NCBI GenBank assembly: GCA_017307375.1
Contig: JAFKFH010000017.1
Span: 1 to 64,000 of the forward strand
Length of the DNA stretch: 64,000 nucleotides
Reading direction: 5' to 3'
Origin: Alphaproteobacteria bacterium
GTDB lineage: Bacteria > Pseudomonadota > Alphaproteobacteria > Ferrovibrionales > Ferrovibrionaceae
The notes below the pieces were generated by a model. That model was not told the origin of the DNA and searched no databases. It saw nothing but the letters and a program-made list of their open reading frames with translations. Within the stretch, counting starts at the first letter, position 1; every line of letters starts with the position of its first letter. A program made the translations under genes and the position numbers. Positions 1-64,000 of this stretch are shown here, piece by piece.

Positions 1-156
1 GCCGCCATCATCGTCGCCATGCAGAACTATCTCGCCTCCATCGGCGAATGGGTCCTCGTCGTCCAGGGCATCGTCTTCGTCGTCATCGTCATGGCCTTCC
101 GCAAGGGCATCGTCGGCGAGATCGCAGACAGGTTGAAGCGCCGCTTCGCAGACTGA
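1..156 (+). CDS. Branched-chain amino acid ABC transporter permease (LivM-type), C-terminal end only
   Basis: The frame is open from base 1 and ends at TGA 154-156, giving the last 51 residues of a protein whose start lies outside the window. A hydrophobic stretch (residues 18-33, VLVVQGIVFVVIVMAF) is followed by RKGIVGEIA and a short basic tail. That is how LivM-family inner-membrane permeases of the HAAT transporters end. It is followed by a terminator, so it closes an upstream liv operon. The solute-binding gene at 304 has its own control region but is a likely partner. The call rests on the C-terminus alone. Confidence 0.65.
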   Translation, partial: AAIIVAMQNYLASIGEWVLVVQGIVFVVIVMAFRKGIVGEIADRLKRRFAD

Positions 157-189
157 CTTCCCGGCGGCTGCCTCCCCGGGAGAAACTCG

Positions 190-222
190 CGCCGCCGCAA
201 GCATTTGCGGCGGCGTTTTCTT
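190..222 (+). terminator. Rho-independent terminator after the LivM-type permease
   Basis: A perfect 11-bp stem (CGCCGCCGCAA, 190-200, with TTGCGGCGGCG, 205-215) with the 4-base loop GCAT is followed directly by TTTTCTT. It lies 34 bases after the permease stop and separates it from the next gene. Confidence 0.85.
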
Positions 223-232
223 GCCCCTGACA

Positions 233-248
233 TATCAATAAGTTGACG
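233..248. promoter_or_regulatory. Putative MarR operator, copy 1
   Basis: TATCAATAAGTTGACG shares the inverted half-sites TCAA-N4-TTGA with two better palindromes at 6750 and 7308, which flank the marR-type gene at 6794. This copy is 55 bases before the binding-protein start and just after the upstream terminator, where a promoter must lie. Its centre (TAAG) differs from CATA in the other two copies. Assignment to that regulator is inferred. Confidence 0.5.
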
Positions 249-303
249 TGTTTCCGATTGCGTGGGACGATCCCCCGACGTTCGCGCCAATGGGAGGAAA
301 CCT

Positions 304-1494
304 ATGAAGAAACTGGCAGCGCCGGTTCTCGCATCCGTTCTGCTCGTCGCCGGGCCGGCCATGGCCCAGGTCAAGATCGGCATCATGAACGACCAGTCGG
401 GCCCCTATTCCAGCATCACCGGCGTCGGCTCGGTCGCCGCCGCCAGGCTCGCCATCGAGGAAGCCGGCGGCAGCGTGCTGGGCAAGCCGATCGAAATCGT
501 CTCGGCCGACCACCAGAACAAGCCCGATGTCGGGGCCGGCATCGCCCGCCGCTGGTTCGATACCGAAGGCGTCGGCGCGATCTTCGACATCTACAACTCC
601 GGCGTCTCGCTCGCCGTCCAGAAGCTGGCCGAGGAAAAGGACAAGATCCTCGTGGTGTCGATGGCCTCCAGCCGCGACATCTCCGGCAAGTTCTGTTCGC
701 CCAACGGCATGCAGTGGGCCAATGACGGCTACGAGGTCGCCAACCTGACGATCAAGGGTGCCTCGGCCCCCGACGCCAATTCCTGGTATTTCATCACCGT
801 CGACTATGCGGCCGGCCATTCGATCGAGAAGGATTCGACCAAGCTGGTCGAAGCCGCGGGCGGCAAGGTCCTCGGCTCGGTGCGCTTTCCGCTCGGCTCG
901 AACGACTTCTCGTCGTTCCTGTTGCAGGCCCAGGGCTCGAAGGCCAGGTCGATCGGCCTGATCGGCGGCGGCGCCGACCTGATCAACGCCACCAAGCAGG
1001 CCGGCGAATTCCAGATCCGCGAGGCCGGCCAGCGCTTCGTGCCGTTCTCGATGACGACCGAGGACGTCTATGCCATGGGCAACAAGACCACCCAGGGCAT
1101 GCCGCTGGTGCAGAGCTTCTACTGGAACGAAAGCGATGCCTCGCGCACCTGGACCGAGCGCTTCAAGAAGGCGGCCAAGCGCATGCCGACCGATCCGCAG
1201 GCCAATATCTACTCGGCGGTCGGCCACTACCTGAAGGCGGTCAAGGCGGCGGGCACCACCGACACCAAGGCGGTCCTGGCCAAGATGAAGGAAATGCCGG
1301 TCGAGGACTTCTTCACCGCCGGCGCGAAAATCCGCGCCGACGGCCGCCTGATGCGCGACGTCTATTTCGCCGAAGCCAAGGCGCCGGGCGACATGCAGGG
1401 GCCGGACGACCTGCTCAAGCTGGTCAAGAAATATACCGGCCAGGAAGCTTTCATCCCGGCCGATCAGAGCGAATGCCCGTTGCTGAAGAAGTGA
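304..1494 (+). CDS. HAAT-family ABC transporter substrate-binding protein
   Basis: This is a 396-residue periplasmic binding protein of the LivK/Peripla_BP_6 family. The ATG at 304 is chosen over an in-frame upstream start because GGGAGGAAAC precedes it and it begins a clear signal peptide, MKKLAAPVLASVLLVAGPAMA. The mature protein opens with VKIGIMNDQSGPYSSITG, the usual first strand and loop of the family. It resembles the protein encoded at 12271-13488, including NDQSxxYS and the C-terminal CPLLKK/CPLVKS ends. Ligands in this branch are often aromatic or short carboxylic acids. The neighbouring CoA ligases favour a carboxylic acid ligand, but the ligand is not shown by sequence. A bidirectional terminator follows. 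Confidence 0.88.
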   Translation: MKKLAAPVLASVLLVAGPAMAQVKIGIMNDQSGPYSSITGVGSVAAARLAIEEAGGSVLGKPIEIVSADHQNKPDVGAGIARRWFDTEGVGAIFDIYNSGVSLAVQKLAEEKDKILVVSMASSRDISGKFCSPNGMQWANDGYEVANLTIKGASAPDANSWYFITVDYAAGHSIEKDSTKLVEAAGGKVLGSVRFPLGSNDFSSFLLQAQGSKARSIGLIGGGADLINATKQAGEFQIREAGQRFVPFSMTTEDVYAMGNKTTQGMPLVQSFYWNESDASRTWTERFKKAAKRMPTDPQANIYSAVGHYLKAVKAAGTTDTKAVLAKMKEMPVEDFFTAGAKIRADGRLMRDVYFAEAKAPGDMQGPDDLLKLVKKYTGQEAFIPADQSECPLLKK

Positions 1495-1503
1495 TCGGCT
1501 GAC

Positions 1504-1551
1504 AAAAAAAAGGGGCCGGGTTCGCGATGGCGGACCCGGCCCCTTCGTTTT
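1504..1551. terminator. Bidirectional rho-independent terminator
   Basis: A 12-bp stem (AAGGGGCCGGGT, 1510-1521, with ACCCGGCCCCTT, 1534-1545) has a run of A on its left (1504-1511) and CGTTTT on its right. It can therefore end both the forward binding-protein transcript and the reverse CoA-ligase transcript, whose genes converge here. Confidence 0.85.
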
Positions 1552-1572
1552 GAAGGGGATCAAAAAATCATT

Positions 1573-1600
1573 CGTCGCCCCGGCGAAGGCCGGGATGACG
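1573..1600. repeat. REP-like palindromic intergenic element
   Basis: The segment reads CGTCGCCCCGGCGAAGGCC then GGGATGACG. It is an imperfect palindrome (CCCGGC/GCCGGG around GAAG) of the kind scattered between genes in many alphaproteobacteria as CGTCATCCCGGCCTTCGCC. I see one copy in this window. It lies between the bidirectional terminator and the 3' end of the CoA-ligase gene. Confidence 0.55.
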
Positions 1601-1614
1601 ATCGGCGCATCCTC

Positions 1615-3318
1615 TCAGAGCAGCGCCTTCAGCTCTTCCTTCTTCACCTTGCCCGTCGCCGTCATCGGCAGCGCGTCGGCGATGCGGATCTCCGGGACCT
1701 TGTAGACCGCCAGCCGCTCGCGGCAGAAGGCCTTCAGCTCATCGGCCGAGACCCCGCCCTGCACGGTGATGAAGGCCACCGGCACCTGGCCCTTCTCATC
1801 GTCCTCGCGGCCGATGACGCCCGAGCCGGTGACGCCGGGATGCTGGCCCAGCACAGCCTCGATCTCGGCCGGGAAGACGCTCATCCCCTTGACCTTCAGC
1901 ATCTCCTTGCGGCGGCCGAGGAAGTGGATGGTACCGCCCTCGCCGATCATGCCGAGATCACCGGTGCGCAGCCAACCGCCGACGATCGCCTCGGCCGTCG
2001 CCTCCGGCTTGTTCCAGTACCCCTTCAGCAGCGAGGGCGACCGGACGCAGAGTTCGCCCTCGACGCCCAGCGGCATCAGCCTGTCCGAACCGAATTCGAG
2101 GATCTTGAACTGGGTACCCGGCACCGGCAGGCCGCAGAACACCTGTGTCGCCTTCAGATCGGCGTCGCCATCCTGATGGCCGCGGGTGAAGCTGTCGAAC
2201 GAATGCGTCTCGGTCATGCCCCAGGCGGCCTCGCGCAGGGTCGCCCCGGTCAGCTTGCGCCAGCCGTCGCGGAAGGTCGTGTTCAGCTTCTTGACGAAGG
2301 ATGCGACCATCACCTCGCGCAGCGAATGCAGGTCGAACCGGCCGACGCGGGCGTCTTCCATGACCTGGACGGCATTGTCGACCAGCATCAGCGCCACGGT
2401 GACCTTGTGCCGCTCGACCGCCGCGGCCCAGGCCAGCGGGTCCCAGCGGGCCAGCAGCACGCAGGTCGCCCCGGTGACGATCGGCAGCAGGATGCCGCCA
2501 TCCTGGCCCGCAACCCAGAAGATCGGCCAGAAATTGAGAACGACGTCGTCGGCCCCGATATCGGCGGAGATCGACGAAATCGTCGCCCCGGTATAGAGCA
2601 TGTTGCCCTGGCTGTGGATGCAGCCCTTGGGCATGCCGGTGGTACCGCCGGTGTAGTTCAGCGCGGCCATGTCGTCGAGGCCGACCGCAACCGCCGGGAC
2701 CGGCCCGGTCTCGGCCGCCAGCGCCTGCATCAGGTCGGCGACGCCGGGCGCCGTCGCGCGCGGCGCCGTCAACCCGGCCGGCAACGGCCCGACCGGGTCG
2801 TCAGGCAAGGCGTCGAGGAACGAGGTCGAGAAGACGTGGACCAGCCGGGTCTGCGGGCGGGCCGCCGCGGTGACCGCCAGCAACTGGTCGTGGGCGACCA
2901 TCACCGTCGCGCCGGTATCGTTCAGCTCGTAGACGAGTTCCCCCTCGGTGAACATCGGATTGACCGGCACGTGGACACAGCCGGCCTTCAGAATGCCAAA
3001 GAACGCCACGTAGAATTGGGGGCAGTTGGGCAGGAACACCGCAACCCGGTCGCCCTTGACCAGTCCGAGCCGGTGAAGCAGCGCGGCGAAACGATCGGAC
3101 AGGCGGTCGAGCTCGCTCCAGCTCAGCGCCCGGCCGTAGAACAGCACCGCGGCCTTGTCCGGCGTGCGCCGGGCCCAGTCCCGCAGGTAATCGGTCAGCG
3201 GCTTGCGGCCGAGGGGATAGCGCTGCTCGCTCGCCACGCCGGCGGGCCAGCCTGCCTTGACCAGGCCGGCAACATGGCCGAGATAGCTTTCCTCGTTCGC
3301 CAGATAGGCGTCGGTCAT
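1615..3318 (-). CDS. AMP-dependent acyl-CoA synthetase/ligase
   Basis: This 567-residue protein is an ANL-superfamily acyl-CoA ligase that activates a carboxylic acid with ATP to the acyl-AMP and then the CoA thioester. Visible motifs are the phosphate loop YTGGTTGMPKG (about residues 222-232), GYWNKPEAT, RTGDLG, the hinge GRRKEMLKVKG, and a C-terminal TATGKVKKEEL carrying the catalytic lysine. The length is normal for FadD-like enzymes. It starts 21 bases after the fused acyl-CoA carboxylase gene on the same strand, so ligation and carboxylation are probably co-expressed. The chain length of the substrate cannot be read from the sequence. Confidence 0.9.
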   Translation of the reverse strand: MTDAYLANEESYLGHVAGLVKAGWPAGVASEQRYPLGRKPLTDYLRDWARRTPDKAAVLFYGRALSWSELDRLSDRFAALLHRLGLVKGDRVAVFLPNCPQFYVAFFGILKAGCVHVPVNPMFTEGELVYELNDTGATVMVAHDQLLAVTAAARPQTRLVHVFSTSFLDALPDDPVGPLPAGLTAPRATAPGVADLMQALAAETGPVPAVAVGLDDMAALNYTGGTTGMPKGCIHSQGNMLYTGATISSISADIGADDVVLNFWPIFWVAGQDGGILLPIVTGATCVLLARWDPLAWAAAVERHKVTVALMLVDNAVQVMEDARVGRFDLHSLREVMVASFVKKLNTTFRDGWRKLTGATLREAAWGMTETHSFDSFTRGHQDGDADLKATQVFCGLPVPGTQFKILEFGSDRLMPLGVEGELCVRSPSLLKGYWNKPEATAEAIVGGWLRTGDLGMIGEGGTIHFLGRRKEMLKVKGMSVFPAEIEAVLGQHPGVTGSGVIGREDDEKGQVPVAFITVQGGVSADELKAFCRERLAVYKVPEIRIADALPMTATGKVKKEELKALL

Positions 3319-3339
3319 TCTTTCCTCCCTAGATTGGCT

Positions 3340-6300
3340 TCACCAGACGTCGACGGCCTTGCGCGGCCGGTCGCGTTGGGCCGGCACGGCACGCAGCCCG
3401 GCCAGGATGAGATCCCGGGTTTCCGCCGGGTCGATGACGTCGTCGATCTCGAGGAAGCTGGCGACACTCAGCGCCTTGTTCTCCTCGTAGGCCTGCGCGA
3501 CCTTGGCGTCGAACCACGCCTTGCGCGCCGCCGGATCCTCGATCGCCGCCATTTCCTTGCGGTAGGCGAGCTTGACCCCGCCTTCGAGACCCATGGCGCC
3601 GAACTCGCCGGTCGGCCAGGCCAGCGTCATGAACGATGCATGGGTCGACCCTGCGGCCATCGCCAGCGCGCCGAGACCATAGCCCTTGCGCAACACGATG
3701 GTGAAATAGGGCACGGTCGCGGCCGAGGCCGCGACGAACATGCGGCTGACATGCCGGACCTGGGCGGTCTTCTCGACCTCGGGCCCCACCATCATGCCGG
3801 GCGTGTCGCAAAGCGAGACGATGGGCAGGCCGAAGGCATCGCACAGCCGGATGAAGCGCGCCGCCTTGTCGGCACCGTCGGCGTCGATCGCCCCGCCCAG
3901 GTGGCGCGAATTGTTGGCGATCAGCCCGACCGGCCGGCCGGCGATGCGGACCAGCGCGGTGATCATGCCGACCCCGAAGGCTTCGCGCAGCTCCAGCACC
4001 GAGCCGGTATCGGCCAGCCCCGCGATCACCTCGCGGACGTCGTAGGCCCGCAGGCGATTCTCCGGAACGACATGGCGCAGGATGCGCTGGTCGGCACATT
4101 GCCAGTCGTCGACACGCCCCTGGAAATAGCCGAGATACTTCCTGGCCGCGGCGACGCCCTCGGCCTCGTCGGCGACCAGAACGTCGACCACGCCGTTCGG
4201 CACCTGGACATCCATCGGCCCGATGTCCTCGGGCCGGAAGACGCCGAGGCCACCGCCCTCGATCATCGCCGGGCCACCCATGCCGATATTGGTGTTGCGG
4301 GCAGCGATGACCACGTCGCAACTGCCGAGCAGCGCGGCATTGCCGGCAAAGCAGCGGCCGGACACGAGCCCGACGGTCGGGACCAGCCCGGCCAGCGCGC
4401 CCATCCGGCCGAAGGTGGTGGTGTCGAGGCCGGCGGGCGTCGGCCATTCGTCACCAGGCCGTCCGCCGCCACCTTCCGCGAAGACCACAAGCGGCATCCG
4501 CCATTTGTCGGCCATCGCCAGCAACCGGTCGGTCTTGCGATGATTGATCACCCCCTGGGTGCCGGCGAACACCGTGTAGTCGTAGGCCGCCACCGCACAG
4601 CGCGCCTGCTCGTCGGCGAACAGGTCACCGTTGACGCGGCCAAGCCCGGTGATCATGCCGTCGGCCGGGCTCATCGCCCTGAGATCGTCGAGGCTGCGGC
4701 GACGGCGCTGGGCGGCGAGCGCCAGTCCGCCGAACTCGACGAAGCTGCCGGCGTCGCACAGATCGGCGATGTTCTCGCGCGCCGTTCGCTGCCCGGTCTT
4801 GCGTCGGCGCGCCACCGCCTCGGGCCGGCGATCGTCGAGCAGCGCGGCGCGCCGGTCCAGCACCTCGGCCAGGTCGGGGCGGATCAGGTCGAGGTCGATT
4901 GCCGCCGCGGCCGCGGCCTCGGCCTCGCCCGCCGCGTCGGGGTCGAGCCAGATCAGCAGGCTGCCTTCGAGCACGGTGTCCCCGACTGCGGCATCGATGC
5001 GCACGACCCGGCCGCCGGCGGGTGCCGGCACCGGATGCTCCATCTTCATCGCTTCCAGCACCATCAGTTGCTGGCCGCGCCGCACCATGTCGCCCACAGC
5101 GATATCGACGGCGATGACGGTGCCCTGCAGCGGCGCGGGGATGCCGTCCGCCCCTTCTGGCGCCGGCCCCGCGGCAGCCCGCAGGGTCGAGGCGCCCCCG
5201 AACACGCCGAGCGGATCGTCGGTCCGGCCGCGGGCTTCGCGAAAGAACAAGGCCGGCGCGGGCTCGGCCGCCACGAGATCGGCAATGCGCTCGTCGAGAA
5301 ATCGGGTGTGGATGGCATTGCGGCGGAAATCGTCATCCGCCAACAGGGCCTGCAGCAGCGGGATGTTGGTGGCGAGGCCCTCGATGCGGAATTCGCGCAG
5401 GGCACGCTCGGTCCGTCTGATGGCATCGAGATAGCTGCCGTCGGGCGCATGGACGATCAGCTTGGCCAGCAGCGAATCGTAGCGCGGGCTGGTGGCATAG
5501 CCGGTATAGCCGAAGCTGTCGACGCGGACCCCCGGCCCGGAGGGCTTGTCGAAGGCGGCGAGCGTGCCGCCCGACGGTCGCGTGCTGCCGTCCGGTCCGA
5601 CCGTCTCCATGTTGATGCGCAGCTGGATCGCGTGGCCGCGGGGGGTTGGCGCAGCTCGATCAAGGCCCAGTTCCGCCAGACGCGCCCCGGCGGCGATCCT
5701 CAGCTGGGCCTGGACGAGATCGACGCCCATCACCGCCTCGGTCACCGTATGCTCGACCTGCAGCCGCGGATTGACCTCGATGAAGGCGAAGTCGCCGCCA
5801 TCCTGCGTGACCAGGAACTCGAAGGTGCCCAGCCCCTCATACTCGACCTTGCGCGCCATCTGCAGCGCCGCCTCCGACAACTGCCGGCGCATCGCCGCCG
5901 GCAGGGTCGGGCTGGGCGCGATCTCGACCAGTTTCTGGTTGCGTCGCTGGATCGTGCATTCGCGCTCGCCAAGGGTTACGACATCGCGCCCGTCGCCCAC
6001 CACCTGGATCTCGATATGGCGGGCCGCAGGCATGAAGCGCTCGACATAAAGCGCGCCGTTGCCGAAGGCGCCCTGCGCCTCCGAGCGGCAGCGTTCGAAC
6101 GCTGCCGGAATCTCCTCCGCGGCCCGGACCACCCGCATGCCGCGCCCCCCGCCGCCGGCGATCGCCTTGATCATCATCGCTTGGCCCGGCCGCAGCCCGG
6201 CAAAGAATGCCTGTGCCTCGGCCAGCGTCGTCGCAGCGGCGGTGCCTGCCATCAGCGGCACGCCGCAGCGCTCGGCCAGCGCGCGGGCCTGCGCCTTGTC

Positions 6301-6648
6301 CCCGAACAGGTGCAGCAGCTCGGGTCGCGGGCCGACGAAGGTCATGCCGGCGGCACGCACCGCGGCGGCGAATGCCGCGCTTTCCGACAGGAAGCCATAA
6401 CCCGGATGCACCGCGTCGCAGCCGGCCTCGCGCGCCGCCGCCACGAGACCATCGACATCGAGGTACGCCGCGGGCCCTTCCTGCGCCAACGCGACCGCCG
6501 CATCAGCCGTTCGCACATGCAGCGAACGCGCCTCGTCGCGGGCATGGACGGCAACGGTCGGGATGCCGAGATCGGCCGCGGCCCGGGCGATCCGGATGGC
6601 GATCTCGCCGCGATTGGCAATCAGCAGTTTCGAGAAAATCATTGGCAA
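3340..6648 (-). CDS. Fused biotin-dependent acyl-CoA carboxylase (BC-BCCP-CT in one chain)
   Basis: This 1102-residue protein joins three parts that are often separate subunits. An N-terminal biotin carboxylase (about 1-450; LLIANRGEIAIR, IAGGGGRGMR, EVNPRLQVEHTVTE) is followed by a biotinyl domain with the motif EAMKMEHP, whose modified lysine is K535. A carboxyltransferase fills about 590-1102 (GGRPGDEWP, CDTPGMMVGPEVE, AAGSTHASFMTLAWPTGEFGA split over two halves). It should add CO2 from bicarbonate to an acyl- or enoyl-CoA. Acetyl-, propionyl-, 3-methylcrotonyl- or geranyl-CoA-type substrates are all possible. It heads an operon with the ligase at 1615 and is divergent from a marR-type gene with a strong palindrome between them. 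Confidence 0.9.
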   Translation of the reverse strand: MPMIFSKLLIANRGEIAIRIARAAADLGIPTVAVHARDEARSLHVRTADAAVALAQEGPAAYLDVDGLVAAAREAGCDAVHPGYGFLSESAAFAAAVRAAGMTFVGPRPELLHLFGDKAQARALAERCGVPLMAGTAAATTLAEAQAFFAGLRPGQAMMIKAIAGGGGRGMRVVRAAEEIPAAFERCRSEAQGAFGNGALYVERFMPAARHIEIQVVGDGRDVVTLGERECTIQRRNQKLVEIAPSPTLPAAMRRQLSEAALQMARKVEYEGLGTFEFLVTQDGGDFAFIEVNPRLQVEHTVTEAVMGVDLVQAQLRIAAGARLAELGLDRAAPTPRGHAIQLRINMETVGPDGSTRPSGGTLAAFDKPSGPGVRVDSFGYTGYATSPRYDSLLAKLIVHAPDGSYLDAIRRTERALREFRIEGLATNIPLLQALLADDDFRRNAIHTRFLDERIADLVAAEPAPALFFREARGRTDDPLGVFGGASTLRAAAGPAPEGADGIPAPLQGTVIAVDIAVGDMVRRGQQLMVLEAMKMEHPVPAPAGGRVVRIDAAVGDTVLEGSLLIWLDPDAAGEAEAAAAAAIDLDLIRPDLAEVLDRRAALLDDRRPEAVARRRKTGQRTARENIADLCDAGSFVEFGGLALAAQRRRRSLDDLRAMSPADGMITGLGRVNGDLFADEQARCAVAAYDYTVFAGTQGVINHRKTDRLLAMADKWRMPLVVFAEGGGGRPGDEWPTPAGLDTTTFGRMGALAGLVPTVGLVSGRCFAGNAALLGSCDVVIAARNTNIGMGGPAMIEGGGLGVFRPEDIGPMDVQVPNGVVDVLVADEAEGVAAARKYLGYFQGRVDDWQCADQRILRHVVPENRLRAYDVREVIAGLADTGSVLELREAFGVGMITALVRIAGRPVGLIANNSRHLGGAIDADGADKAARFIRLCDAFGLPIVSLCDTPGMMVGPEVEKTAQVRHVSRMFVAASAATVPYFTIVLRKGYGLGALAMAAGSTHASFMTLAWPTGEFGAMGLEGGVKLAYRKEMAAIEDPAARKAWFDAKVAQAYEENKALSVASFLEIDDVIDPAETRDLILAGLRAVPAQRDRPRKAVDVW

Positions 6649-6749
6649 GCCCGCATCCTATGGGATGATCGCCCGGCCGCGCCACGGTCGCCGAACCGGA
6701 TCGACGTTTGGTTCCTGGTTTCCCTTCGACCGTAGAAGCAGCGAATATT

Positions 6750-6769
6750 CATGTCAACATATTGACATG
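6750..6769. promoter_or_regulatory. Putative MarR operator, copy 2 (best palindrome)
   Basis: CATGTCAA-CATA-TTGACATG is a perfect 8-bp inverted repeat with a 4-base centre. It lies between the divergent carboxylase (start 6648) and marR-type gene (start 6794), 24 bases before the latter. Divergent placement with an autoregulatory palindrome is the standard MarR arrangement. Confidence 0.65.
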
Positions 6770-6793
6770 ATATAGAGAGGGCGACAGGGACTG

Positions 6794-7309
6794 ATGACGC
6801 GCAGCAAGACTGCCAAGGCGGTATCGCCACCGGCGCTGACGCCGGACGACGAGACGAACAACCGGCTGTTTTTCCGCCTGTTCCAGGCCTCCAACATCTA
6901 CGAGCGGCAAGCCCAGCGCGAGTTGAACTTCTCGGCAATCCAGGGGGCCGTGCTCGGCGCGCTGTCGCGCGAGCCCGTCGACGGCATCGGATTCTCCGAT
7001 CTGGTCGAGTACCTGGTGGTCAGCCGCCAGAACCTCGACGGCGTGCTGAAGCGGCTGGAAAAGCTCGATTATGTCGAGCGCGTCGAAAACCCGGCGAATC
7101 GTCGGGTCAAGATGGTCCGGCTGACCAAGGCCGGCGCCCGCGCCTGGGAAGCCTTGTTCGAGGCCTCGCTACGGTTCTATCGCCAGGGCACCGAGGGCGT
7201 GTCGCTGGAGGAAAAGGCAGCCTTCGTCGAGACGCTCGGGCGTATCGGGCGCGCCATGCGCGGCATCAGGCTTGAGCCCGCCCCGAAGCGGAAGCCATCT
7301 TCCAAATAA
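6794..7309 (+). CDS. MarR-family transcriptional regulator
   Basis: This 171-residue protein has the winged-helix MarR fold: a dimerisation helix, then FSAIQGAVLGALSRE, FSDLVEYLVVSRQNLDGVLKRLEKL as recognition helix, and the wing YVERVENPANRRVKMVRLTKAG. It is divergent from the acyl-CoA carboxylase and followed 51 bases later by a CoA ligase. Palindromes with the same core lie on both sides of it and at 233-248, so it probably represses these units and is released by a small ligand such as an acyl-CoA or the free acid. The ligand is inferred from the neighbours only. Confidence 0.88.
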   Translation: MTRSKTAKAVSPPALTPDDETNNRLFFRLFQASNIYERQAQRELNFSAIQGAVLGALSREPVDGIGFSDLVEYLVVSRQNLDGVLKRLEKLDYVERVENPANRRVKMVRLTKAGARAWEALFEASLRFYRQGTEGVSLEEKAAFVETLGRIGRAMRGIRLEPAPKRKPSSK

Positions 7310-7323
7310 TCAACATATTGATA
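7308..7323. promoter_or_regulatory. Putative MarR operator, copy 3
   Basis: AATCAACATATTGATA has the same 12-base core (TCAACATATTGA) as the divergent site at 6750-6769. It overlaps the last codon of the marR-type gene and sits 37 bases before the next CoA-ligase start. An operator here implies a separate regulated promoter for that ligase. Confidence 0.6.
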
Positions 7324-7360
7324 TAATTCGGGGAGAAGCGATAAAGGCGAGGAGGAAGCG

Positions 7361-8974
7361 ATGCCCGGAATCAAGGCGGCCGTGCCGGACCGCGAGACCT
7401 GCGTCCTGCGCTATGTGCTGGAGCGGCGGGCGGCGTCGCACCCCGATCGGGACTTCATCCGCCAGGGCGACGGTTCGGCGATCACCTATGGCGCATTCCG
7501 GCAGCGGGTCGAACGCACCGCCGCGGGCCTGGCCGCGCTCGGCGTCGCCCAGGGCGACACCGTCACCGTCTGGCTGCCGAACGGCGTCGAGATGATCCGG
7601 GTGTGGTTTGCGATCAACTGGCTGGGCGCGACCTACGTGCCGGTCAACACGGCCTATCGCGGCAACCTGCTGGCGCATGTCGTCGCCAATGCCGGCTCGA
7701 AGCTGATCGTCGCCTCGGCCGACCTCGTCGGCCGGCTGGCCGATATCGACCGCGCCGAATTGCGGGCCTGCGTCGTCGTCGGGGGAACGGCCGACGCCGT
7801 GCCCGGCCTCGCCATGCACGAAATCGGTGCGCTCGACGGCGACCCGGCCACCCTGCCCGCCCTGACCCGGCCGATCGAGCCGTGGGACGTGCAGTCGATC
7901 ATCTATACCTCGGGCACCACCGGCCGTTCCAAGGGCGTCATCTCCTCCTACGCCCATCTGCATGACATGAGCGGCCCGAATTCGTTCTACATGCTCGACG
8001 AAACCGACTGCTTCCTGCTCTACGGCCCGCTGTTCCATGTCGGCGGCACCCTGCCCGTCGTCGCCTCGCTGAATCGCGGGGGCGCGGTGGGTGTCGCCGG
8101 CGAATTCTCGACCGAGGGCTTCTGGCCGGCGGTACGGGCGACGCGGGCCACGTTCCTGATCCTGCTCGGGGTGATGACATCCTTCATCGCCAAGCGGCCG
8201 CCCGGCCCGGACGACCGGGACCATACCCTCAGGAAGGTCATGATGATCCCGCTGGCCGACGACTGGCGCGCCTTCGCCGACCGCTTCGGCATGACGGTCT
8301 GGACGCTGTTCAACATGACCGAGATCAACGTGCCGATCGTGTCGGAACCCAATCCGGCCGCGCCCGGCACCTGCGGCAAGGCGCGGGCGGGCCTGGAAAT
8401 CCGCATCGTCGACGACAACGATTGCGAAGTCGCCGATGGCACGGTGGGCGAGCTGATCCTGCGCACCGATGCCCCGTGGGCGCTGAATTCCGGCTATTTC
8501 CGCGATGCCGAGGCGACGGCCCGGGCCTGGCGTAACGGCTGGTTCCATACCGGCGACGCCTTCCGCCGCGATGCCCAGGGCAACTTCTTCTTCGTCGACC
8601 GCATGAAGGATGCGATCCGCCGGCGGGGCGAGAACATCTCGTCGTTCGAGGTCGAGGTCGAGATCCTGGCCCATCCCCAGGTCCGCGAATGCGCCGTCGT
8701 CGCGGTACCGAACGAAACGTCGGAGGATGACGTGCTGGCAATCGTCGCGCCGATACCGGGCGCCACGATCGATCCCGTCGACCTGCTCGATTTCCTGCGC
8801 CCGCGCCTGGCCCATTTCATGCTGCCGCGCTACATCCGCGTGCTCGATAACCTGCCGCGGACCCCGACCCAGAAGGTCGAGAAGCACGTGCTGCGATCGG
8901 CCGGCATCAGCGACGACACCTGGGACCGCGAGCGCGCCGGCATCAAGGTCGCCCGCGAAAAGATCAGGGGGTAG
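7361..8974 (+). CDS. ATP-dependent acyl-CoA ligase (CaiC/FadD-like)
   Basis: This 537-residue ANL-superfamily ligase has the phosphate loop YTSGTTGRSKG at about residues 182-192, the adenine-site motif TEIN, the hinge region DRMKDAIRRRGENISS and the C-terminal catalytic lysine in TPTQKVEKH. RRGENISSFEVE is typical of the crotonobetaine/carnitine and short-chain branch. GAGGAGGAAG lies a few bases before the ATG. A copy of the MarR palindrome precedes it, so it is likely co-regulated with the fused carboxylase although transcribed the other way. The exact acid is unknown. Confidence 0.88.
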   Translation: MPGIKAAVPDRETCVLRYVLERRAASHPDRDFIRQGDGSAITYGAFRQRVERTAAGLAALGVAQGDTVTVWLPNGVEMIRVWFAINWLGATYVPVNTAYRGNLLAHVVANAGSKLIVASADLVGRLADIDRAELRACVVVGGTADAVPGLAMHEIGALDGDPATLPALTRPIEPWDVQSIIYTSGTTGRSKGVISSYAHLHDMSGPNSFYMLDETDCFLLYGPLFHVGGTLPVVASLNRGGAVGVAGEFSTEGFWPAVRATRATFLILLGVMTSFIAKRPPGPDDRDHTLRKVMMIPLADDWRAFADRFGMTVWTLFNMTEINVPIVSEPNPAAPGTCGKARAGLEIRIVDDNDCEVADGTVGELILRTDAPWALNSGYFRDAEATARAWRNGWFHTGDAFRRDAQGNFFFVDRMKDAIRRRGENISSFEVEVEILAHPQVRECAVVAVPNETSEDDVLAIVAPIPGATIDPVDLLDFLRPRLAHFMLPRYIRVLDNLPRTPTQKVEKHVLRSAGISDDTWDRERAGIKVAREKIRG

Positions 8975-9032
8975 GAAAGGCGTCGACTCCCCCGGGACGC
9001 GGTCGAGCAGAACCCGGAGCGCCGATCATGCC

Positions 9033-9830
9033 CTATGCGGGATCGCGGAACGCAGGCTTGCGCTTTTCGAGGTTGGCCGCCACGGCTTCCAACTGGTTCG
9101 GGCTGCCGATCAGCACGTCCTGCTCGACCGATTCGGCAATCAGGCCGGCGCCCGGCTCGACCACAGAGGCGCGATTGAGCAACCGCTTGGCCGCCCGCAT
9201 CGCATCGGGACTCTTGCCGGCGATGTCGGCTGCGGCAGCCCGGGCGGCGGCCAGCGGATCGTCGATCACGCGGGTGACCAGGCCGAGCGACAGGGCCTCG
9301 TCGGCGTCGACCACGCGCCCGGTAAAGGTCAGATCGCGGATCACGTCGTCGCGCATTAGGTGGCGCAGCACCTGGGTGCCGGCCATGTCCGGCACCAGCC
9401 CCCACTTGATTTCCATGACCGAGAATTTGGTGCCCGGCGCGGCATAGCGCATGTCGGCACCCAGCGCGACCTGCAGCCCGCCGCCATAGGCGACGCCGTG
9501 GACCGCGGCGATCACCGGCACAGGCAATTCGCGCCAGGCCCAGGCGGCATACTGGAAACGATTGGCGATGCCGTGCGTGCGCGGGGCCAGCCCCTTGATG
9601 CCGTTGCCGCCGCCCATCGCCGCGAAGCTGGCCATGTCGAGACCGGCGCAAAAAGCCCTGCCCTCGCCGTGCAGCACGACGGCGCGCAATGATGCGTCGC
9701 CCCCAAGCCGCTCGGCGGCGGCGAGCAGACCGTCGAACATGCCCGGATCCAGCGCGTTCATCTTGTCCGGCCGATTGAGCCGGACTTCCGCAATGCCGTC
9801 CGCGACCGTGACGACGACCCGCCCGGTCAT
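9033..9830 (-). CDS. Enoyl-CoA hydratase/isomerase family protein
   Basis: This 265-residue crotonase-fold protein shows the two oxyanion-hole segments AFCAGLDMASF and GVAYGGGLQVALGADMRYA, and the following MEIKWGLVPDMAGTQ region holding the acidic active-site position. The ATG at 9830 is used because it overlaps the upstream SDR stop as ATGA; a longer frame upstream lies inside that gene. It is the last gene of a four-gene reverse operon (binding protein, ligase, SDR, hydratase) and should act on the enoyl-CoA made there, as hydratase or isomerase. It converges with the ligase at 7361-8974. Confidence 0.88.
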   Translation of the reverse strand: MTGRVVVTVADGIAEVRLNRPDKMNALDPGMFDGLLAAAERLGGDASLRAVVLHGEGRAFCAGLDMASFAAMGGGNGIKGLAPRTHGIANRFQYAAWAWRELPVPVIAAVHGVAYGGGLQVALGADMRYAAPGTKFSVMEIKWGLVPDMAGTQVLRHLMRDDVIRDLTFTGRVVDADEALSLGLVTRVIDDPLAAARAAAADIAGKSPDAMRAAKRLLNRASVVEPGAGLIAESVEQDVLIGSPNQLEAVAANLEKRKPAFRDPA

Positions 9831-10708
9831 CGGCCGGGCAGCCGCTGGGCGCGGTCCTTCTCGTTCTGCGCCTTGATCGCGTCGCGCGCTTCCTGCCACC
9901 GGGCATCGTCCCAGTGGCGCAGTTCGTAGAAGCTGCCGCCCGAGGCATGCGCCTGGGCGCCGTCGAGCGCGATGGTCTCGCCGGTGAGCCAGCGGCAGCC
10001 GTCGGACAGCAGGAAGGTCGCCAGGTTCTGCAATTCCTCCATCGTGCCGATGCGGCCCATCGGATTGATGCGCGCGGTACGCTCGCCCGGCTGCTCGCCG
10101 GGGTTCAACCGCTTGCTCATCCCTTCGGTCGGAATCTCACCCGGCGCGATCGCGTTCAGCCGGATGCCGTAGCGGCCCCATTCGGTGGCCAGCGACATCG
10201 TCATCGCATGGACGGCCGACTTGCTCATCGCCGAGGGCACGACGAACGGCCCGCCATTGCGCACCCAGGTCGTGACGATCGAAACGACGCTGCCGGGCAC
10301 GCCGGCCGCGATCCACCGCCGGCCGACCGCATGGGTCACGTAGAAGGTGCCGTGCATGACGATATTGGCGATGGCGTCGAAGCCGCGCGGCGACAGGTCC
10401 TCCGACCGCGAGATGAAATTGCCGGCCGCGTTGTTGACGAGGTCGGTCAGCGGACCGGTCGAGAAGATATCCTCGACCACCGCATCGACCGAACCGGGGT
10501 CGCGGATATCGACGCCGTAGGCTGTGACCTTGCCGCCGTGGGCCGCCATCAGCTCGGCCGCGGTCTCGTCGCAGACGGCCTTGCGCCGGCCGCAGATGAA
10601 GATTTCGGCCCCGAGCTTCAGGAAAGCTTCGGCCATGCCGCGGCCGAGACCGGTCCCGCCGCCGGTGATCAGAATGCGCTTGCCCTTGAACAGGCCGTCC
10701 TGGAACAT
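9827..10708 (-). CDS. SDR oxidoreductase of the 2,4-dienoyl-CoA reductase type
   Basis: This 293-residue Rossmann protein has the cofactor motif ITGGGTGLGRG near residue 16 and NNAAGNF. At the usual YxxxK position it reads SAMSK, lacking the tyrosine, and is followed by AMTMSLATEWGRYGIRLNAIAPG. Loss of this tyrosine is characteristic of the 2,4-dienoyl-CoA/trans-2-enoyl-CoA reductase branch, so an NADPH-dependent reduction of an unsaturated acyl-CoA is likely. A strong GGGGAGG ribosome site precedes the ATG. It is coupled by an ATGA overlap to the hydratase gene. Confidence 0.85.
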   Translation of the reverse strand: MFQDGLFKGKRILITGGGTGLGRGMAEAFLKLGAEIFICGRRKAVCDETAAELMAAHGGKVTAYGVDIRDPGSVDAVVEDIFSTGPLTDLVNNAAGNFISRSEDLSPRGFDAIANIVMHGTFYVTHAVGRRWIAAGVPGSVVSIVTTWVRNGGPFVVPSAMSKSAVHAMTMSLATEWGRYGIRLNAIAPGEIPTEGMSKRLNPGEQPGERTARINPMGRIGTMEELQNLATFLLSDGCRWLTGETIALDGAQAHASGGSFYELRHWDDARWQEARDAIKAQNEKDRAQRLPGR

Positions 10709-10727
10709 TTTTTCCTCCCCGGGGCGC

Positions 10728-12254
10728 TCAGGCCCAGTACCGGTCGCGCAGGATCCGCTTCAGCAGCTTGCCGGTCGGCGTCCGCGGCAGCGTCTCCTGG
10801 AAATCGATGCTGCGCGGGCATTTGACGCCGGACAGCGACTGGCGGCAATAGGCGATCAGCTCGGCTTCGAGCGCCGGGCTGGCCTTGGCATGGTCCTGCA
10901 ACTGCACCACGGCCTTGACCTGCTCGCCCATTTCCTTGTCGGGAATCCCGAAGACCGCGACATCGGCCACGGCCGGATGGTTGATCAGGACGTTCTCGGC
11001 CTCCTGCGGGTAGATGTTCACCCCGCCCGAGATGATCATGTAGGACTTGCGGTCGGAGAGGTAGAGATAGCCGTCCGCGTCCAGCCGGCCGACATCGCCC
11101 AGCGTCGACCAGCCGCGATCGTTATAGGCCTCGCGCGTCTTGTCCGGGTCGTTGTGATAGGAGAACTTCGGGCCGTCGGCGAAATAGACCGAACCGATCT
11201 CGCCGGGTGGGAGATCGTTGCCCTCGTCGTCGAGGATATGGATGGTGCCCACCACCGCCCGGCCGACGCTGCCGCGATGGCTTTCCCATTCGGCGGTCGT
11301 CGCGATGGTCACGCCGTTCGCCTCGGTGCCGGCGTAATACTCGATGAAGATCGGCCCCCACCAGGCGATCATCTGCTCCTTGACGTCGACCGGACAGGGG
11401 GCGGCGGCATGGACGGCGGCACGCAGGCTGGACACGTCGTGACGCAGCCGCGCCTCGTCGGGCAGTTTCAGCATGCGCACGAACATGGTCGGCACCAGCT
11501 GGGTATGGGTGGCGCGGTAGCGCTCGACCAGGGCGAGGTAGGTTTCCGGATCGAACTTCTCCATGATCACCGAGGTGCCGCCGAACACCACCGTCATCAT
11601 GTTGTAGCGCAGCGGCGCGGCGTGATAGAGCGGCGCCGGCGACAGATAGATGCTGTTCTCGTCGAGGCCGCACATGTCTTGGCACAGGACGCGCATCAGC
11701 GGGTTGACCCAGCCGAGCTTCTCGTTGCCGAATGCCGGCTTGACGCCTTTCGGCCGCCCGGTGGTACCGGACGAATAGAGCATGTCGTAGCCGACGACCT
11801 CGTCGGCGATCGGCTGCACGGGCTGGGCGGCGGTCGCGTCCTCCCAGGAACGCCAGCCCGCCGTGGCCCCGCCCGCCATGAAGCGGACGACATCGGGCTT
11901 CAGCAGTGGTTCGACGGCCTGGGCGGTGGCCGCGTTCGCCGCCGAGGTGACGAAGACCTTCGCACCGCAATCGCCGACGATATAGGCGACCTCGGCCGCG
12001 GTCAGATGGGTCGAGATCGCGGTGAAATAGAGGCCCGAGCGCTGCGCCGCCCAGCAGATTTCGAGGAAGCGCAGCGAGTTTTCGAGAAGCAGCGCGATAT
12101 GGTCGCCGGGCTTGAGGCCCAGCGACCGGAAGAGATGCGCGCCCTGGTTGGAGCGCGCCTCGAGCTCGCCATACGTCAGCGCGGCGCCGGAGCCGGCCAT
12201 GATATAGGCCGGCTTGTCGGGCTGGCGGCGGGCATGGAACGAAGGATGAAGCAT
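10728..12254 (-). CDS. Acyl-CoA synthetase (AMP-forming)
   Basis: This 508-residue ANL-superfamily ligase has YSSGTTGRPKG at about residues 160-170, GTEANGVTI, the hinge DRKSYMIISGGVNIYPQE, and the terminal lysine in RTPTGKLLKRI. It lies between a carboxylate-type binding protein and a dienoyl-CoA-reductase-like SDR in one operon, so it should produce the CoA thioester that the SDR and hydratase process. It is the third adenylate-forming ligase within 11 kb. The three belong to different subgroups and do not look like recent duplicates. Confidence 0.88.
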   Translation of the reverse strand: MLHPSFHARRQPDKPAYIMAGSGAALTYGELEARSNQGAHLFRSLGLKPGDHIALLLENSLRFLEICWAAQRSGLYFTAISTHLTAAEVAYIVGDCGAKVFVTSAANAATAQAVEPLLKPDVVRFMAGGATAGWRSWEDATAAQPVQPIADEVVGYDMLYSSGTTGRPKGVKPAFGNEKLGWVNPLMRVLCQDMCGLDENSIYLSPAPLYHAAPLRYNMMTVVFGGTSVIMEKFDPETYLALVERYRATHTQLVPTMFVRMLKLPDEARLRHDVSSLRAAVHAAAPCPVDVKEQMIAWWGPIFIEYYAGTEANGVTIATTAEWESHRGSVGRAVVGTIHILDDEGNDLPPGEIGSVYFADGPKFSYHNDPDKTREAYNDRGWSTLGDVGRLDADGYLYLSDRKSYMIISGGVNIYPQEAENVLINHPAVADVAVFGIPDKEMGEQVKAVVQLQDHAKASPALEAELIAYCRQSLSGVKCPRSIDFQETLPRTPTGKLLKRILRDRYWA

Positions 12255-12270
12255 GGCCGCCGCCTCCGGC

Positions 12271-13488
12271 TCAGGACTTGACCAGCGGGCAGCCGCCTTC
12301 GGACAGCGGCCGGATGATCTCGTCGGCCTTGGCGACGCCCTTGACCTTGAGCAGGTCCCACTCCGCCTTGACCTCGCCCGGCTTCTTGACCTCGAGCAGC
12401 AGCATGTCGCGCATCAGGCGGCCATCCTCGCGCAGCTTGGCATTCTTGGTCATGAAGTCGTTGACCGGCATTTCCTTCATCTTCTTCATGACGGTCACGC
12501 CGTCGTCGCTGTTGGCCGCGCTCACGGCCTTCAGGTAGTGGTTGACCGCCGAATAGACCGCCGCCTGGGCATGGGTCGGCGGGCGCTTCATCTTCTCGGC
12601 GTAACGCTTGGAGAAGGCGCGGCTTTCATCGTCGGCGTCCCAGTAGTAGCCGCCCAGGAACTGCGTGCCCTGGGCCAGCTCCACGCCGATCGCCTTGACG
12701 TTGACGATGGTGAAGATCGGCGCCGCGATCGACACGCCCTTCGACACCAGGCCGAATTCGCCGGCCTGCTTCAGGGCATTCGAGGTGTCCGAGCCCGCGT
12801 TGAGCAGCGCCAGCACCTGGGCGTTGGCGCCGGTCGACTGCAGCAGGAAGGACGAGAAATCGGCCAGCGACAGCGGGTGGCGCACCGAGCCGACGACCTG
12901 GCCGCCCTGGGCCTGCAGCGCGTTGGTCATGTCGGTCTGCATCGCATGGCCGAAGGCATAGTCGGCGACGACGAGGAACCAGCGCTTGTGCTGGTCATCG
13001 TAGATCGCCCGGGCGAGGCCCTTGGCCAGCGAATAGCTGTCATAGAGCCACAGCGCGCCGGTCGGCGAGCATTCCTTGCCGTAGAGGTCGACATGGGCCG
13101 AACCGACATGGACCGCGATCTTGCCGGCATTGCGGGTCAGCTGCTGCACGGCCAGCGAGACCGACGAGTTCGCCATGTCGAAGAAGGCGTCCGCCTTGTC
13201 GACGTCGATCGCCTTCTTGGCCTGGGTGGCGCCGATATCGGCCTTGTTCTGATGGTCGATCGTGATGATCTCGACCGGCATGCCGGCAGCCTTGCCGCCA
13301 TTGTCGGCGATCGCCAGTTCGGCCGACACGACCGAGCCCTTGCCCGACGTGTCGGAATAGGCCGAGGACTGGTCGTTCATCACCACGATGCGGACGACAT
13401 TGTCCGAGACCTGCGCCTGCGCCGGCATGGCCAGCGGGGCAAAGGCAATAGAAGCGGCCAGCACGCCGCGCGTCAGGGTGTTTTTCAC
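12271..13488 (-). CDS. HAAT-family ABC transporter substrate-binding protein
   Basis: This is a 405-residue periplasmic LivK-type binding protein. The start is set at GTG 13488 because GGAGGAA ends five bases before it; the ATG at 13503 would place the ribosome site inside the gene. The signal peptide VKNTLTRGVLAASIAFAPLAMPAQA is followed by VVRIVVMNDQSSAYSDTSG. It resembles the protein at 304-1494 along its length. It is the first gene of a reverse operon with a ligase, SDR and hydratase and is divergent from a tetR-type gene. No permease genes accompany it, so it probably shares a liv-type permease encoded elsewhere. Confidence 0.86.
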   Translation of the reverse strand: MKNTLTRGVLAASIAFAPLAMPAQAQVSDNVVRIVVMNDQSSAYSDTSGKGSVVSAELAIADNGGKAAGMPVEIITIDHQNKADIGATQAKKAIDVDKADAFFDMANSSVSLAVQQLTRNAGKIAVHVGSAHVDLYGKECSPTGALWLYDSYSLAKGLARAIYDDQHKRWFLVVADYAFGHAMQTDMTNALQAQGGQVVGSVRHPLSLADFSSFLLQSTGANAQVLALLNAGSDTSNALKQAGEFGLVSKGVSIAAPIFTIVNVKAIGVELAQGTQFLGGYYWDADDESRAFSKRYAEKMKRPPTHAQAAVYSAVNHYLKAVSAANSDDGVTVMKKMKEMPVNDFMTKNAKLREDGRLMRDMLLLEVKKPGEVKAEWDLLKVKGVAKADEIIRPLSEGGCPLVKS

Positions 13489-13561
13489 CTGTTCCTCCCA
13501 CATGCATCCGGCCGCTGCCGGTGTGGTCGGTATGATCGCCAGGGCGTGAATTTAGTCAATC

Positions 13562-13573
13562 AATTAATTAATG
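13562..13573. promoter_or_regulatory. AT-rich palindrome, candidate TetR operator
   Basis: ATTAATTAAT (13563-13572) is a perfect palindrome inside TCAATCAATTAATTAATGC. It stands out in a window that is otherwise very GC-rich and lies between the divergent binding-protein and tetR-type genes. Assignment to that regulator is positional only; no wider inverted repeat is visible. Confidence 0.35.
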
Positions 13574-13656
13574 CTAAGGTAGCGAAGCGTCGCACCAACG
13601 TTGCTTGACCCGGACGGCCGGGCTATGGCTCCTTTTCCGGGGGAATGAAGGACCTG

Positions 13657-14298
13657 ATGACCAGTTCTGCCACTGCGCCGACCCGTCGCCGCACCAGCCG
13701 CAGCGATGCCGCCGCCCGCCTGCTGGCGGCCGCATCGAGCTTGATGATCGAGCGCGGCTCGACCGAGATATCGCTGGGCGACATCTCCGAGCGCTCGGGC
13801 GTCAACTCGGCCCTGGTCAAATATCATTTCGGCAACAAGACCGGCCTTCTGGTCGCGCTGCTGGAACGCGACGCGCAATCGGCCATGGAACAGCTGAATG
13901 CCTTGCTGCGGGCGGACCTGTCGCCGACCGCCAAGCTGAAGCTGCATATCGCCGGCGTGGTCAATGCCTATTACCGCACCCCCTACCTGAACCGCCTGAT
14001 CCACGACCTGCTGCACCAGTCGAGCGACGAGGTGGCCCGGCAGGTCGCCGACTTCTTCGTCGGCCCGGTCGTCGAGTTCGAGCGGCAGTTGCTGGCCGAA
14101 GGCATCAGGCGGGGCGAATTTCGCGACGTCGACCCGATGATCTTCTATTTCACGCTGTTCGGCGCGATCGACCACATGTTCTATGCGCGTCACACGCTGC
14201 TCTACGGCTTCGGCGTTTCCGAGGTCACCGAGGACATGCGCCGCAAACTGATCGATCTTGTCACGGAGATGGTGCTCGGCGCGATCAAGCCCGGCTGA
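13657..14298 (+). CDS. TetR/AcrR-family transcriptional regulator
   Basis: This 213-residue regulator has the N-terminal DNA-binding domain RSDAAARLLAAASSLMIERG, then ISLGDISERSGVNSALVKYHF and GNKTGLLVALLERD, the signature of TetR helix-turn-helix proteins. ATG 13657 is preferred to ATG 13645 because AAGGA stands four bases before it, while the earlier codon directly abuts its purine run; both are possible. It is divergent from the operon starting at 13488 and probably controls it. The C-terminal ligand domain is not specific enough to name a ligand. Confidence 0.85.
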   Translation: MTSSATAPTRRRTSRSDAAARLLAAASSLMIERGSTEISLGDISERSGVNSALVKYHFGNKTGLLVALLERDAQSAMEQLNALLRADLSPTAKLKLHIAGVVNAYYRTPYLNRLIHDLLHQSSDEVARQVADFFVGPVVEFERQLLAEGIRRGEFRDVDPMIFYFTLFGAIDHMFYARHTLLYGFGVSEVTEDMRRKLIDLVTEMVLGAIKPG

Positions 14299-14330
14299 AC
14301 CGAAGCGGCTGCAACCGCGTTCCGTTGCCC

Positions 14331-15287
14331 ATGACGGCACGACGCGGCTCGAAATTCGTGATCTATGCGGCGCTGGCCGGCAATCTCGCGATTGCCGCCG
14401 CCAAGGGCGCGGCAGCCCTGTGGACCGGGTCCTCGGCGATGCTGAGCGAGGCGATCCACTCGCTGGTCGATACCGGCAATCAGGGTCTGCTGCTCTATGG
14501 GCTGCACCGCGCGTCGCGGCCGCCCGACGCGGCCCACCCTTTGGGCTACGGCCGCGAACTCTATTTCTGGACCTTCATCGTCGCGTTGCTGGTCTTCGCG
14601 CTGGGCGCCGGGATCTCGATCTACGAAGGCATCATCCATATCCGCCACCCCCAGGCGGTCGCGGACCCGGCGGTGACCTATGTCGTGCTGGGCCTGTCAA
14701 TGCTGTTCGAAGGTGGCTCATGGTGGGCGGCACTCCGCGAATTCCAGGCGGCCAAAGGCGATGCGGGCTATCTCGAGGCAATCCGGCTGAGCAAGGATCC
14801 GACGACCTTCACGGTCCTTCTCGAGGACAGTGCCGCGCTGCTCGGCCTTGCCATTGCCTTCGCCGGCATCGTGGCCGCGGAGGTCTTCGCCCTGCCCGCG
14901 CTGGATGGCGCCGCCTCGATCGTCATCGGCATCGTGCTCGGCCTGACCGCGATACTGCTGGCACGCGAAACCAAGGGCCTGCTGATCGGGGAAGCGGCAG
15001 ATCCGGCGGTCGAACGCTCGATCCTCGAACTCGCCGCCGCCGACAAGGGTGTCGAGCGGGTGAACGGCGCCCTGACCGTCCATATGTCGCCCGATCAGGT
15101 CGTGGTCAATCTGAGCGTCGAATTCCACGACGACCTGTCGGCCGACGAAATGGAACTGGCCGTCGAGCGGATGGAGCGCCGGATCAGCGAGGCTCACGCG
15201 CAGGTCTCGGCCGTGTTCGTCCGCCCGCAGCGTTCGGAAACCTACCGCCGCCGCCGACGTCTCCTCGAAGCGCCGATCAGCGAGTAA
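14331..15287 (+). CDS. Cation diffusion facilitator (CDF) family metal transporter
   Basis: This 318-residue inner-membrane protein has about six hydrophobic helices. The first reads FVIYAALAGNLAIAAAKG and the second carries SSAMLSEAIHSLVDTGNQ, whose HxxxD pair forms half of the metal site. A second SKDPTTFTVLLEDSAAL segment supplies the equivalent acidic residue with D in place of H. A cytoplasmic C-terminal domain ends in a basic RRRRR tail. CDF proteins exchange Zn, Mn, Co or Fe for protons. It follows the tetR-type gene by 32 bases on the same strand and may be co-transcribed, though the functional link is unclear. Confidence 0.88.
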   Translation: MTARRGSKFVIYAALAGNLAIAAAKGAAALWTGSSAMLSEAIHSLVDTGNQGLLLYGLHRASRPPDAAHPLGYGRELYFWTFIVALLVFALGAGISIYEGIIHIRHPQAVADPAVTYVVLGLSMLFEGGSWWAALREFQAAKGDAGYLEAIRLSKDPTTFTVLLEDSAALLGLAIAFAGIVAAEVFALPALDGAASIVIGIVLGLTAILLARETKGLLIGEAADPAVERSILELAAADKGVERVNGALTVHMSPDQVVVNLSVEFHDDLSADEMELAVERMERRISEAHAQVSAVFVRPQRSETYRRRRRLLEAPISE

Positions 15288-15305
15288 GCCGCCGCCTCGC
15301 CGCCC

Positions 15306-16172
15306 TCAGCGGTCGCCCCGCTCAAGCGCCGCAGCGCGGATCTTGCGAAGGTTGCCCGAGAAGAAGCGGCCGGCTTTCGACAACATGTCCTGCCCGACCA
15401 TGCCGTCGAAGAAATAGGAAAGACAGGCGTGATCGATCGGCTTGCGCCATTCGGCCGACAGCCGCGCGCTCTGCTCGAGGCTCCAGCGCTTGGTCAGCGC
15501 GGCCGACGACATCAGGTCGGCATCCGAGAGCAGCCGCGCCAGCCGGAACAGACGGTGCGACCGGCGCAGCACGTCGAGCGCCGGGGGCAGGTCGACGCTG
15601 CCGGGATCGACGCTGTCGCGCAGGGCGTGCAGTTTCGGCCGCACCGTCGCGTCGGTCGACAGGATCAACAGGCGCAGATCCGCGCGCGCGTCCGCGTCGA
15701 CGCCGGCAGCGCGGCAGATCTCGTCGACGGCATTGGCCGCGATGGTCTCCAGCCGGAACGGCGTATCACCGTTGGTGGTCCCGTCGTGGTCGCGGTCGTG
15801 ACCGAGTGCGGCGACCAGCAGCAGCAGCACATCGGCGGGCGCAAGCGCCTTGCCCCGTTCCGCCGAGAGCCAGGCCAGGACCATCGCATTGTTGGCCACC
15901 TCGGCGTGGTGGAGCGACGAATGATAGGGGTGCCCTTCCCACTGCTTGAGATCTGCAGCCAGCCGGCGCGCCACGGTCTTCAGCGGGGACGTGTCGGGCA
16001 GGGCGATTTCGGCGAGATATCCATCGATCACCTCGCGCAGGTCAAAGCCGGGGCGCTTCCACGACCGATAGAGCGCCGCGATACGGCGCGCCAAACGATC
16101 TGGCGACGGCCGCCCGGTGTTGGCTGGGCCGGCACGCTGTCTCAGTCGGTGCAAAACAGATGCAGCAACCAT
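15306..16172 (-). CDS. Class I-like 3',5'-cyclic nucleotide phosphodiesterase (HD superfamily)
   Basis: This 288-residue protein contains the HD-type metal site in the arrangement of class I cyclic nucleotide phosphodiesterases: YHSSLHHAEV (Y83, H84, H88/H89), then LGHDRDHDGTTN (H125, D126, H129) and a later conserved aspartate in LLSDADL. HDxxHxGxxN is nearly the family signature, here HDRDHDGTTN. There is no signal peptide. GGAGGAG lies seven bases before the ATG. Hydrolysis of cAMP or cGMP is the expected reaction, but a related HD hydrolase activity cannot be excluded. It converges with the CDF gene, and no cyclase is visible nearby. Confidence 0.7.
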   Translation of the reverse strand: MVAASVLHRLRQRAGPANTGRPSPDRLARRIAALYRSWKRPGFDLREVIDGYLAEIALPDTSPLKTVARRLAADLKQWEGHPYHSSLHHAEVANNAMVLAWLSAERGKALAPADVLLLLVAALGHDRDHDGTTNGDTPFRLETIAANAVDEICRAAGVDADARADLRLLILSTDATVRPKLHALRDSVDPGSVDLPPALDVLRRSHRLFRLARLLSDADLMSSAALTKRWSLEQSARLSAEWRKPIDHACLSYFFDGMVGQDMLSKAGRFFSGNLRKIRAAALERGDR

Positions 16173-16394
16173 GGAAGTACTCCTCCAGTTGCCGATGATG
16201 CCGCCTTCGGCTGGCTCGCGCCGTGACGGCGGTCACAGAGTCGTGAATCCCTGCACAACGATACAAGATTGAGTCAGATCCGATTCCATCAACCTTGCAG
16301 GGATTGCCGCGCGCCCGGACCAAGTCCGGCGATCGCGCCATTGGTCACCCTTTGCAGATGGGATGGCTGGCGCAGTCGATCAAGGCCCGGCCGG

Positions 16395-17717
16395 TCAGGC
16401 CGGCTGCGCCACCATCGCCAGCAATCCCGCGACCTCGTCGTCACCGGCCAGGCCATCGATCGCAGCACGGAGGGATTGCTGCCGCGCCGGCCCCAGCCCG
16501 GAAGTCAGACGGGTGAATTTGGCCGCCACCTCGTCGTTTGACAACGGCGCGGCCGGGTCGCCGCGCGCCGGCGTCACGTCTGAGACCAGCGAACGACCGT
16601 CGCGCAACGTGAAGGTGACGCGCGCCAGACGTTCGGCGGGAAAACGCGCGGCCAGATCCGGGTCGGTCACGAGATCGATGCGATGGCTGAGATCCAGAAT
16701 CGCCGCATCGGCCAGTGCCGCCCCGCCGATGTCGGCGGCGCCCAGGCCGCCGCGGGTCAGGATCGCGGCCAGCGGAAAGGCGATCGCATATTGGGCAGCC
16801 TCGGTTGTCGCCGGTGCGGCACCGGCCAGCCGTACCCCCTCAGCGAAAGTTTCCACCTTGATCCGGGCGATCGCTTCAGGCGCCACGCGATGGCCGAGTT
16901 GCAGCGCACGCCCGGCCTCGATGGCCGGCTGGGCCCAGCGGCAGACCGGATAGGGTTTGAAATACTGCTCCATGATCCGCCAGCGGCTGCCGAGATCGGC
17001 CCAGAGATCCGCGACCGCCGCCTCCTCCAGCAGCACGGCGGGCGCGCCGGTGAAGCCGGCTGCGGCCAGATACCCGGCCGAGACGCCGGCCAAGGCCCCC
17101 CAGCCCGAGCCGTCCTTGACCATCGTCGGATGGTCGATGCAGCGCATCATCTGACTGCGCGGCCCGTGATACTCGGCAATGCCCGCCGCCTCGCGCGTAT
17201 GGGCGAGGTCGAGGCCGAGCAGGCGCGCGGTCAGGACGGCACAGGCGATCGCGTTCCAGGCGCCGGAGGTGTGATAATCCAGAGCAGTGCGATGCAGCGC
17301 GATGCCTGCCCGGGTGGCGATCTCATAGCCAGCCACGACCGCGGTGATCAGGTCCCGGCCCCGCTGGCGGCCGCCTTCGGCGTCCATCACGGCAAGAACG
17401 GCCGGCAGGATCGCGACACCGGCATGTCCCTTGGTCAGTGCGTGGCCATCATGGGCATCGAAAGCGTCGATCTGCGAGGCGGCGGCGAAGGCCGCCCCCG
17501 AGGCGCTGACCGGCCGGCCGTCGAAGATCAGCCGCGCCGGGCTGCGCCCGGCCGCCATCTGATCCGCCGCGAAATCGCGCACGATGGCGGCCAGCGCGGT
17601 TTCCGCCCCCGCCGCGGCGACACCGATGAGATCGAGGATGCAGCGCGACGCCTGCGCGACCACCGGCGGCGGCAGGTCGGCATAGCGCAGTTCATGGGCA
17701 AAGGCGAACACGGTCAT
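16395..17717 (-). CDS. MmgE/PrpD-family protein
   Basis: This 440-residue protein belongs to the MmgE/PrpD family, which includes 2-methylcitrate dehydratase, cis-aconitate decarboxylase and many uncharacterised members. Family features are FAHELRYADLPPPVV at the start, AFDAHDGHALTKGHAGVAILPA, and the lid-domain region YHTSGAWNAI. It overlaps the nitrilase-type gene upstream as ATGA, so both are made together, downstream of an osmoprotectant transporter. No methylcitrate cycle genes are near, so a dehydratase or isomerase on another acid is more likely than true PrpD function. Confidence 0.85.
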   Translation of the reverse strand: MTVFAFAHELRYADLPPPVVAQASRCILDLIGVAAAGAETALAAIVRDFAADQMAAGRSPARLIFDGRPVSASGAAFAAASQIDAFDAHDGHALTKGHAGVAILPAVLAVMDAEGGRQRGRDLITAVVAGYEIATRAGIALHRTALDYHTSGAWNAIACAVLTARLLGLDLAHTREAAGIAEYHGPRSQMMRCIDHPTMVKDGSGWGALAGVSAGYLAAAGFTGAPAVLLEEAAVADLWADLGSRWRIMEQYFKPYPVCRWAQPAIEAGRALQLGHRVAPEAIARIKVETFAEGVRLAGAAPATTEAAQYAIAFPLAAILTRGGLGAADIGGAALADAAILDLSHRIDLVTDPDLAARFPAERLARVTFTLRDGRSLVSDVTPARGDPAAPLSNDEVAAKFTRLTSGLGPARQQSLRAAIDGLAGDDEVAGLLAMVAQPA

Positions 17718-18541
17718 CGCAAGTTCCTCAGGGTTTCGGCCAGCAGCGCCTGCACGGTCAGCGGCGCGGCATCACGCATGGTCGGCAGGCGGTGGCGGGC
17801 CGCGCCGATGTCCTTCAGTGCGATATCGGCGGCAATGATTTCGGGCCCCTCGCCGGCCAGGGCAAGGCAGCGGCCGTCGGCATCGAGAATGCGCGAGCCG
17901 CCCCAGAAATCGAGCGTGCCACGCCGGCCGCAATGATTGGCCATCGCCAGCGGCATGCCGTAGGTCATCGCGATATGGCGCAGCGTGACCTCCCAGCCGC
18001 CGGGATTGTCGAAGCCGTCGCCGACGGCCGCCCGGGCCGAGGCAATCGGCAGCAGCATCAGTGCCGCGCCTTTGAGCGCAGCGAGCCAAGGCAGGGCCGG
18101 GTTCCAGGCATCGGCGCAGATCAGCGTGGCCGCCGGCCAGCCCGGCAGCGCCTCGACGAGATCGAGGCGCCGGCCGGGGGCGAAATGCTTGCCTTCCTCC
18201 AGCCCGCCGTAGGTCGGCAGGTTCAGCTTGCGGTGGCTGCCCACGACCGCACCGCCGCGCAGCAGCGCCGCGGCATTGTGGAACAATCCCGGCTGCCCCG
18301 CTTCGATGAAGCCGGCGAGCACCGCGACATCCCCGGCGAGTTCCACCAGATCGGCGGCGATGCAGGCCGCGGCCATGTCGGGCACGGTACGGTAGTCGGT
18401 AAGGGAAAGTTCGGGGAAGACCAGGAGGTCGACGCCGCGTGCGCCCGCCTCGGCGATGGCGGCGCGATGCAGGGCGAGGTTCTGGTCCTTGTCGGCGGTG
18501 CAGGCGATCTGCGCCACCCCCAGCCGGATCACGGTTTTCAT
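17714..18541 (-). CDS. Carbon-nitrogen hydrolase (nitrilase superfamily)
   Basis: This 275-residue cytoplasmic enzyme has the complete catalytic triad: E44 in FPELSLTDY, K105 in HRKLNLP and C142 in ICADAWNP. Such enzymes hydrolyse amides, carbamoyl compounds or nitriles. The length fits the omega-amidase, carbamoyl-putrescine amidohydrolase and ribosome-independent amidase branches. It follows the OsmF-like binding-protein gene and is coupled by ATGA to the MmgE/PrpD gene, suggesting degradation of whatever the transporter imports, or of a nitrogen-containing intermediate. Confidence 0.87.
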   Translation of the reverse strand: MKTVIRLGVAQIACTADKDQNLALHRAAIAEAGARGVDLLVFPELSLTDYRTVPDMAAACIAADLVELAGDVAVLAGFIEAGQPGLFHNAAALLRGGAVVGSHRKLNLPTYGGLEEGKHFAPGRRLDLVEALPGWPAATLICADAWNPALPWLAALKGAALMLLPIASARAAVGDGFDNPGGWEVTLRHIAMTYGMPLAMANHCGRRGTLDFWGGSRILDADGRCLALAGEGPEIIAADIALKDIGAARHRLPTMRDAAPLTVQALLAETLRNLR

Positions 18542-18583
18542 GACGATGAGCGGGCCCCCGCCGTCAGGCGGGGACCCCGGAGA

Positions 18584-19474
18584 TCAGACCAGGTTCTGCG
18601 ACTTCAGGAAGCCGGCGGCGACATCCTCGACCGTCTTCTTGTCGACATCGACCGAAGCGTTCAGCCGGGCCATCGTCGCATCGTCGAGCTTCGCCGACAG
18701 GCCGTTGAGGATCTCGGCCAGCTTGGGGTTCTTGTCGAGGGTCTCCTTGCGCACCACCGGGGTCAGCGCGTAGGACGGGAAGAACCCCTTGTCGTCCTTC
18801 AGCACCAGGAAATCGAAGGCCGGGACGCGGCCGTCGGTGGCGAATACGAGGCCGACCTCGACCTGCGAATCCTTCAGCGCCTGGTAGACCAGCCCGGTAT
18901 CCATGCGGACGACGTTGTCACGACCGAACGAGAAACCATAGGCTTCCTCGAGCGGCTTCAGCCCGTCGGGCCGCGCATAGAATTCGGCATTGCAGCCGAA
19001 CTTCATGGCCGCGCCGCCCTTGACCTTTGCCGACAGGTCGGACAGCGAGGCGATGCCCTTCGACTGCGCATCGGCCTTGCGCATGGCCAGCGCGTAGGTG
19101 TTGTTGGCCTTGGACGGGTTGAGCCAGACCAGCCCCTTGGCCGCGTCGAGTTCCTTGACCTTGGCGTAGGTCGCGGCGGCATCGAGCTTGTCGGCCACCT
19201 TGTTGAAGGTGATCAGCGAGGTGCCGGTGTATTCCCAATAGACATCGACCTGGCCGTTTTCCTGGGCCTGGCGCAGCGGGGCGGTGCCGAGGCCGGCACG
19301 TTTGTCGACGGTGAAGCCCTTGGCCTTCAGCAGCTGGGTTGTCATCTCGGCCATCAATTGCTGCTCGGTGAAGTTCTTGCCGCCGACGACAACGGTCTGG
19401 GCAAGGGCAGCACCCGACAGCAAGGTCGCGGCAATGGCGCCGAGCGCGAAGGTCTTGAGGCTGTGCAGAATCAT
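18584..19474 (-). CDS. Osmoprotectant-type ABC transporter substrate-binding protein (OsmF/YehZ-like)
   Basis: This is a 296-residue periplasmic protein with the signal peptide FALGAIAATLLSGAALAQ followed by VVVGGKNFTEQQLMAEM, the hallmark start of the OpuAC/OsmF branch. VDVYWEYTGTSL, NNTYALAMRK and GLVFATDGRVPAFD are typical of glycine betaine/choline-type binding domains. It is the fourth gene of a permease-ATPase-permease-binding protein set. Substrates are probably quaternary amines; YehZYXW-type systems have low betaine affinity, so a catabolic substrate is plausible. Confidence 0.88.
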   Translation of the reverse strand: MILHSLKTFALGAIAATLLSGAALAQTVVVGGKNFTEQQLMAEMTTQLLKAKGFTVDKRAGLGTAPLRQAQENGQVDVYWEYTGTSLITFNKVADKLDAAATYAKVKELDAAKGLVWLNPSKANNTYALAMRKADAQSKGIASLSDLSAKVKGGAAMKFGCNAEFYARPDGLKPLEEAYGFSFGRDNVVRMDTGLVYQALKDSQVEVGLVFATDGRVPAFDFLVLKDDKGFFPSYALTPVVRKETLDKNPKLAEILNGLSAKLDDATMARLNASVDVDKKTVEDVAAGFLKSQNLV

Positions 19475-19492
19475 GGAAGTCCTCTCCTGTTT

Positions 19493-20236
19493 TTATCGCA
19501 ACGGATTGACGCCGCGCGGCACCAGCCAGAACTGCAGCTGGCCCACGATGATGTCGACGAGCACCGCAAGCAGCGCGGTCGGGACGGCGCCGGCGAGCAG
19601 CAGGCCCGGCTCCATCAGATCGATACCGGTGAAGATCAACTCGCCCAGCCCGCCGCCCCCGATGAGGAAGGCAAGCGGCACGGTGCCGACATTGATCGCC
19701 AGCGCGGTGCGGATGCCGGCGAGGATCACGAACATCGCGTTCGGCAGCTCGACCTTCAGCAGGATCTGCGCCCCGGTCATGCCCATGCCGCGCGCCGCTT
19801 CGATCAGCGGCGCCGGCACGCTCTTCAGCCCCGCCACGGTGTTCAGCATGACCGGCAGCAGGGTCAGCACGACCAGCCCGAACAGCGCCGACGGGGTACC
19901 CAGCCCCAGCACCGTCATCGCCAGCGCGAGAATGGCCAGCGTCGGGATCGTCGTGCCGAGGTTGATGACCTGCCCGATCGCCGCCCCCAGCAATGGGAGG
20001 CGGCTGCGCGCGATCACGATCCCCAGCGGCACGCCGATGGCGATGGCGATGCCACCAGATATCGCAACCAGCATCATGTGCTGGCGGGCGAGATAGACGA
20101 TATCCTCGCGGTATTTCAGGATCGCCGGCACGATGCCCGAGGCCTGGGCCCAGACCCCCAGCGCGAACACCGCCAGCAGCACCATACCCCGCCAGGTGCG
20201 ATGGCCGGCACCGGGTTGAACCGCGCTAACGGTCAC
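19493..20236 (-). CDS. Osmoprotectant-type ABC transporter permease
   Basis: This 247-residue inner-membrane permease has about five helices and the binding-protein-dependent transport motif in EAARGMGMTGAQILLKVELPNA, which docks the ATPase. The GTG at 20236 is chosen because it overlaps the ATPase 3' end by 11 bases; a longer frame upstream would run far into that gene. NVGTVPLAFLIGGGGLGELIF is typical of OpuB/YehW permeases. It forms a heteromeric channel with the permease at 21343. Confidence 0.86.
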   Translation of the reverse strand: MTVSAVQPGAGHRTWRGMVLLAVFALGVWAQASGIVPAILKYREDIVYLARQHMMLVAISGGIAIAIGVPLGIVIARSRLPLLGAAIGQVINLGTTIPTLAILALAMTVLGLGTPSALFGLVVLTLLPVMLNTVAGLKSVPAPLIEAARGMGMTGAQILLKVELPNAMFVILAGIRTALAINVGTVPLAFLIGGGGLGELIFTGIDLMEPGLLLAGAVPTALLAVLVDIIVGQLQFWLVPRGVNPLR

Positions 20237-21332
20237 GGTAGGTCGCCCCCAGCAGATGGGTAATGCCGCGCTGGGTGACATAGCCACGGTAGAACCCGTC
20301 GTCGTCGACGCAGGGCAGCCAGGTCAGGTCGTGCATGAACATCAGCGAGACGGCCGTGCGCAGGTCGTCGCGCAGGTTCACCATGCAGGGCAGCTTTTCA
20401 TGATGTTCGCCGACCGTGCCGGGACGGCCATGGGCGGCATCGAGGCGGACGAAGCCGCGGGCGCGCCCGCGCGGCCCGACCATGACGATCGAGACGTGGC
20501 CACGTTCCGCCATCAGCCGCGCGGCGGTCTCCAGCGTATCGTCGGCCCGCACCAGCGGCGGATCGCCGACCATCGCTTCGGCGACCTTGAGCAGGCGCAG
20601 GCGCTTGAGCGTACGGTCGGACCCGACAAAATCGGCAACGAAGCTGTCGACCGGATGGGCCAGGATATTGTCGGGCGTGTCGTACTGGATCAGCCGGCCG
20701 GCGCGGAAGATCGCGACCCGGCTGGCCATCTTGACCGCCTCGTCGATATCGTGGCTGACGAAGACGACGGTCTTCTTCAGCTCGGCCTGCAGCTTCATGA
20801 ACTCGTCCTGGATCACCTCGCGGTTGATCGGGTCGATCGCGCCGAACGGCTCGTCCATCAGCAGGACCGGGGGATCGGCAGCCAGCGCCCGCACGACGCC
20901 GACCCGCTGCTGCTGCCCGCCCGAGAGTTCCTTCGGGTAGCGCTTCAGGAAGATGCCGGGGTCGAGATTGACCATCTCGAGCAATTGCGCCGCACGCTTG
21001 CGCGACTGCCGCCGGTCGTGTCCCAGAAGGTCCGGCACGACGCAGATGTTGTCCTCGACCGTCTTGTTCGGAAACAGGCCGATCTGCTGGATCACGTAGC
21101 CGATCGACCGGCGCAGCGTCACTTCGTCGACGGTCGCGGTATCGCGCCCGTCGACGAAGATCTTGCCCGAGGTCGGCTGGATCAGCCGGTTGATCATCTT
21201 CATCGTCGTCGTCTTGCCGCAGCCCGAGGGGCCGAGCAGCACGCAAACCTCGCCGGCCCCGACCTCCATGTCGACGCCGTCGACTGCGGTGATCCCGGCA
21301 AAGATCTTGCTGACATGGTCGAGCCTGATCAT
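20226..21332 (-). CDS. Osmoprotectant-type ABC transporter ATP-binding protein with CBS domain
   Basis: This 368-residue ATPase shows Walker A GPSGCGKTTTMKMINRL, the signature [10 protein letters not shown], Walker B LLMDEPFGAIDP, and the H-loop VSHDIDEAV. MKMINRL and the C-terminal CBS-like region (about residues 245-360; LRADDT..., HDLTWLPCVDDDGFYRGYVT) mark the ProV/OpuCA group, in which CBS domains sense ionic strength. It is encoded between the two permeases of the system. Confidence 0.9.
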   Translation of the reverse strand: MIRLDHVSKIFAGITAVDGVDMEVGAGEVCVLLGPSGCGKTTTMKMINRLIQPTSGKIFVDGRDTATVDEVTLRRSIGYVIQQIGLFPNKTVEDNICVVPDLLGHDRRQSRKRAAQLLEMVNLDPGIFLKRYPKELSGGQQQRVGVVRALAADPPVLLMDEPFGAIDPINREVIQDEFMKLQAELKKTVVFVSHDIDEAVKMASRVAIFRAGRLIQYDTPDNILAHPVDSFVADFVGSDRTLKRLRLLKVAEAMVGDPPLVRADDTLETAARLMAERGHVSIVMVGPRGRARGFVRLDAAHGRPGTVGEHHEKLPCMVNLRDDLRTAVSLMFMHDLTWLPCVDDDGFYRGYVTQRGITHLLGATYRDR

Positions 21333-21342
21333 GCCCGGGCCC

Positions 21343-21990
21343 TCAGCGCAGGCCGGGCGACGTCAGCCGTCGCTGCAGATAGACCAGGGCGAGATCGGCC
21401 GTGATCGCCAGCACCGAGACGGCGACGGCCCCCGTCACCAGCTGCCGGAAGTCGGTCTGGGAGATGCCGCGCGAAATGAAGGTGCCGAGACCGCCGGCGC
21501 CGATGTAGGTCGCGATGGTGGCGATCGCGATGTTAAGAACGACCGCGTTGCGCACCCCGTTGACGATCACCGGCAGCGCGATCGGCAGTTCGACCTCGCG
21601 CAGCCGCTGCAGCGACGTCATGCCCATGCCCCGCGCAGCCTCACGCAGGGCCGGATCGATGTTCATGATCGCCGTGTAGGTGTTGCGGATGATCGGCAGC
21701 TGCGAATAGAGGATCAGGGCGATCACCGCCGGCAGATAGCCGATGCCATGACCGATCGGCGACAGCAGCGGGATCAGCACGCCGAACAGCGCGACCGAGG
21801 GAATGGTCATGACGATCGCGGCGACGTAGAGCACGCGATCGGCCCAGCCGCGGTGCTGGGTGATCAGGATGCCGATCGGCACCCCGGTGACGATCGCCAG
21901 GGCGACCGCGACCGAGACGAGCGACAGATGCTCGCCCGCCCTGACGGCGATGATCGGCCAGTTGTCGATGGCAAAGCGCAGCGTGTCCAA
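21343..21990 (-). CDS. Osmoprotectant-type ABC transporter permease
   Basis: This roughly 215-residue permease has the ATPase-docking loop EAARGMGMTSLQRLREVELPIA and ends 10 bases before the ATPase gene. No ATG is available near the N-terminus. TTG 21990 (LDTLRFAIDNWP) has a GGGGG stretch eight bases upstream and matches where the family usually starts; TTG 22035 is an alternative that adds 15 polar residues. IATYIGAGGLGTFISRGISQ is conserved in the OpuB/YehY group. It is the first structural gene after the GlxA-type regulator on the same strand. Confidence 0.84.
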   Translation of the reverse strand: MDTLRFAIDNWPIIAVRAGEHLSLVSVAVALAIVTGVPIGILITQHRGWADRVLYVAAIVMTIPSVALFGVLIPLLSPIGHGIGYLPAVIALILYSQLPIIRNTYTAIMNIDPALREAARGMGMTSLQRLREVELPIALPVIVNGVRNAVVLNIAIATIATYIGAGGLGTFISRGISQTDFRQLVTGAVAVSVLAITADLALVYLQRRLTSPGLR

Positions 21991-22120
21991 GATCGAAGCC
22001 CCCGTTTCTTCTTGGCGACCGACTTGTTCTGGCAACCCCGCCGGCTCATCGTCAGAGTGTTGCCTGCACGGGCGCCGCCTGCCCCCATGCCTTACGACCT
22101 GCTAGAGCAGGAACGCGACA

Positions 22121-23101
22121 TCAGGCCCCGCCCGGCCGCCGCAGATCCGACGGCCGCGTCTGATAGGCCCGGCGAAACCAGCGGGCGAAATGCGACGTCG
22201 AGGCAAAGCCGGTCGCAACCGCGACGTCGAGGACCGGCACGTCGGAATAAAGCAGCAGTTCGCGTGCCCGCTCGAGCCGCAGGCCGACATAGTGCCGGGC
22301 CGGCGTCACCTTGAGATAGCGCAGGAACAGGCGCTCGACCTGGCGCGAGGTCAGGCCGACCCGATCAGCGATCTCGGCGATGCCGAGCGGTTCCTCGATG
22401 TGATGGCGCATCAGCTCGATGGCCGCGCGCAAGGCGTTGGGCAGGTTGGCGAGGCTCTGGTCCCGGCCGCCGCGCTGGTCGTCGCGCTCGTCGCGAATGC
22501 GCTCATGGTGGAACTGATTGGCGACGCCGCGGGCCAGATCGGCGCCGTGCTGTTCGGAAATGATCTGCAGCATCAGGTCCATCGCCGCGGTGCCGCCCGA
22601 ACAGGTCATCCGGTCGCGGTCGATCTCGAAGATCTTGCCGGTGCAGATCAGATGGGGAAATTCCTCCTCGAAGGCCGGACGGTTTTCCCAATGGATGGTG
22701 CAGCGATAGCCGCCGAGCAGACCGGCGCGGGCAAGCAGGTAGGTGCCGGTGGACAACGACCCGATGACGATGCCGCGGCGGGCGGCCTGGCGCAGCGCGC
22801 CCAGCGCGCGGCGCTCGTCGGGCGCCTGGATCCGCAATCCCCCGCAGACGAAGACATAGGCGGCCTGCGCGACGGCCTCGTCGAAGACCTCGGTGCGGAA
22901 CTCGACTCCGTTGGACGCCGTGACCGGCCGGCCGTCGAGACTGGCGAAATGCCAGCGATAGAGCGCGCGCTGGGCCAGCCGGTTGGCCGAACGCAGCGGC
23001 TCGACCGCCGAGGCCAGGCTCATCATCGACATGCCGTCGACCAAGAGGAACACGAAGCCGCATTCGAGCCCGCCCTTGGGCGGCACCGCCGTTCCAGCCA
23101 T
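22121..23101 (-). CDS. GlxA-type AraC-family regulator (DJ-1/GATase1-like domain plus AraC HTH)
   Basis: This 326-residue protein combines an N-terminal DJ-1/PfpI-like domain (about 8-180; FVFLLVDGMSMMSLASAVEP, FVCGGLRIQ, GSLSTGTYLLARAG) with a C-terminal AraC DNA-binding domain (VGLTSRQVERLFLRYL, ATGFASTSHFARWFRR). ATG 23101 follows AAGGAGG with good spacing. GbdR, SouR and CdhR, the glycine betaine, sarcosine and carnitine regulators of Pseudomonas, have this architecture. It is divergent from a betaine-demethylase-like Rieske oxygenase and upstream of the osmoprotectant transporter, so it probably activates one or both. Confidence 0.88.
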   Translation of the reverse strand: MAGTAVPPKGGLECGFVFLLVDGMSMMSLASAVEPLRSANRLAQRALYRWHFASLDGRPVTASNGVEFRTEVFDEAVAQAAYVFVCGGLRIQAPDERRALGALRQAARRGIVIGSLSTGTYLLARAGLLGGYRCTIHWENRPAFEEEFPHLICTGKIFEIDRDRMTCSGGTAAMDLMLQIISEQHGADLARGVANQFHHERIRDERDDQRGGRDQSLANLPNALRAAIELMRHHIEEPLGIAEIADRVGLTSRQVERLFLRYLKVTPARHYVGLRLERARELLLYSDVPVLDVAVATGFASTSHFARWFRRAYQTRPSDLRRPGGA

Positions 23102-23156
23102 GGTGATAGCCTCCTTGTCCAAGGGTCTCCGATCGCTGGCGACACAACATAGGCAG

Positions 23157-23186
23157 ATCCGACATGTGAGAATACAAATCCGACAT
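23157..23186. promoter_or_regulatory. Tandem direct repeats, candidate AraC/GlxA-type binding site
   Basis: ATCCGACAT occurs at 23157-23165 and again at 23178-23186. The 21-bp period puts both copies on one face of the helix, the standard layout for an AraC-family dimer. The site lies between the divergent GlxA-type regulator (start 23101) and the Rieske oxygenase gene (start 23301). Confidence 0.6.
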
Positions 23187-23300
23187 ATCGGGGCGAACCA
23201 TGTCGTCTCCATCGCCGCAACGGTCGCAAACCGGCCGGCAAATGCCCGGGGATGGCGCAATGATCGGGCCTGTCGTCGTCATCAAGGGCCAGGCCAGATC

Positions 23301-24533
23301 ATGATCCCAGCCGACCGCATCCAATCCCTGCTGGCCGAGCGCCGCGACGGTTTCAGCCTGCCCCAGGCCTTCTACGTCGACGAAGCCTTCCACGAAGCCG
23401 ACATCGCCGCGGTCTTCGAGACCGAGTGGCTGTTCGCCTGCAATGTCTGCGAGATCAGAAAGCCCGGCGATTTCCTGACGCTGACGATCGGCCGCAACCC
23501 GGTCATCGTGCTGCGCGACCGCGACGGCCAGGTACGGGCCTTCCACAATACCTGCCGACATCGCGGTTCGCGCATCTGCCTGGCCGAGAAGGGCCACGCC
23601 CATCGCCTGACCTGCAGCTATCACCAATGGGTCTACGAGCTCGACGGCCGGCTGCTGCACGCCCGCCAGATGCCTGGCGACTTCGACCCGGCCGGCTACG
23701 GCCTGAAACCGGTCGCGGTCGAGGTCAATTGCGGCATGGTCTATATCTGCCTCGCCGAAACCCCGCCCGATCTGGCGCATTTTCGCCGCACCGTCGCGCC
23801 CTATATCGCGCCGCATCAGCCCGACCGCACCAAGGTCGCCCATGAGATGACGCTGATCGAGGAGGCGAACTGGAAACTGGTCATCGAGAACAACCGCGAA
23901 TGCTACCATTGTGCGGGCAATCACCCGGAGCTTCTGGCCACGCTGGTCGAGTTCGCGCTGCCGGACGATCCCCGCGGCACTGCCGATTTCCAGAAGCTGA
24001 TGGATCGCCAGACGGCCCGCTGGGAAAGTCACGGCCTGCCGCATCTGCCAGCCGACGGCGGGCAGGAATTCCGCTGCATCCGCCTGCCGTTCCATGACGG
24101 GGCGCTATCGTTCACGATGGACGGCGGCCCGGCCTGTCGCAAGCTGCTCGGCGACTTCACCGACCCGGATCTCGGCTCGGTCCGCATGTTCAGGGTGCCC
24201 AACAACTGGAACCATTTCCTGGCCGATCACATCATCCATTTCCGCGTCCTGCCCCTTTCCGCCGGCCGGACCGCCGTGCGCACCACCTGGCTGGTTCATG
24301 AGGATGCGATCGAGGGGGTCGACTACGACATCGAGCGCTTGACCCGGGTCTGGATCGCCACCAACGACCAGGATGCGCGGCTGGCCCAGATCAATCACGA
24401 GGGCATCGCCTCGATGGCCTATCGCCCCGGCCCTTATGCCCCGTCGGAATTCATGCTGCGCAATTTCACCAACTGGTATGCCGGCAAGATGGCCGCCTTC
24501 TTTGGCACGCCGCTCGCGCAGGCGGCCGAGTGA
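23301..24533 (+). CDS. Rieske non-heme iron oxygenase, glycine betaine demethylase (GbcA)-like
   Basis: This 410-residue oxygenase component has the Rieske cluster ligands C85-x-H87 and C105-xx-H108 (TCRHRG and CSYHQW) and the mononuclear iron histidines H203 and H208 in ECYHCAGNH. Its start, MIPADRIQSLLAERRDGFSL, resembles GbcA, the oxygenase converting glycine betaine to dimethylglycine and formaldehyde; stachydrine (proline betaine) and carnitine-type oxygenases are close relatives. It overlaps the reductase gene as GTGA and is divergent from a GlxA-type regulator. The exact methylated amine remains open. Confidence 0.85.
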   Translation: MIPADRIQSLLAERRDGFSLPQAFYVDEAFHEADIAAVFETEWLFACNVCEIRKPGDFLTLTIGRNPVIVLRDRDGQVRAFHNTCRHRGSRICLAEKGHAHRLTCSYHQWVYELDGRLLHARQMPGDFDPAGYGLKPVAVEVNCGMVYICLAETPPDLAHFRRTVAPYIAPHQPDRTKVAHEMTLIEEANWKLVIENNRECYHCAGNHPELLATLVEFALPDDPRGTADFQKLMDRQTARWESHGLPHLPADGGQEFRCIRLPFHDGALSFTMDGGPACRKLLGDFTDPDLGSVRMFRVPNNWNHFLADHIIHFRVLPLSAGRTAVRTTWLVHEDAIEGVDYDIERLTRVWIATNDQDARLAQINHEGIASMAYRPGPYAPSEFMLRNFTNWYAGKMAAFFGTPLAQAAE

Positions 24534-25528
24534 ACGCCATGCTGCTCGACTGCATCGCGGTGCGCGACGAGACGCCGACGGTCAAGACCTTCGCCCTGCG
24601 TCCGCGGGAAACAGGGTTCAGCCATCTGCCCGGCCAGGCCGTGACGCTCGCCCTCGATATCGAGAGAGAGACGCTCTACCGGACGTTCTCCATCGCCTCG
24701 GCCCCGGGCGGCGAGACGATCGAGCTGACCATCAAGCGCCATCCGCAGGGGCGCGCGACCGGCTGGCTGCACCAGGTGCTCGGGCCGGGCATGACGGTCT
24801 CGGCCAGCGGTCCGATCGGACGTTTCGTGCTGGACGGCGCGGGGCCGGTCGCCTTCGTCTCGGCCGGCTCCGGCGCATCGCCACTGATGGCGATGCTGCG
24901 CCATCTCGCCGCCGCAGCGCCCGGTACCGATGTCGCCTGGTTCCATGCGGCGCGCGACGAAGAGGAAGTGGTGTTCGCCCGGGAATTGACCGCGCTGCAG
25001 CGGCAACTGCCGAAGCTGTCGGTCAGCGTCGTTCTGAGCAGGCCCGGCCCGGGCTGGTTCGGCTATCGCGGCCGGCTTGGCCGACGTCTCTTGTCGGTGG
25101 CCATTCCCGATTTTGCCCGACGGCGGGTCTATTGCTGCGGGCCCGATGGCTTCATGCAAGCCGCACGGTTGATCCATGCGGCAGAGGGTGGCGCGAAGGA
25201 CGATTTCCGCATCGAGCATTTTGGCGCCGCGCCGAAGGCACCCGGCGTCCCTGTCGGCGAAACCGACGCCTCGACGGTCGAGGTGACACTGGGTGAGCGC
25301 AGCTTTCCCGTCGCCCCGACCGAGACGATCCTGGAGGCCGCAACCCGCCGGCAGATCGTGATCCCCTGCGGCTGCGCCAGCGGCATCTGCGGCACCTGCC
25401 GGGTGAAGATCGTGACAGGCGAGGTGACGATGCGGCACAACGGCGGCCTCTCGCCCGAGGACGAAGCCGCTGGCTACATCCTCGCGTGCTCGTCACGCCC
25501 GAGGACCGACGTGACGATCACGCTGTAA
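24530..25528 (+). CDS. Ferredoxin-type reductase of the Rieske oxygenase (GbcB-like)
   Basis: This 332-residue electron-transfer protein has an FAD-binding domain (residues 1-100; YRTFSIAS), an NAD(P)H domain (VSAGSGASPLMAMLR, CCGPDGFM) and a C-terminal plant-type [2Fe-2S] domain with CGCASGICGTC and a distal ACSS cysteine. The order FAD-NAD-2Fe2S is that of GbcB and other class IA/IB oxygenase reductases. GTG 24530 overlaps the oxygenase stop as GTGA; ATG 24539 is a possible alternative start. It would pass electrons from NAD(P)H to the oxygenase at 23301. Confidence 0.88.
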   Translation: MNAMLLDCIAVRDETPTVKTFALRPRETGFSHLPGQAVTLALDIERETLYRTFSIASAPGGETIELTIKRHPQGRATGWLHQVLGPGMTVSASGPIGRFVLDGAGPVAFVSAGSGASPLMAMLRHLAAAAPGTDVAWFHAARDEEEVVFARELTALQRQLPKLSVSVVLSRPGPGWFGYRGRLGRRLLSVAIPDFARRRVYCCGPDGFMQAARLIHAAEGGAKDDFRIEHFGAAPKAPGVPVGETDASTVEVTLGERSFPVAPTETILEAATRRQIVIPCGCASGICGTCRVKIVTGEVTMRHNGGLSPEDEAAGYILACSSRPRTDVTITL

Positions 25529-25549
25529 TGGGCCGTCAATCAGACCCGC

Positions 25550-26005
25550 TCAGGCCGGCCGGGCAATGGCGGCCTTCTTCTCCATTTCATAGGCCTTGAG
25601 ATCGAGAGCAAGGGCGAGGATGGCGCCGCCCTTCAGCCGGGCCGGATCGAGCGTGCCGCCGATGCCGTGACGCAGGAATATTTCCTGCACTTCCGGCGTA
25701 CGCATGGTGCCGCCCATCGCCCATTCTGCGAACTGGCGATGCGGAATGCCGCGGGTTTCGACCAGCGTGATCGTGCCATGCCGCGGATCCCTGGCGATGC
25801 GATTGTACGTCGCCTCGATCCGCTCCATCTCGCCTTCCAGGATCTGCACGAACCACTGCTTGTCGAAGATCAAGGCCCCGGTGATTCCGTCCCGGCTGTT
25901 GTTGGCCTGCGACACAGCGACGATGTCGCGCAACTGGCGGAGCATCTCGCGGTCGTCGCCCGCTGCGGTGTTGCGGCTGTAGTAGATGAGCTGGTGCAGT
26001 GACAT
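25550..26005 (-). CDS. BLUF-domain blue-light sensor protein
   Basis: This 151-residue protein is a stand-alone BLUF flavoprotein. The FAD-site residues are in place: Y8 in LIYYSR, N36 in ANNSRDGITG, Q54 in FVQILEGE, and W and M in FAEWAMGG. About 50 residues follow the core, enough for the usual capping helices but not for an enzymatic output domain, so it should signal through a partner protein. It converges with the ferredoxin reductase gene and lies 88 bases downstream of the FAD oxidoreductase gene on its own strand. No obvious partner regulator is adjacent. Confidence 0.9.
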   Translation of the reverse strand: MSLHQLIYYSRNTAAGDDREMLRQLRDIVAVSQANNSRDGITGALIFDKQWFVQILEGEMERIEATYNRIARDPRHGTITLVETRGIPHRQFAEWAMGGTMRTPEVQEIFLRHGIGGTLDPARLKGGAILALALDLKAYEMEKKAAIARPA

Positions 26006-26093
26006 GGAACTGGTTCCGCCTGATGATTGCCTGTTCGTTACCCCTTACGTCAGGTTGCAAGCATCGGATCAGGCGGGCTGACGGCAATGGCGA

Positions 26094-27251
26094 TCACCTC
26101 GTCGTGACCGGCCGCCAGCCCTGGAGTTCGCGCCAGTTGGGCTCCAGCCGGTCGAAGCGCGACAGGGCGAAGGTCGAGAGGTCGGCGAAGCTGCACCGGC
26201 CGTCGGTCACCAGTTCCTGAATCGCATGGCCGGTTGCCGGCGACAGGCCGAAGCCGACGCTGGACAAGGTTGCGACGATCGCGTTCGCGACCGTCGGCAG
26301 ATGATCGATGATCGGCCTGCCGTCGGGCGTATTCTCGATGAACCCGGCCCAGCTGCGGATCACCTTGACATGGCCAGCCTTGGGCAGCAGGCGGACGAGC
26401 CGGGCGGCGATGTCGCCGGTCAACGGCGTCGATTGCGGCCGGTGCGCCTCGATGTCGTCGACGTTCAGCCATTCGTGCGGCCCACCGCCATAGGCGAGAT
26501 TGCCGCGCAGGGTCTGGCGGCCATAGAGGCCATTGCCGTCGACGCCGCCCAGCGGCATCAGCGGCAGCGGCTCGGTCACGATCATCTCGGCGCGCGCCGG
26601 CATCACCGGCACCGTCGCGCCAAGCTGGGCGGCCAGCTGCTCGGTATATGGGCCTGCGGCGATCACCAGTTGGTCGCAGCCATACTCGCCACGATCGGTC
26701 TTCACCGCGGTGACCTTGCCGCCTGCCGTGACGAAGCCCTGCACGGCGGTATGCTGCAATACCTTGCCGCCGAGATCCTCGATCGCCCAGGCATAGCCCT
26801 GGACCGTGCGATGCGGGTTGGCGTGACCGCCGAAATGGTAGTGATAGCCGCCCACGACATCGTCGCCGGCCAGCGGCACCAGCTCGCGCACCTGCCTGGG
26901 ATCGAGCGCGTCGGAATGGAAGCCCTGGTATTCGCCGTTTTCCAGCGCCCGGCGATACAGCCCCATCTGGTGCTCGTCGCAGGCCAGCCGGATGCGGCCG
27001 GGGCGAAACTCGGTCGGATAACCCAGCAACTCGTCCATCATCGGCCACAGGCGCTGCTCTTCCAGGAACAACGGGCTGTGATGATGCGAACAACCGCCGC
27101 CATTGCGGCCGGATGCGCCCCAGCCGACGATGCCTTTCTCCAGCACCAGGACGTCGACGCCCTGCCGGGCCAGCCACCAGCCGGCGCTCAAGCCCGTGAC
27201 GCCACCGCCGACGATGACGACGCCGGCCCCGTTCACTGCCTCGCTGCTCAT
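26094..27251 (-). CDS. FAD-dependent amine/amino acid oxidoreductase (DAO family, HcnC/OoxB-like)
   Basis: This 385-residue DAO-fold flavoprotein has the dinucleotide motif VVIVGGGVTGLSAGWWLA near the N-terminus and the C-terminal pattern ENTPDGRPIIDHL followed by GFGLSPATG. ATG 27251 is used because the frame upstream is low-complexity and the start lies 10 bases after the stop of the preceding HcnB-like gene. Together they resemble the beta and alpha chains of opine oxidases, HCN synthase and related amine dehydrogenases. The likely reaction is oxidative N-dealkylation or deamination of an imported amino-acid derivative. Confidence 0.86.
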   Translation of the reverse strand: MSSEAVNGAGVVIVGGGVTGLSAGWWLARQGVDVLVLEKGIVGWGASGRNGGGCSHHHSPLFLEEQRLWPMMDELLGYPTEFRPGRIRLACDEHQMGLYRRALENGEYQGFHSDALDPRQVRELVPLAGDDVVGGYHYHFGGHANPHRTVQGYAWAIEDLGGKVLQHTAVQGFVTAGGKVTAVKTDRGEYGCDQLVIAAGPYTEQLAAQLGATVPVMPARAEMIVTEPLPLMPLGGVDGNGLYGRQTLRGNLAYGGGPHEWLNVDDIEAHRPQSTPLTGDIAARLVRLLPKAGHVKVIRSWAGFIENTPDGRPIIDHLPTVANAIVATLSSVGFGLSPATGHAIQELVTDGRCSFADLSTFALSRFDRLEPNWRELQGWRPVTTR

Positions 27252-27261
27252 CGCCCCACCC

Positions 27262-28851
27262 TCACTCGCTCGCCACCGGCTCGCCATCGGCCTCGCGGCC
27301 GGAAGCGGTGTAATGCGACGGCACCTTCCAGAACGGCACCCATTGCGGCGCCATGCCGAACCACGAATCCCAGCCCCGCCCGACCGTCACCGGATCGGCC
27401 CCGAGATCCAGCCGGGCCAGCGGCAACGGCCGCACCGGCGCGCGGAACGAGGCCAGCGGCACCTGATCCAGCGGCTCGGACGCCCCCAGCGCCAACAGCG
27501 CGGCGACCTGCTCGCGGCAACGGCGCCCCTGACACGCGCCCATGCCGGCGCGGGTCAGGCGCTTGACCTGGTCCGGGTGCGGCGGGCCGGCCCCCAGCAG
27601 ACTGCGCAGGTCGGCGGGCTTCTGCGTCGGCGGCGTCCAGCCGAGATAGCGCGGGGGCCGCACCTCGAGGATCTCGCGGGCCGTCACTTCCTCGCACTGG
27701 CAGACATAGGGCTCGCCCGCCGCCTCGACCACCGACGCGCGAACCCAGCCGCAGCGATAGGCGGCAAGGTCGACCGCGGGTTCGTCGGGCTGCACCGACG
27801 GGACGGAAGCATCAGCCGCGATCGCGGCCACCGCGGCCTCGGCCTCGGCCCGCACAACGGCGGTATCGCGGCTCTTGCCTGGCCAGATGCCGGCACAGTC
27901 GCCGATCGCATAGATGCCCGGGCGTGTCGTCTGTTGGCCGGCATCGACGACCGGCACATGGCCGCCCCGCGCCGGATCGAAGGCAACGCGCGCGCCCATC
28001 GCCTCCAGCAGTTCGATCGCCGGGACGGTGCCGACACCGAGCACGAGGGTATCGCACTCGAAGCGCTGCTCGCTGCCAGGCACATGGCGGCCATCGGCAT
28101 CGACCGCCGCGACCACGACGGCCCGGATGCCGTCGGCATCGCCCTCGGCGCGGGCGACGACATGCCCGGTCAGCGCCCCTTCCGCGGCCTGATCGAGAAC
28201 CCGGTCCGCCCGTTCGACGATCGCCGCGATCGCGACACCGGCATGCCGCATCGCCGCAACCGCCAGCATCGTCTCGGTCGAGGTGCCGAGCACCACGGCC
28301 CGGCGCGCCGCCAGCGCATCATAGGTCGTGGCCAGCCGCTCGGCCGCAACCGCCCCCATCACGCCCGGCAGTTCCCAACCCGGAAAGGCCAGGCCCATGT
28401 CGCGGCGACCGGCGGCGACGATGACGTTCTCGGCCCCCACGATCCACGAGCGCTCGTGATCGGCCAGCGCGGCGACGGTGCCGGGGATCCAGCCGGCGGT
28501 CGGCATCGGCGCATACAGCCCCCAGACCACGGTGCCCAGGCGGATGTCGACCCCGGCTTCGAACGCCTCGCTCAAGGCCGGGTCGGCCTCCAGCACGGCC
28601 TCCATCATCGCGTTACGGTTGCGGGTGGCCCCGGTCATGCGCTGGCCGAAATGCAGCGGCACTTCCTCGCCCATGGTCTCGAACGGCACCGGATTCTCGT
28701 CGACCAGCATCGCGGCGATGCCGCGGCGGCTTGCCGCCATCGCGGCGGCGATACCGGCCGGACCGGCACCGATGATCAGCAGCGGCGTCCGTTCGGTGAT
28801 CGCCAGTTCCTTGACCGCGATCGAGGCTTCGTCGATGGGCATCTCACTCAT
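27262..28851 (-). CDS. FAD/NAD-binding oxidoreductase with BFD-like [2Fe-2S] domain (HcnB/OoxA-like)
   Basis: This 529-residue protein has the N-terminal motif LLIIGAGPAGIAAAMAASRRG, a second nucleotide motif around AVVLGTSTETMLAVAAM, and GIYAIGDCAGIW. It ends with a BFD-type cluster domain (VCQCEEVTAREIL, then GACQGRRC). This is the alpha-chain layout of octopine/nopaline oxidase and HcnB. ATG 28851 is preferred; the open frame upstream has no family similarity. The small N-terminal [2Fe-2S] subunit (HcnA type) found in such complexes is not seen nearby. Confidence 0.87.
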   Translation of the reverse strand: MSEMPIDEASIAVKELAITERTPLLIIGAGPAGIAAAMAASRRGIAAMLVDENPVPFETMGEEVPLHFGQRMTGATRNRNAMMEAVLEADPALSEAFEAGVDIRLGTVVWGLYAPMPTAGWIPGTVAALADHERSWIVGAENVIVAAGRRDMGLAFPGWELPGVMGAVAAERLATTYDALAARRAVVLGTSTETMLAVAAMRHAGVAIAAIVERADRVLDQAAEGALTGHVVARAEGDADGIRAVVVAAVDADGRHVPGSEQRFECDTLVLGVGTVPAIELLEAMGARVAFDPARGGHVPVVDAGQQTTRPGIYAIGDCAGIWPGKSRDTAVVRAEAEAAVAAIAADASVPSVQPDEPAVDLAAYRCGWVRASVVEAAGEPYVCQCEEVTAREILEVRPPRYLGWTPPTQKPADLRSLLGAGPPHPDQVKRLTRAGMGACQGRRCREQVAALLALGASEPLDQVPLASFRAPVRPLPLARLDLGADPVTVGRGWDSWFGMAPQWVPFWKVPSHYTASGREADGEPVASE

Positions 28852-28913
28852 GGGCTTCAACCCCGGCAGGAATAATGTCGCGGAAACTATGCGCCGCCCC
28901 GGCGCGGCTGCCC

Positions 28914-28949
28914 GTCGCAAATACGACCTCGATACACCCCGTTTGCGAC
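28914..28949. repeat. Inverted repeat between transporter ATPase and oxidoreductase genes
   Basis: GTCGCAAA (28914-28921) and TTTGCGAC (28942-28949) form a perfect 8-bp inverted repeat with a 20-base spacer, starting at the ATPase stop codon. There is no T run, so it is not a classical terminator; it could be an intra-operon hairpin or a protein-binding site. Confidence 0.4.
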
Positions 28950-29701
28950 TACAGCACCTGGTCGAGAAACGCGCGGGTACGCTCGTGGCGCGGGGCGCAG
29001 AGAAGGTCGGCCGGCGGGCCATCCTCGACGATCAGGCCGCCATCGGTAAAATAGACGTGGTCGGCCACCTCGCGGGCGAAGCCCATCTCGTGGGTGACCA
29101 GAATGCAGGTCATGCCCTCGCCGGCCAGCTCGCGGATGGTGACCAGCACTTCCTTCTTGGTCTCCGGATCGAGGGCCGCGGTCACCTCGTCGAACAGCAT
29201 GACCGAGGGGTTCATCGCCAGCGAGCGGGCGATCGCCACGCGCTGCTGCTGGCCGCCCGACAGTTCGCCGGGATAGCTGTTCTCCTTGCCGGTCAGGCGG
29301 ACCTTGGCCAGCAGGCGCCGCGCGCGTTCCTCGACCTCGGCCCGCTGCTGCCCCAGCACGTGGATCGGCGCCATCATGACGTTCTGCAACGCCGTCTTGT
29401 GGGCGAACAGGTTGTACTGCTGGAACACCATGCCGACCTTGCGGCGCAGGGCGAGCTTGTCGAGCTTGGGGTCGTTGACCTGCTGGCCGTCGACCGTGAT
29501 CGATCCCTTCGTCACCGGCGCCAGCGCGTTGATGCACCGCAGCAGCGTCGACTTGCCCGAGCCCGAGGGGCCGATGATGCAGACGGTCTCGCCGGTCGAG
29601 ACGGTCATGTTGATGTCGCGCAGCACGGTGACCGCGCCGAAGGCCTTCTCGACCCCCTCGATGACGACGATCGGGCGTCCGATGTGATGGCCGGTGGTCA
29701 T
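28949..29701 (-). CDS. Polar amino acid ABC transporter ATP-binding protein
   Basis: This 250-residue ATPase has Walker [18 protein letters not shown], the signature [10 protein letters not shown], Walker B VMLFDEVTAALDP and H-loop VTHEMGFA. LRCINxL and DEVTAALDPE are hallmarks of the HisP/GlnQ subfamily for polar amino acids and opines. It closes a binding protein-permease-permease-ATPase unit and is followed by two amine oxidoreductase genes, so the imported compound is probably their substrate. Confidence 0.92.
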   Translation of the reverse strand: MTTGHHIGRPIVVIEGVEKAFGAVTVLRDINMTVSTGETVCIIGPSGSGKSTLLRCINALAPVTKGSITVDGQQVNDPKLDKLALRRKVGMVFQQYNLFAHKTALQNVMMAPIHVLGQQRAEVEERARRLLAKVRLTGKENSYPGELSGGQQQRVAIARSLAMNPSVMLFDEVTAALDPETKKEVLVTIRELAGEGMTCILVTHEMGFAREVADHVYFTDGGLIVEDGPPADLLCAPRHERTRAFLDQVL

Positions 29702-29713
29702 GCGCTTGAATCC

Positions 29714-30529
29714 TCAGATCTTCACGGCGAAGCGGCGCTCGAGGCTCAGCGTCGCGCGCGCGATCGGGTAGCAGTAGACGAAGAACATCAACAGCAGCAT
29801 CAGATACATCGGCACCAGCAGGTCGGTGCGCGCCTCGGCCACCAGGGCCGCGCGGGTCATCGTCAAGCCGTCCTGGATGCCCACGATCGAGATCAGCGTC
29901 GTCGCCATGGTCAGGATCGCATACTGGTTCATCCACGGCGGGATCATCCGCTTGACCGCCTGCGGCAGGATGATCATCCACAGGATCTGCCGGCGACTGA
30001 AGGCCAGCGCCTCGGCCGATTCCCATTGGCCGGTCGGGATCGAGAGCACGCCGCCGCGCACGATCTCGGCAATGTTTCCCATCACCGGCAGCGACAGGCC
30101 GATCACGGCCTTCAGCCAGGACGGCAGCGCGACCGGGCCGATCTGGAACGGCAGGATCAGCATGGCGTAGAACAGCAGTACCAGCCAGGGTGCATTGCGG
30201 AAGAACTGGGTGATGGCCCAGGCGGCGCGGCGCAAGCCGCGATAGGGCGAGACCTGGGCCAGCCCCAGGAACACGCCGAGCACGGTGCCGAGCGCCATCG
30301 TGCCGACCGAAACCAGCAGGTTGAACAGGAAGCCCTGGAAGATCAGCGGCGCCCATTTCCACAGGACCGACATGACGCTGGCCTGTGCGGCCGGCGCCGC
30401 GGCCTGCGCCCAGGCCGCGGATGCCAGGAAGACGAAGACCACGGCCGCAAGCGCGCGGGTCGAGGCGATCGGCTTCAGCCAGCGGCTGCCGCCGAAACCC
30501 TCGATGCGTGGCGTCAGCAGAACCTTCAT
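29714..30529 (-). CDS. Polar amino acid ABC transporter permease
   Basis: This 271-residue HisM/GlnP-type permease has the ATPase-contact region ESAEALAFSRRQILWMIILPQAV and QFFRNAPWLVLLFY, typical of the family. It has a longer N-terminus than usual, including a hydrophobic segment that ends AAWAQA and looks like a signal-peptide-like first helix. ATG 30529 overlaps the stop of the upstream permease as ATGA. The two permeases should form a heterodimer. Confidence 0.9.
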   Translation of the reverse strand: MKVLLTPRIEGFGGSRWLKPIASTRALAAVVFVFLASAAWAQAAAPAAQASVMSVLWKWAPLIFQGFLFNLLVSVGTMALGTVLGVFLGLAQVSPYRGLRRAAWAITQFFRNAPWLVLLFYAMLILPFQIGPVALPSWLKAVIGLSLPVMGNIAEIVRGGVLSIPTGQWESAEALAFSRRQILWMIILPQAVKRMIPPWMNQYAILTMATTLISIVGIQDGLTMTRAALVAEARTDLLVPMYLMLLLMFFVYCYPIARATLSLERRFAVKI

Positions 30530-31269
30530 TGCCCGAAGCCCGGCACGCGCATCATCCGCTCCCACTTGTTCATCGCGGCGACGAGCAGGGCGACCAGCGC
30601 GATATAGGTGACGAGCAGCACGTTCATCATCTCGCGCACGTTCAGCACTTCGGACCAGATCTGGGCAGCAGCGTAGAGCAGTTCCGGCACGCCGATCGCA
30701 TAGGCGAGCGTCGTGGTCTTCACCAGGTTGACGAGATTGTTGTTGAGCGCCGGCAGGCAGACACGGATGGCGAGCGGCAGGATGACATGGCGATAGGCGC
30801 CGAGCCGGGTATAGCCGAGCGCCTCGGCCGCCTCGATCGTCGATTGCGGCACCGCCTCGATGCCGGACCGGAAGATCTCGACGTTGAAGGCACCGGCAAA
30901 CAGCGAGAACGAGATGACCGCCCAGCCGAACGAGGAGATCAGCGGCGCCTGCCCGCCGAACGAGTCGCGCACCGTCGGCAACAGCGTTGCGAAGGCAAAG
31001 TAGAAGAAGGCCAGCTGGACCAGCGGCGGGGTATTGCGGAAGACCTGGACGTAGCCCTGCGCCACGGCGCGCACGACGGCGGATTTCGCCCCCTGCGCCC
31101 AGGCCCCGACGATGCCCAGCGCGATCGAGGCCAGGATGCAGATGACCGACAGCGCGACGGTCGTCCACAGCCCCGCCAGGAACCGGTCGCGGTCGAAGGG
31201 ATCATAGAAGATCGAGAAATTGATCCCGTGGGCATCGTTGAGCCACGAGAAGAATTGGGCGACGTCCAT
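30526..31269 (-). CDS. Polar amino acid ABC transporter permease
   Basis: This 247-residue inner-membrane permease carries VQVFRNTPPLVQLAFFYF and EAAEALGYTRLGAYRHVILPLAI, both diagnostic for the HisQ/GlnP family. It starts 24 bases after the binding-protein gene and is coupled by an ATGA overlap to the second permease. It is otherwise ordinary. Confidence 0.91.
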   Translation of the reverse strand: MDVAQFFSWLNDAHGINFSIFYDPFDRDRFLAGLWTTVALSVICILASIALGIVGAWAQGAKSAVVRAVAQGYVQVFRNTPPLVQLAFFYFAFATLLPTVRDSFGGQAPLISSFGWAVISFSLFAGAFNVEIFRSGIEAVPQSTIEAAEALGYTRLGAYRHVILPLAIRVCLPALNNNLVNLVKTTTLAYAIGVPELLYAAAQIWSEVLNVREMMNVLLVTYIALVALLVAAMNKWERMMRVPGFGQ

Positions 31270-31293
31270 GGCCCCGACGACCGCGCGGACGCG

Positions 31294-32109
31294 TCACTGC
31301 AGCTTCTTCTGGGTCTCGACCAGATAGGGGCTGGTCTCGATGCCCCACTTCTTCTCGAGCGCGACCAGATGGCCCGACTTGTGCCAATTGACCGACATGT
31401 CCTTCAGCAGCTTGCCGAACGGCGCGTCGAGATCGTCGAGCCGGACGCCGATCGCCCAGAGCTGCGGGTCTTCCGACGGCAGCGGCATCTCGTAGTTGGC
31501 CCACTGCGGATCGCCGCCCGCCAGGGTCGATACGATCAGGGTATTGTCGAACAGGAAGGCGACGCAGTTGTTGCCCTGCAGCGCCTTGAGAGCGTCGGGC
31601 ACTGCCGGGAACACGATCATTTCCGGGGCGTAGAGCTGGCTGACCCGGCGGTTGTAGTAGGCGCCCTGCACGGCGCAGACCTTGCGGCCCTTCAGATCGG
31701 CCCAGTTCTTGAGGCCGGCCGACTTCGGCGCCAGCACGTTGGTCGCGCCGGCATAGTAGTTCGGCTCGATCATGCCGACCTGCTTGCGCCGCTCGGGCGT
31801 GTCGCCCATCGTCGCGATGACCATGTCGATGCGGCCCTGGCGCAGGAATTCCATGCGGTTGGCGGCAGTGACGGGCAGCATCTCCAGCTTGACGCCGAGC
31901 TTGTCGGCGACTTCCTGGGCCAGGTCGATCTCGAAGCCCTGGATCTTGCCCGAGGGGTCGAGGAAGCCCCAGGGCTTGTAGTCGTTCTTGACGCCGACGA
32001 CGATGACGCCGGCCTGCTTGACCTTGGCGATCGTGTCCTGCGCGCGCGCCTCGGCGGCGATGCCGAAGGCGACGATGGCGCCGACCAGTGCCGTGACAAT
32101 GCTCTTCAC
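31294..32109 (-). CDS. Polar amino acid ABC transporter substrate-binding protein
   Basis: This 271-residue SBP_bac_3 protein has the signal peptide VKSIVTALVGAIVAFGIAAEARA. The start is GTG 32109, with GGGGAGAG just upstream. DYKPWGFLDPSGKIQGFEIDLA and RIDMVIATMGDTPERRKQV are the usual ligand-domain motifs. It opens the reverse-strand unit after the second GlxA-type regulator. The link to HcnB/HcnC-like enzymes suggests an opine, betaine or N-methyl amino acid as ligand, but this is inference. Confidence 0.9.
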   Translation of the reverse strand: MKSIVTALVGAIVAFGIAAEARAQDTIAKVKQAGVIVVGVKNDYKPWGFLDPSGKIQGFEIDLAQEVADKLGVKLEMLPVTAANRMEFLRQGRIDMVIATMGDTPERRKQVGMIEPNYYAGATNVLAPKSAGLKNWADLKGRKVCAVQGAYYNRRVSQLYAPEMIVFPAVPDALKALQGNNCVAFLFDNTLIVSTLAGGDPQWANYEMPLPSEDPQLWAIGVRLDDLDAPFGKLLKDMSVNWHKSGHLVALEKKWGIETSPYLVETQKKLQ

Positions 32110-32140
32110 GTCAGCTCTCCCCTTGTTCGATTTGACCCCA

Positions 32141-32164
32141 GGGCTTCAGCATCGGCTGAAACCC
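32141..32164 (-). other. Hairpin between GlxA-type regulator and binding-protein genes
   Basis: TTCAGC-ATCG-GCTGAA (32145-32160), extended by GGG/CCC after one mismatch, forms a stem in the 100-base gap. It lacks a T run, so it may be an attenuator or simply a weak terminator of the regulator gene. Confidence 0.35.
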
Positions 32165-32209
32165 GCCGGCGATTATTGCCTGGAAGCGACGTTTTCCGGC
32201 CTGTCCGCG

Positions 32210-33178
32210 TCAAGCCGGCCGCGAACGCGCCCTTTCCGCCCGCGGCGCATGGCCGAACCGCGTGCGATAGCAACGCGAGAAATGGCTGGCAGACACGAAG
32301 CCGCAGGCCACCGCGATCTCCAACACCGGCAAGGCGGTCTGCCGCAGCAAAGTCTGCGCCCGGTCGAGGCGCACGGCAAGATAATGGTCGGCGATGGTGA
32401 GGCCGAGATGGCTGGCGAACAGCCTCTCCAGCTGGCGAACCGAGATGCCGCCGAACGCCGCGAGCTCGTCGCGGTTCAGCGGCTCTTCCAGGTTCTGCTC
32501 CATCCGCTCCAGCACCTTGAGAAGCTTGGGGTGGCTGACGCCGTAGCGTTCGCGCAGCGGCATGCGCTGGGGGCCGGATCCCTGGCGGACCTGTCCGCGC
32601 AGGAACCAGTCCGAGACACCCGCCGCCAGTTCCTGGCCGTGATCGGCGGCGATCACGGCGTGCATCATGTCGAGCGCGGCGATGCCGCCGGCGCAGGTCA
32701 GGCGATCGCGGTCGATCTCGTAGATCGTGCGCGACAGCCGGATGCCCGGAAATTCCTCGACGAAGGCCGGCACATGCTCCCAATGCACGGTGCAGCGATA
32801 CCCGGCCAGCAACCCGGCTCGCGCCAGGATATAGGGGCCGCCCGATACCCCGCCGATCCGGCGCCCCGACCGGGCGAGGCGGCGTAGCCAGCGCAACGTC
32901 GGCTGGTCGCGGAACAGGGCCGGGTTGCCCCCGGCGCAGACGAAGACGATATCGAGGTCGATGTCGTCGCCGACCCGGTGGTCGGCCAGGATCGACGCGT
33001 CGTTGGAAGCCTGCACCGGCTGGCCGTCGAGCGAGATATGCGACCAGCGGTACAGCGTCCGCCCCGACAGCGTGTTGGCCGCGCGCAGCGGTTCGATCGC
33101 CGAGGCATAGGACATCAGGGCGAAACCATGGAGCAGCAGGAAGCCGATCTGGCGGGGCGGCGTATCGGGCAGGACCAT
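32210..33178 (-). CDS. GlxA-type AraC-family regulator (SouR/GbdR-like architecture)
   Basis: This 322-residue protein has an N-terminal DJ-1/GATase1-like domain (IGFLLLHGFALMSYASAIEP, FVCAGGNPALF, GVSGGPYILARAGLLAG) and a C-terminal AraC domain (GGISVRQLERLFASHL, ACGFVSASHFSRCYRTRFG). It resembles the regulator at 22121-23101 throughout. Proteins of this build (SouR, GbdR) activate sarcosine and dimethylglycine catabolism in Pseudomonas. This gene is divergent from soxBDAG, with a tandem repeat site between them, so it is the probable activator of that operon and perhaps of the amino acid transporter downstream. Confidence 0.88.
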   Translation of the reverse strand: MVLPDTPPRQIGFLLLHGFALMSYASAIEPLRAANTLSGRTLYRWSHISLDGQPVQASNDASILADHRVGDDIDLDIVFVCAGGNPALFRDQPTLRWLRRLARSGRRIGGVSGGPYILARAGLLAGYRCTVHWEHVPAFVEEFPGIRLSRTIYEIDRDRLTCAGGIAALDMMHAVIAADHGQELAAGVSDWFLRGQVRQGSGPQRMPLRERYGVSHPKLLKVLERMEQNLEEPLNRDELAAFGGISVRQLERLFASHLGLTIADHYLAVRLDRAQTLLRQTALPVLEIAVACGFVSASHFSRCYRTRFGHAPRAERARSRPA

Positions 33179-33198
33179 GGCGGCTATCTTAGCGCCGC

Positions 33199-33232
33199 GT
33201 CGCTCCTGGGCAAGTCGGTGTCGCTGACGGGC
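33199..33232. promoter_or_regulatory. Tandem direct repeats, candidate binding site for the second GlxA-type regulator
   Basis: GTCGCTCCTGGGC (33199-33211) recurs as GTCGCTGACGGGC (33220-33232), ten of thirteen bases identical, with a 21-bp period. It sits between the divergent regulator (start 33178) and soxB (start 33283), as expected for an AraC-type activator site. Confidence 0.55.
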
Positions 33233-33282
33233 CGGAAAGCCGTTCGACTTCCGGCGACGCTGATGCCAGCCCAAGGAACGAG

Positions 33283-34539
33283 ATGATGACCCGCTATTCG
33301 ATCTTCAGCGTCGTGAAGAATGCCCTGACCGGCCAGCGCGGCTGGCAGCCGGCCTGGCGCGACCCGGCCCCGAAGCCGGCCTATGACGTGATCATCGTCG
33401 GCGGCGGCGGCCACGGGCTGGCCACGGCCTACTACCTCGCCAGCCAGCACGGCATCACCAATGTCGCGGTCATCGAGAAGGGCTATCTCGGCTCGGGCAA
33501 TGTCGGGCGGAACACCACGATCATCCGCTCGAACTACCTGCTGCCCGGCAACACGCCCTTCTACGAATGGTCGCTGAAACTGTGGGAAGGGCTGGAACAG
33601 GACATCAACTACAATGCGATGGTCAGCCAGCGCGGCGTGCTGAACCTCTGCCATTCCGACGCCCAGCGCGACGCCTATGCCCGCCGGGGCAACGCGATGC
33701 GCTTTGCCGGGGTCGATGCCGAACTGCTCGACCGCGAGCAGGTGCGCGAGATGGTGCCGTTCCTCGATTTCGAGAATGGCCGCTTCCCGATCCGCGGCGG
33801 GCTGCTGCAACGCCGCGGCGGTTCGGTCCGCCATGATGCGGTGGCCTGGGGCTATGCCCGCGCCGCCGATGCGCGCGGCGTCGACCTGATCCAGAACTGC
33901 GAAGTGACCGGCCTGCGCCGGGAGGGCAACCGGATCGTCGGCGTCGAGACGACGCGCGGCTATATCGGGGCGAAGAAGGTCGGCCTGGCCGTTGCCGGGA
34001 ATTCCGGCCGGGTCGCCGGCATGGCGGGCCTGACCCTGCCGATCGAGACGCATGTGCTGCAGGCCTTCGTGTCGGAGGCGCTGAAGCCGCTGATCGACAC
34101 CGTCGTGACCTTCGGCGCCGGGCATTTCTACATCAGCCAGTCGGACAAGGGCGGGCTGGTGTTCGGCGGCGACATCGACGGCTACAATTCCTATGCCCAG
34201 CGCGGCAACATGCCGATCATCGAGGATGTCGCCGAATGCGCGATGGCGCTGTGGCCGGCGATCGGCCGCGTCCGCATGCTGCGCCAATGGGGCGGTGTGA
34301 TGGACATGTCGATGGACGGCAGCCCGATCATCGACCACACCGGCATCGACGGGCTCTATCTCAATGCCGGCTGGTGCTATGGCGGGTTCAAGGCAACGCC
34401 GGCCTCGGGCTGGTGCTTTGCCCATCTGATCGCCCGCGACCAGCCGCACGAGGTCGCGACCGCCTACCGGCTCGACCGCTTCGCCACCGGCCGGCTGATC
34501 GACGAAAAGGGCGCCGGCGCCCAGCCCAACCTGCACTGA
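33283..34539 (+). CDS. soxB: Sarcosine oxidase subunit beta
   Basis: This 418-residue flavoprotein is the catalytic subunit of heterotetrameric sarcosine oxidase, which demethylates sarcosine to glycine. It starts MMTRYSIFSVVKNALTG, like other SoxB proteins, and has the FAD motif IIVGGGGHGLATAYYLA, GYLGSGNVGRNTTIIRSNYL and the C-terminal GWCYGGFKATPASG. AAGGA lies five bases before the ATG. It leads soxB-soxD-soxA-soxG, the standard order. Confidence 0.95.
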   Translation: MMTRYSIFSVVKNALTGQRGWQPAWRDPAPKPAYDVIIVGGGGHGLATAYYLASQHGITNVAVIEKGYLGSGNVGRNTTIIRSNYLLPGNTPFYEWSLKLWEGLEQDINYNAMVSQRGVLNLCHSDAQRDAYARRGNAMRFAGVDAELLDREQVREMVPFLDFENGRFPIRGGLLQRRGGSVRHDAVAWGYARAADARGVDLIQNCEVTGLRREGNRIVGVETTRGYIGAKKVGLAVAGNSGRVAGMAGLTLPIETHVLQAFVSEALKPLIDTVVTFGAGHFYISQSDKGGLVFGGDIDGYNSYAQRGNMPIIEDVAECAMALWPAIGRVRMLRQWGGVMDMSMDGSPIIDHTGIDGLYLNAGWCYGGFKATPASGWCFAHLIARDQPHEVATAYRLDRFATGRLIDEKGAGAQPNLH

Positions 34540-34555
34540 CGCGGAACCGACGAGC

Positions 34556-34825
34556 ATGCGCATCACCTGCCCCTATTGCGGCGAACGCGACGTCCGCGAA
34601 TTCAGCTATCTCGGCGGCGAGCCGGGGCCACGGCCGGAGGGCCGAGACGCCGACATCGAGACGATGTTCGAGCATGTCTATCAGCGCCCCAACCCGGCCG
34701 GGCCGATCCGCGAATACTGGTATCATGCCGCCGGCTGCCACAGCTGGCTGATCGCCGAGCGCGATACCCGCACCCATGCCATCGCCGCCGTCACCGCGGC
34801 CGCAGACCGCGAGGTGCGGTCGTGA
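34556..34825 (+). CDS. soxD: Sarcosine oxidase subunit delta
   Basis: This 89-residue zinc-binding subunit has CPYCGERD at the N-terminus (C5, C8) and HAAGCHSW (H57, C61) supplying the remaining ligands. REYWYHAAGC is typical of SoxD. It stabilises the enzyme complex and has no catalytic role. The stop overlaps the soxA GTG start as GTGA. Confidence 0.94.
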   Translation: MRITCPYCGERDVREFSYLGGEPGPRPEGRDADIETMFEHVYQRPNPAGPIREYWYHAAGCHSWLIAERDTRTHAIAAVTAAADREVRS

Positions 34826-37797
34826 CCTCGTTCCGCAGCGATACCGGCGGGCTGATCGACCGCGGCAGGAAGCTGTCCTTCCGCTTCGACGGCGAGGACT
34901 ATGACGGCCATCCCGGCGACACGCTGGCCTCGGCCCTGCTGGCCAACGGGATCCGCCTGGTCGGCCGGTCGTTCAAGTATCATCGGCCGCGCGGTTTCCT
35001 GGCCGCCGGCGCCGAGGAACCGAACGGCTTGGTCGAACTGCGCGAGGGCGCGCGGCGCGAGGCCAATACGCGCGCCACCGTCGTCGAACTGTTCGACGGC
35101 CTGGTCGCCCACAGCCAGAACCGCTGGCCGTCGCTCAACTTCGACCTGCTGTCGGTCAATTCGCTGGCCGGGCCGATCTTCGCCGCCGGGTTCTACTACA
35201 AGACCTTCATGTGGCCGGCCGCGTTCTGGGAAAAGCTCTACGAGCCGCTGATCCGCCGCGCCGCCGGGCTGGGGCGCGCCGCCGGGACCGAGGACCCCGA
35301 TCACTACGAGCAGGCCAACGCGTTCTGCGACGTGCTGGTGATCGGTGCCGGTCCCGCAGGCCTCGCGGCGGCACTTGCCGCTGGCCGCTCGGGCGCGCGG
35401 GTCATCCTGGCCGACGAGGATTTCCGGCCCGGCGGCCGCCTCTTGTCCGACCGGCGCGAGATCGACGGCCGGCCGGCGGCCGAGTGGGTCGAGGCCACGC
35501 TGGCCGAACTGCGCAGCCTGCCCGAGGTTCGCATCCTCAGCCGCACGACGGTCTTCGGCGTCTATGACCACGGCGCCTACGGCGCGGTCGAGCGGGTCGC
35601 CGATCACCGCCCGGAACCCCAGCCCTTCGAGCCGCGTCAGCGCCTGTGGCGCATCGTCGCCCGCCGATCGATCCTCGCTGCCGGCGCGATCGAACGGCCG
35701 ATGGTATTCCCGGGCAACGACCGGCCCGGCATCATGCTGGCGGGTGCGGCCCGCAGCTATGCCAATCGCTATGGCGTCGCCGCCGGATCGCGCGCGGTCG
35801 TCTATACCGCCGGCGACGACGGCTGGCGCAGCGTCGCCGACCTCGCGGCGGCGGGCAGCGAGATCGCGGCGGTCGTTGATACCCGCCACGAGGTGGCGCC
35901 CGAGCACCGCGCGCTGGCCGAGCGCCTGGGCGCCCGGCTGGTCGCGGGCGGGCAGGTCTGCGGCACCGCGGGGGGCAAGTCGCTTGCCGGCGTCGAGATC
36001 ATCGGTTCCGACGGACGCAAGCTGAATGTCGACGCCGACCTGCTGGCGATGTCGAACGGCTGGAACCCGGCCGTGCATCTCACCTGCCATCTCGGCGCCA
36101 AGCCGCGCTGGGACGGCGATGCCGAAATGTTCGTACCCGGCACCCTGCCGCCCGGCATGGCCGTGGTCGGCGCGGCCGCCGGGCAGATGGCGCTTGACCG
36201 GACGCTGGCGGAAGGCTTGCAGGCTGGCGCCGCCGCAGCGACCGAGGCGGGCTTTGCGGCATCGGCGCCCGCCGCACCGCCGGCCGACGCCGAGGGTCGC
36301 CCGGCCCGGGCGGTCTGGCGTGTGCCGGCCGGCAAGGGCAAGGCGTTCGTCGATTTCCAGCACGACGTCACGGCGCCGGATCTGGCTCTCGCCCACAGGG
36401 AAGGCTTCCGCCCGGTCGAACATCTGAAGCGCTACACCACGCTCGGCATGGCGACCGACCAGGGCAAGACGTCGAACGTGACCGCGATCGCGATCATGGC
36501 CGAGCTGACGGGCAAGTCGATCCCCGAGACCGGTACCACCGTCTTTCGGCCACCCTATACGCCGGTCGCCCTGGGGGCGCTGGCCGGCCATCATCGCGGG
36601 CGCGACTTCCGCCCGGTCCGACTGACCCCGTCGCATCGCTGGGCGACCGAGCAGGGCGCCGAGTTCATCGAGGCCGGCGCCTGGATGCGCGCCCAGTATT
36701 TCCCGCGGGCCGGCGAAACCCATTGGCGCCAGACGGTCGATCGCGAGGTGCTGGCGGTGCGCAACGGCGTCGGCGTCTGCGACGTCTCGACGCTCGGCAA
36801 GATCGACGTGCAGGGCCGCGATGCCGCCGCCTTTCTCGACCGGCTCTACTGCAACGGCTTTGCCGCCCTGCCGGTGGGCAAGGCACGCTATGGCCTGATG
36901 CTGCGCGAAGACGGCTTCGTCATGGATGACGGCACCACGGCACGGCTGGGCGACTGCCACTTCCTGGTCTCGACCACCACGGCCAACGCCGCCAAGGTGA
37001 TGCAGCACATGGACTATTGCCACCAGGTGCTGTGGCCGACGATGGACGTGCGCATGGTCTCGGTGACCGAGCAATGGGCCCAGTTCTCGATCGCCGGCCC
37101 GAAGTCGCGGGCGGTGCTGCAGGCACTGGTCGATCCGGGCTGCGACGTGTCGGATGCGGGGCTGCCCTATCTCGGCGTGCGCGAGATGACGGTCGCGGGC
37201 GGGCTCAAGGCGCGACTGTTCCGCATCTCGTTCTCGGGCGAGCTGGCCTATGAGCTGGCGGTCCCAGCGGCCTATGGCGATGCCGCGATCCGTGCCATCG
37301 TCCAGGCTGGCGCCGCCCACGGCATCGTCCCCTACGGCACCGAGGCGCTCGGCGTCATGCGTATCGAGAAGGGCCACGTCGCCGGCAACGAGCTGAACGG
37401 TCAGACCACCGCCGCCGATCTCGGCCTCGGCCGGATGATGTCGACCAAGAAGGACTTCATCGGCCGCCTGATGGCCCGGCGCCCGGCGTTGTGCGAAGCC
37501 GACCGCCCGGCGCTGGTCGGCTTCAAGCCGGTCGATACCAGGGACGTGTTCGGCGGCGGCGCGCATTTCGTCGCCGTCGGCAAGCCGGCCGAGATGGCGC
37601 ATGACGAGGGTTACGTCACCTCGGTCGCCTTCTCGCCGGTGCTGGGGCACATGATCGGCCTGGGCCTGATCAAGGGCGGGGCGGCCCGCATCGGCGAGCG
37701 CATGCGTGCCGTCGACCCGGTGCGCGGGCGCGACACCCTGGTCGAACTGTGCTCGCCCCATTTCGTCGACCCGGAAGGAGTGCGCGTCCATGGCTGA
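34822..37797 (+). CDS. soxA: Sarcosine oxidase subunit alpha
   Basis: This 991-residue subunit starts at GTG 34822, overlapping the soxD stop. An N-terminal ferredoxin-like domain (RKLSFRFDGEDYDGHPGDTL) is followed by a dinucleotide domain with VIGAGPAGLAAALAAGRSG that binds NAD. A C-terminal GcvT-like half (about 590-990; FYRISFSGELAYE-type region, GTEALGVMRIEKGHV) binds tetrahydrofolate and converts the methyl released by sarcosine oxidation to 5,10-methylene-THF. The length is normal. The product feeds the C1 pool, which fits purU just downstream. Confidence 0.95.
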   Translation: MTSFRSDTGGLIDRGRKLSFRFDGEDYDGHPGDTLASALLANGIRLVGRSFKYHRPRGFLAAGAEEPNGLVELREGARREANTRATVVELFDGLVAHSQNRWPSLNFDLLSVNSLAGPIFAAGFYYKTFMWPAAFWEKLYEPLIRRAAGLGRAAGTEDPDHYEQANAFCDVLVIGAGPAGLAAALAAGRSGARVILADEDFRPGGRLLSDRREIDGRPAAEWVEATLAELRSLPEVRILSRTTVFGVYDHGAYGAVERVADHRPEPQPFEPRQRLWRIVARRSILAAGAIERPMVFPGNDRPGIMLAGAARSYANRYGVAAGSRAVVYTAGDDGWRSVADLAAAGSEIAAVVDTRHEVAPEHRALAERLGARLVAGGQVCGTAGGKSLAGVEIIGSDGRKLNVDADLLAMSNGWNPAVHLTCHLGAKPRWDGDAEMFVPGTLPPGMAVVGAAAGQMALDRTLAEGLQAGAAAATEAGFAASAPAAPPADAEGRPARAVWRVPAGKGKAFVDFQHDVTAPDLALAHREGFRPVEHLKRYTTLGMATDQGKTSNVTAIAIMAELTGKSIPETGTTVFRPPYTPVALGALAGHHRGRDFRPVRLTPSHRWATEQGAEFIEAGAWMRAQYFPRAGETHWRQTVDREVLAVRNGVGVCDVSTLGKIDVQGRDAAAFLDRLYCNGFAALPVGKARYGLMLREDGFVMDDGTTARLGDCHFLVSTTTANAAKVMQHMDYCHQVLWPTMDVRMVSVTEQWAQFSIAGPKSRAVLQALVDPGCDVSDAGLPYLGVREMTVAGGLKARLFRISFSGELAYELAVPAAYGDAAIRAIVQAGAAHGIVPYGTEALGVMRIEKGHVAGNELNGQTTAADLGLGRMMSTKKDFIGRLMARRPALCEADRPALVGFKPVDTRDVFGGGAHFVAVGKPAEMAHDEGYVTSVAFSPVLGHMIGLGLIKGGAARIGERMRAVDPVRGRDTLVELCSPHFVDPEGVRVHG

Positions 37798-38368
37798 GCC
37801 GCGCTGGAAGCCTGTCACCGCCTGGGAAGGCATCGCCGCGCCCGGCCTGTTCGGCCGCATCGACGGCGCCCCCGGCGTGATCATCGAGCTCGGCGGCCAT
37901 GTCGGCATGGCCAGCGTCTCGGCCCCCGCCGCCGCACTGGGTGCGCATTACGGCTTGGCATTGACCGAGGCGCCGCGGGCATACAAGATCGGCGACATGA
38001 CGCTGATCTGGACCGCTCCCGCCCAGTGGCTCGCCACCTCGGACGACCGCAGCCTCGCCGACCGGCTGGGCGCGGCGCTGTCCGGCGTCGCGGCGGTCGC
38101 CGATCAGTCGGATGCGCGCGCCGTCGTCCGGCTGTCGGGACCGAAGGCGCGCGACGTGCTCGCCAAGGGTTGCCTGGTCGACCTGCACCCCCGCGCCTTC
38201 GGACCGGGCCAGGTCGCGATGACGGTGTTCGGCCATATCAACGTGATGCTGCGTCAGATCGACGAGCGGCCGACCTTCGAGATTGCCCTGTTCCGCAGCA
38301 TGGCGGAAAGCTTCTGGCACTGGCTTGGCGCCGCCGCAGGCGAATTCGGCGCCGATATTCGAGGTTGA
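37790..38368 (+). CDS. soxG: Sarcosine oxidase subunit gamma
   Basis: This 192-residue subunit begins at ATG 37790, inside the last codons of soxA, with GGAAGGAG nine bases upstream. DMTLIWTAPAQWLATS, SDARAVVRLSGPKARDVLAKGC and VDLHPRAF are SoxG features; the fold is related to GcvT. It completes the tetramer and probably contributes to folate handling. Confidence 0.93.
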   Translation: MAEPRWKPVTAWEGIAAPGLFGRIDGAPGVIIELGGHVGMASVSAPAAALGAHYGLALTEAPRAYKIGDMTLIWTAPAQWLATSDDRSLADRLGAALSGVAAVADQSDARAVVRLSGPKARDVLAKGCLVDLHPRAFGPGQVAMTVFGHINVMLRQIDERPTFEIALFRSMAESFWHWLGAAAGEFGADIRG

Positions 38369-38370
38369 TC

Positions 38371-38392
38371 GCCGCGCGCCTAGGCGCGCGGC
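38371..38392. other. Perfect 22-bp palindrome between soxG and purU
   Basis: Arms GCCGCGCGCC (38371-38380) and GGCGCGCGGC (38383-38392) flank TA. It begins two bases after the soxG stop and is followed by ACCTCC rather than T residues. As RNA it makes a very stable hairpin that may reduce read-through or protect the sox mRNA 3' end; as DNA it could be a protein site. Confidence 0.5.
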
Positions 38393-38444
38393 ACCTCCGT
38401 CTCCCGCCACATCCCAGTCGCCTTTTCCGATGGAACGCTGATCC

Positions 38445-39308
38445 ATGACCAGCCCCAGCCATGTCCTCACGCTTGCCTGCCCGAACCGGGCCGGCATCGT
38501 CGCCGCCGTCTCGACCACCCTGGCCCAGCACGGCTTCAACATCCTCGACGCCCAGCAGTTCGACGATACCGAGACCGGCAACTTCTTCATGCGCGTCGTG
38601 TTCGATCCGACCGGATCGGACAGCGACCTGGCGGCGGCGCGCGCGGCGCTCGACGACGTCGCCGCGCGCTTCGCGATGCGTCTCAGCCTGCGCGACCGGC
38701 GCGAACGCCGGCGCGTGCTGATCCTCGTGTCGAAGTTCGACCACTGCCTGGCCGACCTGCTTTATCGCCGGCGCATCGGCGAACTGCCGATCGACATCGT
38801 CGGCATCGTCTCCAACCATCCGGCCGAGGCGGCGGCACCGCCGGATATCGGCGACATCCCGTTTCACTACCTGCCGGTGCGGCCCGACACCAAGCTGGAC
38901 CAGGAGATCCGGCTGTGGGAACTGGTACAGCAGACAGGGGCGGAGTTCGTCATCCTGGCCCGCTACATGCAAGTGCTGTCGAGCGGGCTGGCCGGCAAGC
39001 TGGCCGGACGCTGCGTGAACATCCACCACTCGTTCCTGCCGGGCTTCAAAGGGGCCAAGCCCTATCACCAGGCGCATGAACGCGGGGTGAAGCTGATCGG
39101 GGCGACCGCGCATTTTGTCACCTCCGACCTCGACGAAGGCCCCATCATCGACCAGGACGTCGAGCGCATCAGCCACCGCGACACGCCCGACGACCTGATC
39201 CGCAAGGGCCGCGACATCGAGCGCCGCGTGCTGTCGCGCGCGGTACGCTACCTGATCGAGGACCGGGTACTGCCGAATGGTCGCAAGACGGTCGTCTTCA
39301 CCGACTGA
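38445..39308 (+). CDS. purU: Formyltetrahydrofolate deformylase
   Basis: This 287-residue enzyme hydrolyses 10-formyl-THF to formate and THF. An N-terminal ACT domain ([20 protein letters not shown]) precedes a formyltransferase-fold domain containing [12 protein letters not shown] and [14 protein letters not shown], with the conserved N, H and D residues. Its place after soxBDAG is a known arrangement: it recycles folate loaded by sarcosine oxidation. Its last 11 bases overlap the 3' end of the convergent hydrolase gene. Confidence 0.94.
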
Positions 39309-40185
39309 CCGGCAAGTCGGCATGCGCGGCGACGGCCTCGGTGACCTGGCGGTATAGTGCAGGGGGCAGGTCATGCCCCATTCCTGCGATCAGCATCAGC
39401 CGGGCACCAGGGACCGTCGCCGCAATGTCGTGGCCGCAATCAGCCGGGATCAACGGATCGTCACGACCGTGGATGACCAGGGTGGGGGTCGATATCGTCC
39501 TGGTCAACGGTCGCAGGTCACCCGTTGCGGCAATCGCGGCAATCTGCCGGACGAACCCGGCGGGGTTGTAGCCCCGCTCCAACTCGCGCGCCGCCTGGGT
39601 CCGCGCGGCGATCTCGTCGAACGGATATCCCGGACTGCCGATTGCGCGCGCCAAGGCCACCGCATGGGCGAGATAATCGTCGCGATGGCGGCGCGGATCG
39701 GGCGCCGGGCGGGTCAGCATCGCCATGGCCGCCGGCGCAGGTGGCGGCAGATCCGGATTGCCCGTCGACGACATGATGGAAGTCAGCGAGGCGATACGCC
39801 GGGGATGTCGGGCAGCCAGGATCTGCGCGATCATGCCGCCCATCGAGCGGCCGGCGACATGTGCACGGTCCACGCCAAGGCGATCGAGCAGGCCGATCGC
39901 ATCATCGGCCATGTCATGCAGGGTGTAGGGCACCGCGCCGACCCGGCCTTGCATCAGCGCCGCCAGATCAGGAACCGGCGCATCGTCGAGATGGGTCGAC
40001 AGTCCCGCGTCACGATTGTCGAACCGGATCACCCGGAATCCACGATCCGCCAACAGGGCGCAAAACCCGTCGGTCCAGCGGATCATCTGCACGCCCAGGC
40101 CGGAAATCAGCAGCAGCGGGGCGCCAGACTCCGATCCGAAACAGTCATAGGCGATGGAAAGGCGGTTGATTTCGACATTCGGCAT
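39298..40185 (-). CDS. Alpha/beta-fold hydrolase
   Basis: This 295-residue serine hydrolase has the nucleophile elbow [11 protein letters not shown], an acid in [10 protein letters not shown] and a C-terminal histidine in GMGHDLPP. The N-terminus, [17 protein letters not shown], follows ATG 40185 with only a weak ribosome site; an upstream extension is possible but less likely. Esterase, lactonase or enol-lactonase activity fits this size class. It is convergent with purU, and no pathway is indicated by its neighbours. Confidence 0.85.
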
Positions 40186-40298
40186 CGGGCTATTTTCACC
40201 CGGGTATAAATCAGTGTCAAGCAAAGCCCGCCTGGCGGCTTGCATCCTGCACCGGTTCGGCGCGACGCTCGCGGACCAACAGGGGGAGGAATCGGTCG

Positions 40299-41084
40299 AT
40301 GCGGCGTGTCGCCATCGTCACCGGAGGGGCTTCGGGCCTCGGATTTGCAATTGCCCGCCGACTGGCGCGCGACGGCGCGGCCGTCATGCTGGCCGACCGC
40401 GACGCGGCGCAGCTGGAAGCCGCCCGCACCGAGCTTGGCGTTGCCGGCATGGCAGTCGACGTCGGCGACCCGGAGGCGGTGGCCGCCATGGTCGCGCGAA
40501 CCGTCGACGATCTCGGCCGGATCGACATCATGGTCGCCAATGCCGGGATCGGCGAACTGCATCCGTTTCTCGACGAAACCTACGCCTATTGGCAAAAGGT
40601 CATGACGGTCAACTTGACCGGGGTATTTCTCTGCTGTCAGGCGGCAGCCCGCGCGATGGTCGCCCAGGGCCAGGGCGGCCGGATCGTCACCATCGCCTCG
40701 ATTTCGGGCGTTCTCGCCGGCTCGGGCCGCGCTGCCTACGGCACCTCCAAGGCCGGTGTCATCCAGCTGACCAAGCAGATGGCGCTGGAACTGGGCGGGC
40801 ACGGCATCACCGCCAATGCCGTGGCACCGGGTCCGGTCGAAACCCCGCTGGTCGCCGCCAACCACACCGCCGAGACCCGCCGCACCTACACCACCCGAAT
40901 TCCTTCCGGCCGCTATGGCGAACCCGACGAGATCGCCTCGGCCGTCGCCTATCTGGCGAGTGCCGAGGCGGCCTATATCAACGGCGTCACCCTGTTCGTC
41001 GACGGCGGCTTTTCCAGTATCGGCGCGGTGGCAAGCGATATCGCGCCGCGTTTCGCGCCCGCCGGTCAGCCGGTAAAGGGATAG
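40299..41084 (+). CDS. SDR-family NAD(P)-dependent oxidoreductase
   Basis: This 261-residue classical SDR has the cofactor motif VTGGASGLGFAIA, VANAGIG, the serine in IASISG, and the catalytic YGTSKAG. GGGGAGGA stands nine or so bases before the ATG. The C-terminal YINGVTLFVDGGFSS is usual for FabG-like dehydrogenases. Its 3' end overlaps the convergent DUF1045 gene by 19 bases. Substrate unknown. Confidence 0.87.
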   Translation: MRRVAIVTGGASGLGFAIARRLARDGAAVMLADRDAAQLEAARTELGVAGMAVDVGDPEAVAAMVARTVDDLGRIDIMVANAGIGELHPFLDETYAYWQKVMTVNLTGVFLCCQAAARAMVAQGQGGRIVTIASISGVLAGSGRAAYGTSKAGVIQLTKQMALELGGHGITANAVAPGPVETPLVAANHTAETRRTYTTRIPSGRYGEPDEIASAVAYLASAEAAYINGVTLFVDGGFSSIGAVASDIAPRFAPAGQPVKG

Positions 41085-41737
41085 CGTTCCGCCAGCACGA
41101 AGGGCCCGCCCTCGTCCTGTCTGAACAGGCACACCGACCGCACCGCCACGGGCTCGGCCAGGACCGGAGTCAGCACCGGCGCGAGGGTTGCAATGACCGC
41201 CGCCCGTTCGCCGTCATCCAGCCGGCGCGTGAGCGTCATGTGAAAGCGGAAATCGTCGAAGACATAGGGGTAGCCCCAGTCGTCGACATGCCGGCGCTGC
41301 CGGTCGGTGAGGCTGACGGCCAGACGCTTCCGGCGCTCCGCCTCGTCGAGCGGTGCGCGGAAGCGATCGAAGGCGCGGACGCAATCGGCCGCCAGGGCGT
41401 CAAGCTCCGCCAGGTCGCGGACCGGACGCAAGGCCAGGAAGCCATGCAGGTCCTGCAGGCCGAGCGGCAGGTCGAAGGGCCGGCGCCGGGCGGCAAAGAC
41501 CGCCATCGCCGCGCGCAGCGCGGCTTCGTCGACCTGCCCGGCCAGACGGAACGGCGCCTTCAGGGTCGCGTGGAAACCGTAGTGGCGGGCGTCGGCCACG
41601 AGTTCGGCCCGATCGGGCGGCAGCGGCCCGTACACGGTGGTCCGTGGCTGCCGGCCGAGCCAGGACCAGCCCCAATGCGCCAGGGGGGTATCGTCTTCCG
41701 GCGCGAAATAGACGGCAAAGCGGGGCTGGCCGGTCAT
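41066..41737 (-). CDS. DUF1045 protein, 2H phosphoesterase-like, phosphonate-associated
   Basis: This 223-residue protein has two HxT motifs typical of the 2H phosphoesterase fold: YGFHATLKAPF and FRFHMTLTRR. 2H enzymes open cyclic phosphates. DUF1045 genes are known neighbours of C-P lyase genes in alphaproteobacteria. It overlaps the phnM-like gene as ATGA, and no phnP (phosphoribosyl cyclic phosphodiesterase) is present in the window, so hydrolysis of 5-phosphoribosyl 1,2-cyclic phosphate is a reasonable hypothesis. That activity is inferred, not shown. Confidence 0.85.
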   Translation of the reverse strand: MTGQPRFAVYFAPEDDTPLAHWGWSWLGRQPRTTVYGPLPPDRAELVADARHYGFHATLKAPFRLAGQVDEAALRAAMAVFAARRRPFDLPLGLQDLHGFLALRPVRDLAELDALAADCVRAFDRFRAPLDEAERRKRLAVSLTDRQRRHVDDWGYPYVFDDFRFHMTLTRRLDDGERAAVIATLAPVLTPVLAEPVAVRSVCLFRQDEGGPFVLAERYPFTG

Positions 41738-42873
41738 GCGAGTTCGCGCGCGGCAAAGACCAGTCGCCCGGCGACGATCGTCGCAACCACCCGCGGCAAC
41801 GCGGCATCGCGATCGTCGACCAACACCAGATCGGCGCGCTGGCCGGCGGCGATGCTGCCACGATCGGTGAAGCCGCCAAGCCGCGCCGCCCTGGTCGAGA
41901 CCAGCGCCCAGGCGGCGGCGAAGTCGAGCACGCCGTCGCGCGCGAGGCGGAAGGCGGCCTGAACCGGGGCGGGGTAGTAATAGTCCGAGGTCAGCGCGTC
42001 GAGCAGGCCGACGGCGGCCATGTCGGCCGCGCGCAGGCCGCCGGCCTGGTGACTGCGGCCACGCAGCACGTTCGGCGCGCCGAGAATGATGCCGCCGCCC
42101 AGCCGCCTGCCCTCCTCGGCCGTGGCGGCGTTCATCGGGAACTCGCAGATGTTGCAGCCCAGCGCGTGGAAGTGCCGGCGCATCTCGGGCGTCTCGTCGT
42201 CATGCGAGGCCAGCGCCACGCCGTACTGCCGCGCCAGCTCGGCCAGCCGACGGTTCGTCGGATCGACCCGCTCGGCGCGTGTCGTCACGCTGCGCACCAG
42301 CGCGGCGAAATCCTCGATCGTCATCTGCGCCCGGTCGGCATATTTGGCCAGCCGCGTCGGCTGATCGACCAGTTTCGCGATCGCCGGCAGATGGTTGTTG
42401 AAGGCCAGCAGCCGGATGCGCCCGGCGGCGAGCCAGTCCGCGATCTCGTCCGCCACCTCGGTGTTGAAGGTCTCATGGCGCAGATGCAGATGCGTGTCGC
42501 AGGCGAGGGTCGGGCGCAGCCGGTCCAGCGCGTCGGCAAAGGCCAATGCGGCATCGCGGCCGCGCAACCCGGGTTCCCACGACCAGGTCAGGCCATGCAA
42601 CGCCGTCGTGATGCCGTTCGCCACCATCTGGCGATCGGTTTCGATCAAGGCCAGGTCGGTCGGGAACCGGACGCCGGGCCGCGGCATCAGCTGGCGTTCG
42701 AAGGCATCGCCGTGCAGGTCGATGATCCCGGGCAGCAGCATCAGGTCGCGCGCATCGACGACGCGCCCCGACGAAACGGCGCCGATCGCCGCGATTTGGT
42801 CCCCCTCGACAGTCAAATCGGCATCGTCGACGGTGCCGTCGGGCATGAGGACACGGGCGTTGCGGATCTGCAT
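41734..42873 (-). CDS. PhnM-like amidohydrolase paralogue
   Basis: This 379-residue protein belongs to the amidohydrolase family that includes PhnM, the ribose 1-methylphosphonate 5-triphosphate diphosphatase. Conserved segments match the canonical PhnM at 48256: LPGIIDLHGDAFERQLMPRP, THLHLRHE, LASHDDET, GAPNVLRGRSHQ and LTSDYYYP, so the metal site seems intact. It differs in the region after the first metal motif and in the substrate loops. ATG 42873 starts the MQIRNARVL strand. It is coupled to the DUF1045 gene and lies downstream of phnF. Confidence 0.86.
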   Translation of the reverse strand: MQIRNARVLMPDGTVDDADLTVEGDQIAAIGAVSSGRVVDARDLMLLPGIIDLHGDAFERQLMPRPGVRFPTDLALIETDRQMVANGITTALHGLTWSWEPGLRGRDAALAFADALDRLRPTLACDTHLHLRHETFNTEVADEIADWLAAGRIRLLAFNNHLPAIAKLVDQPTRLAKYADRAQMTIEDFAALVRSVTTRAERVDPTNRRLAELARQYGVALASHDDETPEMRRHFHALGCNICEFPMNAATAEEGRRLGGGIILGAPNVLRGRSHQAGGLRAADMAAVGLLDALTSDYYYPAPVQAAFRLARDGVLDFAAAWALVSTRAARLGGFTDRGSIAAGQRADLVLVDDRDAALPRVVATIVAGRLVFAARELA

Positions 42874-42956
42874 GGCGGCGATGCCCCGGATATGTCGATC
42901 GAACCCGCAGTTAGCGCCGGGCACGACGCATGCTGCATGAAACTTTGGTGAAACAT

Positions 42957-42978
42957 CCGGCCATCGGCGGATGACCGG
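42957..42978 (-). terminator. Possible terminator after phnF
   Basis: CCGGCCATC (42957-42965) pairs with GATGACCGG (42970-42978), one mismatch, four-base loop. Read on the reverse strand it lies 13 bases after the phnF stop and is followed by ATGTTTCACC, a poor U tract. Read-through into the phnM-like gene is likely. Confidence 0.4.
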
Positions 42979-42990
42979 CCGATTGGTCGG

Positions 42991-43728
42991 TCAGGTACCC
43001 GGCTCGAACACCATCTGCACCCGTTCCGATGCCCAGCGGGCGACAGAATATTCGACGGGCCGGCCCGCCGAATCGACATTGATACCCTCGGTCAGCAGGA
43101 TCGGCTTGGTCGGCGCCTGCTGCAACAGGCGGGCATCGGCCGCCCGCGCCGCCCGCGCGGTGACCCGGGTGATCTTGCGGGTGTAGTCACCGACCCCCAA
43201 GCGCTCCATCGCGACGGTGATCGACCCGCTGTCGCGGATCGCTTCGGGCAATGTCGGAAATCTGGCCTTGGGAAAATAATGCGAGGCGACGCTGAGCGGC
43301 CGACCGTCGGCCTCGCCCAGCCGCTCGACCACCACGACGATCGTGCCCTTGCGGATCTCCAGCGCCTTGGCCACCGCCTCGCCGGCCGGCTCTTCGCGGA
43401 TCGCCAGCAGCTTGCCCGATGGTTCGCGGCGATGGCCCTGAATGTTTTCCGAAAATCGCGTCCGCCGCTTCACGCGATAGTCGATGACGGTTTCCTGCAC
43501 GAAGGTGCCGCGCCCCTGCTCGATCCTGACCAGGCCTTGTTCGGCCAGCGCTGCGACGGCGCGCCGGATCGTGTGGCGGTTGACGGCAAAATCGCCGGCC
43601 ATCTGCACCTCGGTCGGCAGCCGTTCGCCCGGTGGCGGGCGCCCCGCGACGATGTCGGCCTTCAGCCGCTCCGCGATCTGGCGCCACAGCGCGGTGCCCG
43701 TGCCGCGCGATAGATCCTGGTCTGTCAT
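42991..43728 (-). CDS. phnF: Phosphonate-operon GntR-family regulator
   Basis: This 245-residue HutC-subfamily GntR regulator has the winged-helix region WRQIAERLKADIVAG, LPTEVQMAGDFAVNRHTIRRAVAAL and GRGTFVQE, followed by a UbiC-like ligand domain. ATG 43728 is used; an upstream frame extends into the control region. It is divergent from phnG with the palindrome TGTCTAGACA between them, so it probably represses the C-P lyase operon. Confidence 0.9.
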   Translation of the reverse strand: MTDQDLSRGTGTALWRQIAERLKADIVAGRPPPGERLPTEVQMAGDFAVNRHTIRRAVAALAEQGLVRIEQGRGTFVQETVIDYRVKRRTRFSENIQGHRREPSGKLLAIREEPAGEAVAKALEIRKGTIVVVVERLGEADGRPLSVASHYFPKARFPTLPEAIRDSGSITVAMERLGVGDYTRKITRVTARAARAADARLLQQAPTKPILLTEGINVDSAGRPVEYSVARWASERVQMVFEPGT

Positions 43729-43799
43729 CGAAACTTCACCTATCGCGCCTTGCGCCGCACCGATATCGGCCGCATAACTATGTCGCCGAGAGATATAGA

Positions 43800-43809
43800 T
43801 GTCTAGACA
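43800..43809. promoter_or_regulatory. Putative PhnF operator
   Basis: TGTCTAGACA is a perfect palindrome 17 bases before the phnG start in the phnF-phnG divergent gap. Its core GTCTAGAC matches sites of other HutC-type GntR regulators such as NagR and DasR. Confidence 0.6.
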
Positions 43810-43825
43810 AATTTGAGATTGATCC

Positions 43826-44275
43826 ATGCCCGAGACCGATCATCAGGATCGCCGCCGCTGGATGGGGGTGCTGGCCAAGGCTGCGCCGGAGGAAGTCGCC
43901 GCCGCCTGGTCGGGCCTGCCCGCCATTCCGGCCTACGACTTCCTGCGCCGACCCGAAACCGGCCTTGTCATGGTGCGCGGCCGCATCGGCGGCGACGGAG
44001 CCGCCTTCAACGCCGGGGAAATGACCGTCACCCGCTGCTCGGTGCGGCTGGCCGGCGGCACGATCGGCCATGCCTGGATCGCCGGACGCCGGGCCGACCA
44101 GGCCGAGCGCGCCGCGGTGCTGGACGCACTGATGCAGGATCCCGCCCGGCGCCCGGCGATCGGCCGGGCGATCGACTGGCTGGCCGAGCTTCAGGAAGCG
44201 CGGCGGGACCGCGGCGCCCACGAGGCGGCGGCGACGCGCGTCGACTTCTTCACCATGGTGCGGGGAGCCGGATGA
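43826..44275 (+). CDS. phnG: Phosphonate C-P lyase complex subunit PhnG
   Basis: This 149-residue subunit has RRWMGVLAKAAPEEVAAAW, RPETGLVMVRGRIGG and GEMTVTRCSVRL, diagnostic of PhnG. With PhnI it transfers the phosphonate to the ribose of ATP, displacing adenine; it is also part of the PhnGHIJ core. It is the first gene of phnGHIJKLM and overlaps phnH by ATGA. Confidence 0.94.
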   Translation: MPETDHQDRRRWMGVLAKAAPEEVAAAWSGLPAIPAYDFLRRPETGLVMVRGRIGGDGAAFNAGEMTVTRCSVRLAGGTIGHAWIAGRRADQAERAAVLDALMQDPARRPAIGRAIDWLAELQEARRDRGAHEAAATRVDFFTMVRGAG

Positions 44276-44871
44276 TGGCCAGGACCGACATGCTGCTGCC
44301 CGGCCTGGCCGACCCGGTGCTCGATGCCCAGCAGATCTTTCGCGCCGTTCTCGATGCCATGGCCCGTCCCGGAACGATCGTCGACCTGCCGTCCCCGCCG
44401 GCCAGTCCCGAGCCGCTCGATCCGGCGACCACCGCCATCGTCCTGGCGCTGAACGACCAGGAAACCGTCGTGTGGCTCGACGATGCCGCCGACAGCGAGG
44501 CGGTACGCCAGCATCTGCGCTTTCATTGTGGCAGCCCGCTGACGGCGGATCCCGCGCAGGCTCATTTCGCGATCGTCGGCGATATCCGGGCCATGCCCCC
44601 ACTGGCGTCCTTCAACCTTGGTGGCGACGAGTACCCGGATCGATCGACGACGCTGATCCTGCAGGTGCCCGATCTGACGGGCGGCACGACCTGGACTCTC
44701 GGCGGCCCGGGCATCCGCGATCGTGCGACGCTCGCTGTTGCCGGGCTGCCCGACGGCTTCCGCGATCAGGTGATCGAAAACCATCTCGGGTTCCCGCGCG
44801 GCGTCGACCTGATCTTCACCTGCGGTGCGCGGGCTACTGCGCTGCCGCGCAGCACGCGCGTGGAGGGCTGA
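44272..44871 (+). CDS. phnH: Phosphonate C-P lyase complex subunit PhnH
   Basis: This 199-residue structural subunit has the typical start GLADPVLDAQQIFRAVLDAMARPG and the later GVDLIFTCGARATALPRST. PhnH has a degenerate PLP-transferase fold and supports the core complex. ATG 44272 overlaps the phnG stop; a second ATG follows directly. Confidence 0.93.
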   Translation: MMARTDMLLPGLADPVLDAQQIFRAVLDAMARPGTIVDLPSPPASPEPLDPATTAIVLALNDQETVVWLDDAADSEAVRQHLRFHCGSPLTADPAQAHFAIVGDIRAMPPLASFNLGGDEYPDRSTTLILQVPDLTGGTTWTLGGPGIRDRATLAVAGLPDGFRDQVIENHLGFPRGVDLIFTCGARATALPRSTRVEG

Positions 44872-44875
44872 GGCC

Positions 44876-45961
44876 ATGTATGTCGCGGTCAAGGGTGGCG
44901 AAACCGCAATCGACAATGCCCATCGCCTGATGGCCGAAGCCCGGCGCGGCGATCCGGCCGTGCCCGAGCTTACGGTGGAGCAGATCGCCAATCAGCTCGG
45001 CCTCGCCGTGGATCGGGTGATGACCGAAGGGTCGGTCTACGACCGCGAGCTCGCCGCACTGGCGATCAAGCAGGCCCAGGGCGACCTGATCGAGGCGGTA
45101 TTCCTGCTGCGCGCTTACCGCACCACCCTGCCGCGCTTCGGCGGGTCGGAACCGATCGACACCGGGGACATGGCGATCCGCCGCCGGATCAGCGCCGCCT
45201 TCAAGGACCTGCCGGGCGGCCAGGTGCTGGGGCCAACTTACGACTACACCCATCGCCTGCTCGATTTCGCGCTGGCCGCCGGCGGCGACCCGCCACCGGC
45301 CGCGCTGGCCGAGCGGCCGGTCGATGCCCATATGCCGCGTGTCGCCGACGTGCTGAGCCAGGAAGGGTTGATCGAGCGCGACCGGCCGGGGGAAGACGAA
45401 GGACCACCGTGCGACCTGACCCGGCAACCGCTGGAGTTTCCTGCCGGGCGCGACCTGCGGCTGCAGGCGCTGGCGCGCGGCGACGAAGGTTTCCTGCTGT
45501 CGCTCGCCTATTCATCGCAGCGCGGCTACGGCAACACCCATCCCTTCGCCGGCGAAATCAGAATGGGCGAGGTCGCGATCGAATTCCTGCCTGAGGAACT
45601 GGGCTTTCCGATCGAGATCGGCACGATCACCGTCACCGAATGCCAGATGATCAACCAGTTCAAGGGTACGAAGGACATCCCGCCGCAATTCACCCGCGGC
45701 TACGGCCTCGCCTTCGGCCATGCCGAGCGCAAGGCCATGGCGATGGCGCTGGTCGATCGCTCGCTGCGTGCCGGCGAGCTGGGCGAGGACGTCGCGAACC
45801 CGGTGCAGGACGAGGAATTCGTGCTGGCCCATGCCGACAACGTCGAGGCATCGGGCTTCGTCCAGCATCTGAAACTGCCGCACTATGTCGATTTCCAATC
45901 GGAACTGGAGCTGATCCGGCGCCTGCGCGCCGCCGCCATCCGGCGGGAGGCAGCGGAATGA
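44876..45961 (+). CDS. phnI: Phosphonate C-P lyase complex subunit PhnI
   Basis: This 361-residue protein starts MYVAVKGGETAIDNAHRL and has QIANQLGLAVDRVMTEGS, RRISAAFKDLPGGQVLGPT, SSQRGYGNTHPF and MINQFKGTKD, all PhnI signatures. It is the nucleosidase/transferase that couples the phosphonate to ribose triphosphate. Its stop overlaps phnJ as ATGA. Confidence 0.95.
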   Translation: MYVAVKGGETAIDNAHRLMAEARRGDPAVPELTVEQIANQLGLAVDRVMTEGSVYDRELAALAIKQAQGDLIEAVFLLRAYRTTLPRFGGSEPIDTGDMAIRRRISAAFKDLPGGQVLGPTYDYTHRLLDFALAAGGDPPPAALAERPVDAHMPRVADVLSQEGLIERDRPGEDEGPPCDLTRQPLEFPAGRDLRLQALARGDEGFLLSLAYSSQRGYGNTHPFAGEIRMGEVAIEFLPEELGFPIEIGTITVTECQMINQFKGTKDIPPQFTRGYGLAFGHAERKAMAMALVDRSLRAGELGEDVANPVQDEEFVLAHADNVEASGFVQHLKLPHYVDFQSELELIRRLRAAAIRREAAE

Positions 45962-46812
45962 CCACCGCATCGGGCTACAACTTCGCCTATCTCGACGAGC
46001 AGACCAAGCGGATGATCCGCCGCGCGATCCTCAAGGCGGTGGCGATCCCCGGCTACCAGGTGCCGTTCGGCAGCCGCGAGATGCCGCTGCCCTATGGCTG
46101 GGGTACCGGCGGGATCCAGGTCACCGCGGCGGTGATCGGGCCCGACGACCGGCTCAAGGTGATCGACCAGGGCGCCGACGACACCACCAATGCCGTCTCG
46201 ATCCGCCGCTTCTTCGCCCGTACCGCGGGTGTCGCCACCACCGAGCGCACGACGGCCGCCACCGTGATCCAGACCCGTCATCGCATTCCCGAAACGCCGC
46301 TGACCGAGGGACAGATCCTGGTCTACCAGGTGCCGATCCCCGAACCGCTGCGCTGGCTCGAGCCGCGCGAGACCGAGACGCGGCGCATGCACGCGCTGGC
46401 CGATTACGGCGCGATGCATGTAAAGCTCTACGAGGATATCGCCCGCTATGGCCGCATCGCCACGACCTACGACTATCCGGTGCTGGTCAACGACCGCTAT
46501 CTGATGCGCCCGTCGCCGATCCCGAAGTTCGACAATCCGAAGATGGACATGAGCCCCGCGCTGCAGCTGTTCGGTGCGGGCCGCGAAAAGCGCATCTACG
46601 CGGTGCCGCCCTACACGAAGGTGCGCAGCCTCGACTTCAAGGACCATCCGTTCGCGGTCCAATCCTGGGACCGCCCGTGTGAATTGTGCGGCGCGACCGA
46701 CAGCTTCCTCGACGAGGTCGTCACCGACGATCGCGGCGGCCGCATGTTCGTCTGCTCCGATACCGACCATTGCGGCACACGCCGCGATGCCGCGCAGGAG
46801 GCCGCGGAATGA
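45958..46812 (+). CDS. phnJ: Carbon-phosphorus lyase PhnJ (radical SAM)
   Basis: This 284-residue enzyme cleaves the C-P bond of ribose-1-phosphonate 5-phosphate by radical chemistry, giving the hydrocarbon and 5-phosphoribosyl 1,2-cyclic phosphate. The cysteines needed for the [4Fe-4S] cluster and catalysis are at C241, C244, C266 and C272 (RPCELCG and FVCSDTDHCG), the same numbering as in E. coli PhnJ. FNFAYLDE-type start, GGIQVTAA and GQILVYQVPIPEPLR are conserved. The catalytic function should therefore be intact. Confidence 0.96.
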   Translation: MTTASGYNFAYLDEQTKRMIRRAILKAVAIPGYQVPFGSREMPLPYGWGTGGIQVTAAVIGPDDRLKVIDQGADDTTNAVSIRRFFARTAGVATTERTTAATVIQTRHRIPETPLTEGQILVYQVPIPEPLRWLEPRETETRRMHALADYGAMHVKLYEDIARYGRIATTYDYPVLVNDRYLMRPSPIPKFDNPKMDMSPALQLFGAGREKRIYAVPPYTKVRSLDFKDHPFAVQSWDRPCELCGATDSFLDEVVTDDRGGRMFVCSDTDHCGTRRDAAQEAAE

Positions 46813-47582
46813 CCGGCCCGCTGTTGACGGTCGCAGGCCTTACCCGCCTCTACGGCGCCCGCGTCGGCTGCCGCGACGTCTCGTTCGAGTTGTGGCCCGG
46901 CGAGGTGATGGGCATCGTCGGCGAGTCCGGCTCGGGCAAGACGACGCTGCTGAACTGCCTCTCGGCGCGGCTGGAACCCAGTACCGGCCATGTGGTCTAC
47001 GACACGCGCGACGACGGCCCGATCGACATCTACGCGATGAGCGAGCCGCGCCGGCGCCTGCTGATGCGGACCGACTGGGGCATCGTCCACCAGAATCCGC
47101 GCGATGGCCTGCGCATGGGCGTGTCGGCCGGCGCCAATGTCGGCGAGCGGCTGATGGCGGTCGGCGCGCGGCATTACGGCGAGATCCGCGCCCAGGCCGA
47201 TGAATGGCTGCGCAAGGTCGAGATCGAGCCCGAGCGCATCGACGACCTGCCGCTGACCTTCTCCGGCGGCATGCTGCAGCGGCTGCAGATCGCCCGCAAT
47301 CTCGTCACCCATCCGCGGCTGGTGTTCATGGACGAGCCGACCGGCGGCCTCGACGTCTCGGTGCAGGCCCGCCTGCTCGACCTCCTGCGGCGCCTGGTCA
47401 CCGACCTCGGCCTCGCGGCGATCGTCGTGACCCACGACCTGGCCGTCGCGCGGCTGCTGGCCCATCGCCTGATGGTGATGCGCCGCGGCGAGGTGGTCGA
47501 GACCGGCCTGACCGACCAGGTGCTGGACGATCCGCACCACCCCTATACCCAGTTGCTGGTTTCCTCGGTGCTGCAGCCATGA
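46809..47582 (+). CDS. phnK: Phosphonate C-P lyase system ATPase PhnK
   Basis: This 257-residue ABC-type ATPase has Walker [19 protein letters not shown], the signature [10 protein letters not shown], and Walker [15 protein letters not shown]. The inserted [22 protein letters not shown] region marks PhnK. It has no membrane partner and instead binds the C-P lyase core. ATG 46809 overlaps phnJ. Confidence 0.94.
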
Positions 47583-48253
47583 TCCGCGTCGAAGCCCTGT
47601 CGAAAACCTACGTCCTGCATACCCAGGGCGGCATCGAGATCCCGGTCTTCGCCGATGCAGAGATGAGCGTCGATGCCGGCGAATGCGTGGCATTGCATGG
47701 CCCGTCCGGGTCGGGCAAGTCGACGCTGCTGCGCTGCCTCTACGGCAATTGCAAGCCCGACGGCGGGGCGATCCGCATCCGGCACGGCGATGACCTCGTC
47801 GATATCGCAGCCGCGGCACCGCGTGTCGTCCTCGACGTGCGCCGGCGCACTCTCGGCTATGTCAGCCAGTTCCTGCGCGCCATCCCGCGCGTCCCCGCCC
47901 TCGACGTGGTGGCCGAGCCGTTGCGCGCGCTGGGCCTGCCGGTCGAGGCGGCACGGGCGCGGGCGGGCGACCTGCTGGCCCGACTGCGTATCCCCGAGCG
48001 TCTGTGGACGCTGGCCCCGGCGACGTTCTCGGGCGGCGAGCAGCAGCGGGTGAACATCGCCCGGGGGTTTGCCGCCAACCATCCGATCCTGCTGCTGGAC
48101 GAACCAACCGCTTCGCTCGACCAGAAGAACCGCGAGGTCGTCATAGAGTTGATTGCCGAGGCCAAGGCCGCGGGCACCGCGCTGGTCGGCGTCTTCCACG
48201 ACGACGAGGTGCGCGAGGCGGTCTCCACCCGTATCCATCTCATGCAGGGCTGA
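47579..48253 (+). CDS. phnL: Phosphonate C-P lyase system ATPase PhnL
   Basis: This 224-residue ATPase has Walker [38 protein letters not shown], the signature [10 protein letters not shown] and Walker [12 protein letters not shown]. The start, [18 protein letters not shown], and the VSQFLR motif are PhnL features. It joins PhnK on the core complex. ATG 47579 overlaps phnK. Confidence 0.94.
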
Positions 48254-48255
48254 TC

Positions 48256-49398
48256 ATGGCCGACCTCATTCTCGGCAATGCGCGTATCGTCACGGAAGAC
48301 GAGGTCTTCGCCGGCAGCGTGGCGGTGCAAGACGGCATGATCGCCGCGATCGATCGCGGCACCGGGCTTGTCCCCGGCGCCTTCGATTGCGAAGGCGACA
48401 TCGTCGTGCCGGGCCTGGTCGAACTGCATACCGACAATCTCGATCGCCATGTGACGCCGCGACCGAAGGTGCGCTGGCATGCCGGCTCGGCGCTGATGGC
48501 GCATGACGCACAGATGGCGGCAGCCGGCATCACCACGGTGTTCGATGCGCTGGCGGTCGGCGACATCATCGACGGCTCGTCGCGCATGGCGACCTTGCGC
48601 GACATGGTCGCGGCGGTAACGGCCGGCGTCGCCTCGGGCTATCTGCGCGCCGAACACCGGCTGCATCTGCGCTGCGAAGTCTCGACCGCCACCGCCGTGG
48701 AGATGTTCACCTCGCTGGCCGACAACCCGCTGGTCGGCATCGTCAGCCTGATGGACCACACGCCGGGCCAGCGACAGTTCGTGCATGAGGAGCAGTACCG
48801 GACCTATTTCATGGGCAAATACGGCTTCTCGCATGCCGAAATGGACGAATTCTCCCGGCATCAGCGCGACAATGCCGACCGCTTCTCCGGCCTGCATCGG
48901 CGGGCGATCGCCGCGCTCGCCCGCGACCGCGGCTTCACCCTGGCCAGCCATGACGACGCGACCGCCGACCATGTCGCCGAAGCCGCCGAGCTCGGTACCC
49001 GCCTCGCGGAGTTCCCGACCACGATCGCGGCGGCCAAGGCGTCGCGGACCGCCGGCATGGCGGTGATGATGGGGGCGCCCAACCTGATCCGCGGCGGCTC
49101 GCATTCCGGCAATATCGCCGCCGCCGATCTCGCTGCCGCCGGCGACCTCGACCTGCTGTCTTCCGACTACGTGCCGGTCAGCTTGCTGGCCGCGGCCTTC
49201 CGGCTGCACCAGGGCCCGCTCGGCTTCAGCCTGCCGGCGGCGATCAACACCGTCAGCCGCAACCCGGCCAGGACCGCAGGGCTTGACGACCGCGGCATCA
49301 TTGCCGTGGGGAAGCGCGCCGACCTGGTGCGCGTGCGCGCGACCGACGAAATGCCGATCGTGCGCGAGGTATGGCGATCAGGCCGGCGGGTCGCCTAG
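48256..49398 (+). CDS. phnM: Ribose 1-methylphosphonate 5-triphosphate diphosphatase PhnM
   Basis: This 380-residue amidohydrolase matches canonical PhnM closely: GLVELHTDNLDRHVTPRPK, AEHRLHLRCE, SLMDHTPGQRQF, LASHDDAT, GAPNLIRGGSHSGN and LSSDYVP. It removes pyrophosphate from the triphosphate intermediate before PhnJ acts. Its TAG stop overlaps the convergent phnN stop within the tetranucleotide CTAG (49395-49398), so there is no intergenic space. Confidence 0.95.
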   Translation: MADLILGNARIVTEDEVFAGSVAVQDGMIAAIDRGTGLVPGAFDCEGDIVVPGLVELHTDNLDRHVTPRPKVRWHAGSALMAHDAQMAAAGITTVFDALAVGDIIDGSSRMATLRDMVAAVTAGVASGYLRAEHRLHLRCEVSTATAVEMFTSLADNPLVGIVSLMDHTPGQRQFVHEEQYRTYFMGKYGFSHAEMDEFSRHQRDNADRFSGLHRRAIAALARDRGFTLASHDDATADHVAEAAELGTRLAEFPTTIAAAKASRTAGMAVMMGAPNLIRGGSHSGNIAAADLAAAGDLDLLSSDYVPVSLLAAAFRLHQGPLGFSLPAAINTVSRNPARTAGLDDRGIIAVGKRADLVRVRATDEMPIVREVWRSGRRVA

Positions 49399-49934
49399 AC
49401 GAAGTCGCCCAGCGCGGCGACGAAGGCCGATATCCCGGCCTCGAGATCGCCGTCATTGACGACGGTGCGGACGTCGGCGCCCGCGGGCATGACGGCGGTG
49501 GCGCGCTTCAGGCGCTCGCGGATGTCTTCGGCCCGCTCGCGCCCCCGCGCGGCAAGACGTGCCGCCAGCACATCGTCCGGTGCGGTGACCACGACGACAC
49601 CGACCGGCGCAAGGCGCTTGCGCGCATCACCGACCACGGCGCGCGAGGCATTGACGACAACGGCGGTGCCGTCGGCACGGATCCGGCCGAGGCTTGCCGG
49701 CACGCCATAGGCAAGCCCGTGGGCGCGCCAGGACAGCATGAAGGCACCGCAGGCTTCCTGCCGTTCGAAATCGTCGCGATCGAGAGTGTCATGCACCTCG
49801 GCACCGGCCTGAGCCGGCCGCGTCACCACACGGCGGGCGAAATGGACATCGGGAAGCCGCGTCCTCGCCCCTTCGATCAGGCTGTCCTTGCCGGCGCCGC
49901 TTGGCCCGACCACCAGGATCAGCGCCGCCGTCAT
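49395..49934 (-). CDS. phnN: Ribose 1,5-bisphosphate phosphokinase PhnN
   Basis: This 179-residue guanylate-kinase-like enzyme has the P-loop VVGPSGAGKDSL (about residues 8-19), RRVVTRPAQAGAE and SWRAHGLAYGVP. It phosphorylates ribose 1,5-bisphosphate to PRPP, the last step of C-P lyase metabolism. ATG 49934 overlaps the hexapeptide-transferase stop as ATGA. It ends head-on against phnM. Confidence 0.93.
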   Translation of the reverse strand: MTAALILVVGPSGAGKDSLIEGARTRLPDVHFARRVVTRPAQAGAEVHDTLDRDDFERQEACGAFMLSWRAHGLAYGVPASLGRIRADGTAVVVNASRAVVGDARKRLAPVGVVVVTAPDDVLAARLAARGRERAEDIRERLKRATAVMPAGADVRTVVNDGDLEAGISAFVAALGDFV

Positions 49935-50587
49935 CCGTCGTATTTCTCCGCGAAGGCCTCGGCGCTCAAGGCGCGGAAATCGGACAGCGCGGCATCGATT
50001 TGCGCATGCGGCCAATCCCACCAGGCGATCCGCATCAGTTTCTCTGCGGTGCGATCGTCGACGCGCTGCCGCAGCGGCCGGGCGGGCACCCCGACGACGA
50101 TGGCGAACGGAGCGACATCCCTGGTGACGACGGCGCCCGAACCGATGGCCGCACCGGCACCAATCGTCACGCCGGGCATGACGATGGCATTATGGCCGAG
50201 CCAGACATCCGGCCCGATCACCACCTGGTCCTGGCGGCGCCAGGCGAAGATCTCCTCGTCGTCGGGCAAGCCGAAACCGTAGGAAGCGGAGCGATAGGTG
50301 AAATGGTGCAACGTCGCCCGCCACCAGGGATGATTGCTCGGATTGATCCGTACGCCGGTGGCCAGGTTGGCGAACTTGCCGATCCGGGCATGGGCGATCT
50401 GGTTCTGCCCCATCGCGTAACCGTAATCGCCGATCTCGGCATTCGCCACCATCGAATGGGGCCCGAGATAGGTGTAGCGCCCGAAGGTCGAATTGCGCAC
50501 CACGGCGGTCGGATCGATCTCCGGCGTCTCGGTCGTCGGCCGCCCGGCGGTCCAGGGATCGCGGCCCTCGCCACAATTGATCAGCAT
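49931..50587 (-). CDS. Phosphonate-associated hexapeptide-repeat acyltransferase
   Basis: This 218-residue left-handed beta-helix protein has hexapeptide repeats (IGDYGYAMGQNQIAHARIGKF, then VVIGPDVWLGHNAIVMPGV) and a catalytic-type histidine in HHFTYR/GHNA, as in xenobiotic acetyltransferases. A subfamily of these proteins is regularly linked to phn operons. It may acetylate aminoalkylphosphonates, like PhnO, but this is not established. GAGG precedes ATG 50587, and the gene lies between phnE and phnN. Confidence 0.86.
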   Translation of the reverse strand: MLINCGEGRDPWTAGRPTTETPEIDPTAVVRNSTFGRYTYLGPHSMVANAEIGDYGYAMGQNQIAHARIGKFANLATGVRINPSNHPWWRATLHHFTYRSASYGFGLPDDEEIFAWRRQDQVVIGPDVWLGHNAIVMPGVTIGAGAAIGSGAVVTRDVAPFAIVVGVPARPLRQRVDDRTAEKLMRIAWWDWPHAQIDAALSDFRALSAEAFAEKYDG

Positions 50588-50594
50588 CACGACC

Positions 50595-51386
50595 TCAGAT
50601 GAACAGCTTGCGCAATTGCGCCGAGACGACATCGATCAGCGAAACCGAGACGACGATGATGATCATCACCGCGCAGGTCTCGGCAAAATAGAAGCCGCGG
50701 ATGATTTCCCAGAGGACGACGCCGATGCCGCCCGCCCCGACCATGCCGACCACCGAGGCCGACCGGACATTCGATTCGAAGCGGTAGAGCGCATAGGAAA
50801 TCCACAGCGGCAGCACCTGGGGAATGACGCCGTAGACGATTTCATCCAGGGGATTGGCTCCGGTGGCGCGGATGCCTTCGACGGGCCGGGGGTCGATCGC
50901 CTCGACCGCCTCGGAAAACAGCTTGGCCAGCACGCCGGTCGTGTGGACGAACAGGGCCAGTACCCCGGCGAACGGGCCGAGACCGACCGCCACCACGAAC
51001 AGCATGGCAAAGACCATCTCGTTGATGGCCCGCAGCGCATCCATCAGCCGCCGGACCGGCTGGCGGACCCAGACCGGCGAGATGTTCTCGGCCGCCGCCA
51101 GGCCGAAGGGAATCGCCGCCACCACGGCCAGCACGGTGCCCCAGATCGCGATCTGGATCGTGATCAGCATTTCTTGAAGGTAGAAGCGCCAATCCTTGAA
51201 GTTGGGCGGAAAGAAATCGGCAAGAAAAGTGCCCATGTTGCCGGCATCCTTGAACAGGATGTCCGGCCGGATTTCCGCCCCCCGCCACGACCACGCCAGC
51301 AAGGCGATGGCAAGGCCATAGACGCCGAGCTTGATCAGCGACGTCTTCGGCGGATGCAGCAGGTGGGCATGGTCGGCTGCAGTCAT
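50595..51386 (-). CDS. phnE: Phosphonate ABC transporter permease PhnE
   Basis: This 263-residue inner-membrane permease has several hydrophobic helices and the ATPase-contact loop [24 protein letters not shown], followed by [15 protein letters not shown], typical of PhnE. Only one phnE is present here, whereas many alphaproteobacteria carry two, so the permease is probably a homodimer. A 101-base gap separates it from phnD. Confidence 0.94.
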
Positions 51387-51487
51387 GGGCAGCGGCACTC
51401 CGTGAGCTGGTAAGACGTGGCTGGCAGCGCGAACGGTCGGCGCGGGGGGCAGAGCCGTGCCTGCCCCCCGCCCGGGCCCGGCTTGGC

Positions 51488-52483
51488 TCAGTTGCCGGCG
51501 ACCTTGCTCTTCAGCTCGGCCAGCTTGGCGTCGATTTCGGCGATCTTGGCCTTCTTCTCGGCTTCCGGCATCGCCGCATCGGTCTCGTACTTGGTGCGGG
51601 TCTTGAACAGCTCGAGCTGGCGGATCGGCACGAGCTGGTCGTTGGTCGATTCGCGGAACGGCCCCCATTTCAGGGCGGCCAGCACGGCACCTTCCTGCTT
51701 CAGCTGCTCGGCGGTCTTGCCCGGCGCGGCGATGCCGTAGGTGAGGAAGAAAGTCTTCAGCTTCTCCTTCGACTTGGCGTCGAGGTCCTTGCGCCAGACG
51801 ATCGGATCGGAGGGGATCAGCGGCGACGTCCAGATCACCTTGATCTGGGCGAACTTCTCCGGCTGGCGCTCCTTGATGCGGGGCAGCACCTCGGAATTGC
51901 AGGTGGCGACGTCGACCTGCTTGTTGGCGACCGCCATCGCGTTGGTTTCGTGGTTGGCGTTGATGACCCGCTTGAACACCTTCTTCGGATCGTCGATGCC
52001 GTTCACCGCGAAGACGTAGTAGCCCGGGACCAGGAAGCCCGAGGTCGAGTTCGGATCGCCGTTGCCGAACGCCAGGCTGCCGGCATTCTTCAACATGTCC
52101 TGGATCGAATTGATCGGGCTGTCCTTCTGGGCGAGGATATAGGAGTAGTAACCGCGATTGCCCTCGGTATCCGAGGACTGGACGAAGATCTCGCCGTTCG
52201 AGCGATCGACCGCTTCCATCGCCGCCTTGTTGCCGTACCAGGCGACCTGCACCTTGTTGAAGCGCATGCCCTCGATGATGCCGGCATAGTCGGAGGCGAA
52301 GAACGGCTTGATGGTCAGGCCGGTCTGCTTGCTCATGTCGGCCAGGAACGGTTCCCACTGGGACTTCAGGTTCTGGGTCGATTCGGTCGAGATGATGCCG
52401 AAAGTCAGCGCTTCCTGGGCGGCGGCAGGCAGCGCGGCACCGGCGGCCAGAAGCAAGGCGGCGGCGAGGGTCGCGATCTTCAT
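51488..52483 (-). CDS. phnD: Phosphonate ABC transporter substrate-binding protein PhnD
   Basis: This 331-residue periplasmic protein has the signal peptide [22 protein letters not shown] (cut after AAA) and the mature start [41 protein letters not shown] and [18 protein letters not shown] are PhnD ligand-site segments. AGGAGA precedes ATG 52483. It delivers phosphonates to PhnE. Confidence 0.95.
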
Positions 52484-52511
52484 CGGGTGATCTCCTTGGA
52501 AGGGTCGGTCG

Positions 52512-53372
52512 TCAGGCTTGGGCGGCAAAGGCCAGTTCGGGCGCCGGTCCGGTCACGAAGGAAGCCGAGCCCTGGACGCCATGCTCGAGTTCCTCGGCCT
52601 GGCTGCCATAGAGGTCGCGCAGCAGCGCGGGCGTCAGCGCGGCAGACGGGCCGTCATAGATGACTTCGCCGGCCTTGAGCGCGATCGTGCGCGGGCAGTA
52701 GCGGATGGCGAAGTCGACCTGATGCAGCGAGACGACGACGGTGACGCCGTCCTCGGCGTTGATCCGCGCCAGCGTCTCCATGACGCGGCGCGACGACACC
52801 GGATCGAGCGAGGCGATCGGTTCGTCGGCCAGGATCACCTCGGCCTGCTGGACCAGCGTGCGGGCGATCGCGGCACGCTGCTGCTGGCCGCCGGACAGGG
52901 CCGAGGCCCGGACCCAGGCCTTGTCGGCGATCCCGACACGCTCGAGCGCCGCCAGCGCCTGGCGCCGCTCGGCCAGCGTGAAGCGCCCGGTCAGCGACCG
53001 CCACAGCGGCACGCGGCCAAGCGACCCGGTCAGCACGTTGGTCATGACCGACAGCCGGCCGACCAGGTTGAATTGCTGGAAGACGAAACCGATACGGGCG
53101 CGGGTGCGGCGGACATCCCCGGCCAGCCGCCCGCCCGACTGGACGCCGACTCCGAGCATTTCGACCTGGCCGTCGCCCTCGTCGCCCAGCGCCAATCCGG
53201 TGAGATGACGCAGCAGCGTCGACTTGCCCGAACCGGAAGCGCCGATCAAGGCCACCATCTCGCCCCGCGCGATATCGAGACTGACGGTTTCGAGCGCCTT
53301 GCATCCCTTGAAGGTCTTGGACAGACCGCGGACCTTGATCGCAGGATTGACCACCGGGATGGCGGCATTCAT
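52512..53372 (-). CDS. phnC: Phosphonate ABC transporter ATP-binding protein PhnC
   Basis: This 286-residue ATPase has Walker [42 protein letters not shown], the signature [12 protein letters not shown] and Walker [14 protein letters not shown], characteristic of PhnC. ATG 53372 follows GAGG with five-base spacing. It is the first gene of phnCDE-transferase-phnN. Confidence 0.95.
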
Positions 53373-53478
53373 CGGGGCCTCGCTCAGATCGCTGTGCCTG
53401 CGCGGTTCTAGCAGCGCCCGATGACGCAATTATTTGGGAAAAGTTGCGGTTATGTGTCGGTCGAGACTTTCCCCTACC

Positions 53479-53492
53479 GGCAATAAATTGCC
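53479..53492. promoter_or_regulatory. Palindrome upstream of phnC
   Basis: GGCAAT-AA-ATTGCC is a perfect inverted repeat about 107 bases before phnC, in the 169-base gap after the amidase gene. It does not resemble the phnF-phnG palindrome or an obvious Pho box. An operator role is possible. Confidence 0.35.
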
Positions 53493-53541
53493 ATTGAATG
53501 AAACCCAGTAATACCTAACGCCGGATCAATCACGAATTCAT

Positions 53542-54939
53542 CTATACATATGCCGGATTTGGCGTGACTGGGTCAATCGCGAGGCGGTCGGCGACATCGA
53601 TCAGATAGTCGTCCTCGTGCCAGCGGCCGACGAGTTGCAGGCCGATCGGCAAGCCAGCCTTGGAAACCCCACACGGCAGCGATATGGCGGGGTGGCCGGT
53701 CAGGTTGAACGGGAACGTATATGGATACCACGCGCCGCGGATCGTCCCTGCCGGCCGGCCGGCGATTTCGACGGTGCCGAGCGGATCGAGGCCGACCGGC
53801 AGGGCCGGCGCCGACAGCGTCGGCGACGCGATGACGTCATGGGTGTCCAGGATTTCCTGGATTCGGGCGAAACAGTCGGTACGGGCGAACTGGGCCTCGC
53901 ACAGATCGGCAGCACTGTAGCCGCGGCCTGCCTCGATCGTCGCGACCAGCGTCGGGTCGAGACGGTCCGGCGAGCGGGCTGCATGGGTGCCGAGCCGCGC
54001 CAGCAGGATCGATCGGAGAAAGACAAGGAAATGCGGCTCTAGCGCGACGAGATCGAGCTCGACCGGCTCGACGATCATGCCAAGCCCTTCGGCGCGCCGC
54101 ATCTCCGCGACGACAGCGGTTTCGACCTCCGGGTCGAGGACATTGCCGCAACGTAGCAGGAAGGCTATGCGGGGAGGTGTCGCCGGATCGGCGGCGCGGC
54201 CGGGAAAGGCGGCGACCTGCCCATAGGGGTCGCGCCGATCCGGACCCGCGAGCACCTGGTACAGTGCCTTGACGCCGGCCACGTCGCGCGCCATCGGCCC
54301 GACATAGGAATTCGCGCCGAACAGATCCGGCGCCTGCAAATTCGGGATCGCGCCGAGGGTCGCCTTGAGCCCGACCACGCCGCAACAGGCTGCCGGGATG
54401 CGGATCGAACCGCCGCCGTCGCTGCCCAGCGCCAGCGGCCCCATCCCCGTTGCCACGGCCACCGCCGCCCCGCCCGAGGATCCACCGCAGGTATGGCCGG
54501 GGCTGTGCGGGTTGAGCGTACGTCCGAAGAGGGGCCCTTCGGTAAAAGGCTTGTGCCCGAATTCCGGCGTCGTCGTCTTGCCGATCAGGATCGCCCCGGC
54601 GGCACGCGCGCGGGCCACCCCGACCGCATCTGCCTTCGGCAGGCTGTCGGCGAACAAGGCGCAGCCCTGGGTCGTCGCCACGCCCTCGGTGTTCGTCAGA
54701 TCCTTGACCGAGAACGGCACGCCTTCGAGCGGTCCGACAGCCTCGGCCCGCAGGATCCGCGCCTCGGCCCGCCGCGCCTCGGCCAATGCCCGATCGGCGC
54801 AGATGGCCATGAAGGCGTTGAGCTCGGCACGTTCTTCGATCCGCGACAGGGCGGCGCCCACCGCCTCTACCGGCGAAATTTCCCGACGGCGGATGGCCGC
54901 GGCAAGTTCGACTGCGGCAAGATCGGCTATGGCGGCCAT
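53542..54939 (-). CDS. Amidase (amidase signature family)
   Basis: This 465-residue enzyme has the Ser-cisSer-Lys triad region: the lysine in PFSVKDLTN, the first serine in CGGSSGGAAVAVATG, and the nucleophile in LGSDGGGSIRIPAA. It hydrolyses a carboxylic amide to acid and ammonia or amine. GAGGAGG lies five bases before the ATG. It is the last gene of a reverse operon with two SDRs, a NodB-like amidohydrolase and a PotABCD-type transporter, pointing to an imported amide as substrate. Confidence 0.9.
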   Translation of the reverse strand: MAAIADLAAVELAAAIRRREISPVEAVGAALSRIEERAELNAFMAICADRALAEARRAEARILRAEAVGPLEGVPFSVKDLTNTEGVATTQGCALFADSLPKADAVGVARARAAGAILIGKTTTPEFGHKPFTEGPLFGRTLNPHSPGHTCGGSSGGAAVAVATGMGPLALGSDGGGSIRIPAACCGVVGLKATLGAIPNLQAPDLFGANSYVGPMARDVAGVKALYQVLAGPDRRDPYGQVAAFPGRAADPATPPRIAFLLRCGNVLDPEVETAVVAEMRRAEGLGMIVEPVELDLVALEPHFLVFLRSILLARLGTHAARSPDRLDPTLVATIEAGRGYSAADLCEAQFARTDCFARIQEILDTHDVIASPTLSAPALPVGLDPLGTVEIAGRPAGTIRGAWYPYTFPFNLTGHPAISLPCGVSKAGLPIGLQLVGRWHEDDYLIDVADRLAIDPVTPNPAYV

Positions 54940-54949
54940 CGGCGCCTCC

Positions 54950-55702
54950 TCAATTCATCCAGCGGCCGCCGTCGATCAGCAGCGTCTGGCCGGTGATGTA
55001 GCGGGCGTCGTCGCTGGCCAGGAAGGCGACGCAGCCGGCGACGTCTTCCGGCTCGGCGATGAAGCCGGCGGGGGTGGCATCGCGGATCCGCGCCACCACG
55101 TCGGGCGACAGCTGGTCATGCGCCCGGGTCCGGACGGCCCCGGGTGCAACGGCATTGACGGTGACCCCATGCGGGGCCAGTTCGCGGGCCACGGCGCGGG
55201 TGAAGCCGACGATGCCCATCTTGGCCGCGGCATAGTCGGCGAGGCGCGCATCGCCGACGAAGGCCGCGTCGCTCGACATGTTGATGATCCGGCCGCCGCG
55301 GCCCCGCATCGCCGGGGCGACCAGGCGGGTCATGCGCATCGTGGTCAGCAGCGAGACTTCGAGCACGAAGCGCCAGACGTCCTCGGTCGATTCATGAAAC
55401 TCGGCGGCCCGCTCGCGGCCGCTCTGCCCGACATTGTTGAACAGGATGTCGACGGCGCCGAAGGCGGCGATCACCTGGCTGTGGAAAGCCGCGAGCACGG
55501 CGGCATCGGTGCAGTCGCCCGCCATCGTCAGCAGGCCGCCCGGCGGCCGGCCGGCGAGCAGCGCCGCCAGGCCCTCGGCCTCGCGATCGATGGCGGCGAC
55601 CCGGGCGCCTTCGTCGAGAAAGCGACACACCGTCGCGGCACCGATGCCGTTCGCGGCCCCTGTCACCACCGCGACTTTTCCGGCAAAGCGGCCCTCGCCC
55701 AT
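54950..55702 (-). CDS. SDR-family NAD(P)-dependent oxidoreductase
   Basis: This 250-residue classical SDR has VTGAANGIGAATV, NNVGQSG, the serine in NMSSDAAF, and YAAAKMG. The C-terminal YITGQTLLIDGGRWMN is typical. It starts 12 bases after the stop of the neighbouring SDR on the same strand. It shares only family-level similarity with that neighbour, so the two may catalyse successive alcohol or ketone steps. Confidence 0.88.
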   Translation of the reverse strand: MGEGRFAGKVAVVTGAANGIGAATVCRFLDEGARVAAIDREAEGLAALLAGRPPGGLLTMAGDCTDAAVLAAFHSQVIAAFGAVDILFNNVGQSGRERAAEFHESTEDVWRFVLEVSLLTTMRMTRLVAPAMRGRGGRIINMSSDAAFVGDARLADYAAAKMGIVGFTRAVARELAPHGVTVNAVAPGAVRTRAHDQLSPDVVARIRDATPAGFIAEPEDVAGCVAFLASDDARYITGQTLLIDGGRWMN

Positions 55703-55714
55703 CGGTCTGTCCCT

Positions 55715-56470
55715 TCAGTGAAAGGTGCGTCCGCCGTCGACGGCGATCGACGTGCCCGTGACGTAGGAGGAGTCGTCGCCGGTCAGCCAGAGAATCGCCG
55801 CCGCGATCTCGGCCGGTTCGGCCACCCGCTGAAGCGCATAGCGCGCACGAACGGCCTCATAGGCGGCCTGGGGGTCGGCGGCGGCGTCGATGCTGGACCG
55901 GAACAGGTCGGTCTCGACCGCGCCGGGACAGACCGCGTTGACCCGGATGCCGAAGGCCGCCGCCTCGATCGCCAGCGCCTTGGACGCCATCTGCAAGCCG
56001 GCCTTCGACGCGCAATAGGCCGTCCGCCGGGCAAGCGGCGACAGCCCGGCGGCCGAGGACACGTTGACGATCGTGCCGCCGCCGGCCGCCTTCAGATACG
56101 GATAGGCCGCCTGCATCACCAGGACCGGGCCGGTCAGGTTGACCGCGATGACATGCTGCCAGTCGGCCAGGGTCATCGCCTCGATATCGGCCAGCAGATC
56201 GATACCGGCCGCGTTGACCACGCCGTCCAGGCCGCCCAAGGCCGAGACGGCTGCCTGCACTGCCGTCGCCACCGCAGCCGGGTCGGCCACGTCGCCGGGC
56301 AAGGTCACGTTGCCCGGCAGCGCCGCGGCCAGGGCGGACAGCGCCTGCTCGTCACGATCGAAGGCGGCGATCCGCGCGCCCTCGCCGACGAAACGCTCCG
56401 CCGTGGCCCGACCGATCCCCTTCGCCGCGCCGGCGATCAGGATACGGCGGCCGGCCAGCGCCCCGCTCAC
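55715..56470 (-). CDS. SDR-family NAD(P)-dependent oxidoreductase
   Basis: This 251-residue classical SDR has ILIAGAAKGIGRATA, VNAAGID, the serine in NVSSAAG and YCASKAGLQ. GTG 56470 overlaps the stop of the NodB-like gene as GTGA, which fixes the start; the longer frame upstream is antisense-like and has no family match. It probably oxidises a hydroxy group in the pathway of the operon. Confidence 0.88.
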   Translation of the reverse strand: MSGALAGRRILIAGAAKGIGRATAERFVGEGARIAAFDRDEQALSALAAALPGNVTLPGDVADPAAVATAVQAAVSALGGLDGVVNAAGIDLLADIEAMTLADWQHVIAVNLTGPVLVMQAAYPYLKAAGGGTIVNVSSAAGLSPLARRTAYCASKAGLQMASKALAIEAAAFGIRVNAVCPGAVETDLFRSSIDAAADPQAAYEAVRARYALQRVAEPAEIAAAILWLTGDDSSYVTGTSIAVDGGRTFH

Positions 56471-57300
56471 CGCCCGGACCCGGCCCGCGCCCGCAGCAGC
56501 GCCGGGCGCATGTCGTCGACCATCTCGTCGCACCGGCCGATCCAGACGTTCGGGTGCCCCAGCGCATACTCGATCAATCCCTCCAGCGCCTTGATGCGCG
56601 ACGGCTGACCGATCAGTTCGGGATGCATGCCGACCATCATCATCCGGTCCTCGGCATAGAGGACATCGAACTCGCCCTTCCACGCTTCCAGGACGGCGGA
56701 CGGCGCCTGCAGCGTGCGCCCCGGCAGCACGATCGAGTACTGGAAGAACGGGGCATCGTCGAGGACCCAGCGGAACGGCAGTTCGACGATCTCGGTCTCC
56801 CGGCCATCGACGGTGTGCAGATAAGGCGAATCGTCGTCGAAGAAGTTCGACGAGTAGTCGAAGCCGTATTCGACCAGCAGCGGCATGGTGATCGCGCTGA
56901 TCTCCGCGGCCGGCGAGCGCCAGCCGCGCGGCGCCCGGCCGGTGACGCGCCGGATCGACTGGAAGCCCCGCTCCATCTCCTCGCGTTCCTGCTCGGGCGT
57001 GAGGCTCAGGATCCAGCTGTGGCTGTAGCTGTGATGGGCGATCTCGTGCCCGCGCTTCAGGATCTCTTCCATCAGCCATTCGCGCTGATCGATGATGATG
57101 CCCGGCACGAAGAAGGTCGCCTTCACCCCATAGCGATCGAGCAGGTCGAGCACGCGGCCGGTACCAACCTTCCAGCCATACGCGCCCTGGGACATCAGGA
57201 TCGGTCGCGCCGCATAGGCTGGATCGCGGCCGGTCCACATCGTCTCGGCATCGAGGTCGAAGGTGAGGAACAGCGGAAAGCCCTTGGATGTCAGTGGCAT
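56467..57300 (-). CDS. NodB/PuuE-like polysaccharide deacetylase family amidohydrolase
   Basis: This 277-residue protein has the NodB motifs LTFDLDAE (catalytic and metal aspartates), HHSYSHSW (two metal histidines) and PRGWRSPAAEIS. The last pattern, with SSNFFDDDSPY, is seen in the subgroup of allantoinase PuuE and cyclic-imide hydrolases rather than in secreted chitin or peptidoglycan deacetylases. There is no signal peptide, so it works on a cytoplasmic small molecule. It directly follows the transporter genes. Ring opening of a cyclic amide or removal of an N-acyl group is the likely reaction. Confidence 0.82.
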   Translation of the reverse strand: MPLTSKGFPLFLTFDLDAETMWTGRDPAYAARPILMSQGAYGWKVGTGRVLDLLDRYGVKATFFVPGIIIDQREWLMEEILKRGHEIAHHSYSHSWILSLTPEQEREEMERGFQSIRRVTGRAPRGWRSPAAEISAITMPLLVEYGFDYSSNFFDDDSPYLHTVDGRETEIVELPFRWVLDDAPFFQYSIVLPGRTLQAPSAVLEAWKGEFDVLYAEDRMMMVGMHPELIGQPSRIKALEGLIEYALGHPNVWIGRCDEMVDDMRPALLRARAGSGR

Positions 57301-57313
57301 GGGGAGCACTCGC

Positions 57314-58111
57314 CTACACGAAACGATGAAAGCCGAAGCGGCGTTCGGCCAGGAGGAGAACGATGCCGGTCGCAACGATCAGGATCGTCGAGACGGCGGC
57401 GACGCCGGGATCGATGCCCATCTCGACCGACGAGAAGATCAGCACGGGCAGCGTGGTCTGGCTGGCGCTGATCAGGAAGATCGTCACCGGCACGTTGTCG
57501 AGCGAGGTGATGAAAGCGAACAGCCCGCCGGCGACCAGCCCCGGCGTGATCAGCGGCAGGGTGACGAGGCGAAAGGCCTCGAAGCCCGTGGCGCCGAGGA
57601 CGCGCGCCGCTTCCTCGACCGCAAGATCGAGGCCGGCGAGGCTTGCGAGCGCCGAGCGCACGACATAGGGCACGGTGATCACCACATGGGCCATCAGCAG
57701 GCCGACGAACGAACCGCGCAGGCCGGTCAGGCTGAAATACTGCAGCAAAGCGACGCCGACCACGACGGCCGGCACGACCAGCGGCGCCATCAGCACCGCG
57801 GTGATCGCCTCGGCGCCCGGCACCGATCGGCGAAACAAGGCATAGGCGGCTGTCACGCCGAGGATCAGCGACAGGGCGGTCGAGCCGCAGGCCAGGATCA
57901 GGCTCATCCGCAAGGCGGACAGATAGGTCGGATCGCCCAGCACCTTGCCAAACCAGGCCAGGGTCAGTCCTTGCGGCGGAATGGTCAGGTAGGAGGTCGT
58001 CGAGAAGGCCGCCAGCACCACCACGAGAACCGGAACCTGCAGGAAGACGACAACCGCCAGTGCCGCGATGGTCACGGCATGGCCGGGCCGGCCGTCGCGA
58101 TCGGCGCTCAC
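57314..58111 (-). CDS. Spermidine/putrescine-type ABC transporter permease (PotC-like)
   Basis: This 265-residue inner-membrane permease has the docking loop EAARVLGATGFEAFRLVTLPLITPG and FITSLDNVPVTIFL, usual for PotC/YdcV permeases. GTG 58111 overlaps the upstream permease stop as GTGA. It pairs with the permease at 58108. Confidence 0.9.
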   Translation of the reverse strand: MSADRDGRPGHAVTIAALAVVVFLQVPVLVVVLAAFSTTSYLTIPPQGLTLAWFGKVLGDPTYLSALRMSLILACGSTALSLILGVTAAYALFRRSVPGAEAITAVLMAPLVVPAVVVGVALLQYFSLTGLRGSFVGLLMAHVVITVPYVVRSALASLAGLDLAVEEAARVLGATGFEAFRLVTLPLITPGLVAGGLFAFITSLDNVPVTIFLISASQTTLPVLIFSSVEMGIDPGVAAVSTILIVATGIVLLLAERRFGFHRFV

Positions 58112-58959
58112 GGCTGGCCCGCCCAGCGCCGGGCCACGCGACCCGACAGCCAGATGATGGCAAGCGTGATCGCCGTCAGCGCAAACGACAGGGCCGAGCC
58201 GCTGGGCCAGTCGAGCAGCTGCATGTATTCGTCGTAGATCAGCGTCGCCATCACCTTGTAGGTCGGCCCGCCCAGCATGCGCGGTGTCACCAGCGCGCTT
58301 ACGGTCAGGACGAAGACGAGGATCGAGCCCGCGAGGATACCCGGCGCCGACAGCGGCAGCGTCACCGACGCGAAGACATGAATCCGGGTCGAGCCGAGCG
58401 TTGCCGCCGCGGCCTCGACATCGCGCGGCACGTTGCGGATCGCGGCGACCAGCATCAGCACCATGAACGGCAGGTAGATGTGGGTCAGGCCGATCATCAG
58501 CCCGGTCATGTTGAACATCAGCTTGAGCGGCGTGGCAATGACGCCGAGCTGCATCAACAGGTTGTTGACGAGGCCGCGATTGGCCAGCAGGGCGATCCAG
58601 CCGAACGAGCGTACCACCAGGTTCAGCATCATCGGGAAGATGACCAGCAGGATCAGCGGCACGCGCCAGCGTTCCGGGCCGCGGGCGATCAGGTAAGCCA
58701 GCGGATAGCCCAGCACGAGGCAGGCGGCGGTGACCGCGAGGCCGAGGCCCAGCGTGCGCCAGATCACTTCACGGTAATAGTCGTCGGTGATGATCCGGGC
58801 GTAGTTTTCCAGCGTCCATACGCCTTTGGCAATGCCGGCACCGGGGACGTATTCGCCGAAACTGGTCGGCACCAACATCAGAACGGGGGCAATGAAGAAG
58901 CCGGCCAGCACCAGGCCGAGCGGCGCGACCAGCAAGAGGCCATGGCGCCGCCGGATCAT
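58108..58959 (-). CDS. Spermidine/putrescine-type ABC transporter permease (PotB-like)
   Basis: This 283-residue permease has an N-terminal helix and the EAA loop EAAAATLGSTRIHVFASVTLPLSAPG. MLNLVVRSFGWIALL is typical of PotB/YdcU proteins. ATG 58959 overlaps the ATPase stop as ATGA. Confidence 0.9.
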   Translation of the reverse strand: MIRRRHGLLLVAPLGLVLAGFFIAPVLMLVPTSFGEYVPGAGIAKGVWTLENYARIITDDYYREVIWRTLGLGLAVTAACLVLGYPLAYLIARGPERWRVPLILLVIFPMMLNLVVRSFGWIALLANRGLVNNLLMQLGVIATPLKLMFNMTGLMIGLTHIYLPFMVLMLVAAIRNVPRDVEAAAATLGSTRIHVFASVTLPLSAPGILAGSILVFVLTVSALVTPRMLGGPTYKVMATLIYDEYMQLLDWPSGSALSFALTAITLAIIWLSGRVARRWAGQP

Positions 58960-60035
58960 GCGGCCGCACCCTCGACCGGCATGACCAGCACCGCTTCCGG
59001 CGCGATATCGAGAGCGACACCGGCACCGGGTTCGAGCGCTGCCAGAGCGCCATGCGACGGGGTCTCGGCGACAAGCTCGATCCCGTCGGCCAGCCGGACC
59101 ACGTATTGCACGCGGGCGCCGCTGAACGACCGCAGGACGATGGTGCCGCCGACCGCGTCCTCGGCCCCACCGCCCGGACGCAGGCCGATCGCCTCCTGCC
59201 GGATCACGATCTCGATGGCCGCGCCGGAGGCCTCGTCGATCCGGGCCGCCGCCAGTTCGATGGAGCCCACCGCGACCCGGCCGCCGGCACCGGCGCGGAA
59301 AGCGACGCGCCCGGCGAGACGGTTCGGCTTGCCGATGAAGCTGGCGACGAAGGCGGTGGCGGGGCGATGATAGATTTCCTCGGGTGTCGCGAACTGCTGC
59401 ATCACGCCCCGCGCCATCACGCCGACACGATCGGACATCGACAGCGCCTCACCCTGATCGTGGGTGACGAACAGGGTGGTGATGCCGAGTTCGCGCTGCA
59501 GGCGCTTCAGTTCGATCTGCATCTCGTCGCGCAGCTGCGCGTCGAGATTGGACAGCGGCTCGTCGAACAGCAGCACCCGGGGCCGCGGCGCGATCGCGCG
59601 GGCGATCGCGACGCGCTGCTGCTGCCCGCCCGAGAGCTGGCGCGGATGCCGGTCGCCGAAACCGGAAAGACGCACCATCGCCAGGGCTTCGCTGACCCGG
59701 CGATCGAGCTCGGCCCCGCCGACCTTGCGCCGGCGCAGGCCGAAGGCGACGTTCTCATAAACCGTCAGATGCGGAAACAGCGCGTAGGACTGGAAGACGA
59801 GACCGAGCCCGCGCCGGTTCGGCGGCAGCCGGGTGATGTCGTCGCGGCCGAGGAGGATACGGCCCCGGGTCGGTTCGACAAGACCGGCGACCATGCGCAG
59901 GATCGTCGTCTTGCCGCAACCGGAGGGGCCGAGCAGCGAGACGAACTCGCCTTCGCCGATAGTGAGCGAGACCTCGCGCACGACCGTGGTCTCGCCATAG
60001 GATTTGCCCAGCCCCTCGAAGACCAGCGCACTCAT
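58956..60035 (-). CDS. Spermidine/putrescine-type ABC transporter ATP-binding protein (PotA-like)
   Basis: This 359-residue ATPase has Walker A GPSGCGKTTILRMVAGL, LVFQSYALFPHLTVYENV, the signature [12 protein letters not shown], Walker B VLLFDEPLSNLD and a C-terminal TOBE region (about 275-350). It belongs to the PotA/UgpC-like group energising uptake of polyamines or other small organics. It starts 22 bases after the binding-protein gene. Confidence 0.92.
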   Translation of the reverse strand: MSALVFEGLGKSYGETTVVREVSLTIGEGEFVSLLGPSGCGKTTILRMVAGLVEPTRGRILLGRDDITRLPPNRRGLGLVFQSYALFPHLTVYENVAFGLRRRKVGGAELDRRVSEALAMVRLSGFGDRHPRQLSGGQQQRVAIARAIAPRPRVLLFDEPLSNLDAQLRDEMQIELKRLQRELGITTLFVTHDQGEALSMSDRVGVMARGVMQQFATPEEIYHRPATAFVASFIGKPNRLAGRVAFRAGAGGRVAVGSIELAAARIDEASGAAIEIVIRQEAIGLRPGGGAEDAVGGTIVLRSFSGARVQYVVRLADGIELVAETPSHGALAALEPGAGVALDIAPEAVLVMPVEGAAA

Positions 60036-60057
60036 CGGCCAGCCCCGGCAGCGCGGG

Positions 60058-61083
60058 TCAGCGTGCCACTTCGCGTTGCCAGCGCCGGGTCCAGCCGGCC
60101 GAGTTGCGGGCGATCACCTCCGGGTCGATGAACCAGGCCTGCTGCAGGCTCTCGCCGTTCGGCACGATCTTGGCGACCTTGTCGGACAGCTTCACCTTGG
60201 TGTTGACGGCTCCGATATAGGCACGTTCGGAGAAGCAGCCTTGCCCCTCGGCCGACAGGATCTGGTCGAGGAACTGCAGCGCCAGGGCGGTCCGCGGCGT
60301 CCCCTTCGGGATGATCACCGCCGGCAGGATGCCGACGGCGCCTTCCTTCGGATAGGCCACCGCCAGCGACAGGCCCTTGTCCATCGCCACGCCGGCCCGA
60401 TCGGGGTACCAGGGCGCGATCGCGATTTCCTCGCGTTCGAACAGCGACAGCAACTGGTCGGCCTGGGTGTAGAGCACGACCGAACCCTTGGCGATCGGCT
60501 TGATCGCCTCGATCCCCGGGTCGACGTTTTCCAGCGTGCCGCCCTTGATGCGGTTGAGCGCCAGGAAGTAATGCAGCCCCGAGGTCCCGGTGATGTCGCC
60601 GATCGCATATTTGCCGGCAAAGGCCGGGTCGGCGATGTCGAGCCACGAGGTCGGCGGCGTCTTCACCAGCTTGGGGTTGTAGACCAGCGCGGTGGCACTG
60701 ACCATGGCGACGACATAGGCGTCGTCCTTGCCCCAGGCGCTGGGAATGACGTCTGCCGCGTTCTTCAGTTTGCTGCGGTCGATGGTTTCGGCCAGCTTTT
60801 CGCCGTGGATCTGAGCGGCCAGCGAATTGTCGATATAGACGATGTCCATGTCCGGCTTGCCGCCGGTGGCCCGGACCGCGGCAGCGAATTGTGACGAATT
60901 GCCGAGCTTGAGCGAGACGGTCGCCCCGGTCGCCTTCTCGAAGGCGGCGACATGGCAGGCCTTGACGTTGTCGGCGAACGAACCGCCGAAGGCGCCGACG
61001 ACCAGTTCCTCGGCGCGGGCGCCGGTGGCAATCCCCGATCCGGCAAGGGCGATGGCGGTCGCGTAACGAAGCATCTGTCGCAT
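60058..61083 (-). CDS. Spermidine/putrescine-type ABC transporter substrate-binding protein (PotD-like)
   Basis: This 341-residue periplasmic protein has the signal peptide [20 protein letters not shown] and then [35 protein letters not shown] and [19 protein letters not shown] are standard for SBP_bac_8/PotD-type proteins. ATG 61083 was chosen since the upstream frame is not signal-like. It is the first gene of the eight-gene operon and is divergent from a marR-type gene. Confidence 0.88.
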
Positions 61084-61199
61084 GGTGGCTGGCTCCCGTC
61101 CGAGTGCGTGTCCCCGTGCCGCCCCTTCCCTTCGGGCTGCGGCCGCGCCGGCGAAGTAGCCCTCCGCCGACCTCGGACGAAGCATGGCATGCGGTCATT

Positions 61200-61217
61200 T
61201 ATCTTTCAAGAAAGATA
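61200..61217. promoter_or_regulatory. 18-bp perfect palindrome, putative MarR operator
   Basis: TATCTTTCAAGAAAGATA (8-bp arms around AA) lies between the divergent PotD-like gene (start 61083) and the marR-type gene (start 61309). It is in an AT-rich patch that also contains AAAAGATATTATC, a partial second copy at about 61221-61233. Regulation of the operon by the adjacent MarR protein is inferred. Confidence 0.6.
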
Positions 61218-61308
61218 CTGAAAAGATATTATCCGCGGCAACGGCGCGCCGGGAGCTGCCTTGCGCGGACCGGGGCGGCATGGAACAAGGCTCGGCAGGA
61301 GGTACGGC

Positions 61309-61848
61309 ATGCGCGACGACACGGCGCGGAAGGCGCCCAACGAGACGCCGGCGGCGCTGTGGCAGAACGACCGGGTCGGCGCCGGCATGCAGCGCTGGGG
61401 CCGCGAATTCCCCGACATCGACTGTTCCGGCAAGGCGATCGTCGGCCGCCTGCTGCACCTCAACGAGGTGTTCCTGCAGGCGATCAACCGCACCCTTGCC
61501 CGACACCGGTTGAAGTATCCGGCCTTCGCGGTGCTGGCGACGCTGCGGGTCCAGGGCGCGCCCTATCGCATGTCGCCGAAGGCCCTGCTCGATACGCTGA
61601 TCCTGACGTCGGGGGGATTGTCGAACCTGCTGCGGCGGCTGGAGAAGGCCGGCTATGTCCGCCGGATGGCAGACGAGACCGATGGCCGCGGCGTCATCGT
61701 CGAACTGACCGAGCAGGGTTGCCGCCGGGTCGAGCCGGCGATGCGCGACCATGCCGAGACCGAGCGGATCCTGGTCGCGATGCTGTCGCCGGCCGAACAG
61801 GCCCTGACGGCCGAGGCACTCGGCCGGATGATGCTGGGCCGCAGCTGA
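61309..61848 (+). CDS. MarR-family transcriptional regulator
   Basis: This 179-residue protein has the MarR winged helix: [42 protein letters not shown] as recognition helix and the wing [23 protein letters not shown] 61309 follows AGGAGG with six-base spacing. It is divergent from the PotDABC/amidohydrolase/amidase operon and probably controls it. It is not closely similar to the MarR protein at 6794. Confidence 0.88.
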
Positions 61849-61946
61849 TCGATTGCCCGGTCCCCGCCGGCCGGGTGCGACACCCTGGCGGGACGCCGGG
61901 ATCGCCTGTATACGGCGCCTGCAGTTGCAAGCAGGGGATCAGCAGG

Positions 61947-63353
61947 ATGGACGACCGATCGAACGGCACCACGGCAAACCGCATGTGGGGTGGCCGTTTC
62001 ACCCGCGGCCCGGCCGAGGTGATGGCGCGCATCAACCCGTCGATCGGCTTCGACAAGCGGCTCTATCGCCAGGATATCGCCGCCTCGGTCGTCCATGCCC
62101 GGATGCTGGCCCGCCAGGGTATCATTCCAGAGGCCGATGCAGCCGCGATCGTCGACGGCCTGGCCCGCATCGAGCGCGAGATCGACGAAGGCCGCTTCGT
62201 CTTCCGCGACGACCTCGAGGATATCCACATGAACGTGGAGGCGCGGCTCAAGGACCTGATCGGCGACGCCGCCGGCCGGCTGCATACCGCGCGCAGCCGT
62301 AACGACCAGGCGGTGACGGACGTGCGGCTGTGGATGCGCGATGCGGTCGACCAGCGGCTGGACCCGGCGATGGCCGCGCTGCAGGCGGTACTGATGGACC
62401 GCGCCGACGAGCATGCCGCGACGGTCATGCCGGGCTTCACCCATCTGCAGGTCGCCCAGCCGGTCACGCTGGGCCATCACCTGATGGCCTATGTCGAGAT
62501 GTTCGGCCGCGACCGCGAACGCCTCGCCGGGGCGCGGTCCCGCATCAACGTCAACCCGCTGGGGGCGGCCGCGCTGGCCGGCACGGCCTTCCCGATCGAC
62601 CGCGACTATACCTCGGCCGGGCTGGGCTTTTCCAGGCCGACCGCCAATTCGATGGATTCGGTGGCCGCCCGCGACCATATCGCCGAATTGCTGTTCGTCT
62701 GCTCGATGTTCGCCGTGCACCTGTCGCGCCTGGCCGAGGATCTGACGCTCTGGTGCTCGGACGGGTTCCGCTTCGTCGCGCTGTCCGACGCCTTCACCAC
62801 CGGTTCGTCGATCATGCCGCAGAAGCGCAACCCGGACGCGGCCGAACTGGTGCGGGGCAAGGCCGGCCGGGTCGTCGGCGCCCTGACCGCCCTGCTCGTC
62901 ACCATGAAGGGGCTGCCGATGACTTTCATGAAGGACATGCAGGAAGACAAGGAGCCGATGTTCGACGCGGTGGATACCGTGGCGCTGTGCGCCGAGGCGA
63001 CCGCCGGCATGATCGCCGACATGCGGGTGCGCGAAGCCGAGATGCGCGCCTTCCTGACCCGGGGTTTCGCCACCGCCACCGACCTGGCCGACTGGCTGGT
63101 GCGCGAGGCCGGGGTGCCGTTCCGCGAGGCCCACCACATCACGGCGCGCATCGTCGCGCGCGCCGAGGCGGACGGGGTGACCCTCGACCAGCTTCCGCCG
63201 GCAGTCATGCGCGAAATAGACGGGCGGATCGGCGACGGCGTGACGTCGGTTCTGTCGGTAGACCGGTCGGTCGCCAGCCGACGCAGCCATGGCGGCACGG
63301 CCCCGGAAACGGTTCGCGAAGCGATCCGCGCGGCGCGAAAGCGGTGGGGCTGA
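61947..63353 (+). CDS. argH: Argininosuccinate lyase
   Basis: This 468-residue enzyme of the fumarase/aspartase superfamily splits argininosuccinate to arginine and fumarate. [14 protein letters not shown] at the N-terminus, [35 protein letters not shown] and the signature [15 protein letters not shown] are all present. It stands alone here, without argG. In the standard urea-cycle-like pathway it is housekeeping, though extra copies of this fold sometimes serve catabolic operons. Confidence 0.93.
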
Positions 63354-63452
63354 GCGGCCGGGGGTATGTCGCATTTGTCATAGTCAGGCGGGGCCGGCTG
63401 CCGCAGATTGGATGAGGGTATTTCCGTCCAAGCCAAGAAAAGGTCGCATGCC

Positions 63453-64000
63453 ATGGCTGAATTTCCACAGAAGGCGAAGGTCGTCATCGTCGGGGTGGGC
63501 GGGATCGTCGGCGCCTCGATCGTCCATCACCTGGTCGAGCGCGGCTGGGACGACATCGTCGGCATCGACAAGTCGGCCGTGCCGACCGATATCGGCTCGA
63601 CCGGCCATGCCTCCGACTTCTGCTATGCCACCAGCCACGACTTCCTCTCCTGCTGGACCACCCTCTACTCGGTCGATTTCTACGAGAAGATGGGTCACTA
63701 CGTCCGCATCGGCGGGCTGGAGGTCGCACGCGTCGGCGACGATGCGCGGATGGAGGAAATCCGCCGCAAGGTGACCTCGGGCAAGGCTTTCGGCACCCGT
63801 GCCCGGCTGATCGATCCGCCCGAGATCAAGGCGAAGTTCCCGCTGATCGAGGAAAGCCTGGTGCAGGGGGGCCTGTGGGACCCCGATGCCGGCCTCGTCG
63901 TGCCGCGCTCGCAGACCGTGGCCGGCAAGCTGGTCGACCAGGCCGAGCGCAGCGGCAAGCTGCAGGTCTTCGCCAATACCCCGGCAAAGTCGCTGATTGT
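63453..64000 (+). CDS. FAD-dependent amine dehydrogenase (DMGDH/sarcosine dehydrogenase-like), N-terminal part
   Basis: The frame is open from ATG 63453 to the window end (182 codons). VVIVGVGGIVGASIVHHLVERGW is the FAD-binding motif, with G-V-G-G-I-V-G in place of the usual GAGIVG. Further matches are GSTGHASDFCYAT, the usual substrate-side start of the dimethylglycine/sarcosine dehydrogenase group, and GLWDPDAGLVVP. The rest, including any GcvT-like C-terminal domain, is outside the window. If it is a dimethylglycine dehydrogenase it would link the betaine demethylase and sarcosine oxidase in this region. Confidence 0.8.
   Translation, partial: MAEFPQKAKVVIVGVGGIVGASIVHHLVERGWDDIVGIDKSAVPTDIGSTGHASDFCYATSHDFLSCWTTLYSVDFYEKMGHYVRIGGLEVARVGDDARMEEIRRKVTSGKAFGTRARLIDPPEIKAKFPLIEESLVQGGLWDPDAGLVVPRSQTVAGKLVDQAERSGKLQVFANTPAKSLI

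Follow-up and report, generated by a model that had tools for sequence, protein, structure and literature searches.

A BadR-like MarR regulator and recurrent TCAAN4TTGA palindromes in a proposed regulon for uptake, CoA activation and carboxylation of an acid

BadR, a MarR-family repressor of the bad-ali genes, is described for Aromatoleum sp. CIB, Rhodopseudomonas palustris and Cupriavidus necator. In the available text of PMC9795900, BadR controls the cyclohexanecarboxylate (bad-ali) genes and has the published operator CAAN4TTG; gel shifts that included half-site mutants showed the Aromatoleum protein to bind operators of this class, changes at the C position of the half-site abolished its binding, and relief was seen with its own CoA ligase and cyclohexanecarboxylate present together. 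For Cupriavidus necator, the available text of PMC7057948 describes repression by the BadR system, with cyclohexanecarboxylate acting as the inducer. Another MarR-family protein, CouR, has a solved structure with p-coumaroyl-CoA (6c28) and is thus an example of acyl-CoA binding by a member of this family. A solved long-chain acyl-CoA carboxylase (LCC) is available as 4rcn.

In the window (the whole stretch of 64,000 nucleotides analysed here), a module was found in the order binding protein, acyl-CoA ligase, LCC, MarR regulator and second ligase (Table 1). The system of the regulator encoded at 6794 (the 6794 protein) was found to have in common with BadR the core CAAN4TTG, the MarR family, adjoining CoA ligase genes and a site between divergent genes, whereas the regulator falls in a separate clade and lies beside a carboxylase, two other ligases and a binding protein, with no bad-ali neighbours. 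With good confidence, the 6794 protein is proposed to act as a repressor of the BadR type that controls the uptake, activation and carboxylation of an acid and would be released by an acyl-CoA. As its known relatives control ring-acid breakdown, a known ring-acid switch appears to have been reused here for a different food source. Neither the BadR type of the regulator nor the full-length LCC homology was contained in the original prediction for this locus.

Table 1. Features of the module and its putative operators (positions in the window)
Feature	Position	Strand	Evidence or remark
Operator 1 (putative), TCAATAAGTTGA	235..246	.	57 bp 5' of SBP1; 0/5000 shuffles attain score
SBP1, Peripla_BP_6 ABC substrate-binding protein	304..1494	+	Pfam PF13458 1.9e-93
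LIG1, acyl-CoA synthetase	1615..3318	-	PRK06178 model 839.6 bits, above cut-off 782
LCC, single-chain biotin carboxylase-BCCP-carboxyltransferase	3340..6642	-	Pfam domains; match to 4rcn_A
Operator 2 (putative), TCAACATATTGA at 6754-6765	6749..6770	.	Perfect 9+9 palindrome, divergent LCC/MarR gap
BadR-like MarR regulator, 171 aa	6794..7309	+	Pfam MarR_2 4.1e-9
Predicted recognition-helix codons, residues 78-90	7025..7063	+	Helix in structure model
Operator 3 (putative), TCAACATATTGA	7310..7321	.	Abuts marR stop codon; TATAAT (7322-7327) directly after
LIG2, AMP-binding acyl-CoA ligase	7361..8974	+	PRK06155-like, 502 bits, below model cut-off 722

The pattern TCAAN4TTGA was found within the 64 kb only at 235-246, 6754-6765 and 7310-7321, and the three copies claimed in the original prediction were thus borne out, against 0.19 expected and a maximum of two in any of 100 shuffles. 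All three sites contain the core CAAN4TTG, which is the published BadR consensus. The arms of the palindromes were found to be 4+4 at 235, 9+9 at 6749-6770 (not 8+8 as claimed earlier) and 5+5 at 7310. The exact repetition of the 12-mer was found for 6754 and 7310, whereas the copy at 235 is one base off on the other strand, and the suggested wider pattern TNTCAA-N4-TTGANA fitted strictly at the 6754 site and at neither of the other two. The distance from site to gene start was 57 bp for SBP1, 111 bp for LCC, 28 bp for MarR and 39 bp for LIG2. The three palindromes are most likely switches for one nearby repressor, placed at the starts of the uptake, carboxylase-operon and acid-activating genes.

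In the source genome, the bare 12-mer pattern was counted 51 times and its reversed control 15 times, so its supposed rarity in GC-rich DNA fails genome-wide. From the 48 places outside the window, 27 were examined and the remaining 21 were left out, and 16 of the 27 fall in 14 stretches picked by eye, mostly for AT-containing cores. A rough custom gene caller placed 17 of the 27 inside genes, including an exact TCAACATATTGA at C13:164550, and 10 in intergenic DNA. The genome-wide search, which spoke against the bare pattern, did not speak against the extended dyad ATRTCAAYRYRTTGAYAT, for which 20 places with ≤3 mismatches were found against 4 in the control; with ≤2 mismatches six places were found, three of them being the window sites. 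A looser W-flank pattern with 2 mismatches gave no separation (92 against 74 in the control) and was discarded. A candidate fourth member was observed at C12:190197 (AAGCCAATATATTGACAT), 55 bp 5' of a likely acyl-CoA dehydrogenase gene, and C16:401616 and C5:157258 were examined as further candidate sites.

The 6794 protein belongs to the MarR family (PF12802, 36.9 bits against a cut-off of 27), and its structure model contained a MarR fold (mean pLDDT 88.6) with MarR proteins as the top structural matches. CouR matched the model with Z 16.0 (6c28) and Z 15.7 (6c2s, with DNA) at 20-21% identity; since many MarR chains tie and others match equally or better, CouR was rejected as a special structural relative, and only the fold is common to the two proteins. 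The alignment query gave 506 relatives, of which the best 80 were kept, and a scan of named genomes with the single 6794 protein sequence found no relative. The predicted recognition-helix residues 77-89 were found to be identical in 19 of the 97 other distinct rows, a bad-ali regulator included, and to carry ≤2 differences in 90 of the 98 distinct rows when all rows were counted. The same helix was present in a bad-ali regulator of Azotobacter beijerinckii (L193) with 44% identity to the 6794 protein.

A first regulator tree, built from every second bad-ali row (23) and all other rows, was set aside, its root being useless with two outgroup rows of branch length 10. The second tree comprised 49 hand-picked rows with a midpoint root and no outgroup, the BadR sequences of R. 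palustris and Aromatoleum standing outside the set. The regulators of the window and of three other loci (L118, L119 and L120) formed one clade with 100/100 support among the BadR-like proteins in this midpoint-rooted tree. Among the relatives listed, the nearest ones outside this separate four-member LCC clade mostly adjoin bad-ali genes, in a tree that has no usable outgroup.

The three loci belong to three other organisms in which the module was found to be present, with identities of 67-72% for SBP1, 66-69% for LCC and 70-80% for LIG2. LIG1 was 70-71% identical in L119 and L120, and its best match in L118 was only 27%, no LIG1 being found near that locus. The gap before SBP1 contained a dyad core of 8/8 in the window and L118 and of 7/8 in L119 and L120, followed by the presence of an 8/8, 7/8 and 6/8 core in the LCC/MarR gap of L118, L119 and L120, respectively, the last being not significant (score attained in 408 of 5000 shuffles). 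The MarR-LIG2 gap contained a dyad in L118 (7/8 core), and no dyad was found in this gap of L119 and L120. The dyads of L119 and L120 are degenerate: in each SBP1-gap site there, one half-site lacks its C, and the same loss affects the MarR-LIG2 site of L118. Outside the window, the score in seven of eight gaps was attained by ≤18 of 5000 shuffles each (Fisher 2.7e-16, for 8 gaps with the siteless MarR-LIG2 gaps of L119 and L120 left out, and with scoring-pattern flanks settled after the window and L118 sites had been seen). The KLAP73 genome, which carries L118, contained seven matches to ATRTCAAYRYRTTGAYAT (control 0), and all four with ≤2 mismatches fall in the module; the genome of L120 contained the extended motif at 21 places with ≤3 mismatches, none of them in the module.

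More distant gene sets were also compared. Three rhizobial plasmids were found to contain TCAAN4TTGA in the gap adjoining the gene for a binding protein with 44-45% identity to SBP1, and the 23 kb examined for a ligase-LCC-SBP set of Tistrella, with a TetR gene instead, lacked this pattern. Across 385 genomes of the class, the best non-self match of LIG2 had 60% identity; the MarR gene of the module was present in none of the 29 non-self LIG2 loci (flanks of ≤1.5 kb), and a carboxylase adjoined the ligase in four of them (L218, L219, L234 and L245; 37-51% identity).

LCC residues 4-1079 of 1100 were found to align to 4rcn_A with 1084 bits, a near end-to-end single-chain match to the solved enzyme, from which the present LCC differs in being placed in an uptake and activation module. 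Its Pfam domains and this match assign it to the long-chain acyl-CoA carboxylase type, the activity being predicted from sequence. LIG1 and LCC probably form one operon, as LIG1 begins only 21 bp behind LCC. The closest solved chain to SBP1 by sequence was 3i09_A.

It is improbable that the 6794 protein serves as a functional BadR with its usual inducer, in a module that breaks down cyclohexanecarboxylate, or an alicyclic acid close to it, through a different route. Such a reading draws on the shared operator class and on the related loci examined (n=104, some seen twice, e.g. L107 and L187), of which, with neighbours assigned by identity, 72 had badI or aliA/B nearby, 4 LCC, 6 badH only, 10 dienoyl-CoA reductase only and 12 none of these; an earlier label count covered 103 of the 104, L111 having no covering frame. 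Against this reading, none of badH, badI, aliA and aliB adjoins the 6794 regulator, and comparison of the window's first 16 kb with badHI/aliAB references gave only matches of 29-33%, with none for AliB. The best badI score in the source genome was 308 bits, against 455 and 491 for two bad-cluster proteins, and the same protein scored higher (320) with a naphthoyl-CoA synthase model. Vineibacter, which also has another BadR-like gene, was found to keep a bad-ali set in which a site precedes badH, apart from the LCC module, which lies elsewhere in the genome, and the LCC-type regulators form their separate clade on a long stem.

The palindromes might also be by-products of promoter boxes, as TTGACA -35 boxes facing both ways would yield TGTCAA-N4-TTGACA; site 2, between divergent genes, does carry TTGACA on both strands, and site 3 abuts TATAAT. 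This explanation is very improbable, however, as sites 1 and 3 each precede genes on a single side, the same 4-nt spacer is seen both in related loci and in the operator published for BadR, and the window sites lie beyond the reach of shuffles. That only operators 2 and 3 are used (for marR, LCC and LIG2), operator 1 being weak or unrelated and SBP1 controlled otherwise, would agree with the shortest arms being those of operator 1, and is unlikely given that the dyad before SBP1 is present in all four module genomes with at least seven of the eight core positions.

The preferred reading is a small regulon under the MarR protein that comprises uptake, two CoA ligases and a carboxylase, as originally predicted, and it is supported by the recurrence of the module and operator type in related loci and by the CAAN4TTG operator published for the regulator's family (available text of PMC9795900). 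Counting against it are the degenerate or missing dyads of L119 and L120, the lack of extended-motif matches in the module of the L120 genome and the 51 places of the bare 12-mer in the source genome. Directly 5' of 103 BadR-like genes, moreover, CAAN4TTG was found in only 24 cases (four control patterns 1, 2, 9 and 11) and TCAAN4TTGA in 9 (three controls 0 each), in a count that includes the window and L118 and covers the gap before the regulator gene itself, and a promoter scan listed no sigma-70-like site at any of the three dyads. In this regulon, a dimer of the 6794 protein would bind the dyads at 235, 6754 and 7310 and would bar RNA polymerase from SBP1, the LCC-LIG1 operon, marR itself and LIG2. 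The acid would be imported and then activated by LIG1 or LIG2, and we infer that the resulting acyl-CoA would bind the repressor and release it from the DNA, while LCC would carboxylate the CoA ester of the substrate as part of its catabolism.

The open-access listings searched, with subscription papers mostly outside their scope, showed no BadR-type regulon that includes LCC, and the literal 12-mers gave no MarR operator there by title or start of abstract. With about even chances for both parts together, a BadR-like branch may have left ring-acid catabolism with its operator and a nearly unchanged recognition helix, and may have become an acyl-CoA-sensing switch of a carboxylation-dependent pathway of uptake, CoA activation and LCC. 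If so, the shared operator would pose a problem of cross-talk in genomes that also carry a bad-ali set, such as Vineibacter, where the degenerate module sites would be insulation. The inducer of the proposed 6794 repressor would be a lead to the substrate that the module as a whole handles and would thus give a regulatory handle on LCC. The locus would also be a small case in which regulators belonging to the same family retain their operator and change their genes and presumably their ligand.

The dyad TCAAN4TTGA was found exactly three times in the window, against a mean of 0.19 and a maximum of 2 in shuffled sequence, and the three copies at gene starts claimed in the original prediction were thereby confirmed. 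All three sites were intergenic, and site 2 was embedded in a perfect 9+9 palindrome (6749-6770). TTGACA was present on both strands of site 2 and TATAAT adjoined site 3, positions where a bound dimer would block polymerase; this is our inference, since the promoter scan listed no promoter at the dyads.

Putative operators and genes of the MarR module in the window
Feature	Position	Strand	Placement or type
Site 1	235-246		gap upstream of SBP1
SBP1	304-1494	+	Peripla_BP_6 protein
LIG1	1615-3318	-	above the cut-off of acyl-CoA synthetase model PRK06178
LCC	3340-6642	-	long-chain acyl-CoA carboxylase type, 1100 residues
Site 2	6754-6765		gap of the divergent LCC and marR genes
MarR (6794 protein)	6794-7309	+	regulator
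Site 3	7310-7321		abuts the marR stop codon, ahead of LIG2
LIG2	7361-8974	+	AMP-binding ligase, score under the cut-off of its best model

LCC was matched over residues 4-1079 with the solved long-chain acyl-CoA carboxylase 4rcn (1084 bits). LCC and LIG1 likely form one operon, since LIG1 starts 21 bp behind LCC on the same strand. By analogy with BadR, an acyl-CoA produced by LIG1 or LIG2 would be the expected inducer.

The window opens contig C35, part of a 7.54 Mb genome in which the bare 12-mer was found at 51 places (15 for the reversed control). Among the 48 places outside the window, 27 were inspected (16 from stretches picked by eye, mostly for AT-containing cores), and our own rough gene caller placed 17 within genes and 10 between them. 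With 51 places, many of them intragenic, the bare motif cannot serve as a marker; the genome-wide search proposed earlier went against it, but not against the AT-flanked motif ATRTCAAYRYRTTGAYAT, which was found at 20 places against 4 for the control with up to three mismatches. Six places were found with up to two mismatches, half of them the window sites, and a looser version was not separated from its control (92 vs 74). The sequence AAGCCAATATATTGACAT was found on another contig (C12:190197-190214), 55 bp upstream of a likely acyl-CoA dehydrogenase gene (L203, L214); this site and gene are a possible fourth regulon member.

The module was found in three of the best 80 of 506 named-genome relatives taken by pattern, namely L118 (MAG KLAP73), L119 (Methylocystaceae MAG) and L120 (Vineibacter terrae). 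The MarR proteins were 58-60% identical to that of the window, and SBP1, LCC, LIG1 and LIG2 66-80%; no LIG1 counterpart was found near L118, which contained an additional LIG2-like gene (54%). L118 contained dyads with all eight core positions ahead of SBP1, between LCC and MarR and ahead of the further ligase, and a 7/8 dyad in the MarR-LIG2 gap. L119 contained 7/8 dyads in two gaps; in L120 a 7/8 dyad preceded SBP1, and the LCC/MarR gap contained one with 6/8. No dyad was found in the MarR-LIG2 gap of L119 or L120. With 5000 shuffles per gap, under a flank pattern fixed after the window and L118 sites had been seen and with the two site-less gaps excluded, the score was reached at most 18 times in seven of the eight gaps outside the window and 408 times in the LCC/MarR gap of L120. 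The C of one half-site, a change of which abolished BadR binding in Aromatoleum (PMC9795900), was lost in the 7/8 sites before SBP1 of L119 and L120 and in the MarR-LIG2 gap of L118.

Genome-wide, the extended motif was found at 7 places in the L118 genome, the four best all in the module (control 0), and at 7 in the L119 genome, including the SBP1 site (control 1). The L120 genome contained 21 matches against 4 for the control, none inside the module. The best L119-genome match adjoined another MarR gene, 35% identical (L215, about 5591-6053), with ATATAAATAGATTGATAT just behind it, beside an SDR-like gene. The recurrence of module and dyads in L118-L120 supports the original reading of a small MarR regulon under the 6794 protein, with the regulator now placed as BadR-type.

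The 12 plasmid loci examined (of 35 records) contained homologues 34-52% identical to the 6794 protein, with a badI-type protein (at least 60%) encoded nearby in nine; L097, L100 and L102 were without one at that threshold. The comparison was extended to 104 loci, some seen twice (the window, 12 plasmid, 11 further genome and 80 named loci). LCC (at least 60%) was a neighbour in 4, badI or aliA/B in 72, badH only in 6 and dienoyl-CoA reductase only in 10; the remaining 12 contained none of these, some of them sitting on short contigs. In a tree of 49 rows, the four LCC-type regulators formed one clade (100/100). This clade is firm, but its position among BadR-like proteins is not, because of the midpoint root, the long branches and the deviating composition of L119.

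BadR, the MarR-family repressor of cyclohexanecarboxylate (bad-ali) genes, has the operator consensus CAAN4TTG in Aromatoleum, where gel shifts showed the two leading positions of the 4-bp half-site to be essential and spacers of 2 and 4, not 0 and 6, to be functional (PMC9795900). The R. palustris site is CAATacATTG, as cited there, and the Cupriavidus necator system is described with repressor behaviour and cyclohexanecarboxylate as inducer (PMC7057948). Directly upstream of 103 BadR-like genes, TCAAN4TTGA was found at 9 (three controls, 0 each) and CAAN4TTG at only 24 (four controls, 1 to 11). The predicted recognition helix was placed at residues 78-90 of the 6794 protein in a structure model. 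Residues 77-89, SRQNLDGVLKRLE, recurred unchanged in 19 of the 97 other distinct rows, including six from full bad-ali sets, and differed at up to two positions in 90 of 98 distinct rows; the three LCC siblings contained one or two differences. One identical row was L193 of Azotobacter beijerinckii, named as a bad-ali carrier in PMC9795900. The similarity of both helix and dyad speaks for binding of the window sites by the 6794 protein.

The operator class is alike, whereas the neighbours of the window regulator are LCC, ligases and SBP1; no badHI or aliAB genes were found beside it. The best badI score in the genome was 308 bits, against 455 and 491 for two bad-cluster proteins and a cut-off of 467.6; that protein scored 320 with the naphthoyl-CoA synthase model, and neither badH nor aliB was found next to it. 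Judged from sequence, the 6794 protein is BadR by operator and not BadR by job; we place it as a probable repressor of BadR type in new metabolic surroundings.

Two Peripla_BP_6 proteins, SBP1 and that of 12271-13503, were found within one 13 kb stretch; each of their genes lies close to a separate ligase gene and to a regulator gene of a different type (MarR; TetR). The sequence TAGTCAANNNATTAATTA was found at 13553-13570, upstream of the TetR gene 13645-14298, and without mismatch at exactly three places in the genome (reversed control 0). The second (C28:236393) precedes a TetR gene that shares 70.5% identity with that of the window, and the third lies (C5:126713) before two likely acyl-CoA dehydrogenase genes; these places look like a second, separate TetR regulon.

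In Tistrella mobilis, LIG2-like (52%), LCC (59%) and SBP (54%) genes were grouped with a TetR gene, and the 23 kb searched contained no TCAAN4TTGA; the enzyme set can therefore go with other regulators. Vineibacter terrae (L210, L211, L120) contained a bad-ali set, a BadR-like gene and the LCC module in one genome. A BadR-type site was present upstream of badH in the bad-ali set, with no MarR gene seen in the 12.5 kb covered there, and the BadR-like gene (43% identical) had two sites and adjoined a dienoyl-CoA reductase gene. Vineibacter terrae is a natural case for operator cross-talk.
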